A stretch of DNA of 46,426 bases from an uncultured Oscillospiraceae bacterium (lineage in GTDB: Bacteria; Bacillota; Clostridia; Oscillospirales; Oscillospiraceae): positions 1-46,426 of the forward strand of contig CANQTW010000019.1 in assembly GCA_947626845.1 (NCBI GenBank), read 5' to 3'. The notes beneath the pieces are model-generated. The model searched no databases, was not told the DNA's origin, and was given only the letters and a program-made list of their open reading frames with translations. Shown piece by piece: positions 1-46,426 of this stretch (positions within the stretch are counted from its first letter, which is position 1; the number at the start of each line of letters is the position of its first letter). The position numbers and the translations under genes were made by a program.

Positions 1-309
1 CTCCCCCTGCTTTTTCTTGTAGTCCGGCACCAGCAGGAAGTGGTAGATGAGGTGGGTGACCCAGATCATCAGCGTCATGCTGAAGCGCAGTCCCGCGCCG
101 GCGAGGCGGTCATAGACGGCGCTGCCGGGAAGGGCGAAGATGAAGAGGAGCAGCTGGTAGACGCCGGTGATCAGGTTGGAGAGGTTGGTGTAGTAAGAGA
201 AGGTGCCCAGCCTGTACCGGCCCTCATGAAAACCGGCCTGGAGAAAGACGCCTCCCAACGCCAGCGCGGCGATGGCGCAGGAACTGACAAGCTCTATGAT
301 TCGCAGCAT
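1..309 (-). CDS. Pr6Pr / FAR-17a-like membrane protein, 3' end outside window
   Basis: The first 103 codons of a reverse-strand gene are present; the C-terminus lies beyond base 1. The ATG at 309 follows a strong GGGAGG ribosome site. The protein opens with a hydrophobic helix (residues about 4-25), then the motif FSYYTNLSNL, a second membrane helix (about 47-62), and a third around WVTHLIYHFLLVP. An aromatic-rich 'F-Y-T-x-S-N' motif early in a multi-helix protein resembles bacterial Pr6Pr/FAR-17a-type membrane proteins of unknown function. That family name is a motif-level guess; an unrelated multi-pass protein is possible. It is divergent from the ABC genes that follow. Confidence 0.5.
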   Translation of the reverse strand, partial: MLRIIELVSSCAIAALALGGVFLQAGFHEGRYRLGTFSYYTNLSNLITGVYQLLLFIFALPGSAVYDRLAGAGLRFSMTLMIWVTHLIYHFLLVPDYKKKQGE

Positions 310-413
310 GGAAATACGCCTCCCATATAGTATTCTACCTTTAAGAATATATCTTCCAGTCAAATTTTGCAAGTAAAATTTCACCGAATATTCACACTAA
401 GGGCCGTTTTCTC

Positions 414-422
414 TGCTATACT
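414..422 (+). promoter_or_regulatory. Extended -10 promoter for the ABC transporter pair
   Basis: TGCTATACT is a TG-N extended -10 box placed 23 bases before the ATPase start codon. No good -35 box is seen 17 bases upstream, as is usual for extended -10 promoters. Confidence 0.45.
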
Positions 423-444
423 GTCAACGGATGAGGTGAGGCAT

Positions 445-1146
445 ATGGCGTTCATAGCATTTGAGGATGTGAAAAAGACATACCGCTCCGGCGAGGTGGA
501 GGTGGAGGCCCTGCACGGGGTATCCTTCACCGTGGAGAAGGGCGAAATCTGCGTCATCGTAGGCCCCTCCGGCGCGGGTAAGACCACCCTGCTCAATATC
601 CTGGGCGGCATGGACACCCTGACGGCGGGAAAGATCCTGCTGGACGGGGAGGAGGTCTCCGCCTATCCCCCGAAAAAGCTCATCGCCTACCGGCGGCGGG
701 ACGTGGGCTTCGTGTTCCAGTTTTACAACCTCATCGAAAACCTGACGGCGCTGGAGAACGTGGAGCTGGCCGCCCAAATCTGCCCCGCTCCCCTGGACGC
801 GGCGGAGACGCTTCGGGCCGTGGGCCTGGGAGAGCGGCTGCGCAATTTCCCCTCCCAGCTGTCCGGCGGCGAACAGCAGCGGGTGGCCATCGCCCGCGCC
901 CTGGCCAAGAATCCCAAGCTGCTTTTGTGCGACGAGCCCACCGGGGCGTTGGACTACAACACCGGCAAGCAAATACTCCAGCTTTTGGAGGATACCAGCC
1001 GCAAGTCCGGCATGACGGTGATCATCATCACCCACAATTCCGCCCTGACGGCCATGGCGGACCGGGTCATCACCGTCCGTAGCGGGACGGTGCGGGACGT
1101 GAAGCTGAATCCGAGTCCCACGCCGATATCGGAAATAGAATGGTGA
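445..1146 (+). CDS. ABC transporter ATP-binding protein (MacB/LolD type)
   Basis: This 233-residue ATPase is full length for the MacB/LolD/FtsE class. Walker A is GPSGAGKTT (about residue 41), the Q-loop lies in FVFQFYNLI, the signature is [15 protein letters not shown], Walker B is [12 protein letters not shown], and the switch histidine is in ITHN. The ATG at 445 is preferred over upstream in-frame starts because GAGGTGAG lies just before it. It is followed after five bases by a large FtsX-type permease, so the two form one transporter. Proteins of this class drive mechanotransmission or lipid, peptide and antibiotic export at the cytoplasmic membrane; the substrate cannot be read from sequence. 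Confidence 0.92.
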
Positions 1147-1151
1147 TATAA

Positions 1152-4100
1152 ATGTCTCCTCTGTTCAAGAACACATACCGGGAGATCCTGCGCTCGCCGG
1201 GGCGGTTTCTGGCCATTTTGGCCATCATCGTCCTGGGGAGCGGCTTTTTCGTGGGTCTGAGGGTATCCCAAAAGGCCATGACGGCCACGGCCAACACCTA
1301 TCTTGACAAGACGAGCTTTTACGATTTTTCCGCGGCCAACACCCTGGGGCTGACGGAGGAGGACGTGGAGGCCCTGCGGGCCGCTCCCGCCGTGCTGGAC
1401 GCGGAGGGGAGCTTTCAGGCGGACGCCCTGGTGAATTTCGGGGAGAACATCGACTCCGTATACGCCTTTTACACCCTGCCGGAGCGGATCAACGTGCCGG
1501 AGCTTATAGAGGGCCGCCTGCCGGAGGGGCCGGAGGAGTGCCTGGCGGACTCCTGGTCCGGCAAAAAGCCGGGGGATAAAATCTACCTCTCCGCCGCCAA
1601 CGATCCGGACACTCTGGCGCTTTTTACCGTGCGGGAGCTGACGGTGACGGGCGTGTGTACCTCGCCGCTGTATCTCAACTTCGAGCGGGGCAGTACGTCC
1701 CTGGGCTCCGGCTCCGTGGCGGCCTTCTGCTACGTACTGCCGGAGGCCATTGACGCGGACTATTATACCGCGGTGTATCTGCGCTGTCCCGATATGCCCG
1801 CCGCCTACACGGAGGCCTACGACGAGAAGAGCGAGTCGCTGGAGGCGCCTCTGACGGCCTTGGCCGAGGCCAGGGCGCAGGCTCGGTACGACAGCGTTAA
1901 AAGCGACGCTGAGGCGGAGCTTCTTGACGCGGAAAAGGAATATGAGGACGGCCTTGCGGACTACCGGCGTGAGCGCGCCGAGGCGGAGGCCGAATTGGAG
2001 GACGCCAGACTTGCCCTGGAGGACGCCAAAAAGGCGTTGGAGGACGGCGAACAGGAGTACGCCGACGGGCTCCGGGCGTATGAGGACGGACGCGCCCAGT
2101 ATGAGGCCGCGCGGGAGGACTACAACGCCGCCGCGGCGCGGCTGGAGGACGGCGAGGCCCAGTACCGTGAGGGGCTTCAGGAGTATAACGACGGTCTGGC
2201 CGCCTACAACGCCGGCGCGGAGCTTTTTGCCCAACAGCAGGCGGAATATGACCGGAACAAGGCGGAATTTGACGGCACGGCCCAGGGCGCCCTGGCGCAG
2301 CTGGCCGCCGGCGGGTTCCGGTACGGTTCCATGGAGGAGCTGGCCGCGGCGGTGGAGGCCGCCCCCGCCCTGGGGACCCTTCCGGGGGTGGGACAGCTTC
2401 TGGACGCCTACTACCGGCTCCAGGCCGCCGGGGAGGAGCTTGACGCCGCCTCCGAACAGCTTTCCGGCACGAAAGCCGCCCTGGACGAGGCCCAGGCGGC
2501 GCTGACGGCCTCCCGCGCGGAGCTGGACCAGGGCCGGCGGGAGCTGGACAGCGGGGCGGATCAGCTCGCCGACACCGCCAAGGCCCTGGACGAGGCCAAG
2601 GCCGAGCTGGAAGACGCCAGGGAGGAGTTGGAGCAGGGCCAACGGGAGTATGACGACGGCCTTGCGGAATACGAGGACGCCAGGGCCGAGGCGGAGCGGG
2701 AGTTTGCCGACGCCGAGGCCGAGCTGGAGGACGCACGGCGGGAGCTGGATGACGCAAGGCGGGAGATAGACGACATCGCCTATCCGGACACGTATCTTCT
2801 GGGCCGCTGGGCCAACGTGGGCTATGCCTGCTTTGAGTCGGACGCCTCCATCGTCCGCTCCATCTCCGCGGTGTTCCCGCTGTTTTTCTTCCTGGTAGCG
2901 GCGCTGATCTGCATCACCACCGTGTCCCGCATGGTGGAGGAACAGCGCTCTCAGCTGGGCGTGCTGATGGCCCTGGGCTATTCGCGCCTGAAGGTGATGG
3001 GCAAATTCCTCTCCTACGCGGGCCTTGCCACGGTGGTGGGGTGCGTTTCCGGCATCCTGCTGGGCTCCAGGGTCATCCCCTTAGTGGTGTGGCAGGCCTA
3101 TAAGATCATGTACTCCTTCTCGGATAAGATCGAGTTTTACTTTGACCTGAGACTGTCCGCCGTCACGTTCCTGCTGTATCTGGCCGCCATGCTGGCGGTG
3201 ACGTGGCTCTCCTGCCGGAAGGAGCTGGGCGACGTGCCGGCCAACATCATCCGCCCCAAGGCCCCCAAGGCCGGCAAGCGGGTGCTCTTAGAGCGGGTCC
3301 CCCTCATCTGGAACAGGCTCAGCTTCCTGTGGAAGGTGACGGTGCGGAACATCTTCCGGTACAAGTCCCGCGTCTTTATGATGATTTTGGGCATCGCCGG
3401 GTGCACCGCCCTGATGATCACGGGCATGGGCATCAACGACTCCATCCGGAACGTGGTGGACTACCAGTTTACGGAGATCTCCCTGTACGACTTCACGGTG
3501 ACCTTCTCGGAGCATCTGGACCAGGCGCGGCAGGAGGCATTTCTGGAGGAGGCCGCCGGCACGGTGGGCGACGCCCTCTATCTCCACCAGAGTTCCTTCA
3601 CCGCTTCCGCCAACAGGACGGAAAAGGATGTCTATCTCAACGCCGTGGACTCCGATTCCCTGAGCAGGATCGGGGAGTTTATCGACTTCCACCGGGGGAG
3701 CGCTCCCCTGCCCTTCCCCGGCGACGGGGAGGCGCTCATCAACAACGGCCTTGCCAGGGTGCTGGGCGTGAAGGCCGGGGACACCCTGGAGCTGCGGGAC
3801 GACGAGAACAGTATGACGCTGACCGTCTCCGGCGTCTATGACAACTACATCTACAACAACATCTACATAAGCTCCGACACCTACGCCGCCTGTACCGGCG
3901 GCGAGCCGGACATCAATTACGCGCTCGTCCTGAAGGACAGCGGCGTTGACACCGGCGAGGCGCTGGCGTCTATTCTGGGCATGGACGGCGTGCTGACCGC
4001 CTCCGCCAGCCAGGAGATGCGGACGCGCATCGGCAGTATGATGGAAAGCCTGATCTACATCGTCCTGCTGACCATCGTATGCGCCGCGGCCCTGGCCTTC

Positions 4101-4451
4101 GTGGTCATCTACAACCTGACCAACATCAACATCCAGGAGCGGCTGCGGGAGCTGGCCACGGTGAAGGTGCTGGGCTTCTTCGACTTAGAGTCGGCCCTCT
4201 ACGTCCTACGGGAGAATTTTCTGCTGACCGTCCTGGGGGCGGCGGCGGGCGTGCCCCTGGGGCTGGCGCTGAACGCCTACGTGATGGCCCAGATCAAGAT
4301 CGATCTGATCCACTTCACCCCCCGCGTCCTGCCCATGAGCTATGTTTACAGCGTCGCCCTGACGTTCCTGTTCAGCATCTTAGTGGACGGACTCATGTTC
4401 CTGCGGCTTAAAAAGATCAACCCCGCCGAGGCGCTGAAGGCCGCGGAGTGA
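1152..4451 (+). CDS. FtsX-type ABC permease with a long extracytoplasmic coiled coil
   Basis: This 1099-residue permease pairs with the ATPase upstream. A single membrane helix (about residues 19-38) leads into a MacB-like domain. Residues about 236-543 are a highly charged helical region built from repeating units such as ELEDARLALEDAKK and EYADGLRAYEDG, with one non-coiled interruption near 390-430. A first FtsX core with three helices follows (about 572-690), then a helix near 740-760, a second extracytoplasmic domain, and the second FtsX core (about 968-1083). Two FtsX modules in one chain are common in Firmicute exporters. The coiled coil likely forms an extended stalk outside the membrane. 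Substrate unknown. Confidence 0.88.
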   Translation: MSPLFKNTYREILRSPGRFLAILAIIVLGSGFFVGLRVSQKAMTATANTYLDKTSFYDFSAANTLGLTEEDVEALRAAPAVLDAEGSFQADALVNFGENIDSVYAFYTLPERINVPELIEGRLPEGPEECLADSWSGKKPGDKIYLSAANDPDTLALFTVRELTVTGVCTSPLYLNFERGSTSLGSGSVAAFCYVLPEAIDADYYTAVYLRCPDMPAAYTEAYDEKSESLEAPLTALAEARAQARYDSVKSDAEAELLDAEKEYEDGLADYRRERAEAEAELEDARLALEDAKKALEDGEQEYADGLRAYEDGRAQYEAAREDYNAAAARLEDGEAQYREGLQEYNDGLAAYNAGAELFAQQQAEYDRNKAEFDGTAQGALAQLAAGGFRYGSMEELAAAVEAAPALGTLPGVGQLLDAYYRLQAAGEELDAASEQLSGTKAALDEAQAALTASRAELDQGRRELDSGADQLADTAKALDEAKAELEDAREELEQGQREYDDGLAEYEDARAEAEREFADAEAELEDARRELDDARREIDDIAYPDTYLLGRWANVGYACFESDASIVRSISAVFPLFFFLVAALICITTVSRMVEEQRSQLGVLMALGYSRLKVMGKFLSYAGLATVVGCVSGILLGSRVIPLVVWQAYKIMYSFSDKIEFYFDLRLSAVTFLLYLAAMLAVTWLSCRKELGDVPANIIRPKAPKAGKRVLLERVPLIWNRLSFLWKVTVRNIFRYKSRVFMMILGIAGCTALMITGMGINDSIRNVVDYQFTEISLYDFTVTFSEHLDQARQEAFLEEAAGTVGDALYLHQSSFTASANRTEKDVYLNAVDSDSLSRIGEFIDFHRGSAPLPFPGDGEALINNGLARVLGVKAGDTLELRDDENSMTLTVSGVYDNYIYNNIYISSDTYAACTGGEPDINYALVLKDSGVDTGEALASILGMDGVLTASASQEMRTRIGSMMESLIYIVLLTIVCAAALAFVVIYNLTNINIQERLRELATVKVLGFFDLESALYVLRENFLLTVLGAAAGVPLGLALNAYVMAQIKIDLIHFTPRVLPMSYVYSVALTFLFSILVDGLMFLRLKKINPAEALKAAE

Positions 4452-4485
4452 GCGGGCTGCTGCCCTGTGTAGTGGGATAATACCA

Positions 4486-4542
4486 CATAATTATTTATTT
4501 GTCAAGTAAAAATATAATAAATTTAATTAATTTTTTATGAAC
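4486..4542. other. AT-rich tract in the spacer after the ABC permease
   Basis: About 55 bases of almost pure A and T stand out in this GC-rich sequence. They begin just after a weak GTGG/CCAC hairpin at the end of the permease gene. No gene or clear terminator is visible; it may be an inefficient terminator, an upstream promoter element, or a remnant of inserted DNA. Confidence 0.4.
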
Positions 4543-4622
4543 AAGGGCCTCCTTTCAGGCGGCCCACTGAATTTTCGGCGCACCGCCGATCAAATGGGAT
4601 GGGCCACTCTACGGAGCGTTTG

Positions 4623-4652
4623 TTGACAGAAGAGGGGGGCAGGCGGTAAAAT
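4623..4652 (+). promoter_or_regulatory. SigA-type promoter for the XRE regulator
   Basis: TTGACA (4623-4628) and TAAAAT (4647-4652) are separated by 18 bases, and the start codon of the regulator lies 46 bases further on. Confidence 0.6.
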
Positions 4653-4698
4653 CGGAGGCAGAAAAGCGGTCTCCTGACCGGCAGAAGAGGTGACGCCC

Positions 4699-5766
4699 AT
4701 GATCGATATCCAGAACAGCCGCACTGGGGCCTTGATCCAGCAGACCCGGACGGAGAAGGGCCTGACCCAGAAACAGCTGGCCCAGCGCCTGCATATCTCT
4801 GACCGGACGGTGAGCAAGTGGGAGCGGGGCGCCGGGTTTCCGGATCTGTCCCTGCTGGAGCCCCTGACGGAAGCGCTGGGACTCACCGTCACAGAGCTGC
4901 TCCACGGACAGCGGGAGGAGAGGCGAGAGGGGTTCCAGACGATTACTGTCCGGGACGCGGCGGCGGTGCTCAGAAAGGCCTGGCAGGAGAAGCTGCGGGG
5001 CCTGCGGAAGAGGGCACTGATTGCCTGCGCCGCCTTGGCGGCGGTGGCCGCAGTCGTCTTTTTCCTGACTCTGCCCAACTCGCCCGGAGGATATGCGTGC
5101 CGCGGTTCCGTCACTATCGAGCAGATTTTCCCCGGCGGGCATGAGAGCCGGTTCTCCTTCCCCCTGGACTGCCGGGGGACCACGGTGAGCCCCGGCAGCG
5201 AGCGGTTCGAGACGAAGCTGTCCCCCACGGAGCTGACCGCCCACATCCTGTCCCAGCCTGGGGTGGACGGGAGCACGGCGGTGTGGAGTCTGGACGGGAC
5301 GGAGTACCGGCTGTTCACCGTGTATCCGGAGGATGGCCTGGGCCGGTACGCCCTGCTATGCTGCTGCCCCGGTGAGGGGAAGCGTTGGCTGTATGACTTT
5401 GCCGGGGACATGATGACGGCGGCCTATCTGCGGGAAGATGGCGAGGGCAGCGCGGTCCTGTTCCCGGCGTTCCTGCTGGCACAGGAGGGCTGGCCCGTCT
5501 ATCTGGACGCGGGGGAGGCCGCGCCCACCCGCTTCCCTGCCGGACGCCTCCGATGGGCCTTCGACGCCCTCCGGGACTTCTATGAGGGCCCCGGCGGGGC
5601 GGCGTGGTATAACGCGGCGGTGGATGAGGCGGCTCTGACGGTCACGCTGACAGCCAAGGACGCGCTTCTGGCCGCGGAGGAGCGGGACAGGGTGTGTTCC
5701 GCCTTTCAGGTGACGGCCCTGATCCGGGACAGCAAAGTGTACTTCCAAATCAACACCGCATCATAA
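4699..5766 (+). CDS. Membrane-anchored XRE-family transcriptional regulator
   Basis: The 355-residue protein begins with an XRE/Cro helix-turn-helix (about residues 3-65; TQKQLAQRLHISDRTVSKWE is the DNA-binding core). A linker leads to one membrane helix (about 102-122), and roughly 230 residues lie outside the membrane. This layout suggests an envelope-sensing regulator whose C-terminal domain detects a signal; I do not recognise that domain. The ATG at 4699 is chosen over GTG at 4690 because AGAGGTG sits at good distance from it. It has its own SigA-type promoter. The neighbouring ABC exporter could be a target, but nothing in the sequence proves this. Confidence 0.8.
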   Translation: MIDIQNSRTGALIQQTRTEKGLTQKQLAQRLHISDRTVSKWERGAGFPDLSLLEPLTEALGLTVTELLHGQREERREGFQTITVRDAAAVLRKAWQEKLRGLRKRALIACAALAAVAAVVFFLTLPNSPGGYACRGSVTIEQIFPGGHESRFSFPLDCRGTTVSPGSERFETKLSPTELTAHILSQPGVDGSTAVWSLDGTEYRLFTVYPEDGLGRYALLCCCPGEGKRWLYDFAGDMMTAAYLREDGEGSAVLFPAFLLAQEGWPVYLDAGEAAPTRFPAGRLRWAFDALRDFYEGPGGAAWYNAAVDEAALTVTLTAKDALLAAEERDRVCSAFQVTALIRDSKVYFQINTAS

Positions 5767-5901
5767 TGTAGGGGCAGCAATGGGGCCCCATCGGGCTGTT
5801 GCCCGATGGGGAAAGGAGGAGCGAACACTGCGCCTGAGCCCTGGCGCTTACGCCAGGGCGAGGTTAAGCGTGTTCCGCGATGACGCCGGCGGCCCCTACG
5901 G
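5766..5901 (+). repeat. Structured repeat family 2, truncated copy A
   Basis: This element shares its ordered core with the repeats at 25044-25408 and 26217-26586. It starts with the hairpin CCCCATCGGG/CCCGATGGGG, then GGAGGAGCGAA, TGCGCCTGAGCC, the hairpin CCTGGCG/CGCCAGG, GGCGAGGT and TTCCGCGATGACG. Compared with the copy at 25245, stems differ in sequence but still pair: AACAC/GTGTT here against AAGTC/GACTT there. The 5' half of the long element is missing, because it begins directly at the stop codon of the regulator gene. Confidence 0.75.
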
Positions 5902-5927
5902 CCATTAACGAAACATCTCTATTAGAC

Positions 5928-6219
5928 ACCGTAGGGGCGGGTTCTAAAACCCGCCCCTAATTCAAATACGCGGCGGAGCCGCAACCGTTTTGGGGCGGGC
6001 GATGCGGAAATTCGATGGACGGGTGGCCGGGGACGGCCACCCCTACGATTTTTAAATAAATTTTCGGGAATTCGTATATTCGGAGGGAAGGGATTGGAAG
6101 GGGAACCGTCAGGGTTCCCCTTCTGATTCAATCATCCGCCGCCCTGCGGCGGGCCGATGTGGTCATCGGCCCCTACGGCGTTGGGGGGAAGGTTTTCGGA
6201 AATTCGGCGGGATATTTCT
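5928..6219. repeat. Spacer of stacked GC-rich hairpin repeats
   Basis: No gene is visible. In order: hairpin GGGGCGGGTT/AACCCGCCCC at 5930; the unit GGACGGGTGGCC...GGCCACCCCTACG at 6017-6047, nearly identical to 26167-26197 with a compensated T-A to C-G pair; the tag TTTTCGGGAATTCG; hairpin AAGGGGAACC/GGTTCCCCTT at 6098-6122; hairpins CCGCCG/CGGCGG and GGGCCGAT/ATCGGCCC; and TTTTCGGAAATTCGGCGG at 6194. The same tag follows the 26197 unit, so a composite of fixed order has been copied. Confidence 0.7.
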
Positions 6220-6930
6220 TCAGCTGTCCATGCGGATGAGCTTTTTTACCCGCTTATAGAGGGGCAGGGTGATCAGGGACACCAAGAGGGCCTTGACCAG
6301 GTTGAAGGGGGCCACGCACAGGGCGGCCATGGCGTAGACGGAATCTACATGGCTGTTCACCGCCTGGGCCATACTGATGATGACGTCCAGGGGCGCATGG
6401 TAGAGCCGCGCGAAGGCGGGGATCAGGTAGACGGCGTTGAAGAGGCTGCCGAAGACCGTCATGATGAGGCCGCCGGCGGCCAGGGAGACCACGGCGCCTT
6501 TGAAGGTGCGGTGGGTGTGGTAGATCACACTGGCGGGCAGGACGAAGGAGCACCCCACCACGAAGTTGGCGAAGTCCCCCACGAAGGCGGTGGTGGTGCC
6601 CTTCAGGAGGAGCTTCAGCACCACCTTTAGAAATTCGCAGGTGACTCCGGCGGCGGGACCCATGGAGAAGGCGCAGATCAGCACCGGTATCTCCGACAGG
6701 TCCAGTTTATAGAAATCCGGCGCCAGGAACACCAGGGGGAACTCGATGAGCATCAGCACGCCGGCCAGGGCCGCGAACATGCCCATATAGGCCACGTGGC
6801 GGGCGGGGGTCAGCCTGCGCAGTTCGCGGATCAGCAGCTTCTGCGCCAGCAGGGCCAGGACGAGCAGTCCGGCAAAGACCGCGACGCAGACAAAGACGAA
6901 CGAGAGATTTTCCTTCAGGGCTTGAAGCAT
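6220..6930 (-). CDS. ribU: Riboflavin ECF transporter substrate-binding subunit RibU
   Basis: The 236-residue protein has an N-terminal helix and about five further membrane helices. It carries features of ECF S-components, such as MGMFAALAGVLMLIEFP (helix 1 of the transport core) and the FxLDLSEIPVLI-type segment seen in RibU. The ATG at 6930 has GAAAGGAG nine bases upstream; the longer reading frame to 7101 runs through the riboswitch and is not used. The gene sits behind an FMN riboswitch, which strongly supports flavin uptake. It needs the shared EcfA/EcfA'/EcfT module, which is not in this window. Imported riboflavin would feed the flavin-rich Rnf complex encoded downstream. Confidence 0.88.
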   Translation of the reverse strand: MLQALKENLSFVFVCVAVFAGLLVLALLAQKLLIRELRRLTPARHVAYMGMFAALAGVLMLIEFPLVFLAPDFYKLDLSEIPVLICAFSMGPAAGVTCEFLKVVLKLLLKGTTTAFVGDFANFVVGCSFVLPASVIYHTHRTFKGAVVSLAAGGLIMTVFGSLFNAVYLIPAFARLYHAPLDVIISMAQAVNSHVDSVYAMAALCVAPFNLVKALLVSLITLPLYKRVKKLIRMDS

Positions 6931-6962
6931 GGTAAAGACTCCTTTCACAATAGGGCAAAATG

Positions 6963-6996
6963 AAAACGCCTGAACTGTCCGTCCAGGCGCTTTTTT
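6963..6996 (-). terminator. Expression-platform hairpin between FMN aptamer and ribU
   Basis: On the minus strand, CGCCTG pairs with CAGGCG across an 11-nt loop and is followed by TTTTCATTTT. Lying between aptamer and gene, it is the likely intrinsic terminator formed when FMN is bound. Confidence 0.7.
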
Positions 6997-7026
6997 GCGC
7001 GAAAGGTTCGCGGGAAAATCCGCGCA

Positions 7027-7152
7027 TCTTCTCCCATCCAGACTGGGGGCCGCTGCCGGCCCGTCACTGTCGGTACCGGAATCGCACCGGTTCAACGCCA
7101 AAGGCGCTCGCGGACTGTACCGCCGGTAGGGGTTCTCACCCTGCCCTGAAGA
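7027..7152 (-). promoter_or_regulatory. FMN riboswitch (RFN element)
   Basis: Read on the minus strand, the conserved RFN blocks appear in order: GGGCAGGGTGAGAACCCC, ACCGGCGGTACAGTCCGCGA, the variable GCGCCTTTGGCGT arm, GGTGCGATTCCGGTACCGACAGT, a variable GGGCCGGCAGCGGCCC arm, and AGTCTGGATGGGAGAAGA. These are the diagnostic flavin-binding segments. A terminator hairpin and then ribU follow, so this is an OFF switch for riboflavin uptake when FMN is plentiful. Confidence 0.97.
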
Positions 7153-7176
7153 CGAATAGTATCAAGTTGTACCGCT

Positions 7177-7205
7177 ATTATACACCCGCGGTGCCGGAAA
7201 TTCAA
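7177..7205 (-). promoter_or_regulatory. SigA-type promoter of the riboswitch-ribU transcript
   Basis: On the minus strand TTGAAT (7205-7200) and TATAAT (7182-7177) are spaced by 17 bases, placing the transcript start about 18 bases before the aptamer. Confidence 0.75.
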
Positions 7206-7267
7206 TACCCTGCCGCGAAAAAGCTGTCGTTTCCGGCGGAGGAATATTTTTTGTCCGGCTCCCCCGT

Positions 7268-7299
7268 TTGACGAAATTCTCCCCGACGGCCCGTATAAA
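7268..7299 (+). promoter_or_regulatory. Spo0A-type promoter of spoIIE (long spacer)
   Basis: TTGACG (7268-7273) and TATAAA (7294-7299) are 20 bases apart, too far for a normal SigA promoter. The -35 region overlaps TTTGACGAAAT, one base from the 0A-box core TTGTCGAAA. Spo0A-activated SigA promoters of spoIIE and spoIIG in Bacillus subtilis are known for unusually long spacers, so this matches the expected control. Confidence 0.55.
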
Positions 7300-7334
7300 A
7301 TTATGGTAAACCTATCCACAAGGGGGACTCTTCG

Positions 7335-9611
7335 TTGAAACAGGCAGAGGGCGCCAGGGGCGCCACCATCTCACGGACGTTTGACAGGGCCGGGGCGGCG
7401 GAGTTAGCTTTAAGGCTGGCCGCGGCGTTCCTCTTAGGGCGGGCCAGGATATTCGGGGGAATCGTCCCCTTCGGCGTCGCCTTTACGGCGGCCTCCGGCG
7501 GCGGGGTGTGGGGCGTTACGGCGCTGGCCGGAGCGCTTTTGGGGACGCTGACCGCCGGCAGCTTCGGCTGGAGCGTCAAGTACATAGCCATCCTGTGCCT
7601 CACCTTCGCCTCCGTGCGCTTTTTCAAAAGCGCCGCGCCCTGGTGGTTCCCCATGGCGGCGGCCTTTGGCTTCACGCTGGTCATTGGCGGCGTCTACGCG
7701 CTGGATTCCGGCTGGGAGGTGACCGCCACGGTCATGTGGGTGGTGGAGAGCTTTCTGGCCGGAGGCTTCACCTATTTTTACGAGACGGCGCTGACCGTGA
7801 CCCGTGACCGGGTAGAGCGGGCCCTGCGGCCCTCCCGCGCGGCGTCGGTGATCCTGCTGGGGGCGACGCTCCTCCTGTCGCTGGCCTCCTTCACCCTCTT
7901 CGGGGCGCTGTCCCTGGGGCGGACGGCGGCGGTGCTGTGCGTACTGGCGGTGACCTGCCGGGGCGGCATGGGCGCCGGGTGCGTCACCGGAGCGGCCCTG
8001 GGGGCGGCCATGGACCTGGCCCAGGGCGGACTGCCGTTTTTCACTCTGTCCTATGTCTTCTCCGCCCTGGTGGCGGGGGTCTTTTCCAGGGAGGGGCGGC
8101 TGACCTTCACCCTGAGCTGGGTGGCCTCCACCGCCGTGACGGTGCTGTGGTTCTGGCGGTTTTACCGCTGGTTCCCGGCGCTTTTTGAGACCTTCGCGGC
8201 CTCGGTGTGCTTCATGCTCCTGCCGGAGGAGCTTCTGGCGCGCCTTTCGGCCTATCTGCCGCGGGACGGCTCCGGCTACGGGTATCTGAAGGCGCGGGAC
8301 TACACGCGGGAGCGGGTGGAGCAGTGCTCGGCGGCCTTCAAGGGGCTTTACGACAGTCTCCGGGCACGTCTGGGGCAGGACGTGGCCGAGACGCCGGCCC
8401 TTATCTACGACAGGGCCAGCGACGCGGTGTGCCGCACCTGTCCCAACTCCTCCCGGTGCTGGCAGGAGGAGTATGTGGAGACGCTGGACGTGATGAACGC
8501 CATGACACCGGTGCTGGAGAAAAAAGGGCAGGTGGAGCCGGCGGACCTGCCGGAGCGGTTCACCCGCCGGTGCAACCGGCTGGAGAGGCTTCTGGCGCAG
8601 ATCAACGCGGAGGCCAGGGCGTATCTCACCCGCAGGAGCTTTCAGGCGCGGCTGCGGGAGAGCCGCGGCGCGGCCTATGAACAGTACGGCGAAATCGCGC
8701 GGGTGCTGGCGTCCCTCTCCGGGGAGCTGGGCGGGGAGATACGGGTGGAGCCGGAGCTGGAAAAGCGGCTGCGGAAATATCTGCGGGGACTGGCCATGGA
8801 CGCCTCGGTGGCGGTGTTCCGCCTGCGGGGCGGGCGGCTTCGGGCGGAGATCAGGAGCCAGAGCCTGCGGCTTTTGAAGCGGGACAGGCACTGGCTGGAC
8901 AACCTGTCCTCGGTGCTGGGCGTCCGCCTGTGCGCACCGGAGGGGCAGGAGGACGGGCGGCTCATCCTGCTGGAGGCCGAGCCTCTGGCCGTCACCGTAG
9001 GCTCCGCCTCCGCCAAAAAATCCGGGGAGACCGTCTCCGGCGACAGGTGCCTGTGCTTCCGGACAGACGAGGGGATGCTGTACGTGCTCCTGTCCGACGG
9101 GATGGGCGCGGGTCCGGAGGCGGCCAGGATGGCCTCCGACGCCGCGTCGGTGACACAGCGTTTCCTGCGGGCCGGCATCGCGCCGGAGCTGACGCTGGAC
9201 ATCCTCTCCTCCCTGTGCCTCCTGAAAAACGAGGACAGCCTGGAGAGCGCCACCGTGGACCTCCTGGCGCTGGATATGTTCTCAGGGGAGGCGAAGCTCT
9301 ACAAATATGGGGCGGCGCCGTCGTATCTGCGGCGGGGCACGGCGGTGAAGCGGGTGGGCGGCTCGACCCTGCCGGTGGGCTTCGCCGCCAAGGGGGCGGA
9401 CAAGGCGGTGACGCGCCTGTCCCTCCAGGCCGGAGACACCCTGCTCATGGCCTCCGACGGCGTCGGCGACGAGAAGCTCCTGCGCCAGCATCTGGCCTCC
9501 TGCCAGGACGACCCACAGCTTCTGGCCAGGGCGCTCCTGGGCGACGCCGCCAAGGCCCCCGCCCAGGATGATATGACGGTGATCGTGGTGAAGGTGGAGA
9601 CGAGGGAATAG
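7335..9611 (+). CDS. spoIIE: Stage II sporulation protein E (membrane PP2C phosphatase)
   Basis: SpoIIE dephosphorylates SpoIIAA to release sigma F in the forespore and localises to the polar septum with FtsZ. The 758-residue product is slightly shorter than the B. subtilis protein. Residues about 20-310 hold roughly ten membrane helices, a central soluble domain follows, and residues about 545-755 form the PP2C phosphatase with LLSDGMGAGPEAARMA, LLMASDGVGDE and the terminal metal motif QDDMTVIVVKV. The start is TTG at 7335, seven bases after AGGGGGA. A Spo0A-type promoter lies upstream and a strong terminator directly follows, so it is a single-gene unit. Confidence 0.96.
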   Translation: MKQAEGARGATISRTFDRAGAAELALRLAAAFLLGRARIFGGIVPFGVAFTAASGGGVWGVTALAGALLGTLTAGSFGWSVKYIAILCLTFASVRFFKSAAPWWFPMAAAFGFTLVIGGVYALDSGWEVTATVMWVVESFLAGGFTYFYETALTVTRDRVERALRPSRAASVILLGATLLLSLASFTLFGALSLGRTAAVLCVLAVTCRGGMGAGCVTGAALGAAMDLAQGGLPFFTLSYVFSALVAGVFSREGRLTFTLSWVASTAVTVLWFWRFYRWFPALFETFAASVCFMLLPEELLARLSAYLPRDGSGYGYLKARDYTRERVEQCSAAFKGLYDSLRARLGQDVAETPALIYDRASDAVCRTCPNSSRCWQEEYVETLDVMNAMTPVLEKKGQVEPADLPERFTRRCNRLERLLAQINAEARAYLTRRSFQARLRESRGAAYEQYGEIARVLASLSGELGGEIRVEPELEKRLRKYLRGLAMDASVAVFRLRGGRLRAEIRSQSLRLLKRDRHWLDNLSSVLGVRLCAPEGQEDGRLILLEAEPLAVTVGSASAKKSGETVSGDRCLCFRTDEGMLYVLLSDGMGAGPEAARMASDAASVTQRFLRAGIAPELTLDILSSLCLLKNEDSLESATVDLLALDMFSGEAKLYKYGAAPSYLRRGTAVKRVGGSTLPVGFAAKGADKAVTRLSLQAGDTLLMASDGVGDEKLLRQHLASCQDDPQLLARALLGDAAKAPAQDDMTVIVVKVETRE

Positions 9612-9617
9612 CTATTC

Positions 9618-9641
9618 AAAAAAGACCTGTGGTCTTTTTTT
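9618..9641 (+). terminator. Intrinsic terminator of spoIIE
   Basis: AAAAAGACC, loop TGT, GGTCTTTTTTT: a short stem with a long T-run seven bases after the spoIIE stop codon. It also occupies the leading-hairpin position of the family 1 repeat that follows. Confidence 0.8.
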
Positions 9642-9643
9642 GA

Positions 9644-9783
9644 CAAGGGGAACGCGCGGGGAAACGGGGCAAAATTGCAATTTTTCCCCGTTTCCCCTAC
9701 TGTTTTGCCGCACGCACGCCTTTTGGGCGCACGCTTGCAAAACAAGAGGGGATTTTCGCGACGTACATGCCGCCGCGAAAATC
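9644..9783 (+). repeat. Structured repeat family 1, copy a
   Basis: Three consecutive hairpins: GGGGAAACGGGG/CCCCGTTTCCCC (9658-9697), GTTTTGC/GCAAAAC (9702-9743), and GATTTTCGCG/CGCGAAAATC (9751-9783) closing the 13-nt loop ACGTACATGCCGC. The minus-strand element at 23753-23896 has the same order, the same opening CAAGGGGA, the same TTTCCCC border and the identical loop. Its stems differ in sequence but pair perfectly. Both copies lie directly downstream of a gene, in that gene's orientation. Confidence 0.8.
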
Positions 9784-9807
9784 ATCAAATAGTTTTTGCA
9801 AAGTGAA

Positions 9808-9840
9808 GAGGCCGGAATCGAAATTCCGGCCTCTTTGTTT
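9808..9840. terminator. Hairpin between convergent spoIIE and the ABC/CPBP gene
   Basis: GAGGCCGGAAT and ATTCCGGCCTC form an 11-bp stem with a CGAA loop, followed on the plus strand by TTTGTTT. The minus-strand T content is poorer, so it may mainly stop plus-strand transcription. Confidence 0.6.
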
Positions 9841-9869
9841 AAAATACGCTGATTTTCGTCTCTTATTTC

Positions 9870-12503
9870 TTATACCACGAACATCAGCACGATGGACGCC
9901 AGGCACAGGGCGGTAAAGGCGATCATGCCGGCGTTCAGCCAAACCGCCCGCAGGCGGCCCTTTCGCGGAAGCTCCTGGGGGGCGGGGTCGAAGGAGACCT
10001 TACGGACCCTGACGCAGAAAAGCACAAGGCCGGCCGCGCACAGGACCAGGATCACAAGGCCGTAGGCCATCAGGGGCAGGAGCTGGCTCCCCAGCTCAAG
10101 GACGGCGGCGGTGTCCGCAAGGTCCAGGTTCTCCAGCGCCTCCAGGTCCACCCGCCCGATGAGCCAGGGGGCCAGGACGCCGCCCAGGAAGTTTATGAGC
10201 ATGTGGATGGAGACGGAGAAGCGCAGGCGCCCGGTTTTCAGGTACACATACCCCAGCACCAGGCCCAGGGCGAAGGCGTAGAAGAACTGGCTCAGATTGC
10301 CGTGGAAAAGGCCGAACATCAGCGCCGAGGTGACCACGGCCAGCTTTTCCCCGTAGACGTTCATGCGGTCAATGAGCTGTTTCCGGAACACGTACTCCTC
10401 GATCAGTGGGGCCAAGATCACCATCACCAGCGCCTGCAAAAGCGGGTACTCGCCGGTGGCGAGGGTCTCTAAGGGATTGGTCGAGGTGGCTCCGGAGGCG
10501 GACTGGAGCAGGCTCAGGAGCAGCGTCCCCACAAGGTTGCTGGCGTACATGACAAAGACAGAGATGAGGGCGATAACGATGAAGCGGCCCGCGCCCATGG
10601 GCTTTTTCCCGCGGGGCGCGGCGGGGGCCTTGCGCATCACCAAAAGGCCCAGGGGGACGGCCAGCACGTACATGGGCACGAAGGTGGTCAGCCACAGCAT
10701 CCAGCCGGGCTCGCCGCCCTCAGGCCAGATGAGGTAGGTCACGGCGCCGAAGAGGAGCTGGAAGAGGGCGGCGGAGGCGTAGATGACGAAGGCGCCCAGC
10801 CCCAGGCGGGAGAACTGCCTTTTCGCCGCGGCCAGATCGCCGCCGCCCGCCGCCGCTGTCCCGCCCTTGGGGTCGATAAACACCGGCGACAGGGCGAAGA
10901 ACACAAGGCCCAGGACGATATTGCAGGCCGCCGCGCACAGGACGGCCAGGGGGGTGTTGTGGAACACCGTCATCCCCACCACGGCGATGACCACGTCCGG
11001 CAAAAGGCCGAAGTAGACGAACATGACCTGAATGATCTGCTTGAGCATCTTCCCGGCGGAGACGGGGACGGAGAGGCCGATGAAGGTGCCCACGGTGGTG
11101 GCGTAGAAGTCCACGGAGACGATGACGGGCACCGCCAGCAGGGCGGCAAGCAGGTTTCCGCCGCCCACCAGCGCCCCCAGGAGCATGGCGGGAAGCACAT
11201 CCATGGCGCAGCAGGCGGTACTGCCCATCAGCGACCAGAAAAGCTTAGCCCAGGTGGACTCCGGGATCAGCAGGAAAAAGCCCATGCCGGTGTCCTGGGC
11301 CAGGGGATTGCCCAACGAGCGGAAGAAGGCCAGCGCCCCCACCGTCAGGGCCACGGGCACAAGGGCGTCGGTGTGGACGGCGAACCGGCACACGGCGGCC
11401 ACCAGCAGGGAGGCGGCGATGTACGTCTCCATGGTCTTGGTGAGAAAGCCCAGGTGGGCGAAGCGGCGGCGGTTATACATGGCCTTCCAGAAATAGACGT
11501 TGGCGCCCCGCCCCCGGTCAAGGCCGTCCCGCAGGAGCTTTTCGCCCCGGTCCTTCTTGCGCCGGACGGTCACGCCGGTGGAATCGGACTGGGCGGCGGC
11601 CAGTATCTCCGCCCGCTCCTCGCTCTTGGCCATGGCGTCCTCGTAGAAGTCCGCCTTGATGTTCCAGATGACGTAGATGAGCGCCCCGCCGCCTATAACC
11701 AGGGCCAGCAGGGACAGGAGCGCGCCGGTCACGTTCCCCCGTACGGCAAAGGCGGCAAAGCCCTTGATCCAGCCCCAGAAGGGGATGAAGCGGGTGACGG
11801 GGGCGTTGAAAAAGCGGTCCGCCGCCGCAAGCCACCCCTCCCCCGATCTGGCGGCGAAGAGGATGAAGGCCACGGCGATCACCGCCACCAGCAGGTAGAG
11901 CCCCCGCCGGAGGTTGCGCTTCACGGCGGGATAGGTGGCGGAGAGGGTGTAGAGGGCCAGCTGGATCAGCACGCCGAAGATGACGGTGAGGCACCAGGCC
12001 GCCATCAGCGCCAGCGCCGCCCACAGGCTGAGGCCCAGGTTCAGGGTCAGGTTGGGGAGCTGAAAGAGCATATAGACGCCCCCCAAAATCCCCACGCCCA
12101 TCTGGGTGGCCAGCCGGAACATCAGCACCGACTGGGGCCGCATGGGCGACGGAAACAGCAGATTCACGTCCGCCGGCTGGAAGATGGCGCTGCCGTTCTT
12201 GTCCGCGTTCAAGGCGTAGAAGAAGAAAATCACCATCACAAGGGCCCCCGCCGCCAGCTCCAGGACAGGGGCGGCCTTGTCGATGTCCGGCGGCCCGTCA
12301 GGGTCAGTCTCCTCAAGCTCGCCGGCGATCTCCCCCTCCGGGGGCAAGTCCCCGTCCTCCCCGCCGTCCACCAGCGCCGCGATCAGGCCGATGGCCACGC
12401 CCATCAGGATGCAGACCAGGAGGAAAACGAGCACCCAGGTCTTGAAGAGCTTTTTCAGCTGGTTCTTGAAGGTGTGGAGGGCGTAGTATCCGAACAGTCT
12501 CAT
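9870..12503 (-). CDS. ABC exporter permease fused to a CPBP (CAAX protease-like) domain
   Basis: One uninterrupted frame of 877 residues contains two usually separate modules. Residues 1 to about 560 are a multi-helix permease of the ABC-2/putative ABC exporter kind (first helix about 21-43, an acidic loop, then many helices). From about 580 a new set of membrane helices begins with CPBP/Abi motifs: EEYVFRKQL (about 699-707), FGLFHGN (about 726-732) and HMLINFLGG (about 768-776), which include the expected metal-site Glu, Arg and His residues. The start ATG overlaps the stop of the ATPase gene by four bases, so translation is coupled. Roles in peptide export with intramembrane cleavage or self-immunity are plausible but unproven. 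Confidence 0.85.
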   Translation of the reverse strand: MRLFGYYALHTFKNQLKKLFKTWVLVFLLVCILMGVAIGLIAALVDGGEDGDLPPEGEIAGELEETDPDGPPDIDKAAPVLELAAGALVMVIFFFYALNADKNGSAIFQPADVNLLFPSPMRPQSVLMFRLATQMGVGILGGVYMLFQLPNLTLNLGLSLWAALALMAAWCLTVIFGVLIQLALYTLSATYPAVKRNLRRGLYLLVAVIAVAFILFAARSGEGWLAAADRFFNAPVTRFIPFWGWIKGFAAFAVRGNVTGALLSLLALVIGGGALIYVIWNIKADFYEDAMAKSEERAEILAAAQSDSTGVTVRRKKDRGEKLLRDGLDRGRGANVYFWKAMYNRRRFAHLGFLTKTMETYIAASLLVAAVCRFAVHTDALVPVALTVGALAFFRSLGNPLAQDTGMGFFLLIPESTWAKLFWSLMGSTACCAMDVLPAMLLGALVGGGNLLAALLAVPVIVSVDFYATTVGTFIGLSVPVSAGKMLKQIIQVMFVYFGLLPDVVIAVVGMTVFHNTPLAVLCAAACNIVLGLVFFALSPVFIDPKGGTAAAGGGDLAAAKRQFSRLGLGAFVIYASAALFQLLFGAVTYLIWPEGGEPGWMLWLTTFVPMYVLAVPLGLLVMRKAPAAPRGKKPMGAGRFIVIALISVFVMYASNLVGTLLLSLLQSASGATSTNPLETLATGEYPLLQALVMVILAPLIEEYVFRKQLIDRMNVYGEKLAVVTSALMFGLFHGNLSQFFYAFALGLVLGYVYLKTGRLRFSVSIHMLINFLGGVLAPWLIGRVDLEALENLDLADTAAVLELGSQLLPLMAYGLVILVLCAAGLVLFCVRVRKVSFDPAPQELPRKGRLRAVWLNAGMIAFTALCLASIVLMFVV

Positions 12504-13231
12504 TCCGGCGCACCCTCCTCCGGCGTTCCGGCGTTCTGTCCCTCGGTGACGTCGAAAAACAGCTGCTCCAGGGTCTCGCCGCTCCCCTCCAGCTCCTCAC
12601 GGGCCGCGTTGGCCCGGATCGCCCCCCGGTCCATGATGAGGGCCCGGTCCCACAGCATATCCACGCTGTCGATGATGTGGGTGCTGACCAGGAGGGTACA
12701 GCCGCGGGAGCGCAGCTCCTCGATGATGAGCTTCAGCTCCTTGATGGCGTGGGGGTCCAGGCCGATCATAGGCTCGTCCAAAAGGATGACCCGCGGCTCC
12801 GGCAGAAGGCCCAGGCAGATGTTCAGCTTCTGCTGCATCCCCTTGGACAGCTCGTCGCCGAATTTGCGCCGCTTGTCCTCCAGCTCGAAGCGGCGGAAAA
12901 GCTCGTCGACGTTGCCCTTGTAGTCCGTCAGCTTATAGGCGCGGGCCAAAAACTCCATGTGCTCCGACACCGTCAGGTTGGGATACAGGGACGGCATCTC
13001 CGGGATGTAGCCCAGCAGGCGGCGGGCCTCCGGCGTCTTGTTGGGGTATCCGCCCACGGTGATGGCCCCCTCGAATTTGAGAAAGCCGATGACGGATTTC
13101 ATCAGGGTGCTCTTCCCCGCCCCGTTGGGGCCTAAAAGCACCGTGACGCTCCCCGGCTCCAGGCGGAAGCTCACGTCGTCGCAGGCCGTGACCTTGCCGT
13201 ATTTTTTGGTGACATGGGAAACTTCAAGCAT
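12500..13231 (-). CDS. ABC transporter ATP-binding protein (ABC-2 exporter type)
   Basis: The 243-residue ATPase has Walker A GPNGAGKST, a signature LSKGMQQKLNICLGLL in place of the usual LSGGQ, Walker B VILLDEPMIGLDP and switch histidine STHI. The ATG at 13231 follows GGGAGGAT at a normal distance; the longer open frame to 13828 crosses the next intergenic region and is not used. It is the energising partner of the permease-CPBP fusion that overlaps its 3' end. The class is close to EcsA/bacteriocin-type exporters. The last 20 residues form an acidic tail that is not part of the fold. Confidence 0.92.
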   Translation of the reverse strand: MLEVSHVTKKYGKVTACDDVSFRLEPGSVTVLLGPNGAGKSTLMKSVIGFLKFEGAITVGGYPNKTPEARRLLGYIPEMPSLYPNLTVSEHMEFLARAYKLTDYKGNVDELFRRFELEDKRRKFGDELSKGMQQKLNICLGLLPEPRVILLDEPMIGLDPHAIKELKLIIEELRSRGCTLLVSTHIIDSVDMLWDRALIMDRGAIRANAAREELEGSGETLEQLFFDVTEGQNAGTPEEGAPE

Positions 13232-13387
13232 TGTGTTATCCTCCCTCGAAAAAACGAATTTTCTCGGATTTAAACGAATCGTGAACACGGGTGTAGAATA
13301 GCATATATTTGTAAAAAAGTAAAGGACAGGATGAGCGAAAAAACGTCCACCCCGAATAATGTTCCCACGCAACGGCGCGACTTTCCC

Positions 13388-13462
13388 CGTAGGGGCCGCC
13401 TCTCTTGGCGGCCCGTGGGCAGTTTTCCGCGTCATGTATATTTTTCCTGGATTCAGGAAAAA
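13388..13462. other. Two hairpins in the spacer before the small ORF
   Basis: CCGTAGGGGCCGCC...GGCGGCCC is the same kind of GTAGGGG hairpin seen at 5928 and 26105. It is followed by the 9-bp stem TTTTTCCTG/CAGGAAAAA with loop GATT (13441-13462), twelve bases before the ribosome site of the next gene. The second hairpin could affect expression of the small ORF. Confidence 0.45.
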
Positions 13463-13481
13463 CTTTCCGCGAGGTGATTTG

Positions 13482-13748
13482 ATGGTCAAGGGGATCGCGA
13501 GAAGGGTCGTGGTGGTGAAGTCGCCGGACCCGAAGGTATTTGACGAGGCCATTTTCCTGGTACGGGAGGAGACGGGCCGGGGGCCGGGGGTGACTACGGA
13601 GCGGCTTCTCAAGGAGGCCCAGGCCGTGGCGGAGAGCTTTGCCCGCTCCCAGCGGGAGCGCCGGCTCCCCCATCTGCCCTGGTGGGCGTTTTCCCTGATG
13701 GGCGCCGGCGGCGTGGGGGCGGCGTGGCTGCTGACGCTCCTTTTCTGA
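13482..13748 (+). CDS. Small protein with C-terminal membrane helix, function unknown
   Basis: This 88-residue ORF has a good GAGGTGA ribosome site before ATG 13482. The N-terminal half (VKGIARRVVVVKSPDPKVFD) is basic and hydrophobic, the middle is a charged helix, and residues about 68-86 form a membrane helix (WWAFSLMGAGGVGAAWLLTL). It ends at the membrane with almost no tail. Codon use matches its neighbours, so it looks like a real gene. I recognise no named function. It precedes wecB in the same direction, but wecB has its own promoter. Confidence 0.65.
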   Translation: MVKGIARRVVVVKSPDPKVFDEAIFLVREETGRGPGVTTERLLKEAQAVAESFARSQRERRLPHLPWWAFSLMGAGGVGAAWLLTLLF

Positions 13749-13800
13749 TGCCCGTATCGGTTCAATCGCGGGGTACAAACGGATTTTCCGGCTGTACCCC

Positions 13801-13829
13801 TTGTATTCCCGACGAAAAACTGATACAAT
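13801..13829 (+). promoter_or_regulatory. SigA-type promoter of wecB
   Basis: TTGTAT (13801-13806) and TACAAT (13824-13829) are separated by exactly 17 bases, 42 bases before the wecB start codon. Confidence 0.75.
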
Positions 13830-13871
13830 ATCTACGACAGAAAAAACAAAAACTCGTGCGGGAGTGGGAAT

Positions 13872-14990
13872 ATGAACGGGAACTCGAAAAAGATCATGCT
13901 GGTCTTTGGGACGCGCCCAGAGGCCATCAAAATGTGCCCGCTGGTCAATGAGCTGAAAAGCCGCAGGGGGGTCGAGACAGTCGTCTGCGTCACGGGCCAG
14001 CACCGGGAGATGCTCCGGCAGGTGCTGGACGCCTTTCAGGTGGAGCCGGATCACGATCTGGCGGTGATGAAGCCCGGCCAGACCCTCTTCGACGTGACGG
14101 AGCGGGTGCTGGAGGGCATGAAAACGGTGCTGGAGAAGGTCAGGCCCGACGTGGTGCTCGTCCACGGGGACACCACCACCACCTTCGCCTCCGCCCTGGC
14201 CTGCTTCTATCTGGGCATCCCCGTGGGCCATGTGGAGGCGGGACTGCGTACATACAACGTCCACGCGCCCTATCCGGAGGAATTCAACCGTCAGGCGGTG
14301 GGGTCCGTGGCGGCCTACAACTTCGCCCCCACGGCGCTGGCGCGGGACAACCTTCTCCGGGAGGGCAAGCCGCCCCAGAGCATCTGGGTCACCGGCAACA
14401 CCGCCATCGACGCTTTGGGCACCACCGTGGTCAGCGGCTTTGAGCACCCGGAGCTCACCTGGGCGGAGGGCTCGCGGCTCGTTATCCTGACGGCCCACCG
14501 GCGGGAGAACTGGGGGGAGCCCCTGCACCACATCTTCCGCGCCGTGCGGCGGGTGGTGGAGGAGTTTGACGACGTGAAAGTCATCTACCCCATCCACTTA
14601 AATCCCCTGGTCCGTCAGGCCGCGGCGGAGGAGCTGACGGGCTGCGAGCGCGTCCGGCTCATCGAGCCGCTGGACGTGGTGGCCTTCCACAACTTCCTGG
14701 CCCGCTCCTATATGATCCTCACCGATTCCGGCGGCATCCAGGAGGAGGCGCCCTCTCTGGGCAAGCCCGTGCTCGTGCTTCGGGACGTAACCGAGCGGCC
14801 TGAAGGGGTCAAGGCCGGCACCCTGCGGGTCATCGGCACCAACGAGGACGTGATCTATCAGGAGTTCAAGGCCCTGCTCACCGACGAGGAGCGCTACAAC
14901 GCCATGAGCACCGCCCAGAACCCCTACGGCGACGGCCTGGCCTCCTGCCGCATCGCGGATATCCTCACCAAAGGCCGCGCCACGGTGTAA
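13872..14990 (+). CDS. wecB: UDP-N-acetylglucosamine 2-epimerase (non-hydrolysing)
   Basis: The enzyme interconverts UDP-GlcNAc and UDP-ManNAc, supplying ManNAc for wall teichoic acid or other surface polysaccharides. The 372-residue length is typical. Motifs include GTRPEAIKM at the N-terminus, VHGDTTTTFASAL, HVEAGLRT, TAHRRENWG (with catalytic-site His and Arg) and SGGIQEEAPSLGKPVLVLRD followed by TERPEG in the UDP-binding half. ATG 13872 is preceded by GGGAGTGGG. It has its own promoter and ends at a strong bidirectional terminator facing dapF. In Gram-positive bacteria the same enzyme is called MnaA. Confidence 0.95.
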   Translation: MNGNSKKIMLVFGTRPEAIKMCPLVNELKSRRGVETVVCVTGQHREMLRQVLDAFQVEPDHDLAVMKPGQTLFDVTERVLEGMKTVLEKVRPDVVLVHGDTTTTFASALACFYLGIPVGHVEAGLRTYNVHAPYPEEFNRQAVGSVAAYNFAPTALARDNLLREGKPPQSIWVTGNTAIDALGTTVVSGFEHPELTWAEGSRLVILTAHRRENWGEPLHHIFRAVRRVVEEFDDVKVIYPIHLNPLVRQAAAEELTGCERVRLIEPLDVVAFHNFLARSYMILTDSGGIQEEAPSLGKPVLVLRDVTERPEGVKAGTLRVIGTNEDVIYQEFKALLTDEERYNAMSTAQNPYGDGLASCRIADILTKGRATV

Positions 14991-15028
14991 TTTCCAATAA
15001 TATACGAAAGCCCCGTCCGCCGGACGGC

Positions 15029-15062
15029 AAAAAAAGGACTTGGAGAATCTCCAAGTCCTTTT
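15029..15062. terminator. Bidirectional terminator between wecB and dapF
   Basis: GGACTTGGAG and CTCCAAGTCC form a perfect 10-bp stem with loop AAT, with an A-run on the left and TTTT on the right. It serves wecB on the plus strand and could back up dapF on the minus strand. Confidence 0.85.
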
Positions 15063-15071
15063 AGACTGTCG

Positions 15072-15092
15072 AAAAAGCCCTGACGGGCTTTT
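15072..15092 (-). terminator. Intrinsic terminator of dapF
   Basis: On the minus strand AAAAGCCC and GGGCTTTT pair around a 4-nt loop and run into TTTTTC, 24 bases after the dapF stop codon. Confidence 0.75.
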
Positions 15093-15115
15093 GGGGAACG
15101 CGCGGCCCTCCGGCC

Positions 15116-15955
15116 TCACTCCAGCTCCTCGTCCAGCACTTCCCCCGCCGCCACAACGGTGGTGGGGCCCGTCAGAAGGATATCCCTGGCCGAACCGCCC
15201 TCCGCCGTGACGGTGACGTACAAAACGCCTCCCGGCATGGCGATCCTGGTGTTGACGCCTGTGACAAGGCCCCGGAGCGTCAGCGCCGTGACGGTGGAGC
15301 CGCAGCCGGTGCCGCAGGCCAGGGTGAAGTCCTCCACCCCCCGCTCAAAGGTCCTGGCGTCCACGCTGTTGTCGCCGTCCACCCGGCAGACCGTCACGTT
15401 GGCCCCCTTGGGGAAGCCCTCGTACCAGCGGATCTGCCGGCACAGCTCCCGAAGCTTCTCCTCCGGCATCTCCCGCCAGCTGTCCAGCGGCACGACGCAG
15501 TGGGGGATGCCCGGATCTCCCAGCTCCAGATACGCGCAGTCGTATTTCCCCCCGCCGGCCTCGATCTCCCGGTGAAGGTCGATGACGGAGGGATCGTTGA
15601 GCCGCACGGTGTACATGCGCTTTGACACCTGTTTTCCCGTGACAAGGCCGGCGGTGGTCTCGATCCTGACCTCCCCGCCCCGGCCAAAGCCCCGCTCGAT
15701 GGCGTAACGGGAGACGCACCGGGCCCCGTTGCCGCACATCTCGCCCACGGAGCCGTCGGAATTATAAAACGCCATGCGCACATCCCCTCCGGCCTTGGGC
15801 GGCTCTAAGATCATCAGCCCGTCCGCCCCGATGGACAGCCGCCGGTGGCACAGCCTGGCGGCCAAACGGGAATATCCGGCGGGATCGACGCTCCCGTCCA
15901 GATTCTCGATCAGTACGAAGTCATTTCCCGCTCCCTGCATTTTCGTAAACCGCAT
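15116..15955 (-). CDS. dapF: Diaminopimelate epimerase
   Basis: DapF converts LL- to meso-diaminopimelate for lysine and peptidoglycan synthesis, using two cysteines as acid and base without a cofactor. The 279-residue protein starts MRFTKMQGAGNDFV, a hallmark of the family. The first catalytic cysteine is in EMCGNGARC (about residue 72) and the second in LACGTGCGST (about residue 213). ATG 15955 has GGGAGGGT close upstream; the longer frame to 15985 lacks a ribosome site. It lies downstream of the rnf operon but is separated from it by a terminator, and converges on wecB. Confidence 0.97.
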   Translation of the reverse strand: MRFTKMQGAGNDFVLIENLDGSVDPAGYSRLAARLCHRRLSIGADGLMILEPPKAGGDVRMAFYNSDGSVGEMCGNGARCVSRYAIERGFGRGGEVRIETTAGLVTGKQVSKRMYTVRLNDPSVIDLHREIEAGGGKYDCAYLELGDPGIPHCVVPLDSWREMPEEKLRELCRQIRWYEGFPKGANVTVCRVDGDNSVDARTFERGVEDFTLACGTGCGSTVTALTLRGLVTGVNTRIAMPGGVLYVTVTAEGGSARDILLTGPTTVVAAGEVLDEELE

Positions 15956-15990
15956 AATACCCTCCCGATCCTGACGCGACGCCAATCATG

Positions 15991-16026
15991 AAAAAAGCCG
16001 CCAAAGCGTCGACCTTGGCGGCTTTT
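15991..16026 (-). terminator. Intrinsic terminator of the rnf operon
   Basis: On the minus strand GCCGCCAA and TTGGCGGC pair and are followed by a six-T run, directly after the rnfB stop codon and upstream of dapF. Confidence 0.85.
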
Positions 16027-16032
16027 GTGCGA

Positions 16033-16863
16033 TTATCTCGTTCCCACCGGGGAATTGTGGGCTCCCCGGAAATCTCGGTAGTGGACGCACCCCACGGGGC
16101 ACACGTCCTGACAGTGGCCGCAGTCGACGCACTTATCATAATCGATTTGTGAAAGATTGTCAACTACCGTAATGGCCCCGGCGGGGCACTCCTTCTCGCA
16201 TTTATGGCAGGCGATACAGCCCTTGGCGCACTCTTTCCTGGTGGCCGCGCCCTTTTCGCGGTTGGAGCAGCCCACGATGACCCGCTCCACGTCGGGCATC
16301 AGGGTGATCACCTGGTTGGGGCAGGTGCGGGCGCACAGGCCGCAGCCGATGCAGGCCTTGAAATTCACCCGCGCCAGGCCGTCCACCAACCGGATGGCGT
16401 GTTCGGGACAGACCTTCTCGCAGTCGCCCAGGCCGATGCACCCGTAGACGCAGGCCTCCGGTCCGCCGTAGAGGAGCTTCGCCGCCGCGCAGGAGCTGAG
16501 CCCCTGATACTCCAGCTTGTTCTTCACCGTATTGCAGTCGCCGGAGCAGCGCACGATGGCCACCTGCTCGATGACGTCGGCGAACTCCGCCCCCGTGGCC
16601 GCGGCCAGGGCCTTGGCCACCGCGTCGCCGCCGGCCACGCATTTGTTGATCTTGTCCTCCTCGCCGGAGGCCAGGGCCGTGGCGTAGCCGTCACAGCCGG
16701 CATAGCCGCAGGCACCGCAGTTGGCGCCGGGCAGGCACTCGCGTATCTTGGGGAATTTCTCGTCCACCGGCACGTGCATGAACTTGGCCGCCAGCACCAG
16801 CAGGACGCCGCAGACAAGCCCGATGGCCGCCAGGACCCAGACGGCGTTCAGTATTGCAGTCAT
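16033..16863 (-). CDS. rnfB: Rnf complex iron-sulfur subunit RnfB
   Basis: RnfB passes electrons from reduced ferredoxin into the membrane Rnf complex. The 276-residue protein begins with one membrane helix (about 5-27), then the Fe-S motif GANCGACGYAGCDGY. Several 4Fe-4S cysteine sets follow: CIGLGDCEKVCP, CIGCGLCARTCP, CIACHKCEKECP and CVDCGHCQDVCP. The start ATG has GGTAAGAGG upstream. It is the last gene of rnfCDGEAB, 16 bases after rnfA, and is closed by a terminator. Its place at the 3' end follows the order known from Acetobacterium woodii and other Clostridia. Confidence 0.97.
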   Translation of the reverse strand: MTAILNAVWVLAAIGLVCGVLLVLAAKFMHVPVDEKFPKIRECLPGANCGACGYAGCDGYATALASGEEDKINKCVAGGDAVAKALAAATGAEFADVIEQVAIVRCSGDCNTVKNKLEYQGLSSCAAAKLLYGGPEACVYGCIGLGDCEKVCPEHAIRLVDGLARVNFKACIGCGLCARTCPNQVITLMPDVERVIVGCSNREKGAATRKECAKGCIACHKCEKECPAGAITVVDNLSQIDYDKCVDCGHCQDVCPVGCVHYRDFRGAHNSPVGTR

Positions 16864-16879
16864 ATCCTCTTACCTCCCC

Positions 16880-17473
16880 TCAACCGCCGAACATGTTCTC
16901 GGCCATGCCCGTAAAGCCCATGAAGGTCATGCTGGTGAAGGCCGCCGCCACCAGGGAGATGGGCAGTCCCTCGAAGCACTTGGGGGGCTTGGCCCGCTCC
17001 AGGGCCTTGCGGACGCCGCAGAAGAGGATCAGCGCCACGGAGAAGCCCAGGCCCGCGGAGAAGCCGGAGACGCAGGACTCTAAGAAATTATAGCTCTCGT
17101 CGATGTTCAGGATGGTCACCGCCAGCACCGCGCAGTTGGTGGTGATCAGCGGCAGATACACGCCCAGGGCCTTGTAGAGTGGCGGCATGTACTTCTTCAG
17201 CGTGATCTCCACCAGCTGCACCAGGGCGGCGATTACCAGGATAAAGATGATGGTGCGCATGAACTCCAGCCCAAAGGCCACCATCAGCGTGTTATAGATG
17301 ACCCAGGTGACGGCGCTGGCCAGGGTCATGACGAAGATGACCGCCCCGGACATGCCCACGCAGGAGGAGAGCTTCTGGCTGACGCCCAAAAACGGACATA
17401 TCCCCAAAAACTGCACCAACACATAGTTTTCGGTGAATACAAGGGTGAACAGGATAAGGAAGATCTTGCTCAT
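16880..17473 (-). CDS. rnfA: Rnf complex membrane subunit RnfA
   Basis: RnfA is an integral membrane subunit that, with RnfE, forms part of the ion-translocating core. The 197-residue protein has six membrane helices and the conserved opening ENYVLVQFLGICPFLGVS, with the cysteine that in this family helps ligate a membrane-embedded iron-sulfur site. A second conserved cysteine lies in LITTNCAVLA. Its start overlaps the rnfE stop by four bases. Length is typical of RnfA/NqrE proteins. Confidence 0.96.
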   Translation of the reverse strand: MSKIFLILFTLVFTENYVLVQFLGICPFLGVSQKLSSCVGMSGAVIFVMTLASAVTWVIYNTLMVAFGLEFMRTIIFILVIAALVQLVEITLKKYMPPLYKALGVYLPLITTNCAVLAVTILNIDESYNFLESCVSGFSAGLGFSVALILFCGVRKALERAKPPKCFEGLPISLVAAAFTSMTFMGFTGMAENMFGG

Positions 17474-18150
17474 TTCGCTTCAGCCTCCTTCCGGTCTTCG
17501 CAATGGGAGTGGCAGGCGGCGCAGTTGCCGTCACAGCCCATCTTGGGCTCAAATTTCTTTCCGTGCTTTGCCATGGCCGCAACAAGGATCGCGATAGCGC
17601 ACCCGAAGAGGAAGAACCCGCCGGGGGCCTGGGTCAGGATGCCCAGCTGATACCCCTCCGGGATGATCCGGACGCCGAAGAGCGTCCCCGCGCCGAACAG
17701 CTCCCGGACCACGGACATGGCGGTGATGACCATGGTGTAGCCGATGCCCATGCCCAGCCCGTCAAAGAAGCTGTCCGCCACCGAATGTTTGCTGGCGAAC
17801 ATCTCCGCCCGGCCCAGGACGATGCAGTTGACCACGATGAGCGAGAGAAACACGCCCAGCGAGTCGTAGAGGGATTTCAAATACGCCTCCATCACCATCT
17901 CCACCAGCGTCACGAAGGTGGCGATGACCACGATGTAGCAGGGGATGCGCACCTTGGAGGGGATGATGTTCCGAAGCAGGGAGATGACCACGTTGGAGCA
18001 CACCAGCACAAAGGTCAGCGCCAGCCCCATGCCCAGGCCGCCGGACACGCTGACGGACACCGCCAGCACCGAACAGCACCCCAGCGCCAGGATCAGCACG
18101 GGGTTTTCCTTGAACATGCCGTTCAGGAGTATCTTCAGCTTATCTTTCAT
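17470..18150 (-). CDS. rnfE: Rnf complex membrane subunit RnfE
   Basis: RnfE is the inverted partner of RnfA in the membrane core. The 226-residue protein starts near FKENPVLILALGCCSVLAV and has six helices; the second cysteine motif is in LIVVNCIVLGRAE. The C-terminal tail after the last helix carries an unusual cysteine/histidine cluster, CDGNCAACHSHC, within about 20 residues. That cluster could bind a metal or an iron-sulfur centre on the cytoplasmic side and is not part of the standard core. It overlaps rnfG upstream and rnfA downstream by four bases each. Confidence 0.95.
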   Translation of the reverse strand: MKDKLKILLNGMFKENPVLILALGCCSVLAVSVSVSGGLGMGLALTFVLVCSNVVISLLRNIIPSKVRIPCYIVVIATFVTLVEMVMEAYLKSLYDSLGVFLSLIVVNCIVLGRAEMFASKHSVADSFFDGLGMGIGYTMVITAMSVVRELFGAGTLFGVRIIPEGYQLGILTQAPGGFFLFGCAIAILVAAMAKHGKKFEPKMGCDGNCAACHSHCEDRKEAEAK

Positions 18151-18689
18151 TTCACGCTCGCCCCCTTTATGGAATCGAAGGCCTCCAAAATGGCCGTGAC
18201 GCCGGTGCGCACGGCGGTGCTGGAGTAGGTGGCGTTGGTGATGGTGTCCACGCCGGCCGCCGTACCGGAGAGGCCCATGTATTTGGCCAGGTAGCTCTCC
18301 TGTCCGGCCTTGGTGCCCACGTTGGGCGTCTCGCTCCCCACGTTGGCGGAGATCCCCACCACCTTGCCGTCGTTGTCAAGGCCCACGGTGACGGTGACGG
18401 TGCCGCCGTAGCCCTTGTATCCGGCGGTGGCCACATAGCCCGCGCCGCCGTCGTCCCGGAAGGCCGTCTCCACGCCCTGGATGCCGGAGACGTCCAGCTC
18501 CGTGAACGCGGAGGAGCCGGGAAGCACCTCCTGGCGGGTACGCTCGGCCTCGATCCGCTCGTTCTCCTCCACCACCGGCGCCGTCCTGGAGTTGGTGAAC
18601 GCCAGGAGGAAAGCCACCACCAGGCAGATGACCACCAGCACCAGCGCCGGCTTTATGTATTCGTTGAATGCGTTCGTCTTTGTCGTCAT
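18147..18689 (-). CDS. rnfG: Rnf complex flavoprotein subunit RnfG
   Basis: RnfG carries covalently bound FMN outside the membrane. The 180-residue protein has one N-terminal membrane helix (about 13-35) followed by an FMN-binding domain. The flavinylation motif, normally D-x-x-(S/T)-G-A-T, reads DTITNATYSSTAV: the acceptor threonine is kept but Asn replaces Gly. The ATG at 18689 overlaps the rnfD stop as ATGA. The longer open frame to 19028 is antisense noise. FMN attachment would need an ApbE transferase, not found in this window. Confidence 0.93.
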   Translation of the reverse strand: MTTKTNAFNEYIKPALVLVVICLVVAFLLAFTNSRTAPVVEENERIEAERTRQEVLPGSSAFTELDVSGIQGVETAFRDDGGAGYVATAGYKGYGGTVTVTVGLDNDGKVVGISANVGSETPNVGTKAGQESYLAKYMGLSGTAAGVDTITNATYSSTAVRTGVTAILEAFDSIKGASVK

Positions 18690-19630
18690 TTCTCCGTCAC
18701 ACCTCCAAAGGGCTTGGGGGCCGTCAGATCGTTGATGTACGGCACCACAAGGTTCATAAGAAGTATCGAGAAGGTCACCGCCCCGGCGGAGCTGGCGAAC
18801 GTCCGCATCATGGCGGTGAGAAGCCCACAGCCGACGCCGAAAATGAGCTTGCCCAGGTTCGTGGTGGGGCTGGTCACATAGTCCGTGGCCATGAAAATGG
18901 CCCCCAGCATCAGTCCTCCGGAGAAAACGGCCAGCACCGGCTGCGTGGAGCCAAAGACCCACCCGAACACCAGCGTGGAGCCGATGTAGGCCAGGGGGAT
19001 GATGGGCTTGATCACCTTGCGGACGCACAGGTACACGCCGCCGGCGATGAGCGCCAGGGCGCAGGTCTCCCCCAGCACGCCGCCGTGGACGCCCAGGAGC
19101 AGTCTCCCAAAGGCGTTCCAGTCAAGCTGGCCGGCCTTGATGGCGGCCAGCGGCGTGGCGGAGGACAGAGCGTCGATGGCGGGGCCGAAGCTCACCTGGG
19201 GGTAGGAATAATTCGTCATGTCCCCGGTGAAAGAGAAGAACATCACCACACGGCCCACCAGGGCGGGATTCACAAAGTTGCACCCGATGCCGCCGAACAG
19301 CATCTTCACGCAGATAATGGCCACGATGTCCCCCACCAAAAGCTCCCACACGGGCATGGACGCGGGGACGTTGAAGGCCAGGAGCACGCCGGTGACCACG
19401 GCGGACAGGTCCCCCACCGTGACGGGCTGGCGCATCAGCTTTTCCCAGATATACTCGCAGGCCACGCACGCCGCGGCGGACACCGCCGTCAGGAGGATGC
19501 ACCGCCAGCCGAACAGGACCACCGAGACGATGAAGGCCGGACACAGGGCGATCAGCACGTCCAGCATGATGTTCTGCGTGGTCCTCGTCCCTCTCAGGTG
19601 GGGCGATACGCTGACTCTCAGTTCGTTCAT
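18686..19630 (-). CDS. rnfD: Rnf complex membrane flavoprotein subunit RnfD
   Basis: RnfD is the largest membrane subunit, with covalent FMN and roughly ten helices. The 314-residue protein starts MNELRVSVSPHLRGTRTT, typical of the family. Conserved core segments include FGGIGCNFVNPALVGR and the FMN site DALSSATPL. The usual Gly before Ala-Thr is Ser here, while the acceptor Thr is kept. ATG 19630 overlaps the rnfC stop codon by four bases. It sits between rnfC and rnfG in the classic operon order. Confidence 0.96.
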   Translation of the reverse strand: MNELRVSVSPHLRGTRTTQNIMLDVLIALCPAFIVSVVLFGWRCILLTAVSAAACVACEYIWEKLMRQPVTVGDLSAVVTGVLLAFNVPASMPVWELLVGDIVAIICVKMLFGGIGCNFVNPALVGRVVMFFSFTGDMTNYSYPQVSFGPAIDALSSATPLAAIKAGQLDWNAFGRLLLGVHGGVLGETCALALIAGGVYLCVRKVIKPIIPLAYIGSTLVFGWVFGSTQPVLAVFSGGLMLGAIFMATDYVTSPTTNLGKLIFGVGCGLLTAMMRTFASSAGAVTFSILLMNLVVPYINDLTAPKPFGGVTEK

Positions 19631-21003
19631 TTTACCGCCTCCTCCTTCTTCTCCGCTTTTTCCTGGGCCTCGCGGGCCTTTCTCTCGGCCTCGGCCTTCT
19701 TCTGGGCGTTGTCCGCCGCGATAAGGCCCTTGGCCAGCTTGTTGGTCTGCACCAGCATCCGCTTGGCCGGGCAGGCGAAGGAACAGCACCCGCACTCCAT
19801 GCACAGGTTGGCGTGGAGGGCGCGGAGCTTCTCCACGTTCCGCTTGTTGTAGGCCGCCTCGATGGCCGCCGGCATCAGGTTGAGGGGACAGGCGTCCACG
19901 CACCGCCCGCACCGGATGCACGCCGTAGGCTCCGGAAGCACCGCCTCGGCCTCGGCAAAGGCCAGGATGGCGTTGGTGTTTTTCATCACGGGGAACTCCG
20001 TGTTGGGCACCGCGATGCCCATCATGGGCCCGCCGTAGAGGACCTTACGGGGTTCGCTCTTGAAGCCGCCGCAGAAATCAAAGAGCGACTGCATGGAGGC
20101 GCCGATGGGGGCGATCACGTTCTTGGGCTCGCTGACCGCGGAGCCGTCCACGGTGACCACCTTCTCCACCAGGGGCATCCCCGTCTCTATGTACTTGGCG
20201 ATGGCCGCCAGAGTGGTGCAGTTGATGACGATGGCGCCGGCGTCCAGGGGCAGCTTGCCCTCCGGGACGATCCGGCCCGTGGTGTGGTAGATGAGCACCT
20301 TCTCGCCGCCCTGGGGGTAGAGGGCGGGCAGGGCCATGACCTCCACGCCCTTCATGCGGTTGGCCAGGTCCTCCATGGCCTTCACGCATTCGGGCTTGTT
20401 GGCCTCGATGCCGATGACCACTCTGGGGACCTGCATGTACTTTTGCAAAAGCGCGATGCCCTTGCCGATCCACGGGACGTCGTCCAGCATGGTGCGGGTA
20501 TCCGAGGTCACATACGGCTCGCACTCCGCGCCGTTGATGATGACCGCCTCCACCTGCTTCAGGTCCTTGACGCTCAGCTTCACCGCCGTGGGGAAGCCCG
20601 CGCCGCCAAGACCCACCACGCCGCTGTCTCGGACGGCGTTCAGGAACGACGGCAAATCGTTCACATCGGGCGGGGCGATGGTCTCCAGGACCGTCTGCTC
20701 CCCGTCGGACTCGATGGTGACAGCCTTCATGAACCGTCCGGAGGACATGAGCATATCGTCTATCTTCTTCACCTTGCCGGATACGCTGGCGTAGACGGGC
20801 GAGGAGACGAAGCCGCCGGGGGCGGCGATGAGCTGTCCCACCTTCACCGTGTCGCCCACCTTCACCGTGGGAACAGCCGGAGCGCCGATGTGCATGGACA
20901 TCGGTATGGTCACCGACGCCGGCGCCGGCATTCTCACCGGGGCAAGCCCCGCCGTGTTCTTCCTGTGGGGAACGTGGACGCCATGGAGCCTGGGTTTTTT
21001 CAC
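19627..21003 (-). CDS. rnfC: Rnf complex NADH-binding subunit RnfC
   Basis: RnfC is the soluble subunit where NAD+ is reduced. The 458-residue protein has an N-terminal barrel-sandwich segment, the FMN/NADH-binding loop GVVGLGGAGFPTAVK (about 125-139), INGAECEPYVTSD, and two 4Fe-4S motifs CIRCGRCVDACP and CMECGCCSFACP near 365-410. The C-terminus is a short lysine/glutamate/alanine coiled segment. The start is GTG at 21003 after GGAGGGAAGG; the ATG two bases upstream is out of frame. It is the first gene of the operon and follows a plausible promoter at 21062-21091. Confidence 0.96.
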   Translation of the reverse strand: MKKPRLHGVHVPHRKNTAGLAPVRMPAPASVTIPMSMHIGAPAVPTVKVGDTVKVGQLIAAPGGFVSSPVYASVSGKVKKIDDMLMSSGRFMKAVTIESDGEQTVLETIAPPDVNDLPSFLNAVRDSGVVGLGGAGFPTAVKLSVKDLKQVEAVIINGAECEPYVTSDTRTMLDDVPWIGKGIALLQKYMQVPRVVIGIEANKPECVKAMEDLANRMKGVEVMALPALYPQGGEKVLIYHTTGRIVPEGKLPLDAGAIVINCTTLAAIAKYIETGMPLVEKVVTVDGSAVSEPKNVIAPIGASMQSLFDFCGGFKSEPRKVLYGGPMMGIAVPNTEFPVMKNTNAILAFAEAEAVLPEPTACIRCGRCVDACPLNLMPAAIEAAYNKRNVEKLRALHANLCMECGCCSFACPAKRMLVQTNKLAKGLIAADNAQKKAEAERKAREAQEKAEKKEEAVK

Positions 21004-21061
21004 ATTCCTTCCCTCCTGTTTCTGATTGATCCTCTGTCAATGCGATCATATGACTTTTTAC

Positions 21062-21091
21062 AGTATATCACACCTCCTCCCCCCTCCGCAA
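21062..21091 (-). promoter_or_regulatory. Probable promoter of the rnf operon
   Basis: On the minus strand TTGCGG (21091-21086) and TATACT (21067-21062) are spaced by 18 bases, about 60 bases before the rnfC GTG start. The surrounding leader is AT-rich. Confidence 0.5.
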
Positions 21092-21201
21092 GTTAAAATC
21101 AGGACATTTATATGTTTTTTTCGTCTTTTTGCCCGTTCCTCCCCCTCGGATATTGACAACTTTTTAACACTTTTCATAAAATCCCCCTCCCCAAAAAGCG
21201 C

Positions 21202-21224
21202 GGGCCGCCCCGGAGGGACGGCCC
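21202..21224 (-). terminator. Terminator-like hairpin after the uridine-kinase-like gene
   Basis: On the minus strand GGGCCGTCC pairs with GGGCGGCCC (one G-T pair) around a 5-nt loop, and CTTTTT follows after three bases. It is about 80 bases past the stop codon and before the rnf promoter. Confidence 0.6.
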
Positions 21225-21257
21225 TAAAAATAATTAAAAATATTTTTAAAAAAGTAC

Positions 21258-21286
21258 TTGACAAATGCTTTCGGATATGCTATAAT
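21258..21286 (+). promoter_or_regulatory. Perfect consensus promoter pointing into the 3' end of a minus-strand gene
   Basis: TTGACA (21258-21263), a 17-base spacer and TATAAT (21281-21286) form an exact SigA consensus. No plus-strand gene follows: transcription would run antisense into the kinase-like gene whose stop codon is at 21303-21305. Confidence 0.7.
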
Positions 21287-21302
21287 ATGCTTAGAAACTG
21301 GT

Positions 21303-22238
21303 TCAGTAGGTGTAGACGCCTCCGCCGATGAACTCCCGCAGGAGGCTGGTGGCGGGGACGAAGCTCTCGTTTAGGGGCTCGAAGCGCTCTAAAAGGGGGA
21401 TGATCTCCCGCACCTCCTCAAAACCGGGCTTGCCGGCGGTAAGCTCCCGCAGGAGCGGCAGGGCCAGGGGCGCCAGGACGCTCATCTCATACTCCAGGGA
21501 GGAGTCCAGCTTCAGCCGCGCCTTGTGGATATAGGGGGTGATATGCTCCCGCTCCCCGCGCATGACGTTGCTCCACAGGGAGAGGGTATACTCCGCGTCG
21601 GCGCCCCGGAAGTTGTTGTCCCGTACCACCCGTCGCACCAGGCGCACCCACTCCGGCTTAAAGACGGCCCCGTCGGGGAAGACGATCTCCGACACGGCGG
21701 CGATGTAAAGGCCGAAGGCGCCGGGATTTTTGTCGGTGATGTCGTCGTTGAGGGCGTGGATGCCCTCAAAAATAGCCACCTCGTTCTTCAAAAGGCGCAG
21801 GGGCGTAAACTGGCTGGCGGAGCGCTTCTGGCGGGTGAACATGAAATAGGGCACCCGTATCTCCCTGCCCTGGGCCAGGGCGGCGAAATGCTCGTTGAGA
21901 AGCTCCATATCCAGAAGCCTGGGGGACTCAAAATCGATCTCCCCCTCCGGCGTGCGCGGGCAGGTGCGCAGGTCCAGGGTGTTGAAATAGTTGTCCATGG
22001 AGATGGTGTGGGTGTTGATGCCCCGGCTCTTCAGCTCCGTCTCGATGTTCCTGGCGGTGGTGGTCTTTCCCGCCCCGGAGGGGCCGGAGAGGAGCACGAT
22101 GGGGCAGAGGTGCAGGTTGCCGCAGATCCTGTCCGCGGCGCTCCTCACCCTGTCAAAATACGCCCTGTCCGCCTCCGCCACAAAGCCCGACGGGTCTGTC
22201 CTGACCCGTTCATTGATCCTTACGATGTCGTATGCCAT
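21303..22238 (-). CDS. Uridine-kinase-like P-loop nucleoside kinase
   Basis: The 311-residue protein has Walker [18 protein letters not shown] (about residues 49-65) and the uridine kinase/phosphoribulokinase pattern: SMDNYFNTLD after the P-loop, DFESPRLLDMELL, and FEGIHALND as the second acidic motif. It is longer than Udk (about 210 residues), with extra sequence at both ends, and resembles the kinase half of TGS-kinase fusion proteins found in Clostridia. The TGS part is absent. The start ATG lies three bases after the hemZ stop, with GGGGAGGCG inside the hemZ end, so the two are co-transcribed. Substrate (uridine, cytidine or another nucleoside) cannot be fixed. Confidence 0.85.
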   Translation of the reverse strand: MAYDIVRINERVRTDPSGFVAEADRAYFDRVRSAADRICGNLHLCPIVLLSGPSGAGKTTTARNIETELKSRGINTHTISMDNYFNTLDLRTCPRTPEGEIDFESPRLLDMELLNEHFAALAQGREIRVPYFMFTRQKRSASQFTPLRLLKNEVAIFEGIHALNDDITDKNPGAFGLYIAAVSEIVFPDGAVFKPEWVRLVRRVVRDNNFRGADAEYTLSLWSNVMRGEREHITPYIHKARLKLDSSLEYEMSVLAPLALPLLRELTAGKPGFEEVREIIPLLERFEPLNESFVPATSLLREFIGGGVYTY

Positions 22239-22241
22239 GCT

Positions 22242-23720
22242 TCACGCCTCCCCTTTCGTCTCCTCATAAAAGGCGGCTATCTTCGCCTTGTCCGCCAGGA
22301 CCTTCTCCTGGTGTTCGATATATTCCTTGGGATATTTGGGGTCAAATATCCGCTCGATGCGCCCGGAGGTCCGGTCCACCAGCTTGGTGGAGCCGCCCCC
22401 GCCCATGGCCAGGATGGTGCACAGCTCCTCCATGATGAGGATGTTGTACAGGCTCTCCGTGCCCTCCCTGGCCCAGCCCACGTTTTCAAACCCGCCGGAC
22501 ATGAACTTCTGCCGGTAGAGGTAAAAGGGCCGGTAGCCGGCCTTTGTCAGCTTTTCGCGGGCCGCGTCCAGCATCTGCCCCACCTCCCGTTTTCCGGGAC
22601 GGGCGGTGTCCTCCTCGGTGATCTTCGAGCCCTTTTTCAGCGCCAGCGTGTGTACCGTCACGTTCTCCGGCCCCAGGCCGATGACCTCGTCCAGCGTCTG
22701 GGCAAAGCGCTCCGGCGTGTCCGCCGGCAGGCCGGCGATAAGGTCCATATTGATCTGACAGGGGGTAAGCTCCCTTGCCAGCGCGTAAGCGCGCCTGATA
22801 TCCTCCGCCGTGTGCCTTCTGCCGATGGCCCGGAGCACCTCGTCCGACATGGACTGGGGATTGATGCTGATCCTGGTGACGCCGGCCAAAGCCCGCAGCT
22901 TCTCCGCCGTGATGGTGTCGGGCCGCCCCGCCTCCACGCAGAATTCCCGGACCGCCGAGAGGTCAAATTCCGTGTTCAGCCAACTCAGAAGCGTCTCCAG
23001 CTCCTCCGGCGCCAGCGTAGTGGGCGTGCCCCCGCCGATGTAGACGGCGATGACCCGAAGCTCCAGCTCCCGCGCCACGCGGGCCGTCTCAACGATCTCC
23101 CGCCGCAGAGCCTCCAAAAAGGTCGGGATCAGCTTCATGGACCGCTCCACGCTCTGGGAGACGAAGGAGCAGTAGGCGCACCGGGTAGGACAGAAGGGGA
23201 TGCCCACATAGAGGGCGATGTCCCGCCCGCCCAGCTCTTTCTCCACCCGCAGGGACGCCCTGGCGGTGTCGAGGCACAACGCCGCCCGCTCCGGGGCCAC
23301 GAAATAGCTACGGGAAAAGGTCTCTACCGCCTCCTCGCCGGACAGGCCCTTCTCTAAAAGACGGGTCATGATGGTGCCGGGACGTATCCCCGTCAGCGCC
23401 CCCCACACGGGCTTTTCCTCCGAAAGCGCCATGGCCGCGTGGTAAAAGGCCAGCTTGATGATCCGCTGCGCCTCTCGATCTTTACTTTGTTTCACGTGAA
23501 ACATTGAAGCATCGCCCCTTTGCGACGCTTCGGCAGTCTGTCCGTTCACCCGGAGCGTCACCTGGCAGAGGGCCTGGGGCTCCGAGAGCGCCACGCGGGC
23601 GTAGTCCTCCCCCGGCTCCGGCTCCGTTTCGGGGTATTCCGGGCGGGCGGCGGGGAACAGCGCCAGCATGATCTGCTCCACGGCGTAGCGGTAGTCGTGT
23701 CCGATAAGATAGAGCTTCAT
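22242..23720 (-). CDS. hemZ: Oxygen-independent coproporphyrinogen dehydrogenase HemZ
   Basis: The 492-residue radical-SAM protein has the cluster motif FCPTRCAYCSF (about 180) and the HemN-like segment YIGGGTPTTLAPEEL, plus INPQSMSDEVL and MDLIAGLPADTPE. The roughly 170-residue N-terminal extension before the radical-SAM core is typical of HemZ rather than HemN/HemW. It probably acts in anaerobic tetrapyrrole synthesis. ATG 23720 follows GAGGGGAC. The coding sequence contains a 16-bp parS palindrome (residues MFHVKQ at about 73-78), in a linker that is not conserved. It heads a two-gene unit with the kinase. Confidence 0.93.
   Translation of the reverse strand: MKLYLIGHDYRYAVEQIMLALFPAARPEYPETEPEPGEDYARVALSEPQALCQVTLRVNGQTAEASQRGDASMFHVKQSKDREAQRIIKLAFYHAAMALSEEKPVWGALTGIRPGTIMTRLLEKGLSGEEAVETFSRSYFVAPERAALCLDTARASLRVEKELGGRDIALYVGIPFCPTRCAYCSFVSQSVERSMKLIPTFLEALRREIVETARVARELELRVIAVYIGGGTPTTLAPEELETLLSWLNTEFDLSAVREFCVEAGRPDTITAEKLRALAGVTRISINPQSMSDEVLRAIGRRHTAEDIRRAYALARELTPCQINMDLIAGLPADTPERFAQTLDEVIGLGPENVTVHTLALKKGSKITEEDTARPGKREVGQMLDAAREKLTKAGYRPFYLYRQKFMSGGFENVGWAREGTESLYNILIMEELCTILAMGGGGSTKLVDRTSGRIERIFDPKYPKEYIEHQEKVLADKAKIAAFYEETKGEA
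23488..23503. promoter_or_regulatory. parS chromosome-partition site
   Basis: TGTTTCACGTGAAACA is a perfect 16-bp palindrome matching the bacterial ParB-binding consensus TGTTNCACGTGAAACA at every fixed position. It lies inside hemZ. ParB loading sites cluster around replication origins in most bacteria. Confidence 0.9.
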
Positions 23721-23752
23721 AGTCCCCTCATCTTATAATATCCAAATTCAAT

Positions 23753-23896
23753 ATTTTTCCGGCGGCATGTACGTCGGAAAAATGCCCTTTTACCGCCCAA
23801 GTGTATGGCCCTTTGGGCTATGCGCGCAGGGCGGCAGCAGGGGGAAATATCTGAATTTCGCAAAATTCAGATATTTTCCCCGCACGCATCCCCTTG
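23753..23896 (-). repeat. Structured repeat family 1, copy b
   Basis: On the minus strand it opens with CAAGGGGATGCG, then hairpin 1 (23841-23881) with GGGGAAA/TTTCCCC borders and the inner stem TATCTGAATTT/AAATTCAGATA. Hairpin 2 (23793-23834) is CCGCCC/GGGCGG with inner GCCC/GGGC. Hairpin 3 (23753-23783) is ATTTTTCCG/CGGAAAAAT around loop ACGTACATGCCGC. The copy at 9644-9783 has the same order and loop with different stem sequences. A further hairpin, AAAGGCCGC/GCGGCCTTT, overlaps the preceding gene's stop codon and fills the place of the spoIIE terminator in copy a. Confidence 0.8.
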
Positions 23897-23922
23897 GCAT
23901 TGAAAGGCCGCAAAGCGGCCTT

Positions 23923-24531
23923 TCAAGCCAGTCGGGCATACCTCAGGTAGTAGTTGTTGGCCTTCTCGATGTCCAGGGTCGTCTGATCCATATGGCCGGG
24001 GTAGACCTCGTAATTGCCGGGGATATCGCCCAGCCGGCGCAGGGAGGCCATCAGCCGGTCCATATCCCCTCCGGGCAGGTCCGTCCTGCCGCAGCTACCC
24101 TCAAAGAGGGTATCTCCGGTGAAGAGGGCGTCCTGGCACTTGAGCGTCACGCTCCCAGGCGAATGGCCCGGCGTCTCCATGACCCGAAAACGGAGGGACC
24201 CCACGGTAACGGTGTCCCCGTCGGCGTAAAACCGCGTCCCCTCTGGGGCGCAGTAGCGGTAGGACTCCTCCGGATCGTCGGTGACGTCGGCCCGGTGGAT
24301 GAAGATGGGCGCGCCCGTCTCCTCCGACAGCGGCTGGGCCGCTCCGGTGTGGTCGTAGTGGCCGTGGGTGAGAAAAATGGCCCGCACCTTCAGCTTCGTC
24401 TCCTCCAGATAGTCCATGATGGTGTTGAACTCGTCGCCGGGGTCGATGACGGCGCACTCCAAGGTGTTTTCATCGGCGACTACGTAGCAGTTGGCCTCGA
24501 TGTGGCCCACCGGCAGGCATTTGATCAGCAT
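23923..24531 (-). CDS. MBL-fold metallo-hydrolase (glyoxalase II-like)
   Basis: The 202-residue enzyme has the metal-binding motif THGHYDHTGA (about residues 54-63), an ETPGHSPGS motif, FTGDTLFEGSCGRTD and the final histidine in YPGHMD. The pattern and length match small glyoxalase II-like hydrolases of the YcbL/GloB type, which cleave thioesters or related substrates. ATG 24531 is preferred over ATG 24549 because GAGGGGGAA stands just before the inner start. It lies between dtd and hemZ on the same strand. A methylglyoxal synthase is encoded later in the window, but no direct link can be shown. Confidence 0.88.
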   Translation of the reverse strand: MLIKCLPVGHIEANCYVVADENTLECAVIDPGDEFNTIMDYLEETKLKVRAIFLTHGHYDHTGAAQPLSEETGAPIFIHRADVTDDPEESYRYCAPEGTRFYADGDTVTVGSLRFRVMETPGHSPGSVTLKCQDALFTGDTLFEGSCGRTDLPGGDMDRLMASLRRLGDIPGNYEVYPGHMDQTTLDIEKANNYYLRYARLA

Positions 24532-24573
24532 ATTCACTTTCCCCCTCATGTATTTGCGCGGATATGTGAACGG

Positions 24574-25014
24574 TCATTCCCTTGTGTCCAGCAGGATGGT
24601 GACCGGCCCGTCGTTGACGGACGCCACCTTCATGTCCGCCCCGAACCGGCCGTGCTCCACGGCAAACCCCCGCTCCCGGCACTCCGCCATAAAGCGCTCA
24701 TAGAGGGGAACGGCCTTTTCGGGCCTGGCCGCTTCGGTAAAGCCTGGACGGCGGGAGCGGGTGTCGGCAAACAGGGTAAACTGGGAGACGCACAGGATGC
24801 TCCCGCCCGCGGCGGCCAGGTTCAGGTTCATCTTTCCCTGATCGTCCTCAAATACCCGCAGGCCGCAGACCCTGTCCGCCAGCCTTTTGGCGTCCGCCTC
24901 CGTGTCGTCCTTATGGACGCCCAGAAGCACCAGGAAGCCCTTTTCGATTTCTGCGGTCACCGCCCCGTCGATGGTGACGGCGGCGGAAAGGACCCTTGTG
25001 ACAACCGCGCGCAT
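24574..25014 (-). CDS. dtd: D-aminoacyl-tRNA deacylase
   Basis: DTD removes D-amino acids (and glycine) mischarged onto tRNA. The 146-residue protein has the active-site segment ILCVSQFTLFADTRSRRPGF and the Gly-cisPro motif VNDGPVTILLDT at the C-terminus. ATG 25014 lies eight bases after GGAGGG; the TTG at 25020 is too close to that site. In many Firmicutes dtd sits directly after relA. Here the two are separated by the repeat-flanked GNAT unit, consistent with later insertion. Confidence 0.95.
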   Translation of the reverse strand: MRAVVTRVLSAAVTIDGAVTAEIEKGFLVLLGVHKDDTEADAKRLADRVCGLRVFEDDQGKMNLNLAAAGGSILCVSQFTLFADTRSRRPGFTEAARPEKAVPLYERFMAECRERGFAVEHGRFGADMKVASVNDGPVTILLDTRE

Positions 25015-25043
25015 AAGCAAATCCCTCCTGAGCCGGCAGGCTC

Positions 25044-25408
25044 TTATAAGGTTTCCGCCCTTACAGGGCGGAGGGATCTACTTCCACTCTTTTGACCCGG
25101 CAAAAGAGTGGAAGTAGCAAGGGGAGAAAACCGGCTCAGGGGGGATTTCGATTTTCCCCCCTGAGAACCCCCTTTTAAAAGCGACCACACAGGGGCCGCG
25201 GCCCCTATGTGGAGAACCCCAGGGGAACGCCCGCACGGGAACATCTCGTAGGGATGGGGTCCCCGCCGAACGATAGTTCGGTGGGGAGAGGAGGAGCGAA
25301 GTCTGCGACTGAGCCGTCACGCTTGCGTGGCGGCGAGGTATCGCGACTTCCGCGACGACGAGTAGGGGCCAGACCCGCTCGGCCCACACGCCGCACCGTC
25401 AAATTTCC
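25044..25408 (+). repeat. Structured repeat family 2, left inverted arm (copy B)
   Basis: This 365-bp arm matches the reverse complement of 26217-26586 almost throughout. Hairpins in order: CCGCCCT/AGGGCGG (25055-25071); a 17-bp stem with CTACTTCCACTCTTTTG (25078-25117); CTCAGGGGGGA...TCCCCCCTGAG (25135-25165); CCACACAGGGGCC...CCCCTATGTGG (25185-25212); CCCCGCCGAAC/GTTCGGTGGGG (25261-25286); then the core GGAGGAGCGAAGTC, TGCGACTGAGCC, GTCACGC/GCGTGGC, GGCGAGGT and GACTTCCGCGACGACG. No open frame in it looks real. The second hairpin differs from its partner in the right arm while keeping pairing. Confidence 0.85.
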
Positions 25409-25482
25409 CATGCGCCGTCACTCAAAAATGAAGTGTCAGGCCGCGCGGTCATATCCCTTCTTCCAGCCCTGCAAGCAGGGAG

Positions 25483-25974
25483 TCAGCAAAGTATTTTTTT
25501 GAAAGAAGATAGTTCCCCGCGATAACGGAAACTGTGTCCGTTTGGATTTTCTCCCACTATCTGCATACCCAGCTTCTGGGCAATCCGCTGGGAATTGGAA
25601 TTATGCTTATTGATATATGCCTCTGCATACTTAACATTTTCTGGGATGACGCTGCCGATATATTGCAGAAAGCGATAAAAAAGAAGTGTCCGCTGATACT
25701 CTGGTGCAATCTCGATTTCCTCAATCAGTATAATGTCCTTGTGGATACTATATTGAAAATATCCTGCTAAAGCTTCACCAACATACATCAGAAGGATTTG
25801 CATCTCTTTTATTTGCTCCGATGTCATATAGGACAGCCAAATTTTCATATCCTCCTCGCAGCTGTTACCTGTCGGCGCAATTTTACCCATATTCGTAGAT
25901 AGAATATGAAACATTTGCGGCAAAAGAACTTCTGATTTCATTGGGTCAAAATTGCAAAATAAAACTTTCGCCAT
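25483..25974 (-). CDS. GNAT-family N-acetyltransferase-like protein, low GC
   Basis: The 163-residue protein has a GNAT-like core: a beta strand and acidic segment DIILIEEIEIAPEYQRTLLF (strand 4 and the acetyl-CoA helix start, though the usual R/Q-x-x-G-x-G/A loop is weak) and INKHNSNSQRIAQKLGMQIVG (motif B). The substrate is unknown. ATG 25974 follows GGAGGTG. Base composition is clearly more AT-rich than its neighbours, with AAA/AAT/ATA codons uncommon elsewhere in the window. It has its own promoter and sits alone between two inverted repeats, so it is probably acquired DNA. The degenerate acetyl-CoA loop leaves room for a catalytically altered member. Confidence 0.75.
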   Translation of the reverse strand: MAKVLFCNFDPMKSEVLLPQMFHILSTNMGKIAPTGNSCEEDMKIWLSYMTSEQIKEMQILLMYVGEALAGYFQYSIHKDIILIEEIEIAPEYQRTLLFYRFLQYIGSVIPENVKYAEAYINKHNSNSQRIAQKLGMQIVGENPNGHSFRYRGELSSFKKILC

Positions 25975-26024
25975 AGGGACACCTCCACGAATCCCGATCT
26001 GCCGCTCTCTTCGGTCATGCCGAA

Positions 26025-26053
26025 ATTATAGCACACAAAGGAAAATGTTTCAA
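26025..26053 (-). promoter_or_regulatory. SigA-type promoter of the GNAT gene
   Basis: On the minus strand TTGAAA (26053-26048), a 17-base spacer and TATAAT (26030-26025), with TGC before the -10. It is a strong promoter inside the repeat-flanked unit. Confidence 0.8.
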
Positions 26054-26104
26054 GATGTCCACATATTTCCGAAAGGTGCGACGCAACGGCTAATTCTTAC
26101 GCAC

Positions 26105-26197
26105 CCGTAGGGGTCGCCCTCCTGGGCGACCCGTCCACCGATGATTGACCGCCCGGTGGTTGACCAGGACGGGCGGCCGGGGACGGCCGCCCCTACG
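26105..26197. repeat. GTAGGGG-type hairpins inside the GNAT unit
   Basis: CCGTAGGGGTCGCCC...GGGCGACCCGT (26105-26133) corresponds to hairpins at 5928 and 13388 with different, still-pairing stems. GGACGGGCGGCC...GGCCGCCCCTACG (26167-26197) matches 6017-6047 with one compensated base pair. The tag ATTTTCGGAAATTCGG follows, as it does near 6060 and 6194. Confidence 0.7.
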
Positions 26198-26216
26198 GCG
26201 TAGGGGGTGGATTTTC

Positions 26217-26586
26217 GGAAATTCGGCGGTGCGGCGTGTGGGCCGAGCGGGTCTGGCCCCTACTCGTCGTCGCGGAAGTCGCGATACCTCGCCGCCACGC
26301 AAGCGTGACGGCTCAGGCGCGGGCTTGGCTCCTCCTCTCCCCACCGAACTAACGTTCGGCGGGGGCCCCATCCCTACGGGATGTTCCCGTGCGGGCGTTC
26401 CCCTGGGGTTCTCCACATAGGGGCCGCGGCCCCTGTGTGGTCGCTTTTAAAAGGGGGTTCTCAGGGGGGAAAATCGAAATCCCCCCTGAGTTGTTTTTCT
26501 CTTCTTTGCAGCTTTCTTCTCTTTTGTCAACACAAAAGAGAAGAAAGCTGATCTCCGTCCGCCCTATAAGGGCGGAAACCTTATAA
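26217..26586 (-). repeat. Structured repeat family 2, right inverted arm (copy C)
   Basis: This is the 370-bp inverted partner of 25044-25408. Most of it, including the CTCAGGGGGGA hairpin, the CCACACAGGGGCC hairpin and the GAGCC...GGCGAGGT core, is nearly identical. The second hairpin (26510-26549) is an 18-bp stem, AGCTTTCTTCTCTTTTGT, unlike the CTACTTCC stem of the left arm. In the core, the 5' strand reads CCAAGCC, which no longer pairs with GACTT, so that helix is partly broken here. The outer end reaches to within 30 bases of the relA stop codon. Confidence 0.85.
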
Positions 26587-26615
26587 ACCCCCGCCGGGGC
26601 GAGGCGGAACCAGAT

Positions 26616-28859
26616 TCAATTCCCCTGCCGTTTGACCTCTTTTACGTTCCTGACGCTCATGAGCTTTGTCATGGCGGTGCCCAGCTCCGCCTTGTCGTGG
26701 ACGCGGATGGTGATATAGACATTGGCCTCGCCTCCGGGGGCGTTGCGGGCGGTGAGGGCGTCCACCTTCACCTTCAAAGAGCTCAATACGGTGGCGATGT
26801 CCATGACAAGGCCGTCCCGGTCATAGGCGTTGATGGCGATGGCCGTCTGGTAGAGGTCGTCCTCCCCGGCTGCCCAGTGGACGCGAATCCACCTGTCCCG
26901 CTCCTCCTCCCGTCCGGCGGAGGCCTCGTAATTCCGGCAGTCCGTCCTGTGGACGGAGACGCCGTAGCCGCGGGTGATGAAGCCCACGATCTCGTCCCCC
27001 GGCACGGGCATACAGCAGTGGGAGAATTTGACCAGGCAGTTGTCGATCCCCTCCACGATGATGCCGTTGACGGCCTTGCCGTCCCTGGCGTCCTGGCTGG
27101 CCCAGACGGGGTTCAGGCCCTGCTTCCGCTCGGCGCGCTCGATCTGGCGCATCTCGTCCTTGATGTTGTTGACGGTCTTCTGGGCGCTGAGGCCCCCGTA
27201 GCCGATGGAGGCGTACATATCGTCCAGGGCCGAAACGGATATCCGCTCCAATATCCTGGCCAGGGCCCGCTCGTCGCTGAGGACGGACAGGGGCACCGCC
27301 TGACGGCGCATCTCCGCCTCGAAGGCGGCCTTGCCCGTGACGATGTTCTCCTCCCGACGCTCCCGCTTGAACCACTGGCGTATCTTGTTGCGGGCCTCGG
27401 AGGACTTCACCAGGGTCAGCCAGTCCCGACTGGGGCCTCTGGAGGTGCTGGAGGTGATGACCTCCACCACGTCGCCGTTCTGCAGAACGTGGGAGAAGGG
27501 CACGATGCGCCCGTTGACCTTGGCGCAGGTCATCCGGTTGCCGATGGCGGAGTGGATGGAGTAGGCGAAGTCGATGGGCGTGGCCCCGGCGGGCAAACTC
27601 TTCACGTCCCCGTGGGGGGTGAACACAAAGACCTCGTCGGCGAACATATCCACCTTCAGGTTGGAGATGAAATCCTGGGCGTCGGAGTCCTCCTGGGTCT
27701 CCAGAAGGTTCCGTATCCAGGCGAATTTCTCCTCGTCGCCCCGCCCCACGATGCCGTCCTTATACTTCCAGTGGGCGGCGATCCCGTACTCGGCGGTGCG
27801 GTGCATCTCCCAGGTCCTGATCTGGACCTCGAAGGGGATGCCCTCGGAGCCGATGACGGTGGTGTGGAGGGACTGGTACATATTGGGCTTGGGGGTGCCG
27901 ATATAGTCCTTGAACCGGCCCGGTACGGGCTTGTAGAGCTCGTGGATGCACCCCAGGACGTTGTAGCACTCGGCGATGTCGTCTACGATGACCCGAAAGG
28001 CGTAAATATCCATGATCTCGTCAAATTCCATGGATTTCCCGAACATTTTCCGGTAGATGGAGTAGATATCCTTGGTGCGGGACTGGACGCCGCAGGTGAT
28101 GCCCGCCTCGTCCAGGCGGGCGCGGATGGCCTTCTCGGTGCGTTCCATGAAGCCGGCGTTGCGCTCCTCCCGCTCCCGCAGGGCGTTCTCGATCTCGTGG
28201 TAGCCCACGGGGTCCAGATAGAGAAGGGACAGGTCCTCCAGCTCCAGCTTGATCTTCTGCATCCCCAGCCGGTGGGCGATGGGGGCGTATATCTCCATGG
28301 TCTCGCGGGATTTTTCCAGCTGCTTCTCCCGCGACTGGTACTCCATGGTGCGCATGTTGTGGAGCCGGTCAGCCATCTTGATGAGCACCACCCGTATATC
28401 CCTGGCCATGGCCAGGAGCATCTTCCGGAGGTTCTCCATCTGCTCCTCCTCCTTGGAGGTGTAGCGCATCTTGGTCAGCTTTGTGACGCCCTCCACGATA
28501 TCCGCCACGCTCTCCCCGAAGCGCTTGGCCACGTCCTCATGGGTGGCGGAGGTGTCCTCGATGACATCGTGCAGGAGCGCCGCCATGACGGACTCCTCGT
28601 CCAGGCCCATCTCCGCCACGATCACCGCGGCGGCCAGGGGATGGGTGATGTAGGGGCTGCCGTCCTTGCGCAGCTGGTCGCCGTGGACCTCCCTGGCGAA
28701 CTCATAGGCCGCCCGTATCCGCTGGGTGCTCTTGATCTGCGTCCCCTGCCGGATGGCCTCCTCCAGCCGGATGTACTCCCGCTCGCACAGGTCTTCCGCG
28801 CCGGCGGCCCTCCCGTCTGTCTCAGGGACGGTGTTTTCGGTTTTGTCTGGATTGTCCAT
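26616..28859 (-). CDS. relA: Bifunctional (p)ppGpp synthetase/hydrolase (Rel)
   Basis: The 747-residue protein has the full Rel layout. The HD hydrolase domain includes THPLAAAVIVAEMG, AALLHDVIEDT and ADRLHNMRTM, so hydrolysis should be active. The synthetase domain has RTKDIYSIYRKM, GRFKDYIGTPKPNMYQSLHT and EVQIRTWEMHRTAEYGIAAH. A TGS domain starts at VFVFTPHGDVKSLPAGATPIDF, followed by the helical and zinc-finger-like region (CLVKFSHCCMPVPGDEIVGF) and a C-terminal ACT domain. ATG 28859 has AGGTGGA upstream; GTG 28871 lacks a ribosome site. It lies downstream of recJ on the same strand. It controls the stringent response. Confidence 0.96.
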   Translation of the reverse strand: MDNPDKTENTVPETDGRAAGAEDLCEREYIRLEEAIRQGTQIKSTQRIRAAYEFAREVHGDQLRKDGSPYITHPLAAAVIVAEMGLDEESVMAALLHDVIEDTSATHEDVAKRFGESVADIVEGVTKLTKMRYTSKEEEQMENLRKMLLAMARDIRVVLIKMADRLHNMRTMEYQSREKQLEKSRETMEIYAPIAHRLGMQKIKLELEDLSLLYLDPVGYHEIENALREREERNAGFMERTEKAIRARLDEAGITCGVQSRTKDIYSIYRKMFGKSMEFDEIMDIYAFRVIVDDIAECYNVLGCIHELYKPVPGRFKDYIGTPKPNMYQSLHTTVIGSEGIPFEVQIRTWEMHRTAEYGIAAHWKYKDGIVGRGDEEKFAWIRNLLETQEDSDAQDFISNLKVDMFADEVFVFTPHGDVKSLPAGATPIDFAYSIHSAIGNRMTCAKVNGRIVPFSHVLQNGDVVEVITSSTSRGPSRDWLTLVKSSEARNKIRQWFKRERREENIVTGKAAFEAEMRRQAVPLSVLSDERALARILERISVSALDDMYASIGYGGLSAQKTVNNIKDEMRQIERAERKQGLNPVWASQDARDGKAVNGIIVEGIDNCLVKFSHCCMPVPGDEIVGFITRGYGVSVHRTDCRNYEASAGREEERDRWIRVHWAAGEDDLYQTAIAINAYDRDGLVMDIATVLSSLKVKVDALTARNAPGGEANVYITIRVHDKAELGTAMTKLMSVRNVKEVKRQGN

Positions 28860-28950
28860 ATTCGTATCCACCTATGGGGCATGTTTTTGCGGGGAATTTG
28901 TCTGTCAAAAATATGCTTGTGTTTGTAGAAAATTATTCAGGAAAGTTGGC

Positions 28951-30642
28951 TCAGGCCCGCGCCCGCGTCACTCTGATATCGTCCAGGCTCAGCTGGACGG
29001 CGCGGCGGCCACGAAACTCGTTGACCTGGGGGGTGAAGGCGATATCGGCCCTGTCCCCGGTCCGCACGCCCAGCTCCTCCGGGCGGTGGGTGAAGAAGAG
29101 GGCCTCGAAGACGGCGCCGCCCTTGGACAGCCACAGCTTGGTGTGCCTGCCCTCGGAGAGGCCCGCCACGTTCTCCACGGACACGTCCCGCATACACATC
29201 ACGGGCGTGGGGTTGCCGGCGCCGTAAGGCTCCAGCCTGTCCAGGGACTCCACGTTGCCAAGGCTCAGCAGCTCCGGCTTGAACACCTCGAAATCCACGT
29301 TCAGCACCCGCTCCGGCGCGGCGGAGCCGGTGTAGAGCTTGCCCAGGGCCTCCCGCAGAGCACCGATATTCTCCCGACTGACGGTGAGACCCGCGGCCAT
29401 CTCATGGCCGCCGTAACCCAGCAGTACGTCCCGACACCGGGAGAGGGCGTCGTAGAGGTTGAAGCCCTCCACGCTCCGGCAGGAGCCGCGGCCCACCCCG
29501 TCCTTGACGGAGATCATGACGGCGGGCACGTTGAATTTTTCGGACATCCTGCTGGCCACGATGCCGCAGACCCCCTGATGCCAGGTATCGGAGGCCAGGA
29601 CGATGGGCTTTGTCCTGTCGGGGAACGCCTCCAGCATACTGAGGGCCTCGTGGAACATGTCGTTCTCGATCCGCTGCCGCTCCCGGTTCAGGGCGCACAG
29701 CTCGTCGGCCAGGACGGAGGCGCGGCGGCGGTCACGGGTCAGCAGCAGCTCCACGGCGGTGGCGGTGGAGCCCAGCCTGCCGGCGGCGTTGATGCGCGGG
29801 GCGATGGTGAAGCCCACGTTGGAGACGGTGGGGGGCCTGTTGTCAAGGCCCGACGCGGCCCGCAGCTCCGAAAAGCCGGGACGCGCCCCCTCGTACATGC
29901 GCCGGAGGCCGCGCTTGATGAGCACCCGATTCTCCCCGGTGACGGGCATCACGTCGGCCACGGTGCCGGCTGCCGCCAGATCGCCGTACTTCTCCAAAAG
30001 CCTCTCCTCGCTCCCCGGACCCTCCACGGCGCAGACAAGCTTGAAGGCCACGCCCACGCCCGCCAGGTCCTTGGAGGCGGAGGGACAGTCCAGACGCATG
30101 GGGTCCACCGCCGCCAGGGCGGCGGGGACCGTCTCCCCGCACCGGTGGTGGTCGGTGATCACCATATCCAGCCCGATCCTGCCGGCGTATTCCGCCTCCT
30201 CCAGGGCGGTGATCCCGCAGTCCACGGTGATGACCAGGGTACATCCCCAGCTTTTGATGGTATCCAGGGCGGCGGTCTTGACGCCGTAGCCCTCTTCGAG
30301 CCGCTGGGGTATGTAGATGTCGCAGACAAGGCCGCGGCTCCTCAAATAGTCCGCCACCAGACAGCTGGCGGTGATGCCGTCCACGTCGTAGTCGCCGTAG
30401 ACGGCCACATGCTCGCCCCGCTCGACGGCGCGCCGCACCCGATCCCGCGCCTTGTCCATGTCCTTAAAGCTCATGGGGTCGGACAGGGCCGGCGGGCCGT
30501 CGTTCAGCCATTCCGCCAGAGCGGTCCGGTCCGTGATCCCCCGCGAGGCCATCAGCACCGCCGTCATGGGATTCAGCCCCATATGGCACAGCCTGACGGC
30601 GTCCTCCCGGTCATATCCCCTTACATTCCATCTGTCATACAC
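28951..30642 (-). CDS. recJ: Single-stranded-DNA-specific exonuclease RecJ
   Basis: RecJ is a 5'-3' exonuclease in recombination and mismatch repair. The 563-residue protein has the DHH phosphoesterase motifs AVYGDYDVDGITA (about 81-93), VITVDCGI, MVITDHHRCGE and the DHHA1 motif GYGGHEMAAGL, plus RINAAGRLG. The C-terminal OB-like domain ends at VQLSLDDIRVTRARA. The start is set at GTG 30642 because AGGAGATCAG precedes it; the longer frame to 30762 begins in the divergent promoter region. Length matches the short RecJ class (as in E. coli) rather than the longer Bacillus form. relA follows after 91 bases. Confidence 0.95.
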   Translation of the reverse strand: MYDRWNVRGYDREDAVRLCHMGLNPMTAVLMASRGITDRTALAEWLNDGPPALSDPMSFKDMDKARDRVRRAVERGEHVAVYGDYDVDGITASCLVADYLRSRGLVCDIYIPQRLEEGYGVKTAALDTIKSWGCTLVITVDCGITALEEAEYAGRIGLDMVITDHHRCGETVPAALAAVDPMRLDCPSASKDLAGVGVAFKLVCAVEGPGSEERLLEKYGDLAAAGTVADVMPVTGENRVLIKRGLRRMYEGARPGFSELRAASGLDNRPPTVSNVGFTIAPRINAAGRLGSTATAVELLLTRDRRRASVLADELCALNRERQRIENDMFHEALSMLEAFPDRTKPIVLASDTWHQGVCGIVASRMSEKFNVPAVMISVKDGVGRGSCRSVEGFNLYDALSRCRDVLLGYGGHEMAAGLTVSRENIGALREALGKLYTGSAAPERVLNVDFEVFKPELLSLGNVESLDRLEPYGAGNPTPVMCMRDVSVENVAGLSEGRHTKLWLSKGGAVFEALFFTHRPEELGVRTGDRADIAFTPQVNEFRGRRAVQLSLDDIRVTRARA

Positions 30643-30818
30643 AAGCTCTGATCTCCTGTTTTTCTTTACTAAATGACTATTATAGCAAAAACGCGGCGCG
30701 GTTACAAGTGCGGGAGGGAAAAAATCTTCATATTTTCGTTTGCCGGCCCGCGGGGCGCACAAGATATTGTGTCAAGGGGGAAAGGCCAAAACTTTTTATG
30801 AATTTTCGGAAAATTTGA

Positions 30819-30847
30819 TTTAAATTCAGGCTCTCATGTGCTATAAT
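30819..30847 (+). promoter_or_regulatory. Extended -10 promoter of the U32-maf-mre group
   Basis: TTTAAA (30819-30824) and TGCTATAAT (-10 at 30842-30847) are spaced by 17 bases, 47 bases before the U32 gene start. The perfect extended -10 makes up for the weak -35. Confidence 0.65.
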
Positions 30848-30894
30848 ACTTTTATCTGTGTGAACTTACAACGACGCGGGAAGGAGGGGACGTC

Positions 30895-32964
30895 ATGGCG
30901 GGAAAAATCGAGCTGCTCTCGCCGGCGGGGAGCGCCGAGGGCGTGGCGGCGGCGGTGCAGTCCGGCGCGGACGCGGTCTATCTGAGCTTTTCCGTGTCGT
31001 CAAAGCGGGAGAAATACGAGCTTTCCGAGGACGAGCTGGGCCGGGCCTGCGAATTTTGCAGGGTGCGCGGCGTGAAGGTCTATGTGAGCCTGGACTTCCC
31101 CGCCTCCGACGATTGGCTGGCGCCGGCGCTGGAAAACGCCCTGCGGGCCTGCCGGATGGGCGCGGACGCCCTGATCGTCAACGACATCGGCCTCATCTGG
31201 GCCCTGCGGCGGGCCATCCCCTCCATGCCGCTCCACGCCGGTGAGGCCCTGGGCATCCACGACGCCGACGGGGTGCGGCTCTGCGCCGCCATGGGCGTCA
31301 AGCGGGTGGCCGTGGCCAGGGAGATGAAGCTGGACGCCCTGACGGAGCTGTGCAAAAACGCCCCCATCGAGATAGAATACGCCGTCCACGGGCCGCTGTG
31401 TCCGCCCTTCGCGGGCCAGTGTATGCTCCCCGCCCTCCACGGGTACGGGGCCGGACCCTGCCCCCACTGGTGCCTGAAGGATTTCCCGACGGGGACAAAG
31501 GGGAAGCATCCCCTGGGGATGAAGGACAACTGCCTCTTAGAGCGGCTGGAGGCGCTGGCGGGGGCCGGCGTGGCCGCCCTGCGGATCGACGGGCGCGAGC
31601 GGAGGCCCGAATACGCCGCCGCCGTCACGGGGGTCTATTCCAGGGCCCTGGGCACCGGGCGACGGCCCTCCGGGGAGGACCTGGAGCTGATGGAGGGGGC
31701 CTTTCCGGCGGCGGGCTTCACCGACGGGTATCTCACCGGCGGGGATTTCAGCCGGATGATGGGGACGGCGGGCGAAGAGCCGGAGGAGGACACCCCCTTC
31801 TACGCCGCCGTCAGGAAGAACTATCTGAACCACGAGTTCCAGCGGGTGAAGGTGACCTTTGACGCGGAGCTTCGGCTGGAAAAGCCTGTGAAGCTGACGG
31901 CGACGGATCAGGACGGCAACACCGCCTCCGCCGAGGGGGGACAGCCGGAGCTGGCCTTCCACACCGAGACCACCCCCGCCATGCTGAGAACGGAGCTTTA
32001 TAACACCGGCGGCACGCCCTTTGTCTGTGACGGGGTCATCTGCCGCATCCAGAAGGGGATATATTTGGACCCCCGCGAGCTGGCCCCTGTGCGGGACAAG
32101 CTCCTGGCGGAGCTTCTGCTGAAGCGCACGGGCTATGAGCCGCGGGCGGAGAGCGAGGCGCTGGAGCTTCCGCCCTACCCCTCCCCCACCGAGCCGCCGG
32201 TGCTGACGGTGTCGGTGCTGAAATGCGCGCAGCTGTCCCAGAGGCTTTTGGAGCTGGCCCCGCCGGTCATCTACCTGCCCTTGGAGGAGGCCGTGTCGGG
32301 GGACCGGCGGCTGGAGCCGTTTTTGGACGACAGGCGCATCTCCGTCTGCGTCCAGCTGCCGCCCGTCATCTACGACGGCGAGCTGGGGCGGGTCACGGAG
32401 CTTTTGCTGAAGGCCCGTCAGCTGGGCATCGAGGAGGCGGCTGTCTCCAATCCGGGACACATCGTCTTTGCCCGACGGCTGGGCTTTACCGTCCGGGGCG
32501 ACACGGCCCTGAACGTGCGCAACTCCGCCGCCCTGGCGGTGCTGTTGAGCCTGAAGCTGAAGTCGGCGGTGCTGGCTATGGACCTGAGCGCGGCGCGGGT
32601 CCGGGGGATGCGGAAGTATCTGGACACGGAGCTGGTGGTCTACGGGCGGATGCCGCTGATGCACACCGCCGGGTGCCTCATCCGGGCCAAGGCGGGCGTG
32701 TGCGCCTGCGACGGGGCGGTGAGCTTCCCGGACGGGCAGGGCTTTGAATGTCCCGTCACCAGGGGCTTTCAGTGCCGCAATACCCTGTGGAGCTCCCAGA
32801 AGCTGCACCTGATCGGGCGCAGCCGGGAGTACATGAACGCGGGGCTGTGGGGCGTAAGGCTCAGCTTCACCACCGAGAACGCCGACGAGTGCGCCAGGAT
32901 CTGCGAGCGCTACCTGGAGCTGGGCTCCTATGAGCCCGTGACCACCACGGAGGGGAAATTCTGA
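30895..32964 (+). CDS. Peptidase U32 family protein with DUF3656 (RlhA-like)
   Basis: U32 proteins of this size act mainly as RNA hydroxylation enzymes; E. coli RlhA hydroxylates 23S rRNA C2501. The 689-residue protein starts with the family segment ELLSPAGSAEGVAAAVQSGADAVYL. Its U32 signature is EYAVHGPLCPPFAGQCMLPA followed by GPCPHWC, keeping the four cysteines in altered spacing. A DUF3656-like middle part (about 300-430) contains VKVTFDAELRLEKPVKL. The last 260 residues form another TIM-barrel-like part with VSNPGHIVFARRLGF and two cysteine clusters (AKAGVCACDG, FECPVTRGFQC). ATG 30895 follows AAGGAGGGG. Prephenate-dependent tRNA hydroxylation (TrhP) is the alternative. maf follows in the same unit. 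Confidence 0.85.
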   Translation: MAGKIELLSPAGSAEGVAAAVQSGADAVYLSFSVSSKREKYELSEDELGRACEFCRVRGVKVYVSLDFPASDDWLAPALENALRACRMGADALIVNDIGLIWALRRAIPSMPLHAGEALGIHDADGVRLCAAMGVKRVAVAREMKLDALTELCKNAPIEIEYAVHGPLCPPFAGQCMLPALHGYGAGPCPHWCLKDFPTGTKGKHPLGMKDNCLLERLEALAGAGVAALRIDGRERRPEYAAAVTGVYSRALGTGRRPSGEDLELMEGAFPAAGFTDGYLTGGDFSRMMGTAGEEPEEDTPFYAAVRKNYLNHEFQRVKVTFDAELRLEKPVKLTATDQDGNTASAEGGQPELAFHTETTPAMLRTELYNTGGTPFVCDGVICRIQKGIYLDPRELAPVRDKLLAELLLKRTGYEPRAESEALELPPYPSPTEPPVLTVSVLKCAQLSQRLLELAPPVIYLPLEEAVSGDRRLEPFLDDRRISVCVQLPPVIYDGELGRVTELLLKARQLGIEEAAVSNPGHIVFARRLGFTVRGDTALNVRNSAALAVLLSLKLKSAVLAMDLSAARVRGMRKYLDTELVVYGRMPLMHTAGCLIRAKAGVCACDGAVSFPDGQGFECPVTRGFQCRNTLWSSQKLHLIGRSREYMNAGLWGVRLSFTTENADECARICERYLELGSYEPVTTTEGKF

Positions 32965-32992
32965 GCGCCCTCCGCCAACTAAGGAAGGAAAT

Positions 32993-33565
32993 ATGATCAT
33001 ACTCGCGTCCGGCTCCCCGCGCAGGCGGGAGCTTTTGGAGAACATGGGGATACACGGCTTCGCGGTGCGGCCCTCCGCCCATGAGGAGCCCTTTGACGGC
33101 GCCTTGCCGGAGGGCGAAGCGGTGGAGAAGATCGCGCTGATGAAGGGGCGGGACGCCGCCCGCTCCGCCGGGGACGGCGACATCGTCATCGCGGCGGATA
33201 CGCTGGTCTTTTTAGACGGGCGGCCCCTGGGGAAGCCCGCCGGCGAACAGGAGGCCGCCGCGATGCTCCGCGCCCTCTCCGGGCGGGAGCACCGGGTCAT
33301 CACCGCCGTGGCGGTCCTGCGGGACGGGCGGGAATATGTGACCCATGTGACCACGGGGGTGCGGTTCCGCCCCCTGTCCCAGGAGGAGATCGACTGGTAC
33401 GTGGGCACCGGCGAGCCGCTGGACAAGGCCGGAGCCTACGGCATACAGGGCCTGGGCGGGATGCTGATCGAGGGTATCCACGGCGACTACTTCAACGTGG
33501 TGGGCCTGCCTGTGGCGGCGCTGGCCGGACTTTTGAGGAAGGCCGGATACAACGTCTTTTCCTGA
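32993..33565 (+). CDS. maf: Maf-type nucleoside triphosphate pyrophosphatase
   Basis: Maf proteins hydrolyse dTTP, UTP or modified nucleotides and influence septation in Bacillus. The 190-residue protein begins IILASGSPRRRELLENMG, has the catalytic segment VIAADTLVFLDGRPLGKP and the motif TGEPLDKAGAYGIQGLGG. These residues match the dTTP/UTP-specific subgroup. ATG 32993 has AAGGAAGG upstream. It sits before mreC as in many Firmicutes, though mreB, commonly between them, is absent. Confidence 0.94.
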   Translation: MIILASGSPRRRELLENMGIHGFAVRPSAHEEPFDGALPEGEAVEKIALMKGRDAARSAGDGDIVIAADTLVFLDGRPLGKPAGEQEAAAMLRALSGREHRVITAVAVLRDGREYVTHVTTGVRFRPLSQEEIDWYVGTGEPLDKAGAYGIQGLGGMLIEGIHGDYFNVVGLPVAALAGLLRKAGYNVFS

Positions 33566-33641
33566 CGGGAAGGCCCCGCGGCCTTTCCGCGGCAAAAAGG
33601 GCCGGCTGTTTTGATAGACTGTTTTTAAAGGGTGAGAGAGT

Positions 33642-34484
33642 TTGAAGGACCTGATCTCCAAAAAAGTGATCCGTATCGGTGTGGCCGCCGTGCTGGTGGC
33701 CCTGTTGGCGGCGGTCACCGTGGCGCTGTCCGGCGGGAGCGCCGGCTTCGCGTCCATGCTGTCCGAGCCGTTTTTCAAGCCGCTGAAGTCCGCGCTGACC
33801 AGCCTTGTGGGGTCGCTGGAGCATGTGTACGACTACATGTACCGCTTTGACGAGATGGAGGCGGAGAACGCCGAGCTGAAAAAGCGGGTGGCCCAGCTGG
33901 AGCAGGACTACCGGGAGTACACCGAGATCAGCGAGGAGAACGGGCGGCTCCGCTCGCTTCTGGGCTTTGTGGAGCGGCATGAGGAGATGACGCTGGAGCC
34001 GGCCACGGTGATCAGCTGGACGGCCTCCAATTTCTCCTCCTCCTTCACCGCCAGCAAGGGCTCCGACGCGGGCATCGCCCTCTACGACCCGGTGGTGGAC
34101 GAGTACGGCAATCTGGTGGGCCAGGTGACAAGCGTGTCCGGCGCCTCCTGCGTGGTCTCCACCGTCATCGACACCACCCTGAGCCTGGGGGCGCAGATGT
34201 ATGAAAACGGCGAGGCGGGCGTGGCCGGCGGCGACTTCGCGCTCATGAAGGAGGGGAACCTGAAGCTCTCCTACATCAGCAACACCACGAATCTTGTCAT
34301 CGGGAACACGGTCATCACCTCCGGCTCCGGCGGGGTCTATCCGGCGGGGCTGGTCATCGGCACCGTCACCGGCATCGCCGTGGGCTCCTCCGGCCTTGAT
34401 CCCTACGCCATCGTGGCGCCGGCCTGCCGCATCGACGGGCTTACCCATGTCTATGTCATCACCGACTTCGCGGTCAGCGAATGA
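33642..34484 (+). CDS. mreC: Rod shape-determining protein MreC
   Basis: MreC links the elongation machinery to PBP2 outside the membrane. The 280-residue protein has one N-terminal membrane helix (about 10-30), a coiled coil (about 65-105, FDEMEAENAELKKRVAQLEQ) and a beta-rich domain with DAGIALYDPVVDEYGNLVGQV and SGSGGVYPAGLVIGTV. Start is TTG 33642 after GGGTGAGAGAG; no better start lies nearby. mreD follows 12 bases after its stop. Confidence 0.92.
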   Translation: MKDLISKKVIRIGVAAVLVALLAAVTVALSGGSAGFASMLSEPFFKPLKSALTSLVGSLEHVYDYMYRFDEMEAENAELKKRVAQLEQDYREYTEISEENGRLRSLLGFVERHEEMTLEPATVISWTASNFSSSFTASKGSDAGIALYDPVVDEYGNLVGQVTSVSGASCVVSTVIDTTLSLGAQMYENGEAGVAGGDFALMKEGNLKLSYISNTTNLVIGNTVITSGSGGVYPAGLVIGTVTGIAVGSSGLDPYAIVAPACRIDGLTHVYVITDFAVSE

Positions 34485-34496
34485 GGAGGCGGGGCT

Positions 34497-35015
34497 ATGG
34501 CAAGACGTAAAAACGGCGTCCTGATCAAGGGACTGATCCTGGCGCCGTATCTCATCCTCCTCTACCTTTTGCAGTCCACCGTATTCACCCACCTGCCGCT
34601 TTTTGGGACGAAGCCCCTGCTGCTGCCTGTGGCGGCGGCGGGCATCGCCTTCTTCTGCGGACGGGTGGAGGGCGGCGTGTTCGGGCTTTTCGCCGGGATG
34701 CTGATGGACCTCTCCTACAACCAGCTGACCGTGCAGTTCACCCTCCTGATGACGTTCCTGGGCATCCTCATCGGGCTTATGTCCGACACTGTTTTGGTGC
34801 AGGGCTTCCCGTCCTACCTTCTCAGCTGCGCCCTGGAGCTGGCGCTGGTGTCCGCCTATCAGGTCCTCTCCCTGTGGGTGCTGGGGAACGCCCCCGTCCC
34901 CCTGTCCGCCGCCGTGGGACTGCGGCAGACCCTCTATTCACTGATCTTCTCCCTGCCGCTCTACTACCTCTCCCGGTTCTATTTCCGGGTGACAAGATCG
35001 GGCAGGAACATCTGA
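34497..35015 (+). CDS. mreD: Rod shape-determining protein MreD
   Basis: The 172-residue protein has five or six membrane helices and the usual MreD pattern: a short basic N-terminus, LLYLLQSTVFTHLPLFGTKP, RVEGGVFGLFAGMLMDL in the second helix pair, and a basic C-terminal tail. GAGGCGGGG precedes ATG 34497. Known MreD proteins help assemble the elongasome, but the molecular role is unclear. The PBP2 gene follows after 47 bases. Confidence 0.88.
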   Translation: MARRKNGVLIKGLILAPYLILLYLLQSTVFTHLPLFGTKPLLLPVAAAGIAFFCGRVEGGVFGLFAGMLMDLSYNQLTVQFTLLMTFLGILIGLMSDTVLVQGFPSYLLSCALELALVSAYQVLSLWVLGNAPVPLSAAVGLRQTLYSLIFSLPLYYLSRFYFRVTRSGRNI

Positions 35016-35062
35016 GGGCGCGGTCTATCCCCCCTCGCGCGTATGTCTATTGAGGTGACAAC

Positions 35063-37192
35063 ATGGAAAAATACGTAAAATCCTCGCGGCTTGTGGCTAT
35101 GGCGCTGATTATGGTCCTGCTGCTGACCGTCTACGCCCTGACGCTCTACCGCATCGAGAAGCTTGACGTGCAGGCGCTGATGGACACCTCCGGCACGCTG
35201 ACCTCCGCCACCACTACGGTGAAGGCGGCCCGCGGCTCCATTCTGGACCGGAACGGCGTCCTGCTGGTGTCTGACCGAGAGGTCCATGACGTGACGCTGA
35301 TCCGCTCCTCCCTTTTGAACGAGGAGGACCCCAACGGGACGGTGCTGAAGCTTTTGAACAAGGCCGACGAGCTGGGGCTGGAGCATACGGACACCTTCCC
35401 CGTCACCAAGACGGCGCCCTTTGAGTTCGACGCCTACGCCTCCGAGACACAGCGCAGCTGGATGAAGGCGTACTACGCCTATTTCAAGAACACGCTGACC
35501 AACTATTTTGAGCGGGACATCGACGTGGAGGCGGAGAACGCCGGCCTTACGGCCACGGAGCTGATCAGCTGGATGCGGGAGCATTACTCCATCCCCTACA
35601 CCGTCCCCGCCGAGGACGCCAGGCGGATCATCGGCGTCCGCTGGGAGCTGGAGATCCGCGTACCGGTGCGGACCAACGACTATGTCTTTGCCAAGGACGT
35701 GCCCGACGAGCTGGTGAGCTACATCGCCGAGCAGAACATGACCAGCGTCTCTATCTCCACCCGTTCGGTGCGGGAGTATCACACCGAGTACGCCGCCCAT
35801 CTTCTGGGCTATGTGGGGGCCATGCCCAGGGATCAGTACAACGATACGTATAAGGCTCTGGGCTATCCCCTCACCGCCCAGATCGGCCTGTCCGGGGTGG
35901 AGGCGGCCTTTGAGCAGTACCTCCACGGCACCGACGGGAAGATGACCGTCTACCGGGACGCCTCCGGCGCCGTCAACGACGTGGTGATCGACAGCGAGGC
36001 CAGGGCCGGGAACAACGTGTCCCTGACCATCGACATCGGCCTCCAGGCCGCCACGGAGGCGGCGCTGGAGACCAGGATCACGGAGATCAACGACGAGCGC
36101 GTCCAGAAGGCCATTGAGGACACCCCGCCCAACGAGGCCTATCAGGAGCCGGAGCTGGCCCGCGGCGGCGCGGCGGTGATGGTGGATATCAAGACCGGAC
36201 AGGTGCTGGCCATGGCCAGCTACCCCTCCTACGCCCCCGCCGAGTACTACACCAACTATTCCGAGCTGTCCGCCGACACGGTGGGGTCGCCCCTGACCAA
36301 CCGGGCCATCCAGGGCATCTACAACCCCGGCTCCACCTTCAAGATGGTGACCGCCTATGCGGGGCTGTCCAACGGGATCATCTCCGTCAACACCACCTTT
36401 GACTGCACGGGACGGTACATGGAGTACGCGGAGAACCAATACACGCCCCGCTGCACCGGCCGTCACGGGCCGCTGAACGTGGTGGGGGGCCTGGAGAAAT
36501 CCTGCAACGTGTTCTTCTTCTCCGTGGGCGACAAGCTGGGCATCACCCGCATGGAGGCCGCCACCCGACTCTTCGGCTTCGGCCAGCGCACGGGCATAGA
36601 GCTCAACGACAAGGCCGGCTTCGTGGCCTCCCGTGAGCGGAAAAAGGAGGCCGGAGACGGCGACGGCTGGTACGCCGCCGATAACCTGATCACCGCCATC
36701 GGCCAGGGCTACAACGAGTTCACGCCGCTCCAGATGGCCAACTACGTGTCCACCATCGCCAACGGCGGCACCCTCAACAATCTGACTATCCTGCGCAACA
36801 TCTCCAGCTTTGACTACTCCGACATCCTGCTGCGACGGGAGCCCTCCAGCCGCTACACCATCGAGGACCCCCAGGGCATCATCCCGGTGCTCCAGCGGGG
36901 CATGAAGGCCGTGGCCAAGACCGGCACCGCCCACGCCGCCCTGGCCAACTACCAGGTGGCCGTGGCCGCCAAGACCGGCACCGTCCAGTCCTCCAACTCC
37001 GCTGTCAACAACGGCGTCTTCGTCTGCTACGCCCCCGCCGACGACCCCCAGATCGCCATCGCCGTGGTGGTGGAGAAGGGCGGCTCCGGCTCGGCCCTCA
37101 TCTCCATCGCCAAGGATATGATGGACGCCTACTTTGCCGACTCCGAAATGTCCTCTCTGGATATCTACACCGACAATTCCCTGTTGCGGTGA
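35063..37192 (+). CDS. mrdA: Penicillin-binding protein 2 (class B transpeptidase)
   Basis: This monofunctional transpeptidase cross-links peptidoglycan during elongation. The 709-residue protein has one N-terminal membrane helix (about 12-30), the dimerisation region starting ARGSILDRNGVLL, and a transpeptidase domain with active serine in PGSTFKMVTA (about 429), the SxN motif in LEKSCNVFF, and KTG in VAAKTGTVQ. A second KTG-like triplet, VAKTGTAH, lies 20 residues before the canonical one. No transglycosylase domain is present. The context next to mreC and mreD supports the rod-elongation role over septal PBP or SpoVD. ATG 35063 follows GAGGTGAC. Confidence 0.93.
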   Translation: MEKYVKSSRLVAMALIMVLLLTVYALTLYRIEKLDVQALMDTSGTLTSATTTVKAARGSILDRNGVLLVSDREVHDVTLIRSSLLNEEDPNGTVLKLLNKADELGLEHTDTFPVTKTAPFEFDAYASETQRSWMKAYYAYFKNTLTNYFERDIDVEAENAGLTATELISWMREHYSIPYTVPAEDARRIIGVRWELEIRVPVRTNDYVFAKDVPDELVSYIAEQNMTSVSISTRSVREYHTEYAAHLLGYVGAMPRDQYNDTYKALGYPLTAQIGLSGVEAAFEQYLHGTDGKMTVYRDASGAVNDVVIDSEARAGNNVSLTIDIGLQAATEAALETRITEINDERVQKAIEDTPPNEAYQEPELARGGAAVMVDIKTGQVLAMASYPSYAPAEYYTNYSELSADTVGSPLTNRAIQGIYNPGSTFKMVTAYAGLSNGIISVNTTFDCTGRYMEYAENQYTPRCTGRHGPLNVVGGLEKSCNVFFFSVGDKLGITRMEAATRLFGFGQRTGIELNDKAGFVASRERKKEAGDGDGWYAADNLITAIGQGYNEFTPLQMANYVSTIANGGTLNNLTILRNISSFDYSDILLRREPSSRYTIEDPQGIIPVLQRGMKAVAKTGTAHAALANYQVAVAAKTGTVQSSNSAVNNGVFVCYAPADDPQIAIAVVVEKGGSGSALISIAKDMMDAYFADSEMSSLDIYTDNSLLR

Positions 37193-37237
37193 ATGACGCA
37201 GTTTTGGAATTTTTTATGTAAAGCTCTATCATTTTAA

Positions 37238-37269
37238 GGATATTTTGAATTAATTTCCTGAAAATATCC
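37238..37269. repeat. Inverted repeat between PBP2 and minD
   Basis: GGATATTTT and AAAATATCC form a perfect 9-bp inverted repeat across 14 bases. There is no T-run after it, so it may be an operator or mRNA hairpin rather than a terminator. Confidence 0.45.
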
Positions 37270-37300
37270 GAAAAGTGAATAAGAACTTCCCGAAATTTAG

Positions 37301-37329
37301 TTGCAAAAATGTCGCAGGTCTATTATAAT
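37301..37329 (+). promoter_or_regulatory. SigA-type promoter of minD
   Basis: TTGCAA (37301-37306), a 17-base spacer and TATAAT (37324-37329) place the transcript start about ten bases before the ATG, leaving a leader just long enough for the GGAGGG site. Confidence 0.75.
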
Positions 37330-37346
37330 TCTTAATGGAGGGTTAT

Positions 37347-38084
37347 ATGGGTACCGCTATCGTCATCACCTCCGGCAAAGGAGGCACCGGCAAGACCGCC
37401 TGCACCGCGGCCATCGGCTCATTTCTGGCCCGTTCCGGCAGCAGGACCCTGTGCGTCGATATGGACGCGGCCCTCAGAAATCTGGACATGGCCCTGGGGC
37501 TGGCCGAGCGGGTCAGCTTCGATTACGGGGACATCCTTTCCGGGCGTGTTTCGCCGGAGGAGGCCGTAACGGCGCACCCCTCTTTGGAGAATCTTTACTT
37601 CCTCTCCGCGCCTACGGAGCTTCCCGATGAGACGGAGGCGGAGGGCTTTTCCGCGCTGATCGGAACGCTGCGGGACGCCTATGATTTTGTGCTGCTGGAC
37701 TCCCCCGCCGGCATTGGCCGGGGCTTCCGCATGGCGGCCCGCGGGGCGGATATGGCCATCGTCGTGGCCACCGGAGACCTTGCCAGCCTGCGGGACGGGC
37801 AGAGGACGGTACAGGAGCTTAAAGCCCTGGGCGTGGAGCAGATACGCCTGCTGGTGAACCGGGTCAGGCCCAGGGCCTACCGCAAGATCAACAGGAATCT
37901 TGACGACGTGATCGACACCGTGGGCGCGCGGCTCATCGGCATCATCAGCGAGGACGAGAGCGTGGCGGAGGCGGGAAATCTGGAGACGCCGCTGATCGCC
38001 TACGGCGCCAGGCGCGCCTGGGGGCAGTTTGAGAACGTGGCGGCCAGACTGCGGGGAGAAAAAGTACGGCTGGCCCGATTCTGA
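37347..38084 (+). CDS. minD: MinD-family division-site ATPase
   Basis: The 245-residue protein belongs to the MinD/ParA class: deviant Walker A SGKGGTGKTACTAA (Thr in place of the usual Val), the switch segment DMDAALRNLDMALGL (MinD normally reads GLRNLD), Walker B FVLLDSPAGI and LLVNRVRP. The C-terminal stretch FENVAARLRGEKVRLARF could form the amphipathic membrane-targeting helix. ATG 37347 has GGAGGG six bases upstream; ATG 37335 would overlap that site. No minC or minE is next to it, so its partner is unclear. It could also be a MinD-like positioning protein with another cargo. Confidence 0.82.
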   Translation: MGTAIVITSGKGGTGKTACTAAIGSFLARSGSRTLCVDMDAALRNLDMALGLAERVSFDYGDILSGRVSPEEAVTAHPSLENLYFLSAPTELPDETEAEGFSALIGTLRDAYDFVLLDSPAGIGRGFRMAARGADMAIVVATGDLASLRDGQRTVQELKALGVEQIRLLVNRVRPRAYRKINRNLDDVIDTVGARLIGIISEDESVAEAGNLETPLIAYGARRAWGQFENVAARLRGEKVRLARF

Positions 38085-38165
38085 TTTTGGATCCTCCGAC
38101 GGTCTGGACCTCTGGCATTTGGGAGAAACTACAACAATTTATCAATATAAAAGGTTGGTGACGGT

Positions 38166-38567
38166 ATGAACATCGCATTAATGGCACACGACAGGAAGAA
38201 GGAGCTAATGGTGCAGTTTTGCATCGCGTACTGCGGTATCCTCTCTCAGCATTCCATTTGCGCCACAAACACCACCGGGAGGCTTGTCAAAGAGGCGACG
38301 GGATTACCCATCGACCTGTATCTGTCCTGCGACCAGGGCGGGGATCAGCAGATGGCGGCCAGGCTCGCGTACAACGAGCTTGATCTTGTCCTCTTCTTCT
38401 CCGACCCCACCGATCCCCGCGCCATGGCCTCCACCAACAAGATCGGCAGGCTTTGCGACCAGCAGAACGTCCCCTTCGCCACCAACGTGGCCACCGCCGA
38501 GGTGCTGATCCGTGGCCTGAAGGACGGGATGCTGGATTGGCGCGACATCGTCAACCCCAAAAAATAA
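38166..38567 (+). CDS. mgsA: Methylglyoxal synthase
   Basis: MgsA converts dihydroxyacetone phosphate to methylglyoxal plus phosphate, a bypass used when phosphate is short. The 133-residue protein starts MNIALMAHDRKKELMVQFC, with phosphate-site residues in TNTTGRLVKEATG, the GGDQQMA motif and the catalytic Asp region LVLFFSDPTDPR. Length and motifs are complete. GGTTGGTGACGG lies before ATG 38166. A strong terminator follows. In other Clostridia mgsA is also found near min genes. Confidence 0.97.
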   Translation: MNIALMAHDRKKELMVQFCIAYCGILSQHSICATNTTGRLVKEATGLPIDLYLSCDQGGDQQMAARLAYNELDLVLFFSDPTDPRAMASTNKIGRLCDQQNVPFATNVATAEVLIRGLKDGMLDWRDIVNPKK

Positions 38568-38584
38568 GGATCATCAACGATACG

Positions 38585-38613
38585 GCCCCCGCTCCACCGG
38601 GCGGGGGCTTTTT
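38585..38613 (+). terminator. Intrinsic terminator of mgsA
   Basis: GCCCCCGC and GCGGGGGC pair around an 8-nt loop, with TTTTT following. It lies only 20 bases before the hisS start, so hisS either relies on read-through or has a promoter I cannot see. Confidence 0.85.
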
Positions 38614-38633
38614 ATGGGAGAGAAAATTAATTC

Positions 38634-39989
38634 ATGGAGCGAATCAAACCTCACACGCTTTCCGGCTTTATGGAGCTTCTGCCGGGGGAGCAGGCGATGA
38701 TGGATAAGATCATGGACACCATCCGGCGGGTCTACGGCCTGTACGGCTTCACGGCGCTGGACACGCCCCTCATCGAGAGCGCCGGCGTCCTGCTGGCCAA
38801 GGGCGGCGGCGAGACGGAGAAGCAGATCTACCGCTTTTCCAAGGGGGACAGCGACCTGGCCCTCCGCTTCGACCTGACGGTGCCGCTGGCAAAGTATGTG
38901 GCGTTGCATTACGCCGAGCTCACCTTCCCCTTCCGGCGGTATCAGATCGGCAAGGTCTACCGGGGCGAGCGGCCCCAGAGGGGACGGTTCCGGGAGTTCT
39001 ACCAGGCGGACATCGACGTGATCGGCGACGGGTCCCTGGATATCATGAACGAAGCGGAGATCCCGTCCATCATCTACCGGGTCTTTACCGAGCTGGGCCT
39101 TCAACGGTTCGTCATCCGGGTCAACAACCGGAAGATCCTCAACGGGTTTTACGACCTGCTGGGTCTTTCGGACAAGGCCGGAGACATCATGCGCACGGTG
39201 GACAAGCTGGAGAAGATCGGGCCGGAGAAGGTGGGCGCTATTCTGCGCGACGACCTGGGCATCGCCCCGGAGAGCGCCGGAAAAATTCTGGAGTTCATGG
39301 CCATCCGCGGCGGCAACGACAGCGTGCTGGCCAGGCTGGGCGAATACACGGGCCGGAACGACCTCTTTGACAAGGGGTACGGCGAGCTGAGGACCGTGGT
39401 GGAGTATCTGAAGGACTTCGGTGTGCCGGAGGACCACTTCGCGGTGGACCTGACCATCGCCAGGGGGCTTGACTACTACACGGGCACCGTCTACGAGACG
39501 CAGATGACGGATCACCCGGAGGTGGGCTCCATCTGCTCCGGCGGGCGGTACGACGACCTGGCGGGCTTTTACACGGACAAGGCCCTGCCCGGCGTGGGCA
39601 TCTCCATCGGCCTCACGCGGCTGTTCTTTATCCTCAGCGACTGCGGACTGCTGGATCGGGAGCTTCCCACCGCTCCGGCGGACGTGCTGATCCTCCCCAT
39701 GGCGGAGGACCGCGCCTTCGCGGTGGAGACGGCCACCGCCTTCCGGGCCGCGGGCATCAGGACGCAAATCTATTCGGAAAACAGGAAATTCAAGGCCAAG
39801 CTGACCTACGCCAACCGCCTGGGCGCGCCCTTCGCGGCCATACTGGGGGACGACGAGATCCAACGGCGCATGGTCTCCCTGAAGGATATGAAAACCGGTA
39901 CACAGGAGCTTCTCACCGTGGAGGACGCGGCGGAGACGATCCGCGCCCGCGTGGCGCTCAGCAGGGGGATCGCCCCCATTAAGGAATGA
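38634..39989 (+). CDS. hisS: Histidine-tRNA ligase
   Basis: The 451-residue class II synthetase has motif 2 GERPQRGRFREFYQADIDVIG, the histidine-binding motif ARGLDYYTGTVYE, a motif 3 region GGRYDDLAGFY...GVGISIGLTRLFFIL, and a C-terminal anticodon-binding domain (about 345-451). That domain and the intact His-binding motif argue for true HisRS rather than the HisZ paralogue, though HisZ cannot be fully excluded. ATG 38634 has a distant GGGAGAG. The next gene starts four bases after its stop. No T-box leader fits in the short upstream gap. Confidence 0.93.
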   Translation: MERIKPHTLSGFMELLPGEQAMMDKIMDTIRRVYGLYGFTALDTPLIESAGVLLAKGGGETEKQIYRFSKGDSDLALRFDLTVPLAKYVALHYAELTFPFRRYQIGKVYRGERPQRGRFREFYQADIDVIGDGSLDIMNEAEIPSIIYRVFTELGLQRFVIRVNNRKILNGFYDLLGLSDKAGDIMRTVDKLEKIGPEKVGAILRDDLGIAPESAGKILEFMAIRGGNDSVLARLGEYTGRNDLFDKGYGELRTVVEYLKDFGVPEDHFAVDLTIARGLDYYTGTVYETQMTDHPEVGSICSGGRYDDLAGFYTDKALPGVGISIGLTRLFFILSDCGLLDRELPTAPADVLILPMAEDRAFAVETATAFRAAGIRTQIYSENRKFKAKLTYANRLGAPFAAILGDDEIQRRMVSLKDMKTGTQELLTVEDAAETIRARVALSRGIAPIKE

Positions 39990-39992
39990 GCC

Positions 39993-40526
39993 ATGTCAGG
40001 TAAACAGGTCATGATCATCGTTCTGATCCTGCTGATCGCCATTCTGGTGGTGGGGCTTGTCCTGTGCCGCCCTATGGCGGCGGAAAACTACGCCAAAGGG
40101 ATCTTCAATTTTGCCGCTGTGGACGGCGTCTACGTCTGGGGCTGGGAATATGACCCGGAGGGGACGGCGCCGGAGGAGCTTCTGCTGAACAGTGAGAACA
40201 GGGCGCTTTCCGAGCTGGTGGAGCTTTTTGACGGAAAGGGCTTCGGCATGACGCCGGGGGGCCTGTTCTCCCAGAAGCTCCCCGAACCAAGGGCCGGGGA
40301 TGACTGCTGGCGGGTCATCTTCCACTGCACCGTCTCCGACAGCTTCCTCACCGCCGAGTACCAGGGCGGCGTCCTGCGGCTCTCCGGGAACGGCGAGACC
40401 GTGGTGGCCACCCAGGACAAGTCCTCCTGGGCGCGGCGGGTCTTTACCCTGATCGATTCCCTCTACCCCGAACCGGAGCCTGAGCCGGAGGAGGGCGAGG
40501 ATGATACCGCACAGGATCAGAAATAA
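39993..40526 (+). CDS. Small membrane-anchored protein of unknown function
   Basis: The 177-residue protein has an N-terminal membrane helix (about 6-25, VMIIVLILLIAILVVGLVLC) and an extracytoplasmic domain with several aromatic residues (VDGVYVWGWEYDPEG) and a conserved-looking WRVIFHCTVSD strand. It ends in a proline/glutamate-rich tail (PEPEPEPEEGEDD). It is translationally close to hisS and precedes aspS by 44 bases, so it is probably in one operon with both. I recognise no domain; a lipobox is not seen, so the helix is likely a simple anchor. Confidence 0.75.
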   Translation: MSGKQVMIIVLILLIAILVVGLVLCRPMAAENYAKGIFNFAAVDGVYVWGWEYDPEGTAPEELLLNSENRALSELVELFDGKGFGMTPGGLFSQKLPEPRAGDDCWRVIFHCTVSDSFLTAEYQGGVLRLSGNGETVVATQDKSSWARRVFTLIDSLYPEPEPEPEEGEDDTAQDQK

Positions 40527-40570
40527 TCATTTCTTCACGATACAATACAAGAGATATGGAGTGATCGCAT

Positions 40571-42346
40571 ATGGTTCAATCCCGTACACACACCTGCGGG
40601 GAGCTGCGCATGGAGCACGTGGGACAGCAGGTAAAGCTCTGCGGATGGATGGAGAATATACGCGCGGTGTCCGCGAATCTGGCTTTTTTGGTGCTTCGGG
40701 ACTTCTACGGCACCACCCAGGTGGTGGTGGAGGACGAGGCGCTTCTGACGAAGGTGAAGGGCTGGAACAAGGAGTCCACCGTCAGCGTCACCGGCGTTGT
40801 CCGGGAGCGCAGCAGCAAGAACCCCAACCTGCCCACCGGCGACATCGAGGTGGTGCCGGAGTCCATCGAGCTTCTGGGCCGGTGCCGGTATAACGAGCTG
40901 CCCTTCCAGATCAACCGCTCGAAGGAGGCCGACGAGGCCATCCGGCTCAAATACCGCTATCTGGACCTGCGCAATCCGGAGGTAAAGAAAAACATCGTCC
41001 TGCGCTCCCAGGTGGTGGCCGCCCTGCGCGAGGCCATGATCGGCGAGGGCTTTTTGGAGATCACCACCCCCATCCTGACGGCCTCCTCCCCGGAGGGCGC
41101 CAGGGACTATCTGGTGCCCTCCCGCAAGCACCCCGGCAAATTCTACGCCCTGCCCCAGGCCCCCCAGCAGTTCAAGCAGCTGCTGATGACCTCCGGCTTT
41201 GACCGGTACTTCCAGATCGCCCCCTGCTTCCGGGACGAGGACGCCCGCGGTGACCGCTCCCCCGGCGAGTTCTACCAGCTGGATATGGAGATGGCCTTCG
41301 CCAGCCAGGAGGACGTGCTGGCCGTGCTGGAGCGGGTACTGGTGCCGGTCTTTGAGAAGTTCGGCAAATATGAGCGCGTCTCCCAGGCGCCCTTCCGGCG
41401 CATCCGCTACAACGACGCCCTAGAGAAGTACGGCACCGACAAGCCGGACCTGCGCATCGACCTGGAGATCCAGGACGTCACGGAGCTTATGTCCGGCATC
41501 GGCTTCGGCCCCTTCGAGGGGCAGACCGTCAAGGCCGTGGTGGTGACGGACTTCACCGCCACCCGCAAGCAGATCGACAAGCTCTGCGCCGACGTGGAGG
41601 TCCAGGTGGGGCAGAAGCCCTACTGGTTCCGCTGTGACGAGAGCGGCGAGATCGTAGGCGGCATCGCCAAGTTCGTGGAGCCTCATAAAGCCGCCGTCGT
41701 CTCCGCCCTGGGCCTCACGCCGGGGTGCTTTGTGGGCCTTACCGCCGGGAAGCTCAGCGCCGCCCAGAAAACGGCGGGCGTGATGCGCACAAAGCTGGGC
41801 GTCCTCTGCCCCAACCACATGGACAGGGAGCAGTACGCCTTCTGCTGGATCGTGGACTTCCCCATGTACGAGATCGGCGAGGAGTCCGGCCAGCTGGAGT
41901 TCTGCCACAATCCCTTCTCCATGCCCAACGGCGGGCTGGAGGTCCTGCAAAAGGCCGCCGCGGGGGAGATCGACCCGCTGACCGTCACCGCCTTCCAGTA
42001 TGACCTGGTGATCAACGGCTATGAGAGCGCCTCCGGAGCGGTACGCAACCACGATCCGGAGATCATGATCGAGGCCTTCAAGCTGGTGCGGCTGGGGGAG
42101 GAGGACGTGAAGGCCAAGTTCCCCGCCATGTACAACGCCTTCTGCTACGGCGCGCCCCCTCACGCCGGCGCCGCGCCGGGAGTGGATCGGATCATTATGC
42201 TCCTCACCGGCGAGGAGCTGATCCGCGAGGTCATCGCCTTCCCCATGAACAAATCCGCCCAGGATGTGATGATGGGCGCCCCCGGAGAGGTCACGGAGAA
42301 ACAGCTTCAGGAGCTCTCCATCGCCGTCACGGCAAAAGAGGAATAA
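40571..42346 (+). CDS. aspS: Aspartate-tRNA ligase (divergent bacterial type)
   Basis: The 591-residue class II synthetase has the bacterial AspRS layout: N-terminal OB-fold, catalytic core with PEGARDYLVPSRKHPGKFYALPQ, CFRDEDARGDR, an inserted GAD-like domain around YGTDKPDLR to about 420, WIVDFPMYE, and motif 3 GAAPGVDRIIMLLTGEE. Two places differ from the usual sequence. The OB-fold reads MENIRAVSANLAFLVLRD rather than a RRRDxGGLIFIDLRD pattern. Motif 2 reads RSPGEFYQLDMEM rather than RQPEFTQID. It may be a lineage-specific AspRS form with altered anticodon reading. ATG 40571 has GAGATATGGAG upstream. Confidence 0.93.
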   Translation: MVQSRTHTCGELRMEHVGQQVKLCGWMENIRAVSANLAFLVLRDFYGTTQVVVEDEALLTKVKGWNKESTVSVTGVVRERSSKNPNLPTGDIEVVPESIELLGRCRYNELPFQINRSKEADEAIRLKYRYLDLRNPEVKKNIVLRSQVVAALREAMIGEGFLEITTPILTASSPEGARDYLVPSRKHPGKFYALPQAPQQFKQLLMTSGFDRYFQIAPCFRDEDARGDRSPGEFYQLDMEMAFASQEDVLAVLERVLVPVFEKFGKYERVSQAPFRRIRYNDALEKYGTDKPDLRIDLEIQDVTELMSGIGFGPFEGQTVKAVVVTDFTATRKQIDKLCADVEVQVGQKPYWFRCDESGEIVGGIAKFVEPHKAAVVSALGLTPGCFVGLTAGKLSAAQKTAGVMRTKLGVLCPNHMDREQYAFCWIVDFPMYEIGEESGQLEFCHNPFSMPNGGLEVLQKAAAGEIDPLTVTAFQYDLVINGYESASGAVRNHDPEIMIEAFKLVRLGEEDVKAKFPAMYNAFCYGAPPHAGAAPGVDRIIMLLTGEELIREVIAFPMNKSAQDVMMGAPGEVTEKQLQELSIAVTAKEE

Positions 42347-42353
42347 GAAAACA

Positions 42354-42386
42354 GCGCCGCTGGGCTGTCCCCGGCGGCGCGATTTT
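42354..42386 (+). terminator. Intrinsic terminator of aspS
   Basis: GCGCCGC pairs with GCGGCGC, with an inner GGG/CCC extension and a 4-nt loop, then GATTTTGT. It ends the hisS-aspS group and faces the minus-strand membrane gene. Confidence 0.75.
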
Positions 42387-42392
42387 GTGCTG

Positions 42393-42854
42393 TTATTCCT
42401 TTGAGGCGCGGGAATAGTGGAGATACGCCCCGCCTTTGAGGAGGACAGCGGCGGCGAGGAGGGCGAAGGAGGTGTAGAAGGCGGGCATGTTGTAGAGGGC
42501 CGCGGTCAGGGTGGTGAACAGGAGAATCAAAAGCAGGATGTCCATGACCGTGCCGCCGGACTTGTCGTGCAGATACCGGTTCCGCTCGTCCAGCTCCTGA
42601 AGCTGGCTCTCCCGCATGGCGGCGCGGTTTTTGAGAAGCTTGTTTGTCCGGACGATGGCGGCGGCGACCCAGGCGAGGCCGCCGAAGAAAATGACGCGGC
42701 TCACGATTTGGGCAAGTTGGGACATGATCCGAGAGTCGCCGCCTGTCTCTCCGACGATGACCATGTAGGCAAGCATCAGCGCCGCCACGCACCAGAGGAC
42801 CCTCACCCGCCGGCGGAGCCTGCCGGCATAGGTCGTTTTAGTCGATGTTTTCAT
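42393..42854 (-). CDS. Four-helix membrane protein paired with an HTH regulator
   Basis: The 153-residue protein has a basic N-terminus and two pairs of membrane helices (about 18-36, 50-68, 103-120, 124-140) separated by a charged cytoplasmic loop (NKLLKNRAAMRESQLQELDE). Its start lies 17 bases inside the end of the preceding HTH gene, with GGAGCGGG as ribosome site, so both are expressed together. Small HTH plus multi-helix membrane protein pairs are common in Firmicutes and often respond to envelope or cell-density cues; I know no biochemical role for this one. Confidence 0.78.
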   Translation of the reverse strand: MKTSTKTTYAGRLRRRVRVLWCVAALMLAYMVIVGETGGDSRIMSQLAQIVSRVIFFGGLAWVAAAIVRTNKLLKNRAAMRESQLQELDERNRYLHDKSGGTVMDILLLILLFTTLTAALYNMPAFYTSFALLAAAVLLKGGAYLHYSRASKE

Positions 42855-43071
42855 AGTCCCGCTCCTCCCTTACATAATTTTCCTTAAGGCAGCAAAGCTC
42901 CTCCACGCTGACGCCAAAGACTCTGGCCAGCCGGTAGGCCAGCATCAGCGACGGGCTGTACTGCTCCTTTTCGATGGAGATGATCGTCCTGCAGGACACC
43001 CGCGTCAGCTCTGCCAGCCGCTGCTGGGTCATCCCCGACGCGCTTCTCAGCTCGCGCACACGGGTCTTCAT
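42838..43071 (-). CDS. Small XRE-family HTH regulator (YgzD-like)
   Basis: The 77-residue protein is almost only a helix-turn-helix: MKTRVRELRSASGMTQQRLAELTRVSCRTIISIEKEQYSPSL, written here by its ends and core SGMTQQRLAEL and SCRTIISIE. This short architecture matches the YgzD/YezF-type regulators. ATG 43071 has GGGAGGGG upstream; the open frame to 43245 crosses the promoter and is not used. Two tandem palindromes overlap its own -10/start region, which implies autorepression. It is translationally coupled to the four-helix membrane protein. Confidence 0.88.
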   Translation of the reverse strand: MKTRVRELRSASGMTQQRLAELTRVSCRTIISIEKEQYSPSLMLAYRLARVFGVSVEELCCLKENYVREERDYENID

Positions 43072-43094
43072 CGGCACCCCTCCCCGCATAGATA

Positions 43095-43124
43095 TGAAGT
43101 TTGCTTCATGTGAAGTCAACTTCA
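43095..43124. promoter_or_regulatory. Tandem palindromic operators of the HTH gene
   Basis: TGAAGTTTGCTTCA (43095-43108) and TGAAGTCAACTTCA (43111-43124) are two 14-bp palindromes with centres 16 bp apart. The second touches the -10 box and the first covers the expected transcript start, ideal for repression by the HTH protein encoded next to them. Confidence 0.75.
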
Positions 43125-43152
43125 TAATACCATGCCCGTATGGCGTTGTCAA
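43124..43152 (-). promoter_or_regulatory. SigA-type promoter of the HTH/membrane pair
   Basis: On the minus strand TTGACA (43152-43147), a 17-base spacer and TATTAT (43129-43124). The -10 abuts the operator palindromes. Confidence 0.85.
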
Positions 43153-43222
43153 GAGGTTTTTCGATTGTCCGCAAAAATACCCTGACAGGGAAAATGCGGC
43201 AGGTTGTAAAACAGTAAAAAAT

Positions 43223-43268
43223 GACCGTTGACTTTCCACTGGCAAGCCGGTGTGTCAACGGTCTTTTT
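43223..43268. terminator. Bidirectional terminator-like hairpin
   Basis: GACCGTTGAC and GTCAACGGTC form a 10-bp stem across a 21-nt loop, with TTTTT on the plus side and an A-run before the left arm, so it also gives a T-run on the minus strand. It isolates the HTH unit from the AT-rich ORF. Confidence 0.65.
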
Positions 43269-43319
43269 CCGGTATTCAGTTCCTAAAGGGTTTTCGCATC
43301 TCACCTAAAAATAAATTTA

Positions 43320-43568
43320 TCATATCGCTCCGTTTGACTTCATGTGCTCTCTAATTTCAGTCTCATGTTCTTTGCAATACGCAAAGCTGTTGCGCATGAA
43401 ATCTTCAATACTCTGAGACTTGTACATGGTATCCAACGTATCCAGTATCAGCACATCATCCACCTTCATATCAAAGAAACAGGGATAGATACATCCTCCA
43501 TTTTCTCTGGGAAAGTAAGGATTGATCGAACTGAGCCGTTTATCTTTCATGACTGATTCAACGACCAT
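43320..43568 (-). CDS. Short AT-rich ORF, possibly a gene remnant
   Basis: The 82-residue frame has AT-rich codons unlike the neighbours. It contains FPRENGGCIYPCFFDMKVDDVLILDTLDT and a C-terminal helix SIEDFMRNSFAYCKEHETEI, which look like real protein sequence, but I recognise no family. The ATG at 43568 has no good ribosome site, and the frame continues upstream (LKWILSE) to a stop at about 43600, which hints at a 5'-truncated gene. A lone TATAAT with preceding TGG stands at about 43611. It may be the tail of a larger acquired gene. Confidence 0.4.
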   Translation of the reverse strand: MVVESVMKDKRLSSINPYFPRENGGCIYPCFFDMKVDDVLILDTLDTMYKSQSIEDFMRNSFAYCKEHETEIREHMKSNGAI

Positions 43569-43808
43569 CTCACTTAGTATCCACTTAAGCGTGGGACCCT
43601 ATGTTTAACATTATACCACCCGAATGTGAAGAAATCTACTGTCCGTTAAGGCGGCTAATCGATTTTTCACGGCATTTCTGCCCATATGGAATAGAAAACG
43701 CTCCGGCGATTGTCCAGAGCGTTCCTATCCGTTGTACCGGCTCGTCTTAATGACAAGCTCAAACTCTATACAGTTTTACGACCAGCCCCATAGCCTGCCA
43801 GGGTATTT
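43569..43808. other. AT-rich spacer without an intact gene
   Basis: It contains an extended -10-like TGGTATAAT on the minus strand near 43611 and an imperfect hairpin AACGCTC/GAGCGTT near 43709-43735. No complete reading frame is seen. Composition differs from the flanks, so it may be the scar of an inserted element together with the ORF at 43320. Confidence 0.4.
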
Positions 43809-44096
43809 TCAATAGGGGCACCGCAGGGTGACCTTGACGCAGTTTTCCGCGTCCTCCCGAATATACTCACACCCGGCGGGCAAAGCGGTCTCCAGGGCCA
43901 TCAGGAAGCCCCTGACGGCCGTTGGCACGTTGGGGTGCAGGACGGCGGTCACGTAGGCGTCCGCCGCCGAGGGCTCCACGCCCATGTAGGCCATCTCCAC
44001 CGCCGCGGCCTGACGCAGAGACGGATCGCCGATGCGCTCCAGGGCCCGCAGATGCGCCTCGCTCAACGGTACGGAGGGCCGTTTTTCAGTTGACAT
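43809..44096 (-). CDS. Small protein of unknown function
   Basis: The 95-residue protein starts at ATG 44096 after GGGGGAATGAG; the longer frame to 44255 overlaps the end of the amylase gene and is not used. It is mostly helical (PLSEAHLRALERIGDPSLRQ, then AAAVEMAYMGVEPSAADAYV) and ends in a strand CVKVTLRCPY. Codon use fits the chromosome. No membrane segment or known motif is seen. It lies about 100 bases after the GH13 gene on the same strand. Confidence 0.6.
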   Translation of the reverse strand: MSTEKRPSVPLSEAHLRALERIGDPSLRQAAAVEMAYMGVEPSAADAYVTAVLHPNVPTAVRGFLMALETALPAGCEYIREDAENCVKVTLRCPY

Positions 44097-44193
44097 GATC
44101 TCATTCCCCCTTTGCGCTCCACTATAGCACGCAAGGGGCGAGAAAAAAACAAAAAACCGTCGAACGTAAAAAATCCCCGTAAAGCCGCGTTTT

Positions 44194-45909
44194 TTATCCC
44201 CGAATGACGGCGGCCTCCCAAGGCCCCAGGGCGCCGGAGAAGGGGGCGGCGGCAATCAGCTCCTCCCGGCCCGCGTACTCCGGGAAGGACGCCTTCCCAT
44301 CGCCACAGTGGAGCAGCAGCGTCAGCGTCTCGCCGTCCAGACGCCTTGTGAGGGCGGCTGTGCCGGAGGCGTCATCCGCGCGGAAGGAGACGGCCTGCCC
44401 GCGGGTGAGACAGGGGTGGGTGTGCCGGAGCGCGGCGAGGCGGCTGTACCAGGCGAACATCTCCCGGTCCTGGCGTGTCTCGTCCCAGACCATACCGCGG
44501 CGGCAGTCGCCGTTGTCCCCACCGTCCATGGCGTACTCGTCCCCGTAGTAGATCATGGGCATCCCCGGCAGCAGGAGCTGGAGCGCCGCCGCCATTTTCA
44601 GCCTCCTTCTGTCGCCGCCGGCCTGGCGCAAAAAGCGCGCCGTGTCGTGGGAACCGATCAGATTCCACAAAAGATGATACGTGGCGGGGTGCAGATTGCC
44701 CCGTAGGAAACCCAAGTCCTCAAAAAACTCCGTAACGGTGGCCGTCCCGCGGGCCGTCAGGTCTAAGACGCTGTTGTAGAAGGGGTAGTTCATCACGCTG
44801 TCCCACTGGTCGCCCTGGAGAAAATCGCCGCCGAAGTGCCACTCCTCGCCCACGATCAGGGCGTCGGGCTTCTCCGCCTTGACGGCCTCCCGGAAGCGCC
44901 GCCAGAACCGGTGCCCCACCTCGTCGGCCACGTCCAGCCGCCAGCCGTCGATGCCGCACTCACGGACCCAGTAGAGCCCCACGTTGATGAAATACGCCTC
45001 CACCGACGGGTTGCGCAGGTTGAGCTTGGGCATTCCCCCAAAATAGCTGAAGGTCTTGAAGTTGGGCTTCTCGCCCCAACCCATCCGCAGGGGGAAGCCC
45101 TCGATGAAATACCAGTCCAGGTATTCCGACCTCTCCCGCTTCTCCAGGATATCCGCAAAGGCGAAAAATTTCTGGGAGGAGTGGTTGAATACGCCGTCCA
45201 GCATGACGCGCATCCCCAGCGCGTGGGCTCTGTCCACCAGCTCCCGCAGTTCCTCCTTTGTCCCCAAAGACGGGTCCACGGAAAAATAGTCCACGGTGTC
45301 GTACCGGTGGGGCGTGTTGGCCTTAAAAACAGGCGTCATATACAGGACGTCCGCCCCCAGCGCGTGAATGTGATCCAGATGGCCGATGATGCCCCGCAGC
45401 GTCCCGCCAGGGTCCACCCGATGATCCAGCGGCCCGTACCAGCGCTTCTCGTCCACAGGCCCCGTGGGGGCGAAGCTGGCGGGGAATATCTGATATACCA
45501 CCTTGTCCGCGGCCCAGTCCGGAGCGATCAGCCGTTCCTCCTCGCGGAGGTTCTGGGGGCAGTCAAACATGCGCTCGATATCCGTGGGCGGCTCAGTGGA
45601 GAATTGGTAATTGCCGTAGTACGCCCGCTTCCCCTCCGCGTCCTCAAGCTCAAACCAATAGCGCAGACACACCATATGAATGGTAATGACCGCCTCAAAG
45701 TAGTCGCTGACCCGGTCACGGGCCGCCAGGGACATCTCCACGGCGGAACGGGTATCCATGCGCCGCAAAGGGAGATACTTGTCCTGCGTGTGGAGGATCA
45801 CCCGTCGCATATCCCCTTTTTTCGCCCGTAGACGGATGAGAAATCTGTCCGGCTCCAGCGCGAAGCAATATCTGTTGTCCGCAAAATGGCCAATGGCGGC
45901 GTATTCCAT
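44194..45909 (-). CDS. GH13 alpha-glucan hydrolase (neopullulanase/cyclomaltodextrinase type)
   Basis: The 571-residue enzyme hydrolyses alpha-1,4 and probably alpha-1,6 glucan bonds. An N-terminal beta domain of about 120 residues resembles CBM34 of the GH13_20 group. The barrel has the four GH13 signatures: DGVFNHSS, GWRLDVADEV with the nucleophile Asp, IVGEEWH with the acid Glu, and IGSHDTARF with the third Asp. A MPMIYYGDEYAMDGG segment follows. No signal peptide is seen, so it acts in the cytoplasm on imported maltodextrins or cyclodextrins. ATG 45909 has GGAGGCC upstream, and a promoter lies at 45954-45982. Confidence 0.93.
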   Translation of the reverse strand: MEYAAIGHFADNRYCFALEPDRFLIRLRAKKGDMRRVILHTQDKYLPLRRMDTRSAVEMSLAARDRVSDYFEAVITIHMVCLRYWFELEDAEGKRAYYGNYQFSTEPPTDIERMFDCPQNLREEERLIAPDWAADKVVYQIFPASFAPTGPVDEKRWYGPLDHRVDPGGTLRGIIGHLDHIHALGADVLYMTPVFKANTPHRYDTVDYFSVDPSLGTKEELRELVDRAHALGMRVMLDGVFNHSSQKFFAFADILEKRERSEYLDWYFIEGFPLRMGWGEKPNFKTFSYFGGMPKLNLRNPSVEAYFINVGLYWVRECGIDGWRLDVADEVGHRFWRRFREAVKAEKPDALIVGEEWHFGGDFLQGDQWDSVMNYPFYNSVLDLTARGTATVTEFFEDLGFLRGNLHPATYHLLWNLIGSHDTARFLRQAGGDRRRLKMAAALQLLLPGMPMIYYGDEYAMDGGDNGDCRRGMVWDETRQDREMFAWYSRLAALRHTHPCLTRGQAVSFRADDASGTAALTRRLDGETLTLLLHCGDGKASFPEYAGREELIAAAPFSGALGPWEAAVIRG

Positions 45910-45953
45910 ATCTCGGCCTCCGTTCAGGAAAAAATCAGGCGTGTTACAAGAAA

Positions 45954-45982
45954 ATCATACCATAGAACCGCCCGGAACGCAA
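45954..45982 (-). promoter_or_regulatory. SigA-type promoter of the GH13 gene
   Basis: On the minus strand TTGCGT (45982-45977), a 17-base spacer and TATGAT (45959-45954), 45 bases before the start codon. Confidence 0.65.
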
Positions 45983-46023
45983 CGGGTTTTCCTCAAAGAG
46001 GTCAAAGGGGAATAAAATACGCA

Positions 46024-46058
46024 TAAAAAAAGACAAGCCAAATGGCTTGCCTTTTTTA
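46024..46058 (-). terminator. Terminator of the rRNA operon
   Basis: On the minus strand GGCAAGCCA and TGGCTTGTC pair (one G-T) around loop TT and run into TTTTTTT, directly after the 5S rRNA 3' end. Confidence 0.9.
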
Positions 46059-46059
46059 T

Positions 46060-46176
<117 letters not shown>

Positions 46177-46178
46177 AT

Positions 46179-46254
46179 TGGTACACCTTCAGGGACTCGA
46201 ACCCTGGACACCCTGATTAAGAGTCAGGTGCTCTACCAACTGAGCTAAAGGTGC
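46179..46254 (-). tRNA. tRNA-Lys (anticodon CTT)
   Basis: A 76-nt cloverleaf on the minus strand: acceptor GCACCTT/AAGGTGT, D-arm AGCTCAGTTGGTAGAGC, anticodon stem CCTGA/TCAGG with loop CTCTTAA, T-arm CAGGGTTCGAGTCCCTG, and an encoded CCA. Loop positions 34-36 read CTT, which decodes lysine AAG. It lies two bases upstream of the 5S gene. Confidence 0.96.
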
Positions 46255-46257
46255 ATA

Positions 46258-46332
46258 TGGTGACCCGAGGGAGAGTCGAACTCCCGATTGGGGCGTGAGA
46301 GGCCCCCGTCTTGACCACTTGACCATCGGGCC
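46258..46332 (-). tRNA. tRNA-Glu (anticodon CTC)
   Basis: A 75-nt cloverleaf on the minus strand: acceptor GGCCCGA/TCGGGTC, D-arm GTC/GAC, anticodon stem GGGGC/GCCCC with loop CTCTCAC, T-arm GGGAGTTCGACTCTCCC, encoded CCA. The anticodon CTC decodes glutamate GAG. It precedes tRNA-Lys by three bases. Confidence 0.95.
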
Positions 46333-46420
46333 ATCGGCTCATGAAGCCTAAGGCTTGCGCCCTGAGAACTGAACAAATGGATAGGAAGATGGGCAAAGCA
46401 GAGCTTGCCATTCTTTCTTA

Positions 46421-46426
46421 GGTCAA
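46421..46426 (-). rRNA. Probable 3' end of 23S rRNA (only last bases in window)
   Basis: On the minus strand the window opens with TTGACC, the usual final bases of Firmicute 23S rRNA. The spacer that follows (46333-46420) resembles 23S-5S spacers, with TTCAGTTCTCAGGG. Only six bases are visible, so this is an inference. Confidence 0.4.

Follow-up and report, generated by a model that had tools for sequence, protein, structure and literature searches.

An inverted pair of dispersed, hairpin-rich repeat arms with predicted triplex motifs flanks a GNAT-like gene between relA and dtd in an uncultured Oscillospiraceae bacterium

Introduction

In the genome of an uncultured Oscillospiraceae bacterium, two long inverted repeats enclose an acetyltransferase-like gene between dtd and relA, which raises the question of what kind of unit this is and how it came to lie there. 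A preliminary description, made from the letters of the window (the whole 46,426-nt stretch analysed, contig C19 of genome G000, which has 2.58 Mb in 68 contigs), offered 3 options: a cassette moved in trans, a recombination product of two dispersed repeats, or a gene paired with structured RNAs. Here we dissect the locus, its counterparts in related genomes and the repeat family to which its arms belong.

Results

The relA-dtd locus

The arms (25044-25408 and 26217-26586) had been described as long, nearly identical, oppositely oriented and structured, and this description holds. Complementarity between them is 95% along 290 nt and 86% along a further 44 nt on the outside, the left arm as a BLAST query matched the right one at 91% identity over query positions 7-371, and the left arm folded as RNA yielded z-scores of -7.4 and -7.0, one per strand. 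NCBIfam models confirmed the named neighbours: dtd downstream (D-aminoacyl-tRNA deacylase, 24574-25020, minus strand; TIGR00256, 184.1 bits, cut-off 101.5), which was matched in 33 of the 40 genomes searched, our own counted, and relA upstream (26616-28871, minus strand; TIGR00691, RelA/SpoT family, 790.9 bits, cut-off 499.2). The enclosed GNAT-like ORF (25483-25974, minus strand, 163 aa) is codirectional with both. The unit was said to contain no transposase or integrase, and indeed its eight further ORFs of at least 65 aa had no Pfam match at 0.01.

Each arm splits into 3 modules. Module A, of ~200 bp, forms the outer part (left, 25044-25234, plus strand, with its hairpins and its TTATAAGG end outward; right, 26391-26586, minus strand) and scored 210.4 bits (model positions 1-196) and 214.7 bits, respectively, with the covariance model R1, whose own alignment includes both copies; hairpin H4 of the left A (25185-25212) was placed by an inverted-repeat finding and consensus pairs. 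Module B, of 108 bp (25254-25361, plus strand; 26264-26371, minus strand, 94% to the left copy), also occurs alone in the genome and, judging from the order on our maps, lies within A in G019 and at two G000 loci, C6 and C37. Module C (25362-25408, plus strand; 26217-26263, minus strand) is a palindrome of GTAGGGGCC type, typed by eye and compared with the accessible part of PMC3733652. Between the GNAT promoter and the right arm, an inverted-repeat finding marks two GTAGGGG-type palindromes inverted to each other (26105-26198). Elsewhere in the window there are an FMN riboswitch (RF00050, 93.5 bits, 7022-7157, minus strand) and, close to the contig end, a 5S rRNA and two tRNAs (46059-46332).

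The GNAT-like gene

The acetyltransferase reading of the gene stood in part. The product belongs to a small family conserved among 9 relatives (39-87% identity) and has a confident predicted model (mean pLDDT 86.7), whose order of helices and strands looks like that of a GNAT fold. Its two GNAT Pfam scores of 18.3 and 14.4 bits fall short of the respective curated thresholds of 25.4 and 23.6 bits, and by profile the label is weak. NCBIfam and PDB sequence searches with the protein gave no match. The low GC content and the strong promoter had been recognized correctly: the gene has 39.5% GC against 62.5% for the window, and its promoter is an 11/12 match (TTGAAA-17-TATAAT), the promoter/leader segment occupying 25993-26075 (minus strand). 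The gene is single copy in G000 and under purifying selection (dN/dS 0.10-0.16 against four relatives).

Relatives of the gene were found in 6 of 24 same-genus genomes and in 6 further database records, that is, at 12 other loci; the closest records that carry this gene are MAGs of uncultured Oscillospiraceae. None of the 12 has paired arms within 1.5 or 4 kb on each side (less at contig ends), and a single weak A match (44 bits) lies 215 nt downstream of one of them (G022). Synonymous divergence from G003 (dS 0.41 for the GNAT gene, 0.78 for relA and 1.17 for dtd) suggests transfer of the GNAT gene, and that from G021 (0.63, 0.48 and 0.89, respectively) does not suggest it; the gene is probably borrowed. 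Segments 73-82% similar to its promoter/leader occur at seven places in the genus, with two further short matches. In several species of the genus, such segments precede transglutaminase-like, DUF3658, GNAT and methyltransferase genes and, from a 29-bp match, also an XhoI-type endonuclease gene; a promoter-plus-leader segment common to unrelated accessory genes resembles a mobile promoter.

History of the site

That the unit is an insertion, as had been proposed, was borne out by the spacing of relA and dtd, measured between protein-match ends in those 26 relatives whose fetched stretch holds both genes. The junction is ancestrally tight, with 2-40 nt in 15 relatives and 66 nt in another one, and is expanded to 125-1327 nt in the other 10, 5 of which carry an A module there. 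The tree of relA plus dtd was (G000,(G018,(G001,G011))), with support of 0.97-0.995. G018 has a 37-nt spacer without the element. G001 has a 428-nt spacer and no GNAT gene. In the 1327-nt spacer of G011 no GNAT ORF was found; what lies there, between arms of opposite type, is a relic of the GNAT promoter, 83 bp long, with 96% identity to it and in the same orientation. Read from these sequences, the simplest history would be a GNAT insertion older than the split of G000 and G011 that was lost in G018 and G011, and probably in G001 too; independent gains are the alternative. The A modules at the G000 and G011 loci share 48-58%, compared with 88% for the two arms of G000, and since the arms of the two genomes are also of different types, the gene seems to differ from the arms in its history. 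In other species (L071, L073, L075, L080), the relA-dtd spacer holds a further repeat family containing GGCTTGAAAGG.

A dispersed element defined by inward pairs of module A

The arms had been suspected to be dispersed repeats, and they are. BLAST of the left arm gave 70 matches in its own genome (self and short palindromic matches counted); of the other genomes searched, 14 of 24 from the same genus had matches, and none of 15 from other families did. The A model gave 80 rows in G000, of which 44 were retained as copies; of the other 36, 33 were short palindromic H2 matches and 3 scored under 35 bits. In seven relatives it gave at least 273 copies: from one batch 149 of 162 A matches were used, one overlapping palindromic row (G001:C34) being left out and 12 falling outside the matches listed, and from the other batch all 124. 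All eight genomes had A-model matches, the relatives having been chosen for matching the arm. In a consensus of 30 copies, 25 of 47 pairs are changed on both sides. At gathering score, no Rfam family was found in the window unit or at six core-holding loci, and sub-threshold matches (ylbH leader, microRNAs) seem to be hairpins matched by chance. Searches for phage, plasmid or viral-contig carriage of the arm gave no match, the viral scan consisting of one exact pattern of 34-36 bases.

Orientation was analysed for 317 A copies in the eight genomes, among the matches listed. Of 69 pairs of neighbouring A modules spaced by less than 1.2 kb, 68 face inward, and inward pairing therefore defines the element. 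Above 1 kb (n = 14; 4 inward, 6 outward, 3 and 1 tandem) the orientations look random, so that the window pair, 1.16 kb apart, is not distinguishable from chance neighbours by orientation alone. We aligned 30 inward pairs of 504-872 bp, 25 of them under 700 bp, and the ordinary element that emerges, of ~0.5-0.9 kb, has a long hairpin-rich 5' arm, a conserved core and a short 3' arm. Core alignments of the 21 elements with a full-length core gave ~230 nt at 83% column identity for 12 elements of G000 and G011 and ~276 nt at 89% for 9 elements of G004 and G019. One-base gaps in these alignments speak against a coding core. The core is conserved in sequence, but covariation (1 of 34 and 5 of 76 pairs) is too thin to support a folded core.

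The 15 pairs of G000 (pair analyses with 14 or 15 members include two weak C28 pairs, and the orientation count has 13) hold the core in seven cases and a 67-nt piece of it in an eighth. It is absent at C19, which is the window, and at C16, C17a, C2, C6a, C28a and C37; C19, C16 and C17a are the three G000 pairs with both arms above 150 bits. At six loci of G011 (L176, L180-L182, L184, L186) the cores are inverted, with their 3' ends outward. The window locus is thus an inverted pair of 5' arms without a core.

Flanking genes were scored for 14 of the 15 pairs and 7 of the 13 solitary A copies, a set outside which the window unit falls: the pairs lie between convergent genes in 7 cases, tandem genes in 7 and divergent genes in none, and the solitary copies between tandem genes in 5, convergent in 1 and divergent in 1, the 29 gene neighbour pairs of the window being 4 convergent, 3 divergent and 22 tandem. 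Paired elements are thus placed on the downstream side of genes. Flanks of paired G000 elements are at most 75 nt from an ORF edge in 24 of 30 cases. At the C17a site, G012 has in place of the element a 48-bp spacer that by eye resembles a bidirectional terminator. The left flank of C17a includes a piece similar to the aspartate-kinase 3' end flanking the C16 element (L097, ~850-928), and G012 and G018 are without this piece at C17a; in this one case, sequence similarity may be a sign of movement with flank capture.

Genes between facing arms and the search for a mover

Mobile insertion cassettes consist of a passenger gene between inverted repeats, with no transposase, and this is the arrangement of the window unit. 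Listing the genes between facing copies had been advised, and this brought up a second GNAT gene, from another subfamily (PF00583, 3e-18), at C16 of G000 (21276-22719). Two full arms enclose it, and the polyphosphate kinase and aspartate kinase genes, confirmed by NCBIfam, lie on either side. A true GNAT-cassette model would lead one to expect such a coincidence, which counts against reading the window unit otherwise. Relatives of this second gene (75-79% nucleotide identity) lie elsewhere in G011, G001 and G018, with no A module in the fetched stretches of ~2.2 kb, and, in the stretches examined, the first GNAT gene was not joined by paired arms at any of its 12 other loci. These 12 loci, together with the G011 promoter relic between arms of the other type, do not support a GNAT cassette. 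The advised check for target duplications gave no signal either: none was seen in 15 pairs (mean longest shared word 5.87 versus 5.99 permuted). A GNAT cassette moved by its arms was therefore rejected on the unpaired GNAT loci, the other-type arms of G011, the random orientation above 1 kb and the lack of target duplication.

Several further observations concern these sites. By eye, the C16 flanks (L096, G000:C16:20500-23500) have in common a short direct repeat made up of interior repeat sequence. At the corresponding site, also between the two kinase genes, G001 (L219, G001:C48:21700-23300) has an A arm of 170 bits and, by eye, two small ORFs, one resembling an HTH regulator. Two distant inward pairs, L185 (G011:C61) and L188 (G018:C70), each enclose an ECF sigma factor gene and an ORF without a family.

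Y1_Tnp matches occur in 11 of 25 genomes, and no A module was found at 22 loci around them or in two longer stretches there; on this ground we rejected the idea that an IS200/IS605 or RAYT transposase moves A. G000 has a RAYT-like ORF (L132/L175, G000:C12:30486; 63.4 bits, NCBIfam cut-off 80), and some in-frame stretches of it resemble, by eye, GTAGGGG repeats in translation.

Hairpin stems mirrored in an adjacent purine run

In each arm, hairpin H2 pairs a strand of pyrimidines, Y, with one of purines, R, and after a short linker comes a purine run, R', that is R written backwards. The left motif spans 25078-25130 on the plus strand (Y 25078-25094, R 25101-25117, R' 25119-25130), and its R' mirrors R with one mismatch, at a T interruption; the right motif spans 26495-26550 on the minus strand (Y 26550-26532, R 26527-26509, R' 26507-26495) and is a perfect mirror over 10 nt. 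The hairpins of the two arms are the only pyrimidine-rich ones of at least 10 bp in the 46-kb window, and each has its R' run on one of the two DNA strands, mismatched to the mirror at 1 and 0 of 10 positions, respectively; in 20 simulated windows such hairpins arose twice, both times lacking R'.

Across the family, 249 hairpins were found, 113 of them with a purine run, which left 94 after duplicate removal, 5 being unscorable. Over 12 nt, the mirror fits without mismatch in 73 and with one mismatch in 11 (84 of the 94 distinct examples), and third strands depart from it where R has a pyrimidine. Compared with a direct copy, the mirror is better in 52 examples, worse in 1 and tied in 41, and in the 30-copy alignment the mirror register has 0.84 identity versus 0.68 for the best direct register. 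For 25 R types, taking one R' per type, mirror mismatches total 7 against 44.5 +/- 4.2 when permuted, with none of 5000 permutations as low, counts that are not strict probabilities because the sequences are related by descent. A direct copy has 42 mismatches against 51.9 permuted (21 of 5000 as low), a signal that its resemblance to the mirror would produce. In the 28 of 30 full elements that were parsed, the mirror is free of mismatches over 10 nt in 54 of the 56 arms, and in 23 elements the two arms have third strands unlike each other; inter-arm pairing is thus not what is kept. Pairing of R' with its own Y, as a direct repeat, and pairing of R' with the opposite arm were both rejected as worse than the mirror.

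With Y, R and R' in this order and R' mirroring R beyond chance, the hairpin plus R' is, by its geometry, a predicted class II intrastrand-triplex motif that three-way covariation appears to have kept. Evolutionary retention of a three-stranded nucleic-acid structure would be expected to leave such a pattern, and from it we infer that the arms would form triplexes.

Discussion

The option of the preliminary description that fits best is a recombination product of two dispersed repeats. We consider it probable that the unit is not a gene cassette, and that an inverted pair of 5' arms of a dispersed element with triplex-forming ends colonised the relA-dtd junction, where the GNAT gene arrived separately. 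In the mechanism that we propose, a dispersed, hairpin-rich and apparently non-coding element would have settled at this junction; in single-stranded DNA, each of its ends would adopt the form of a triplex hairpin, of class II (Y-R-R) on one strand and of class IV (Y-Y-R) on the complementary strand. A putative trans factor or a stalled replication fork may act on these ends, and such action could lead to spread of the element, to inverted dimers such as the window pair and to high local turnover. The GNAT gene would have come as a promoter-plus-gene insertion into an unstable intergenic site.

Three other explanations were weighed against this one. The arms could be the ends of a large structured non-coding RNA, in which a Y-motif triplex near the 3' end would protect the transcript or terminate incoming transcription; the conserved core, the covarying hairpins, the closeness of most paired elements to ORF edges, often of convergent genes, and the by-eye terminator that takes the element's place in G012 all fit this idea, but core covariation is weak and the 5' arm carries a purine motif, of a kind that does not form triplexes in RNA according to the available part of PMC4666352, and we regard this explanation as unlikely. 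That the arms are terminal inverted repeats of a mobile insertion cassette, carrying GNAT genes with a transposase acting in trans, we hold to be very improbable. It would account for the fact that two of the three G000 pairs with both arms above 150 bits (C19 and C16) enclose GNAT genes and that the arms are inverted with similar outer ends, and it is at odds with the relatives of both genes lying without paired arms in the stretches examined, with the G011 promoter between other-type arms, with the 15 pairs devoid of target duplications and with the random orientations at gaps above 1 kb.

A functionless selfish repeat, whose mirror symmetry would be a by-product of the evolution of purine-rich palindromes, seems quite unlikely to us. 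The third strand tracks its own stem and not the other arm, and we know of no copying process that makes a mirror repeat. What speaks for such a repeat is its modular and nested build, the 0 of 14 pairs between divergent genes and a resemblance to BOX/RUP and to REPINs, as these are described in the accessible parts of PMC3049150 and PMC3116915.

Beyond the colonisation of the junction by an inverted arm pair, a wider reading, which we advance tentatively, is that these repeats may represent an undescribed class of mobile element with triplex-hairpin ends, in which a triple helix is kept by selection, the ends serve as a signal for spread or stalling and inverted dimers trap accessory genes. 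The literature that we searched, largely outside subscription journals, contained no description of this A-module family, nor did we meet there three-way covariation of an intrastrand triplex; dispersed structured repeats and intrastrand triplex motifs are, as kinds, already known. If the reading is true, the three-way covariation would be direct evidence of natural selection maintaining a triple helix in a bacterial genome. Where intrastrand triplexes occur in vivo and what they do there has been studied sparsely, according to the portion of PMC4666352 available, and a family of 25 stem types, almost every one of which has a mirror strand to match, would make the in vivo question testable. 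The family may also explain why, in one clade, an intergenic site that is tight in most relatives has been rebuilt repeatedly.

The closest known system is that of the intrastrand triplex repeats (BoxC, PIT elements or TM_ECO) of Holder et al. 2015; the comparison rests on the accessible text of that article (PMC4666352). Like TM_ECO, our family has the class II order Y - loop - R - loop - R' and many copies per genome, and TM_ECO, which forms five opposite-strand pairs in E. coli K-12, has been linked to locus instability. Unlike TM_ECO, which is one G/C-rich motif with 9-nt stems, our family has A/G-mixed stems (at least 11 bp as searched) and 25 R types with mirror symmetry, placed at both ends of a larger, core-bearing element; by inspection, the TM_ECO/BoxC pattern CCCTCNCCC...GGGNGAGGG...GGGNGAGGG is not in the window stems CTACTTCCACTCTTTTG and CAGCTTTCTTCTCTTTTGT.

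With REPINs, as far as the available parts of PMC3116915 and PMC3733652 describe them, the family shares inverted doublets as a unit and compensatory hairpin changes; module C and the repeats at 26105-26198 look by eye GTAG-headed, the mark of REPs being 20-40 bp palindromes tagged with GTAG or CGTC, and a RAYT-like ORF, although below its cut-off, exists in G000. In contrast to REP/REPIN sequences, module A is ~200 bp long with several hairpins and no GTAG head, and unlike in REP-RAYT systems no A module lies beside the RAYT-like and Y1 loci examined. BOX and RUP of Streptococcus pneumoniae, compared by description and not by sequence through the accessible part of PMC3049150, are likewise modular, mutually inserted, over-represented between convergent genes and predicted to give folded RNA, but have terminal inverted repeats and target duplications, of which none were seen here. 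Finally, the window unit resembles mobile insertion cassettes of the MIC231 type (a term found in the available part of PMC6542083) in its passenger gene between inverted repeats without a transposase, and differs from them in that its arms are the ends of a dispersed repeat and that gene and arms appear to have had separate histories.
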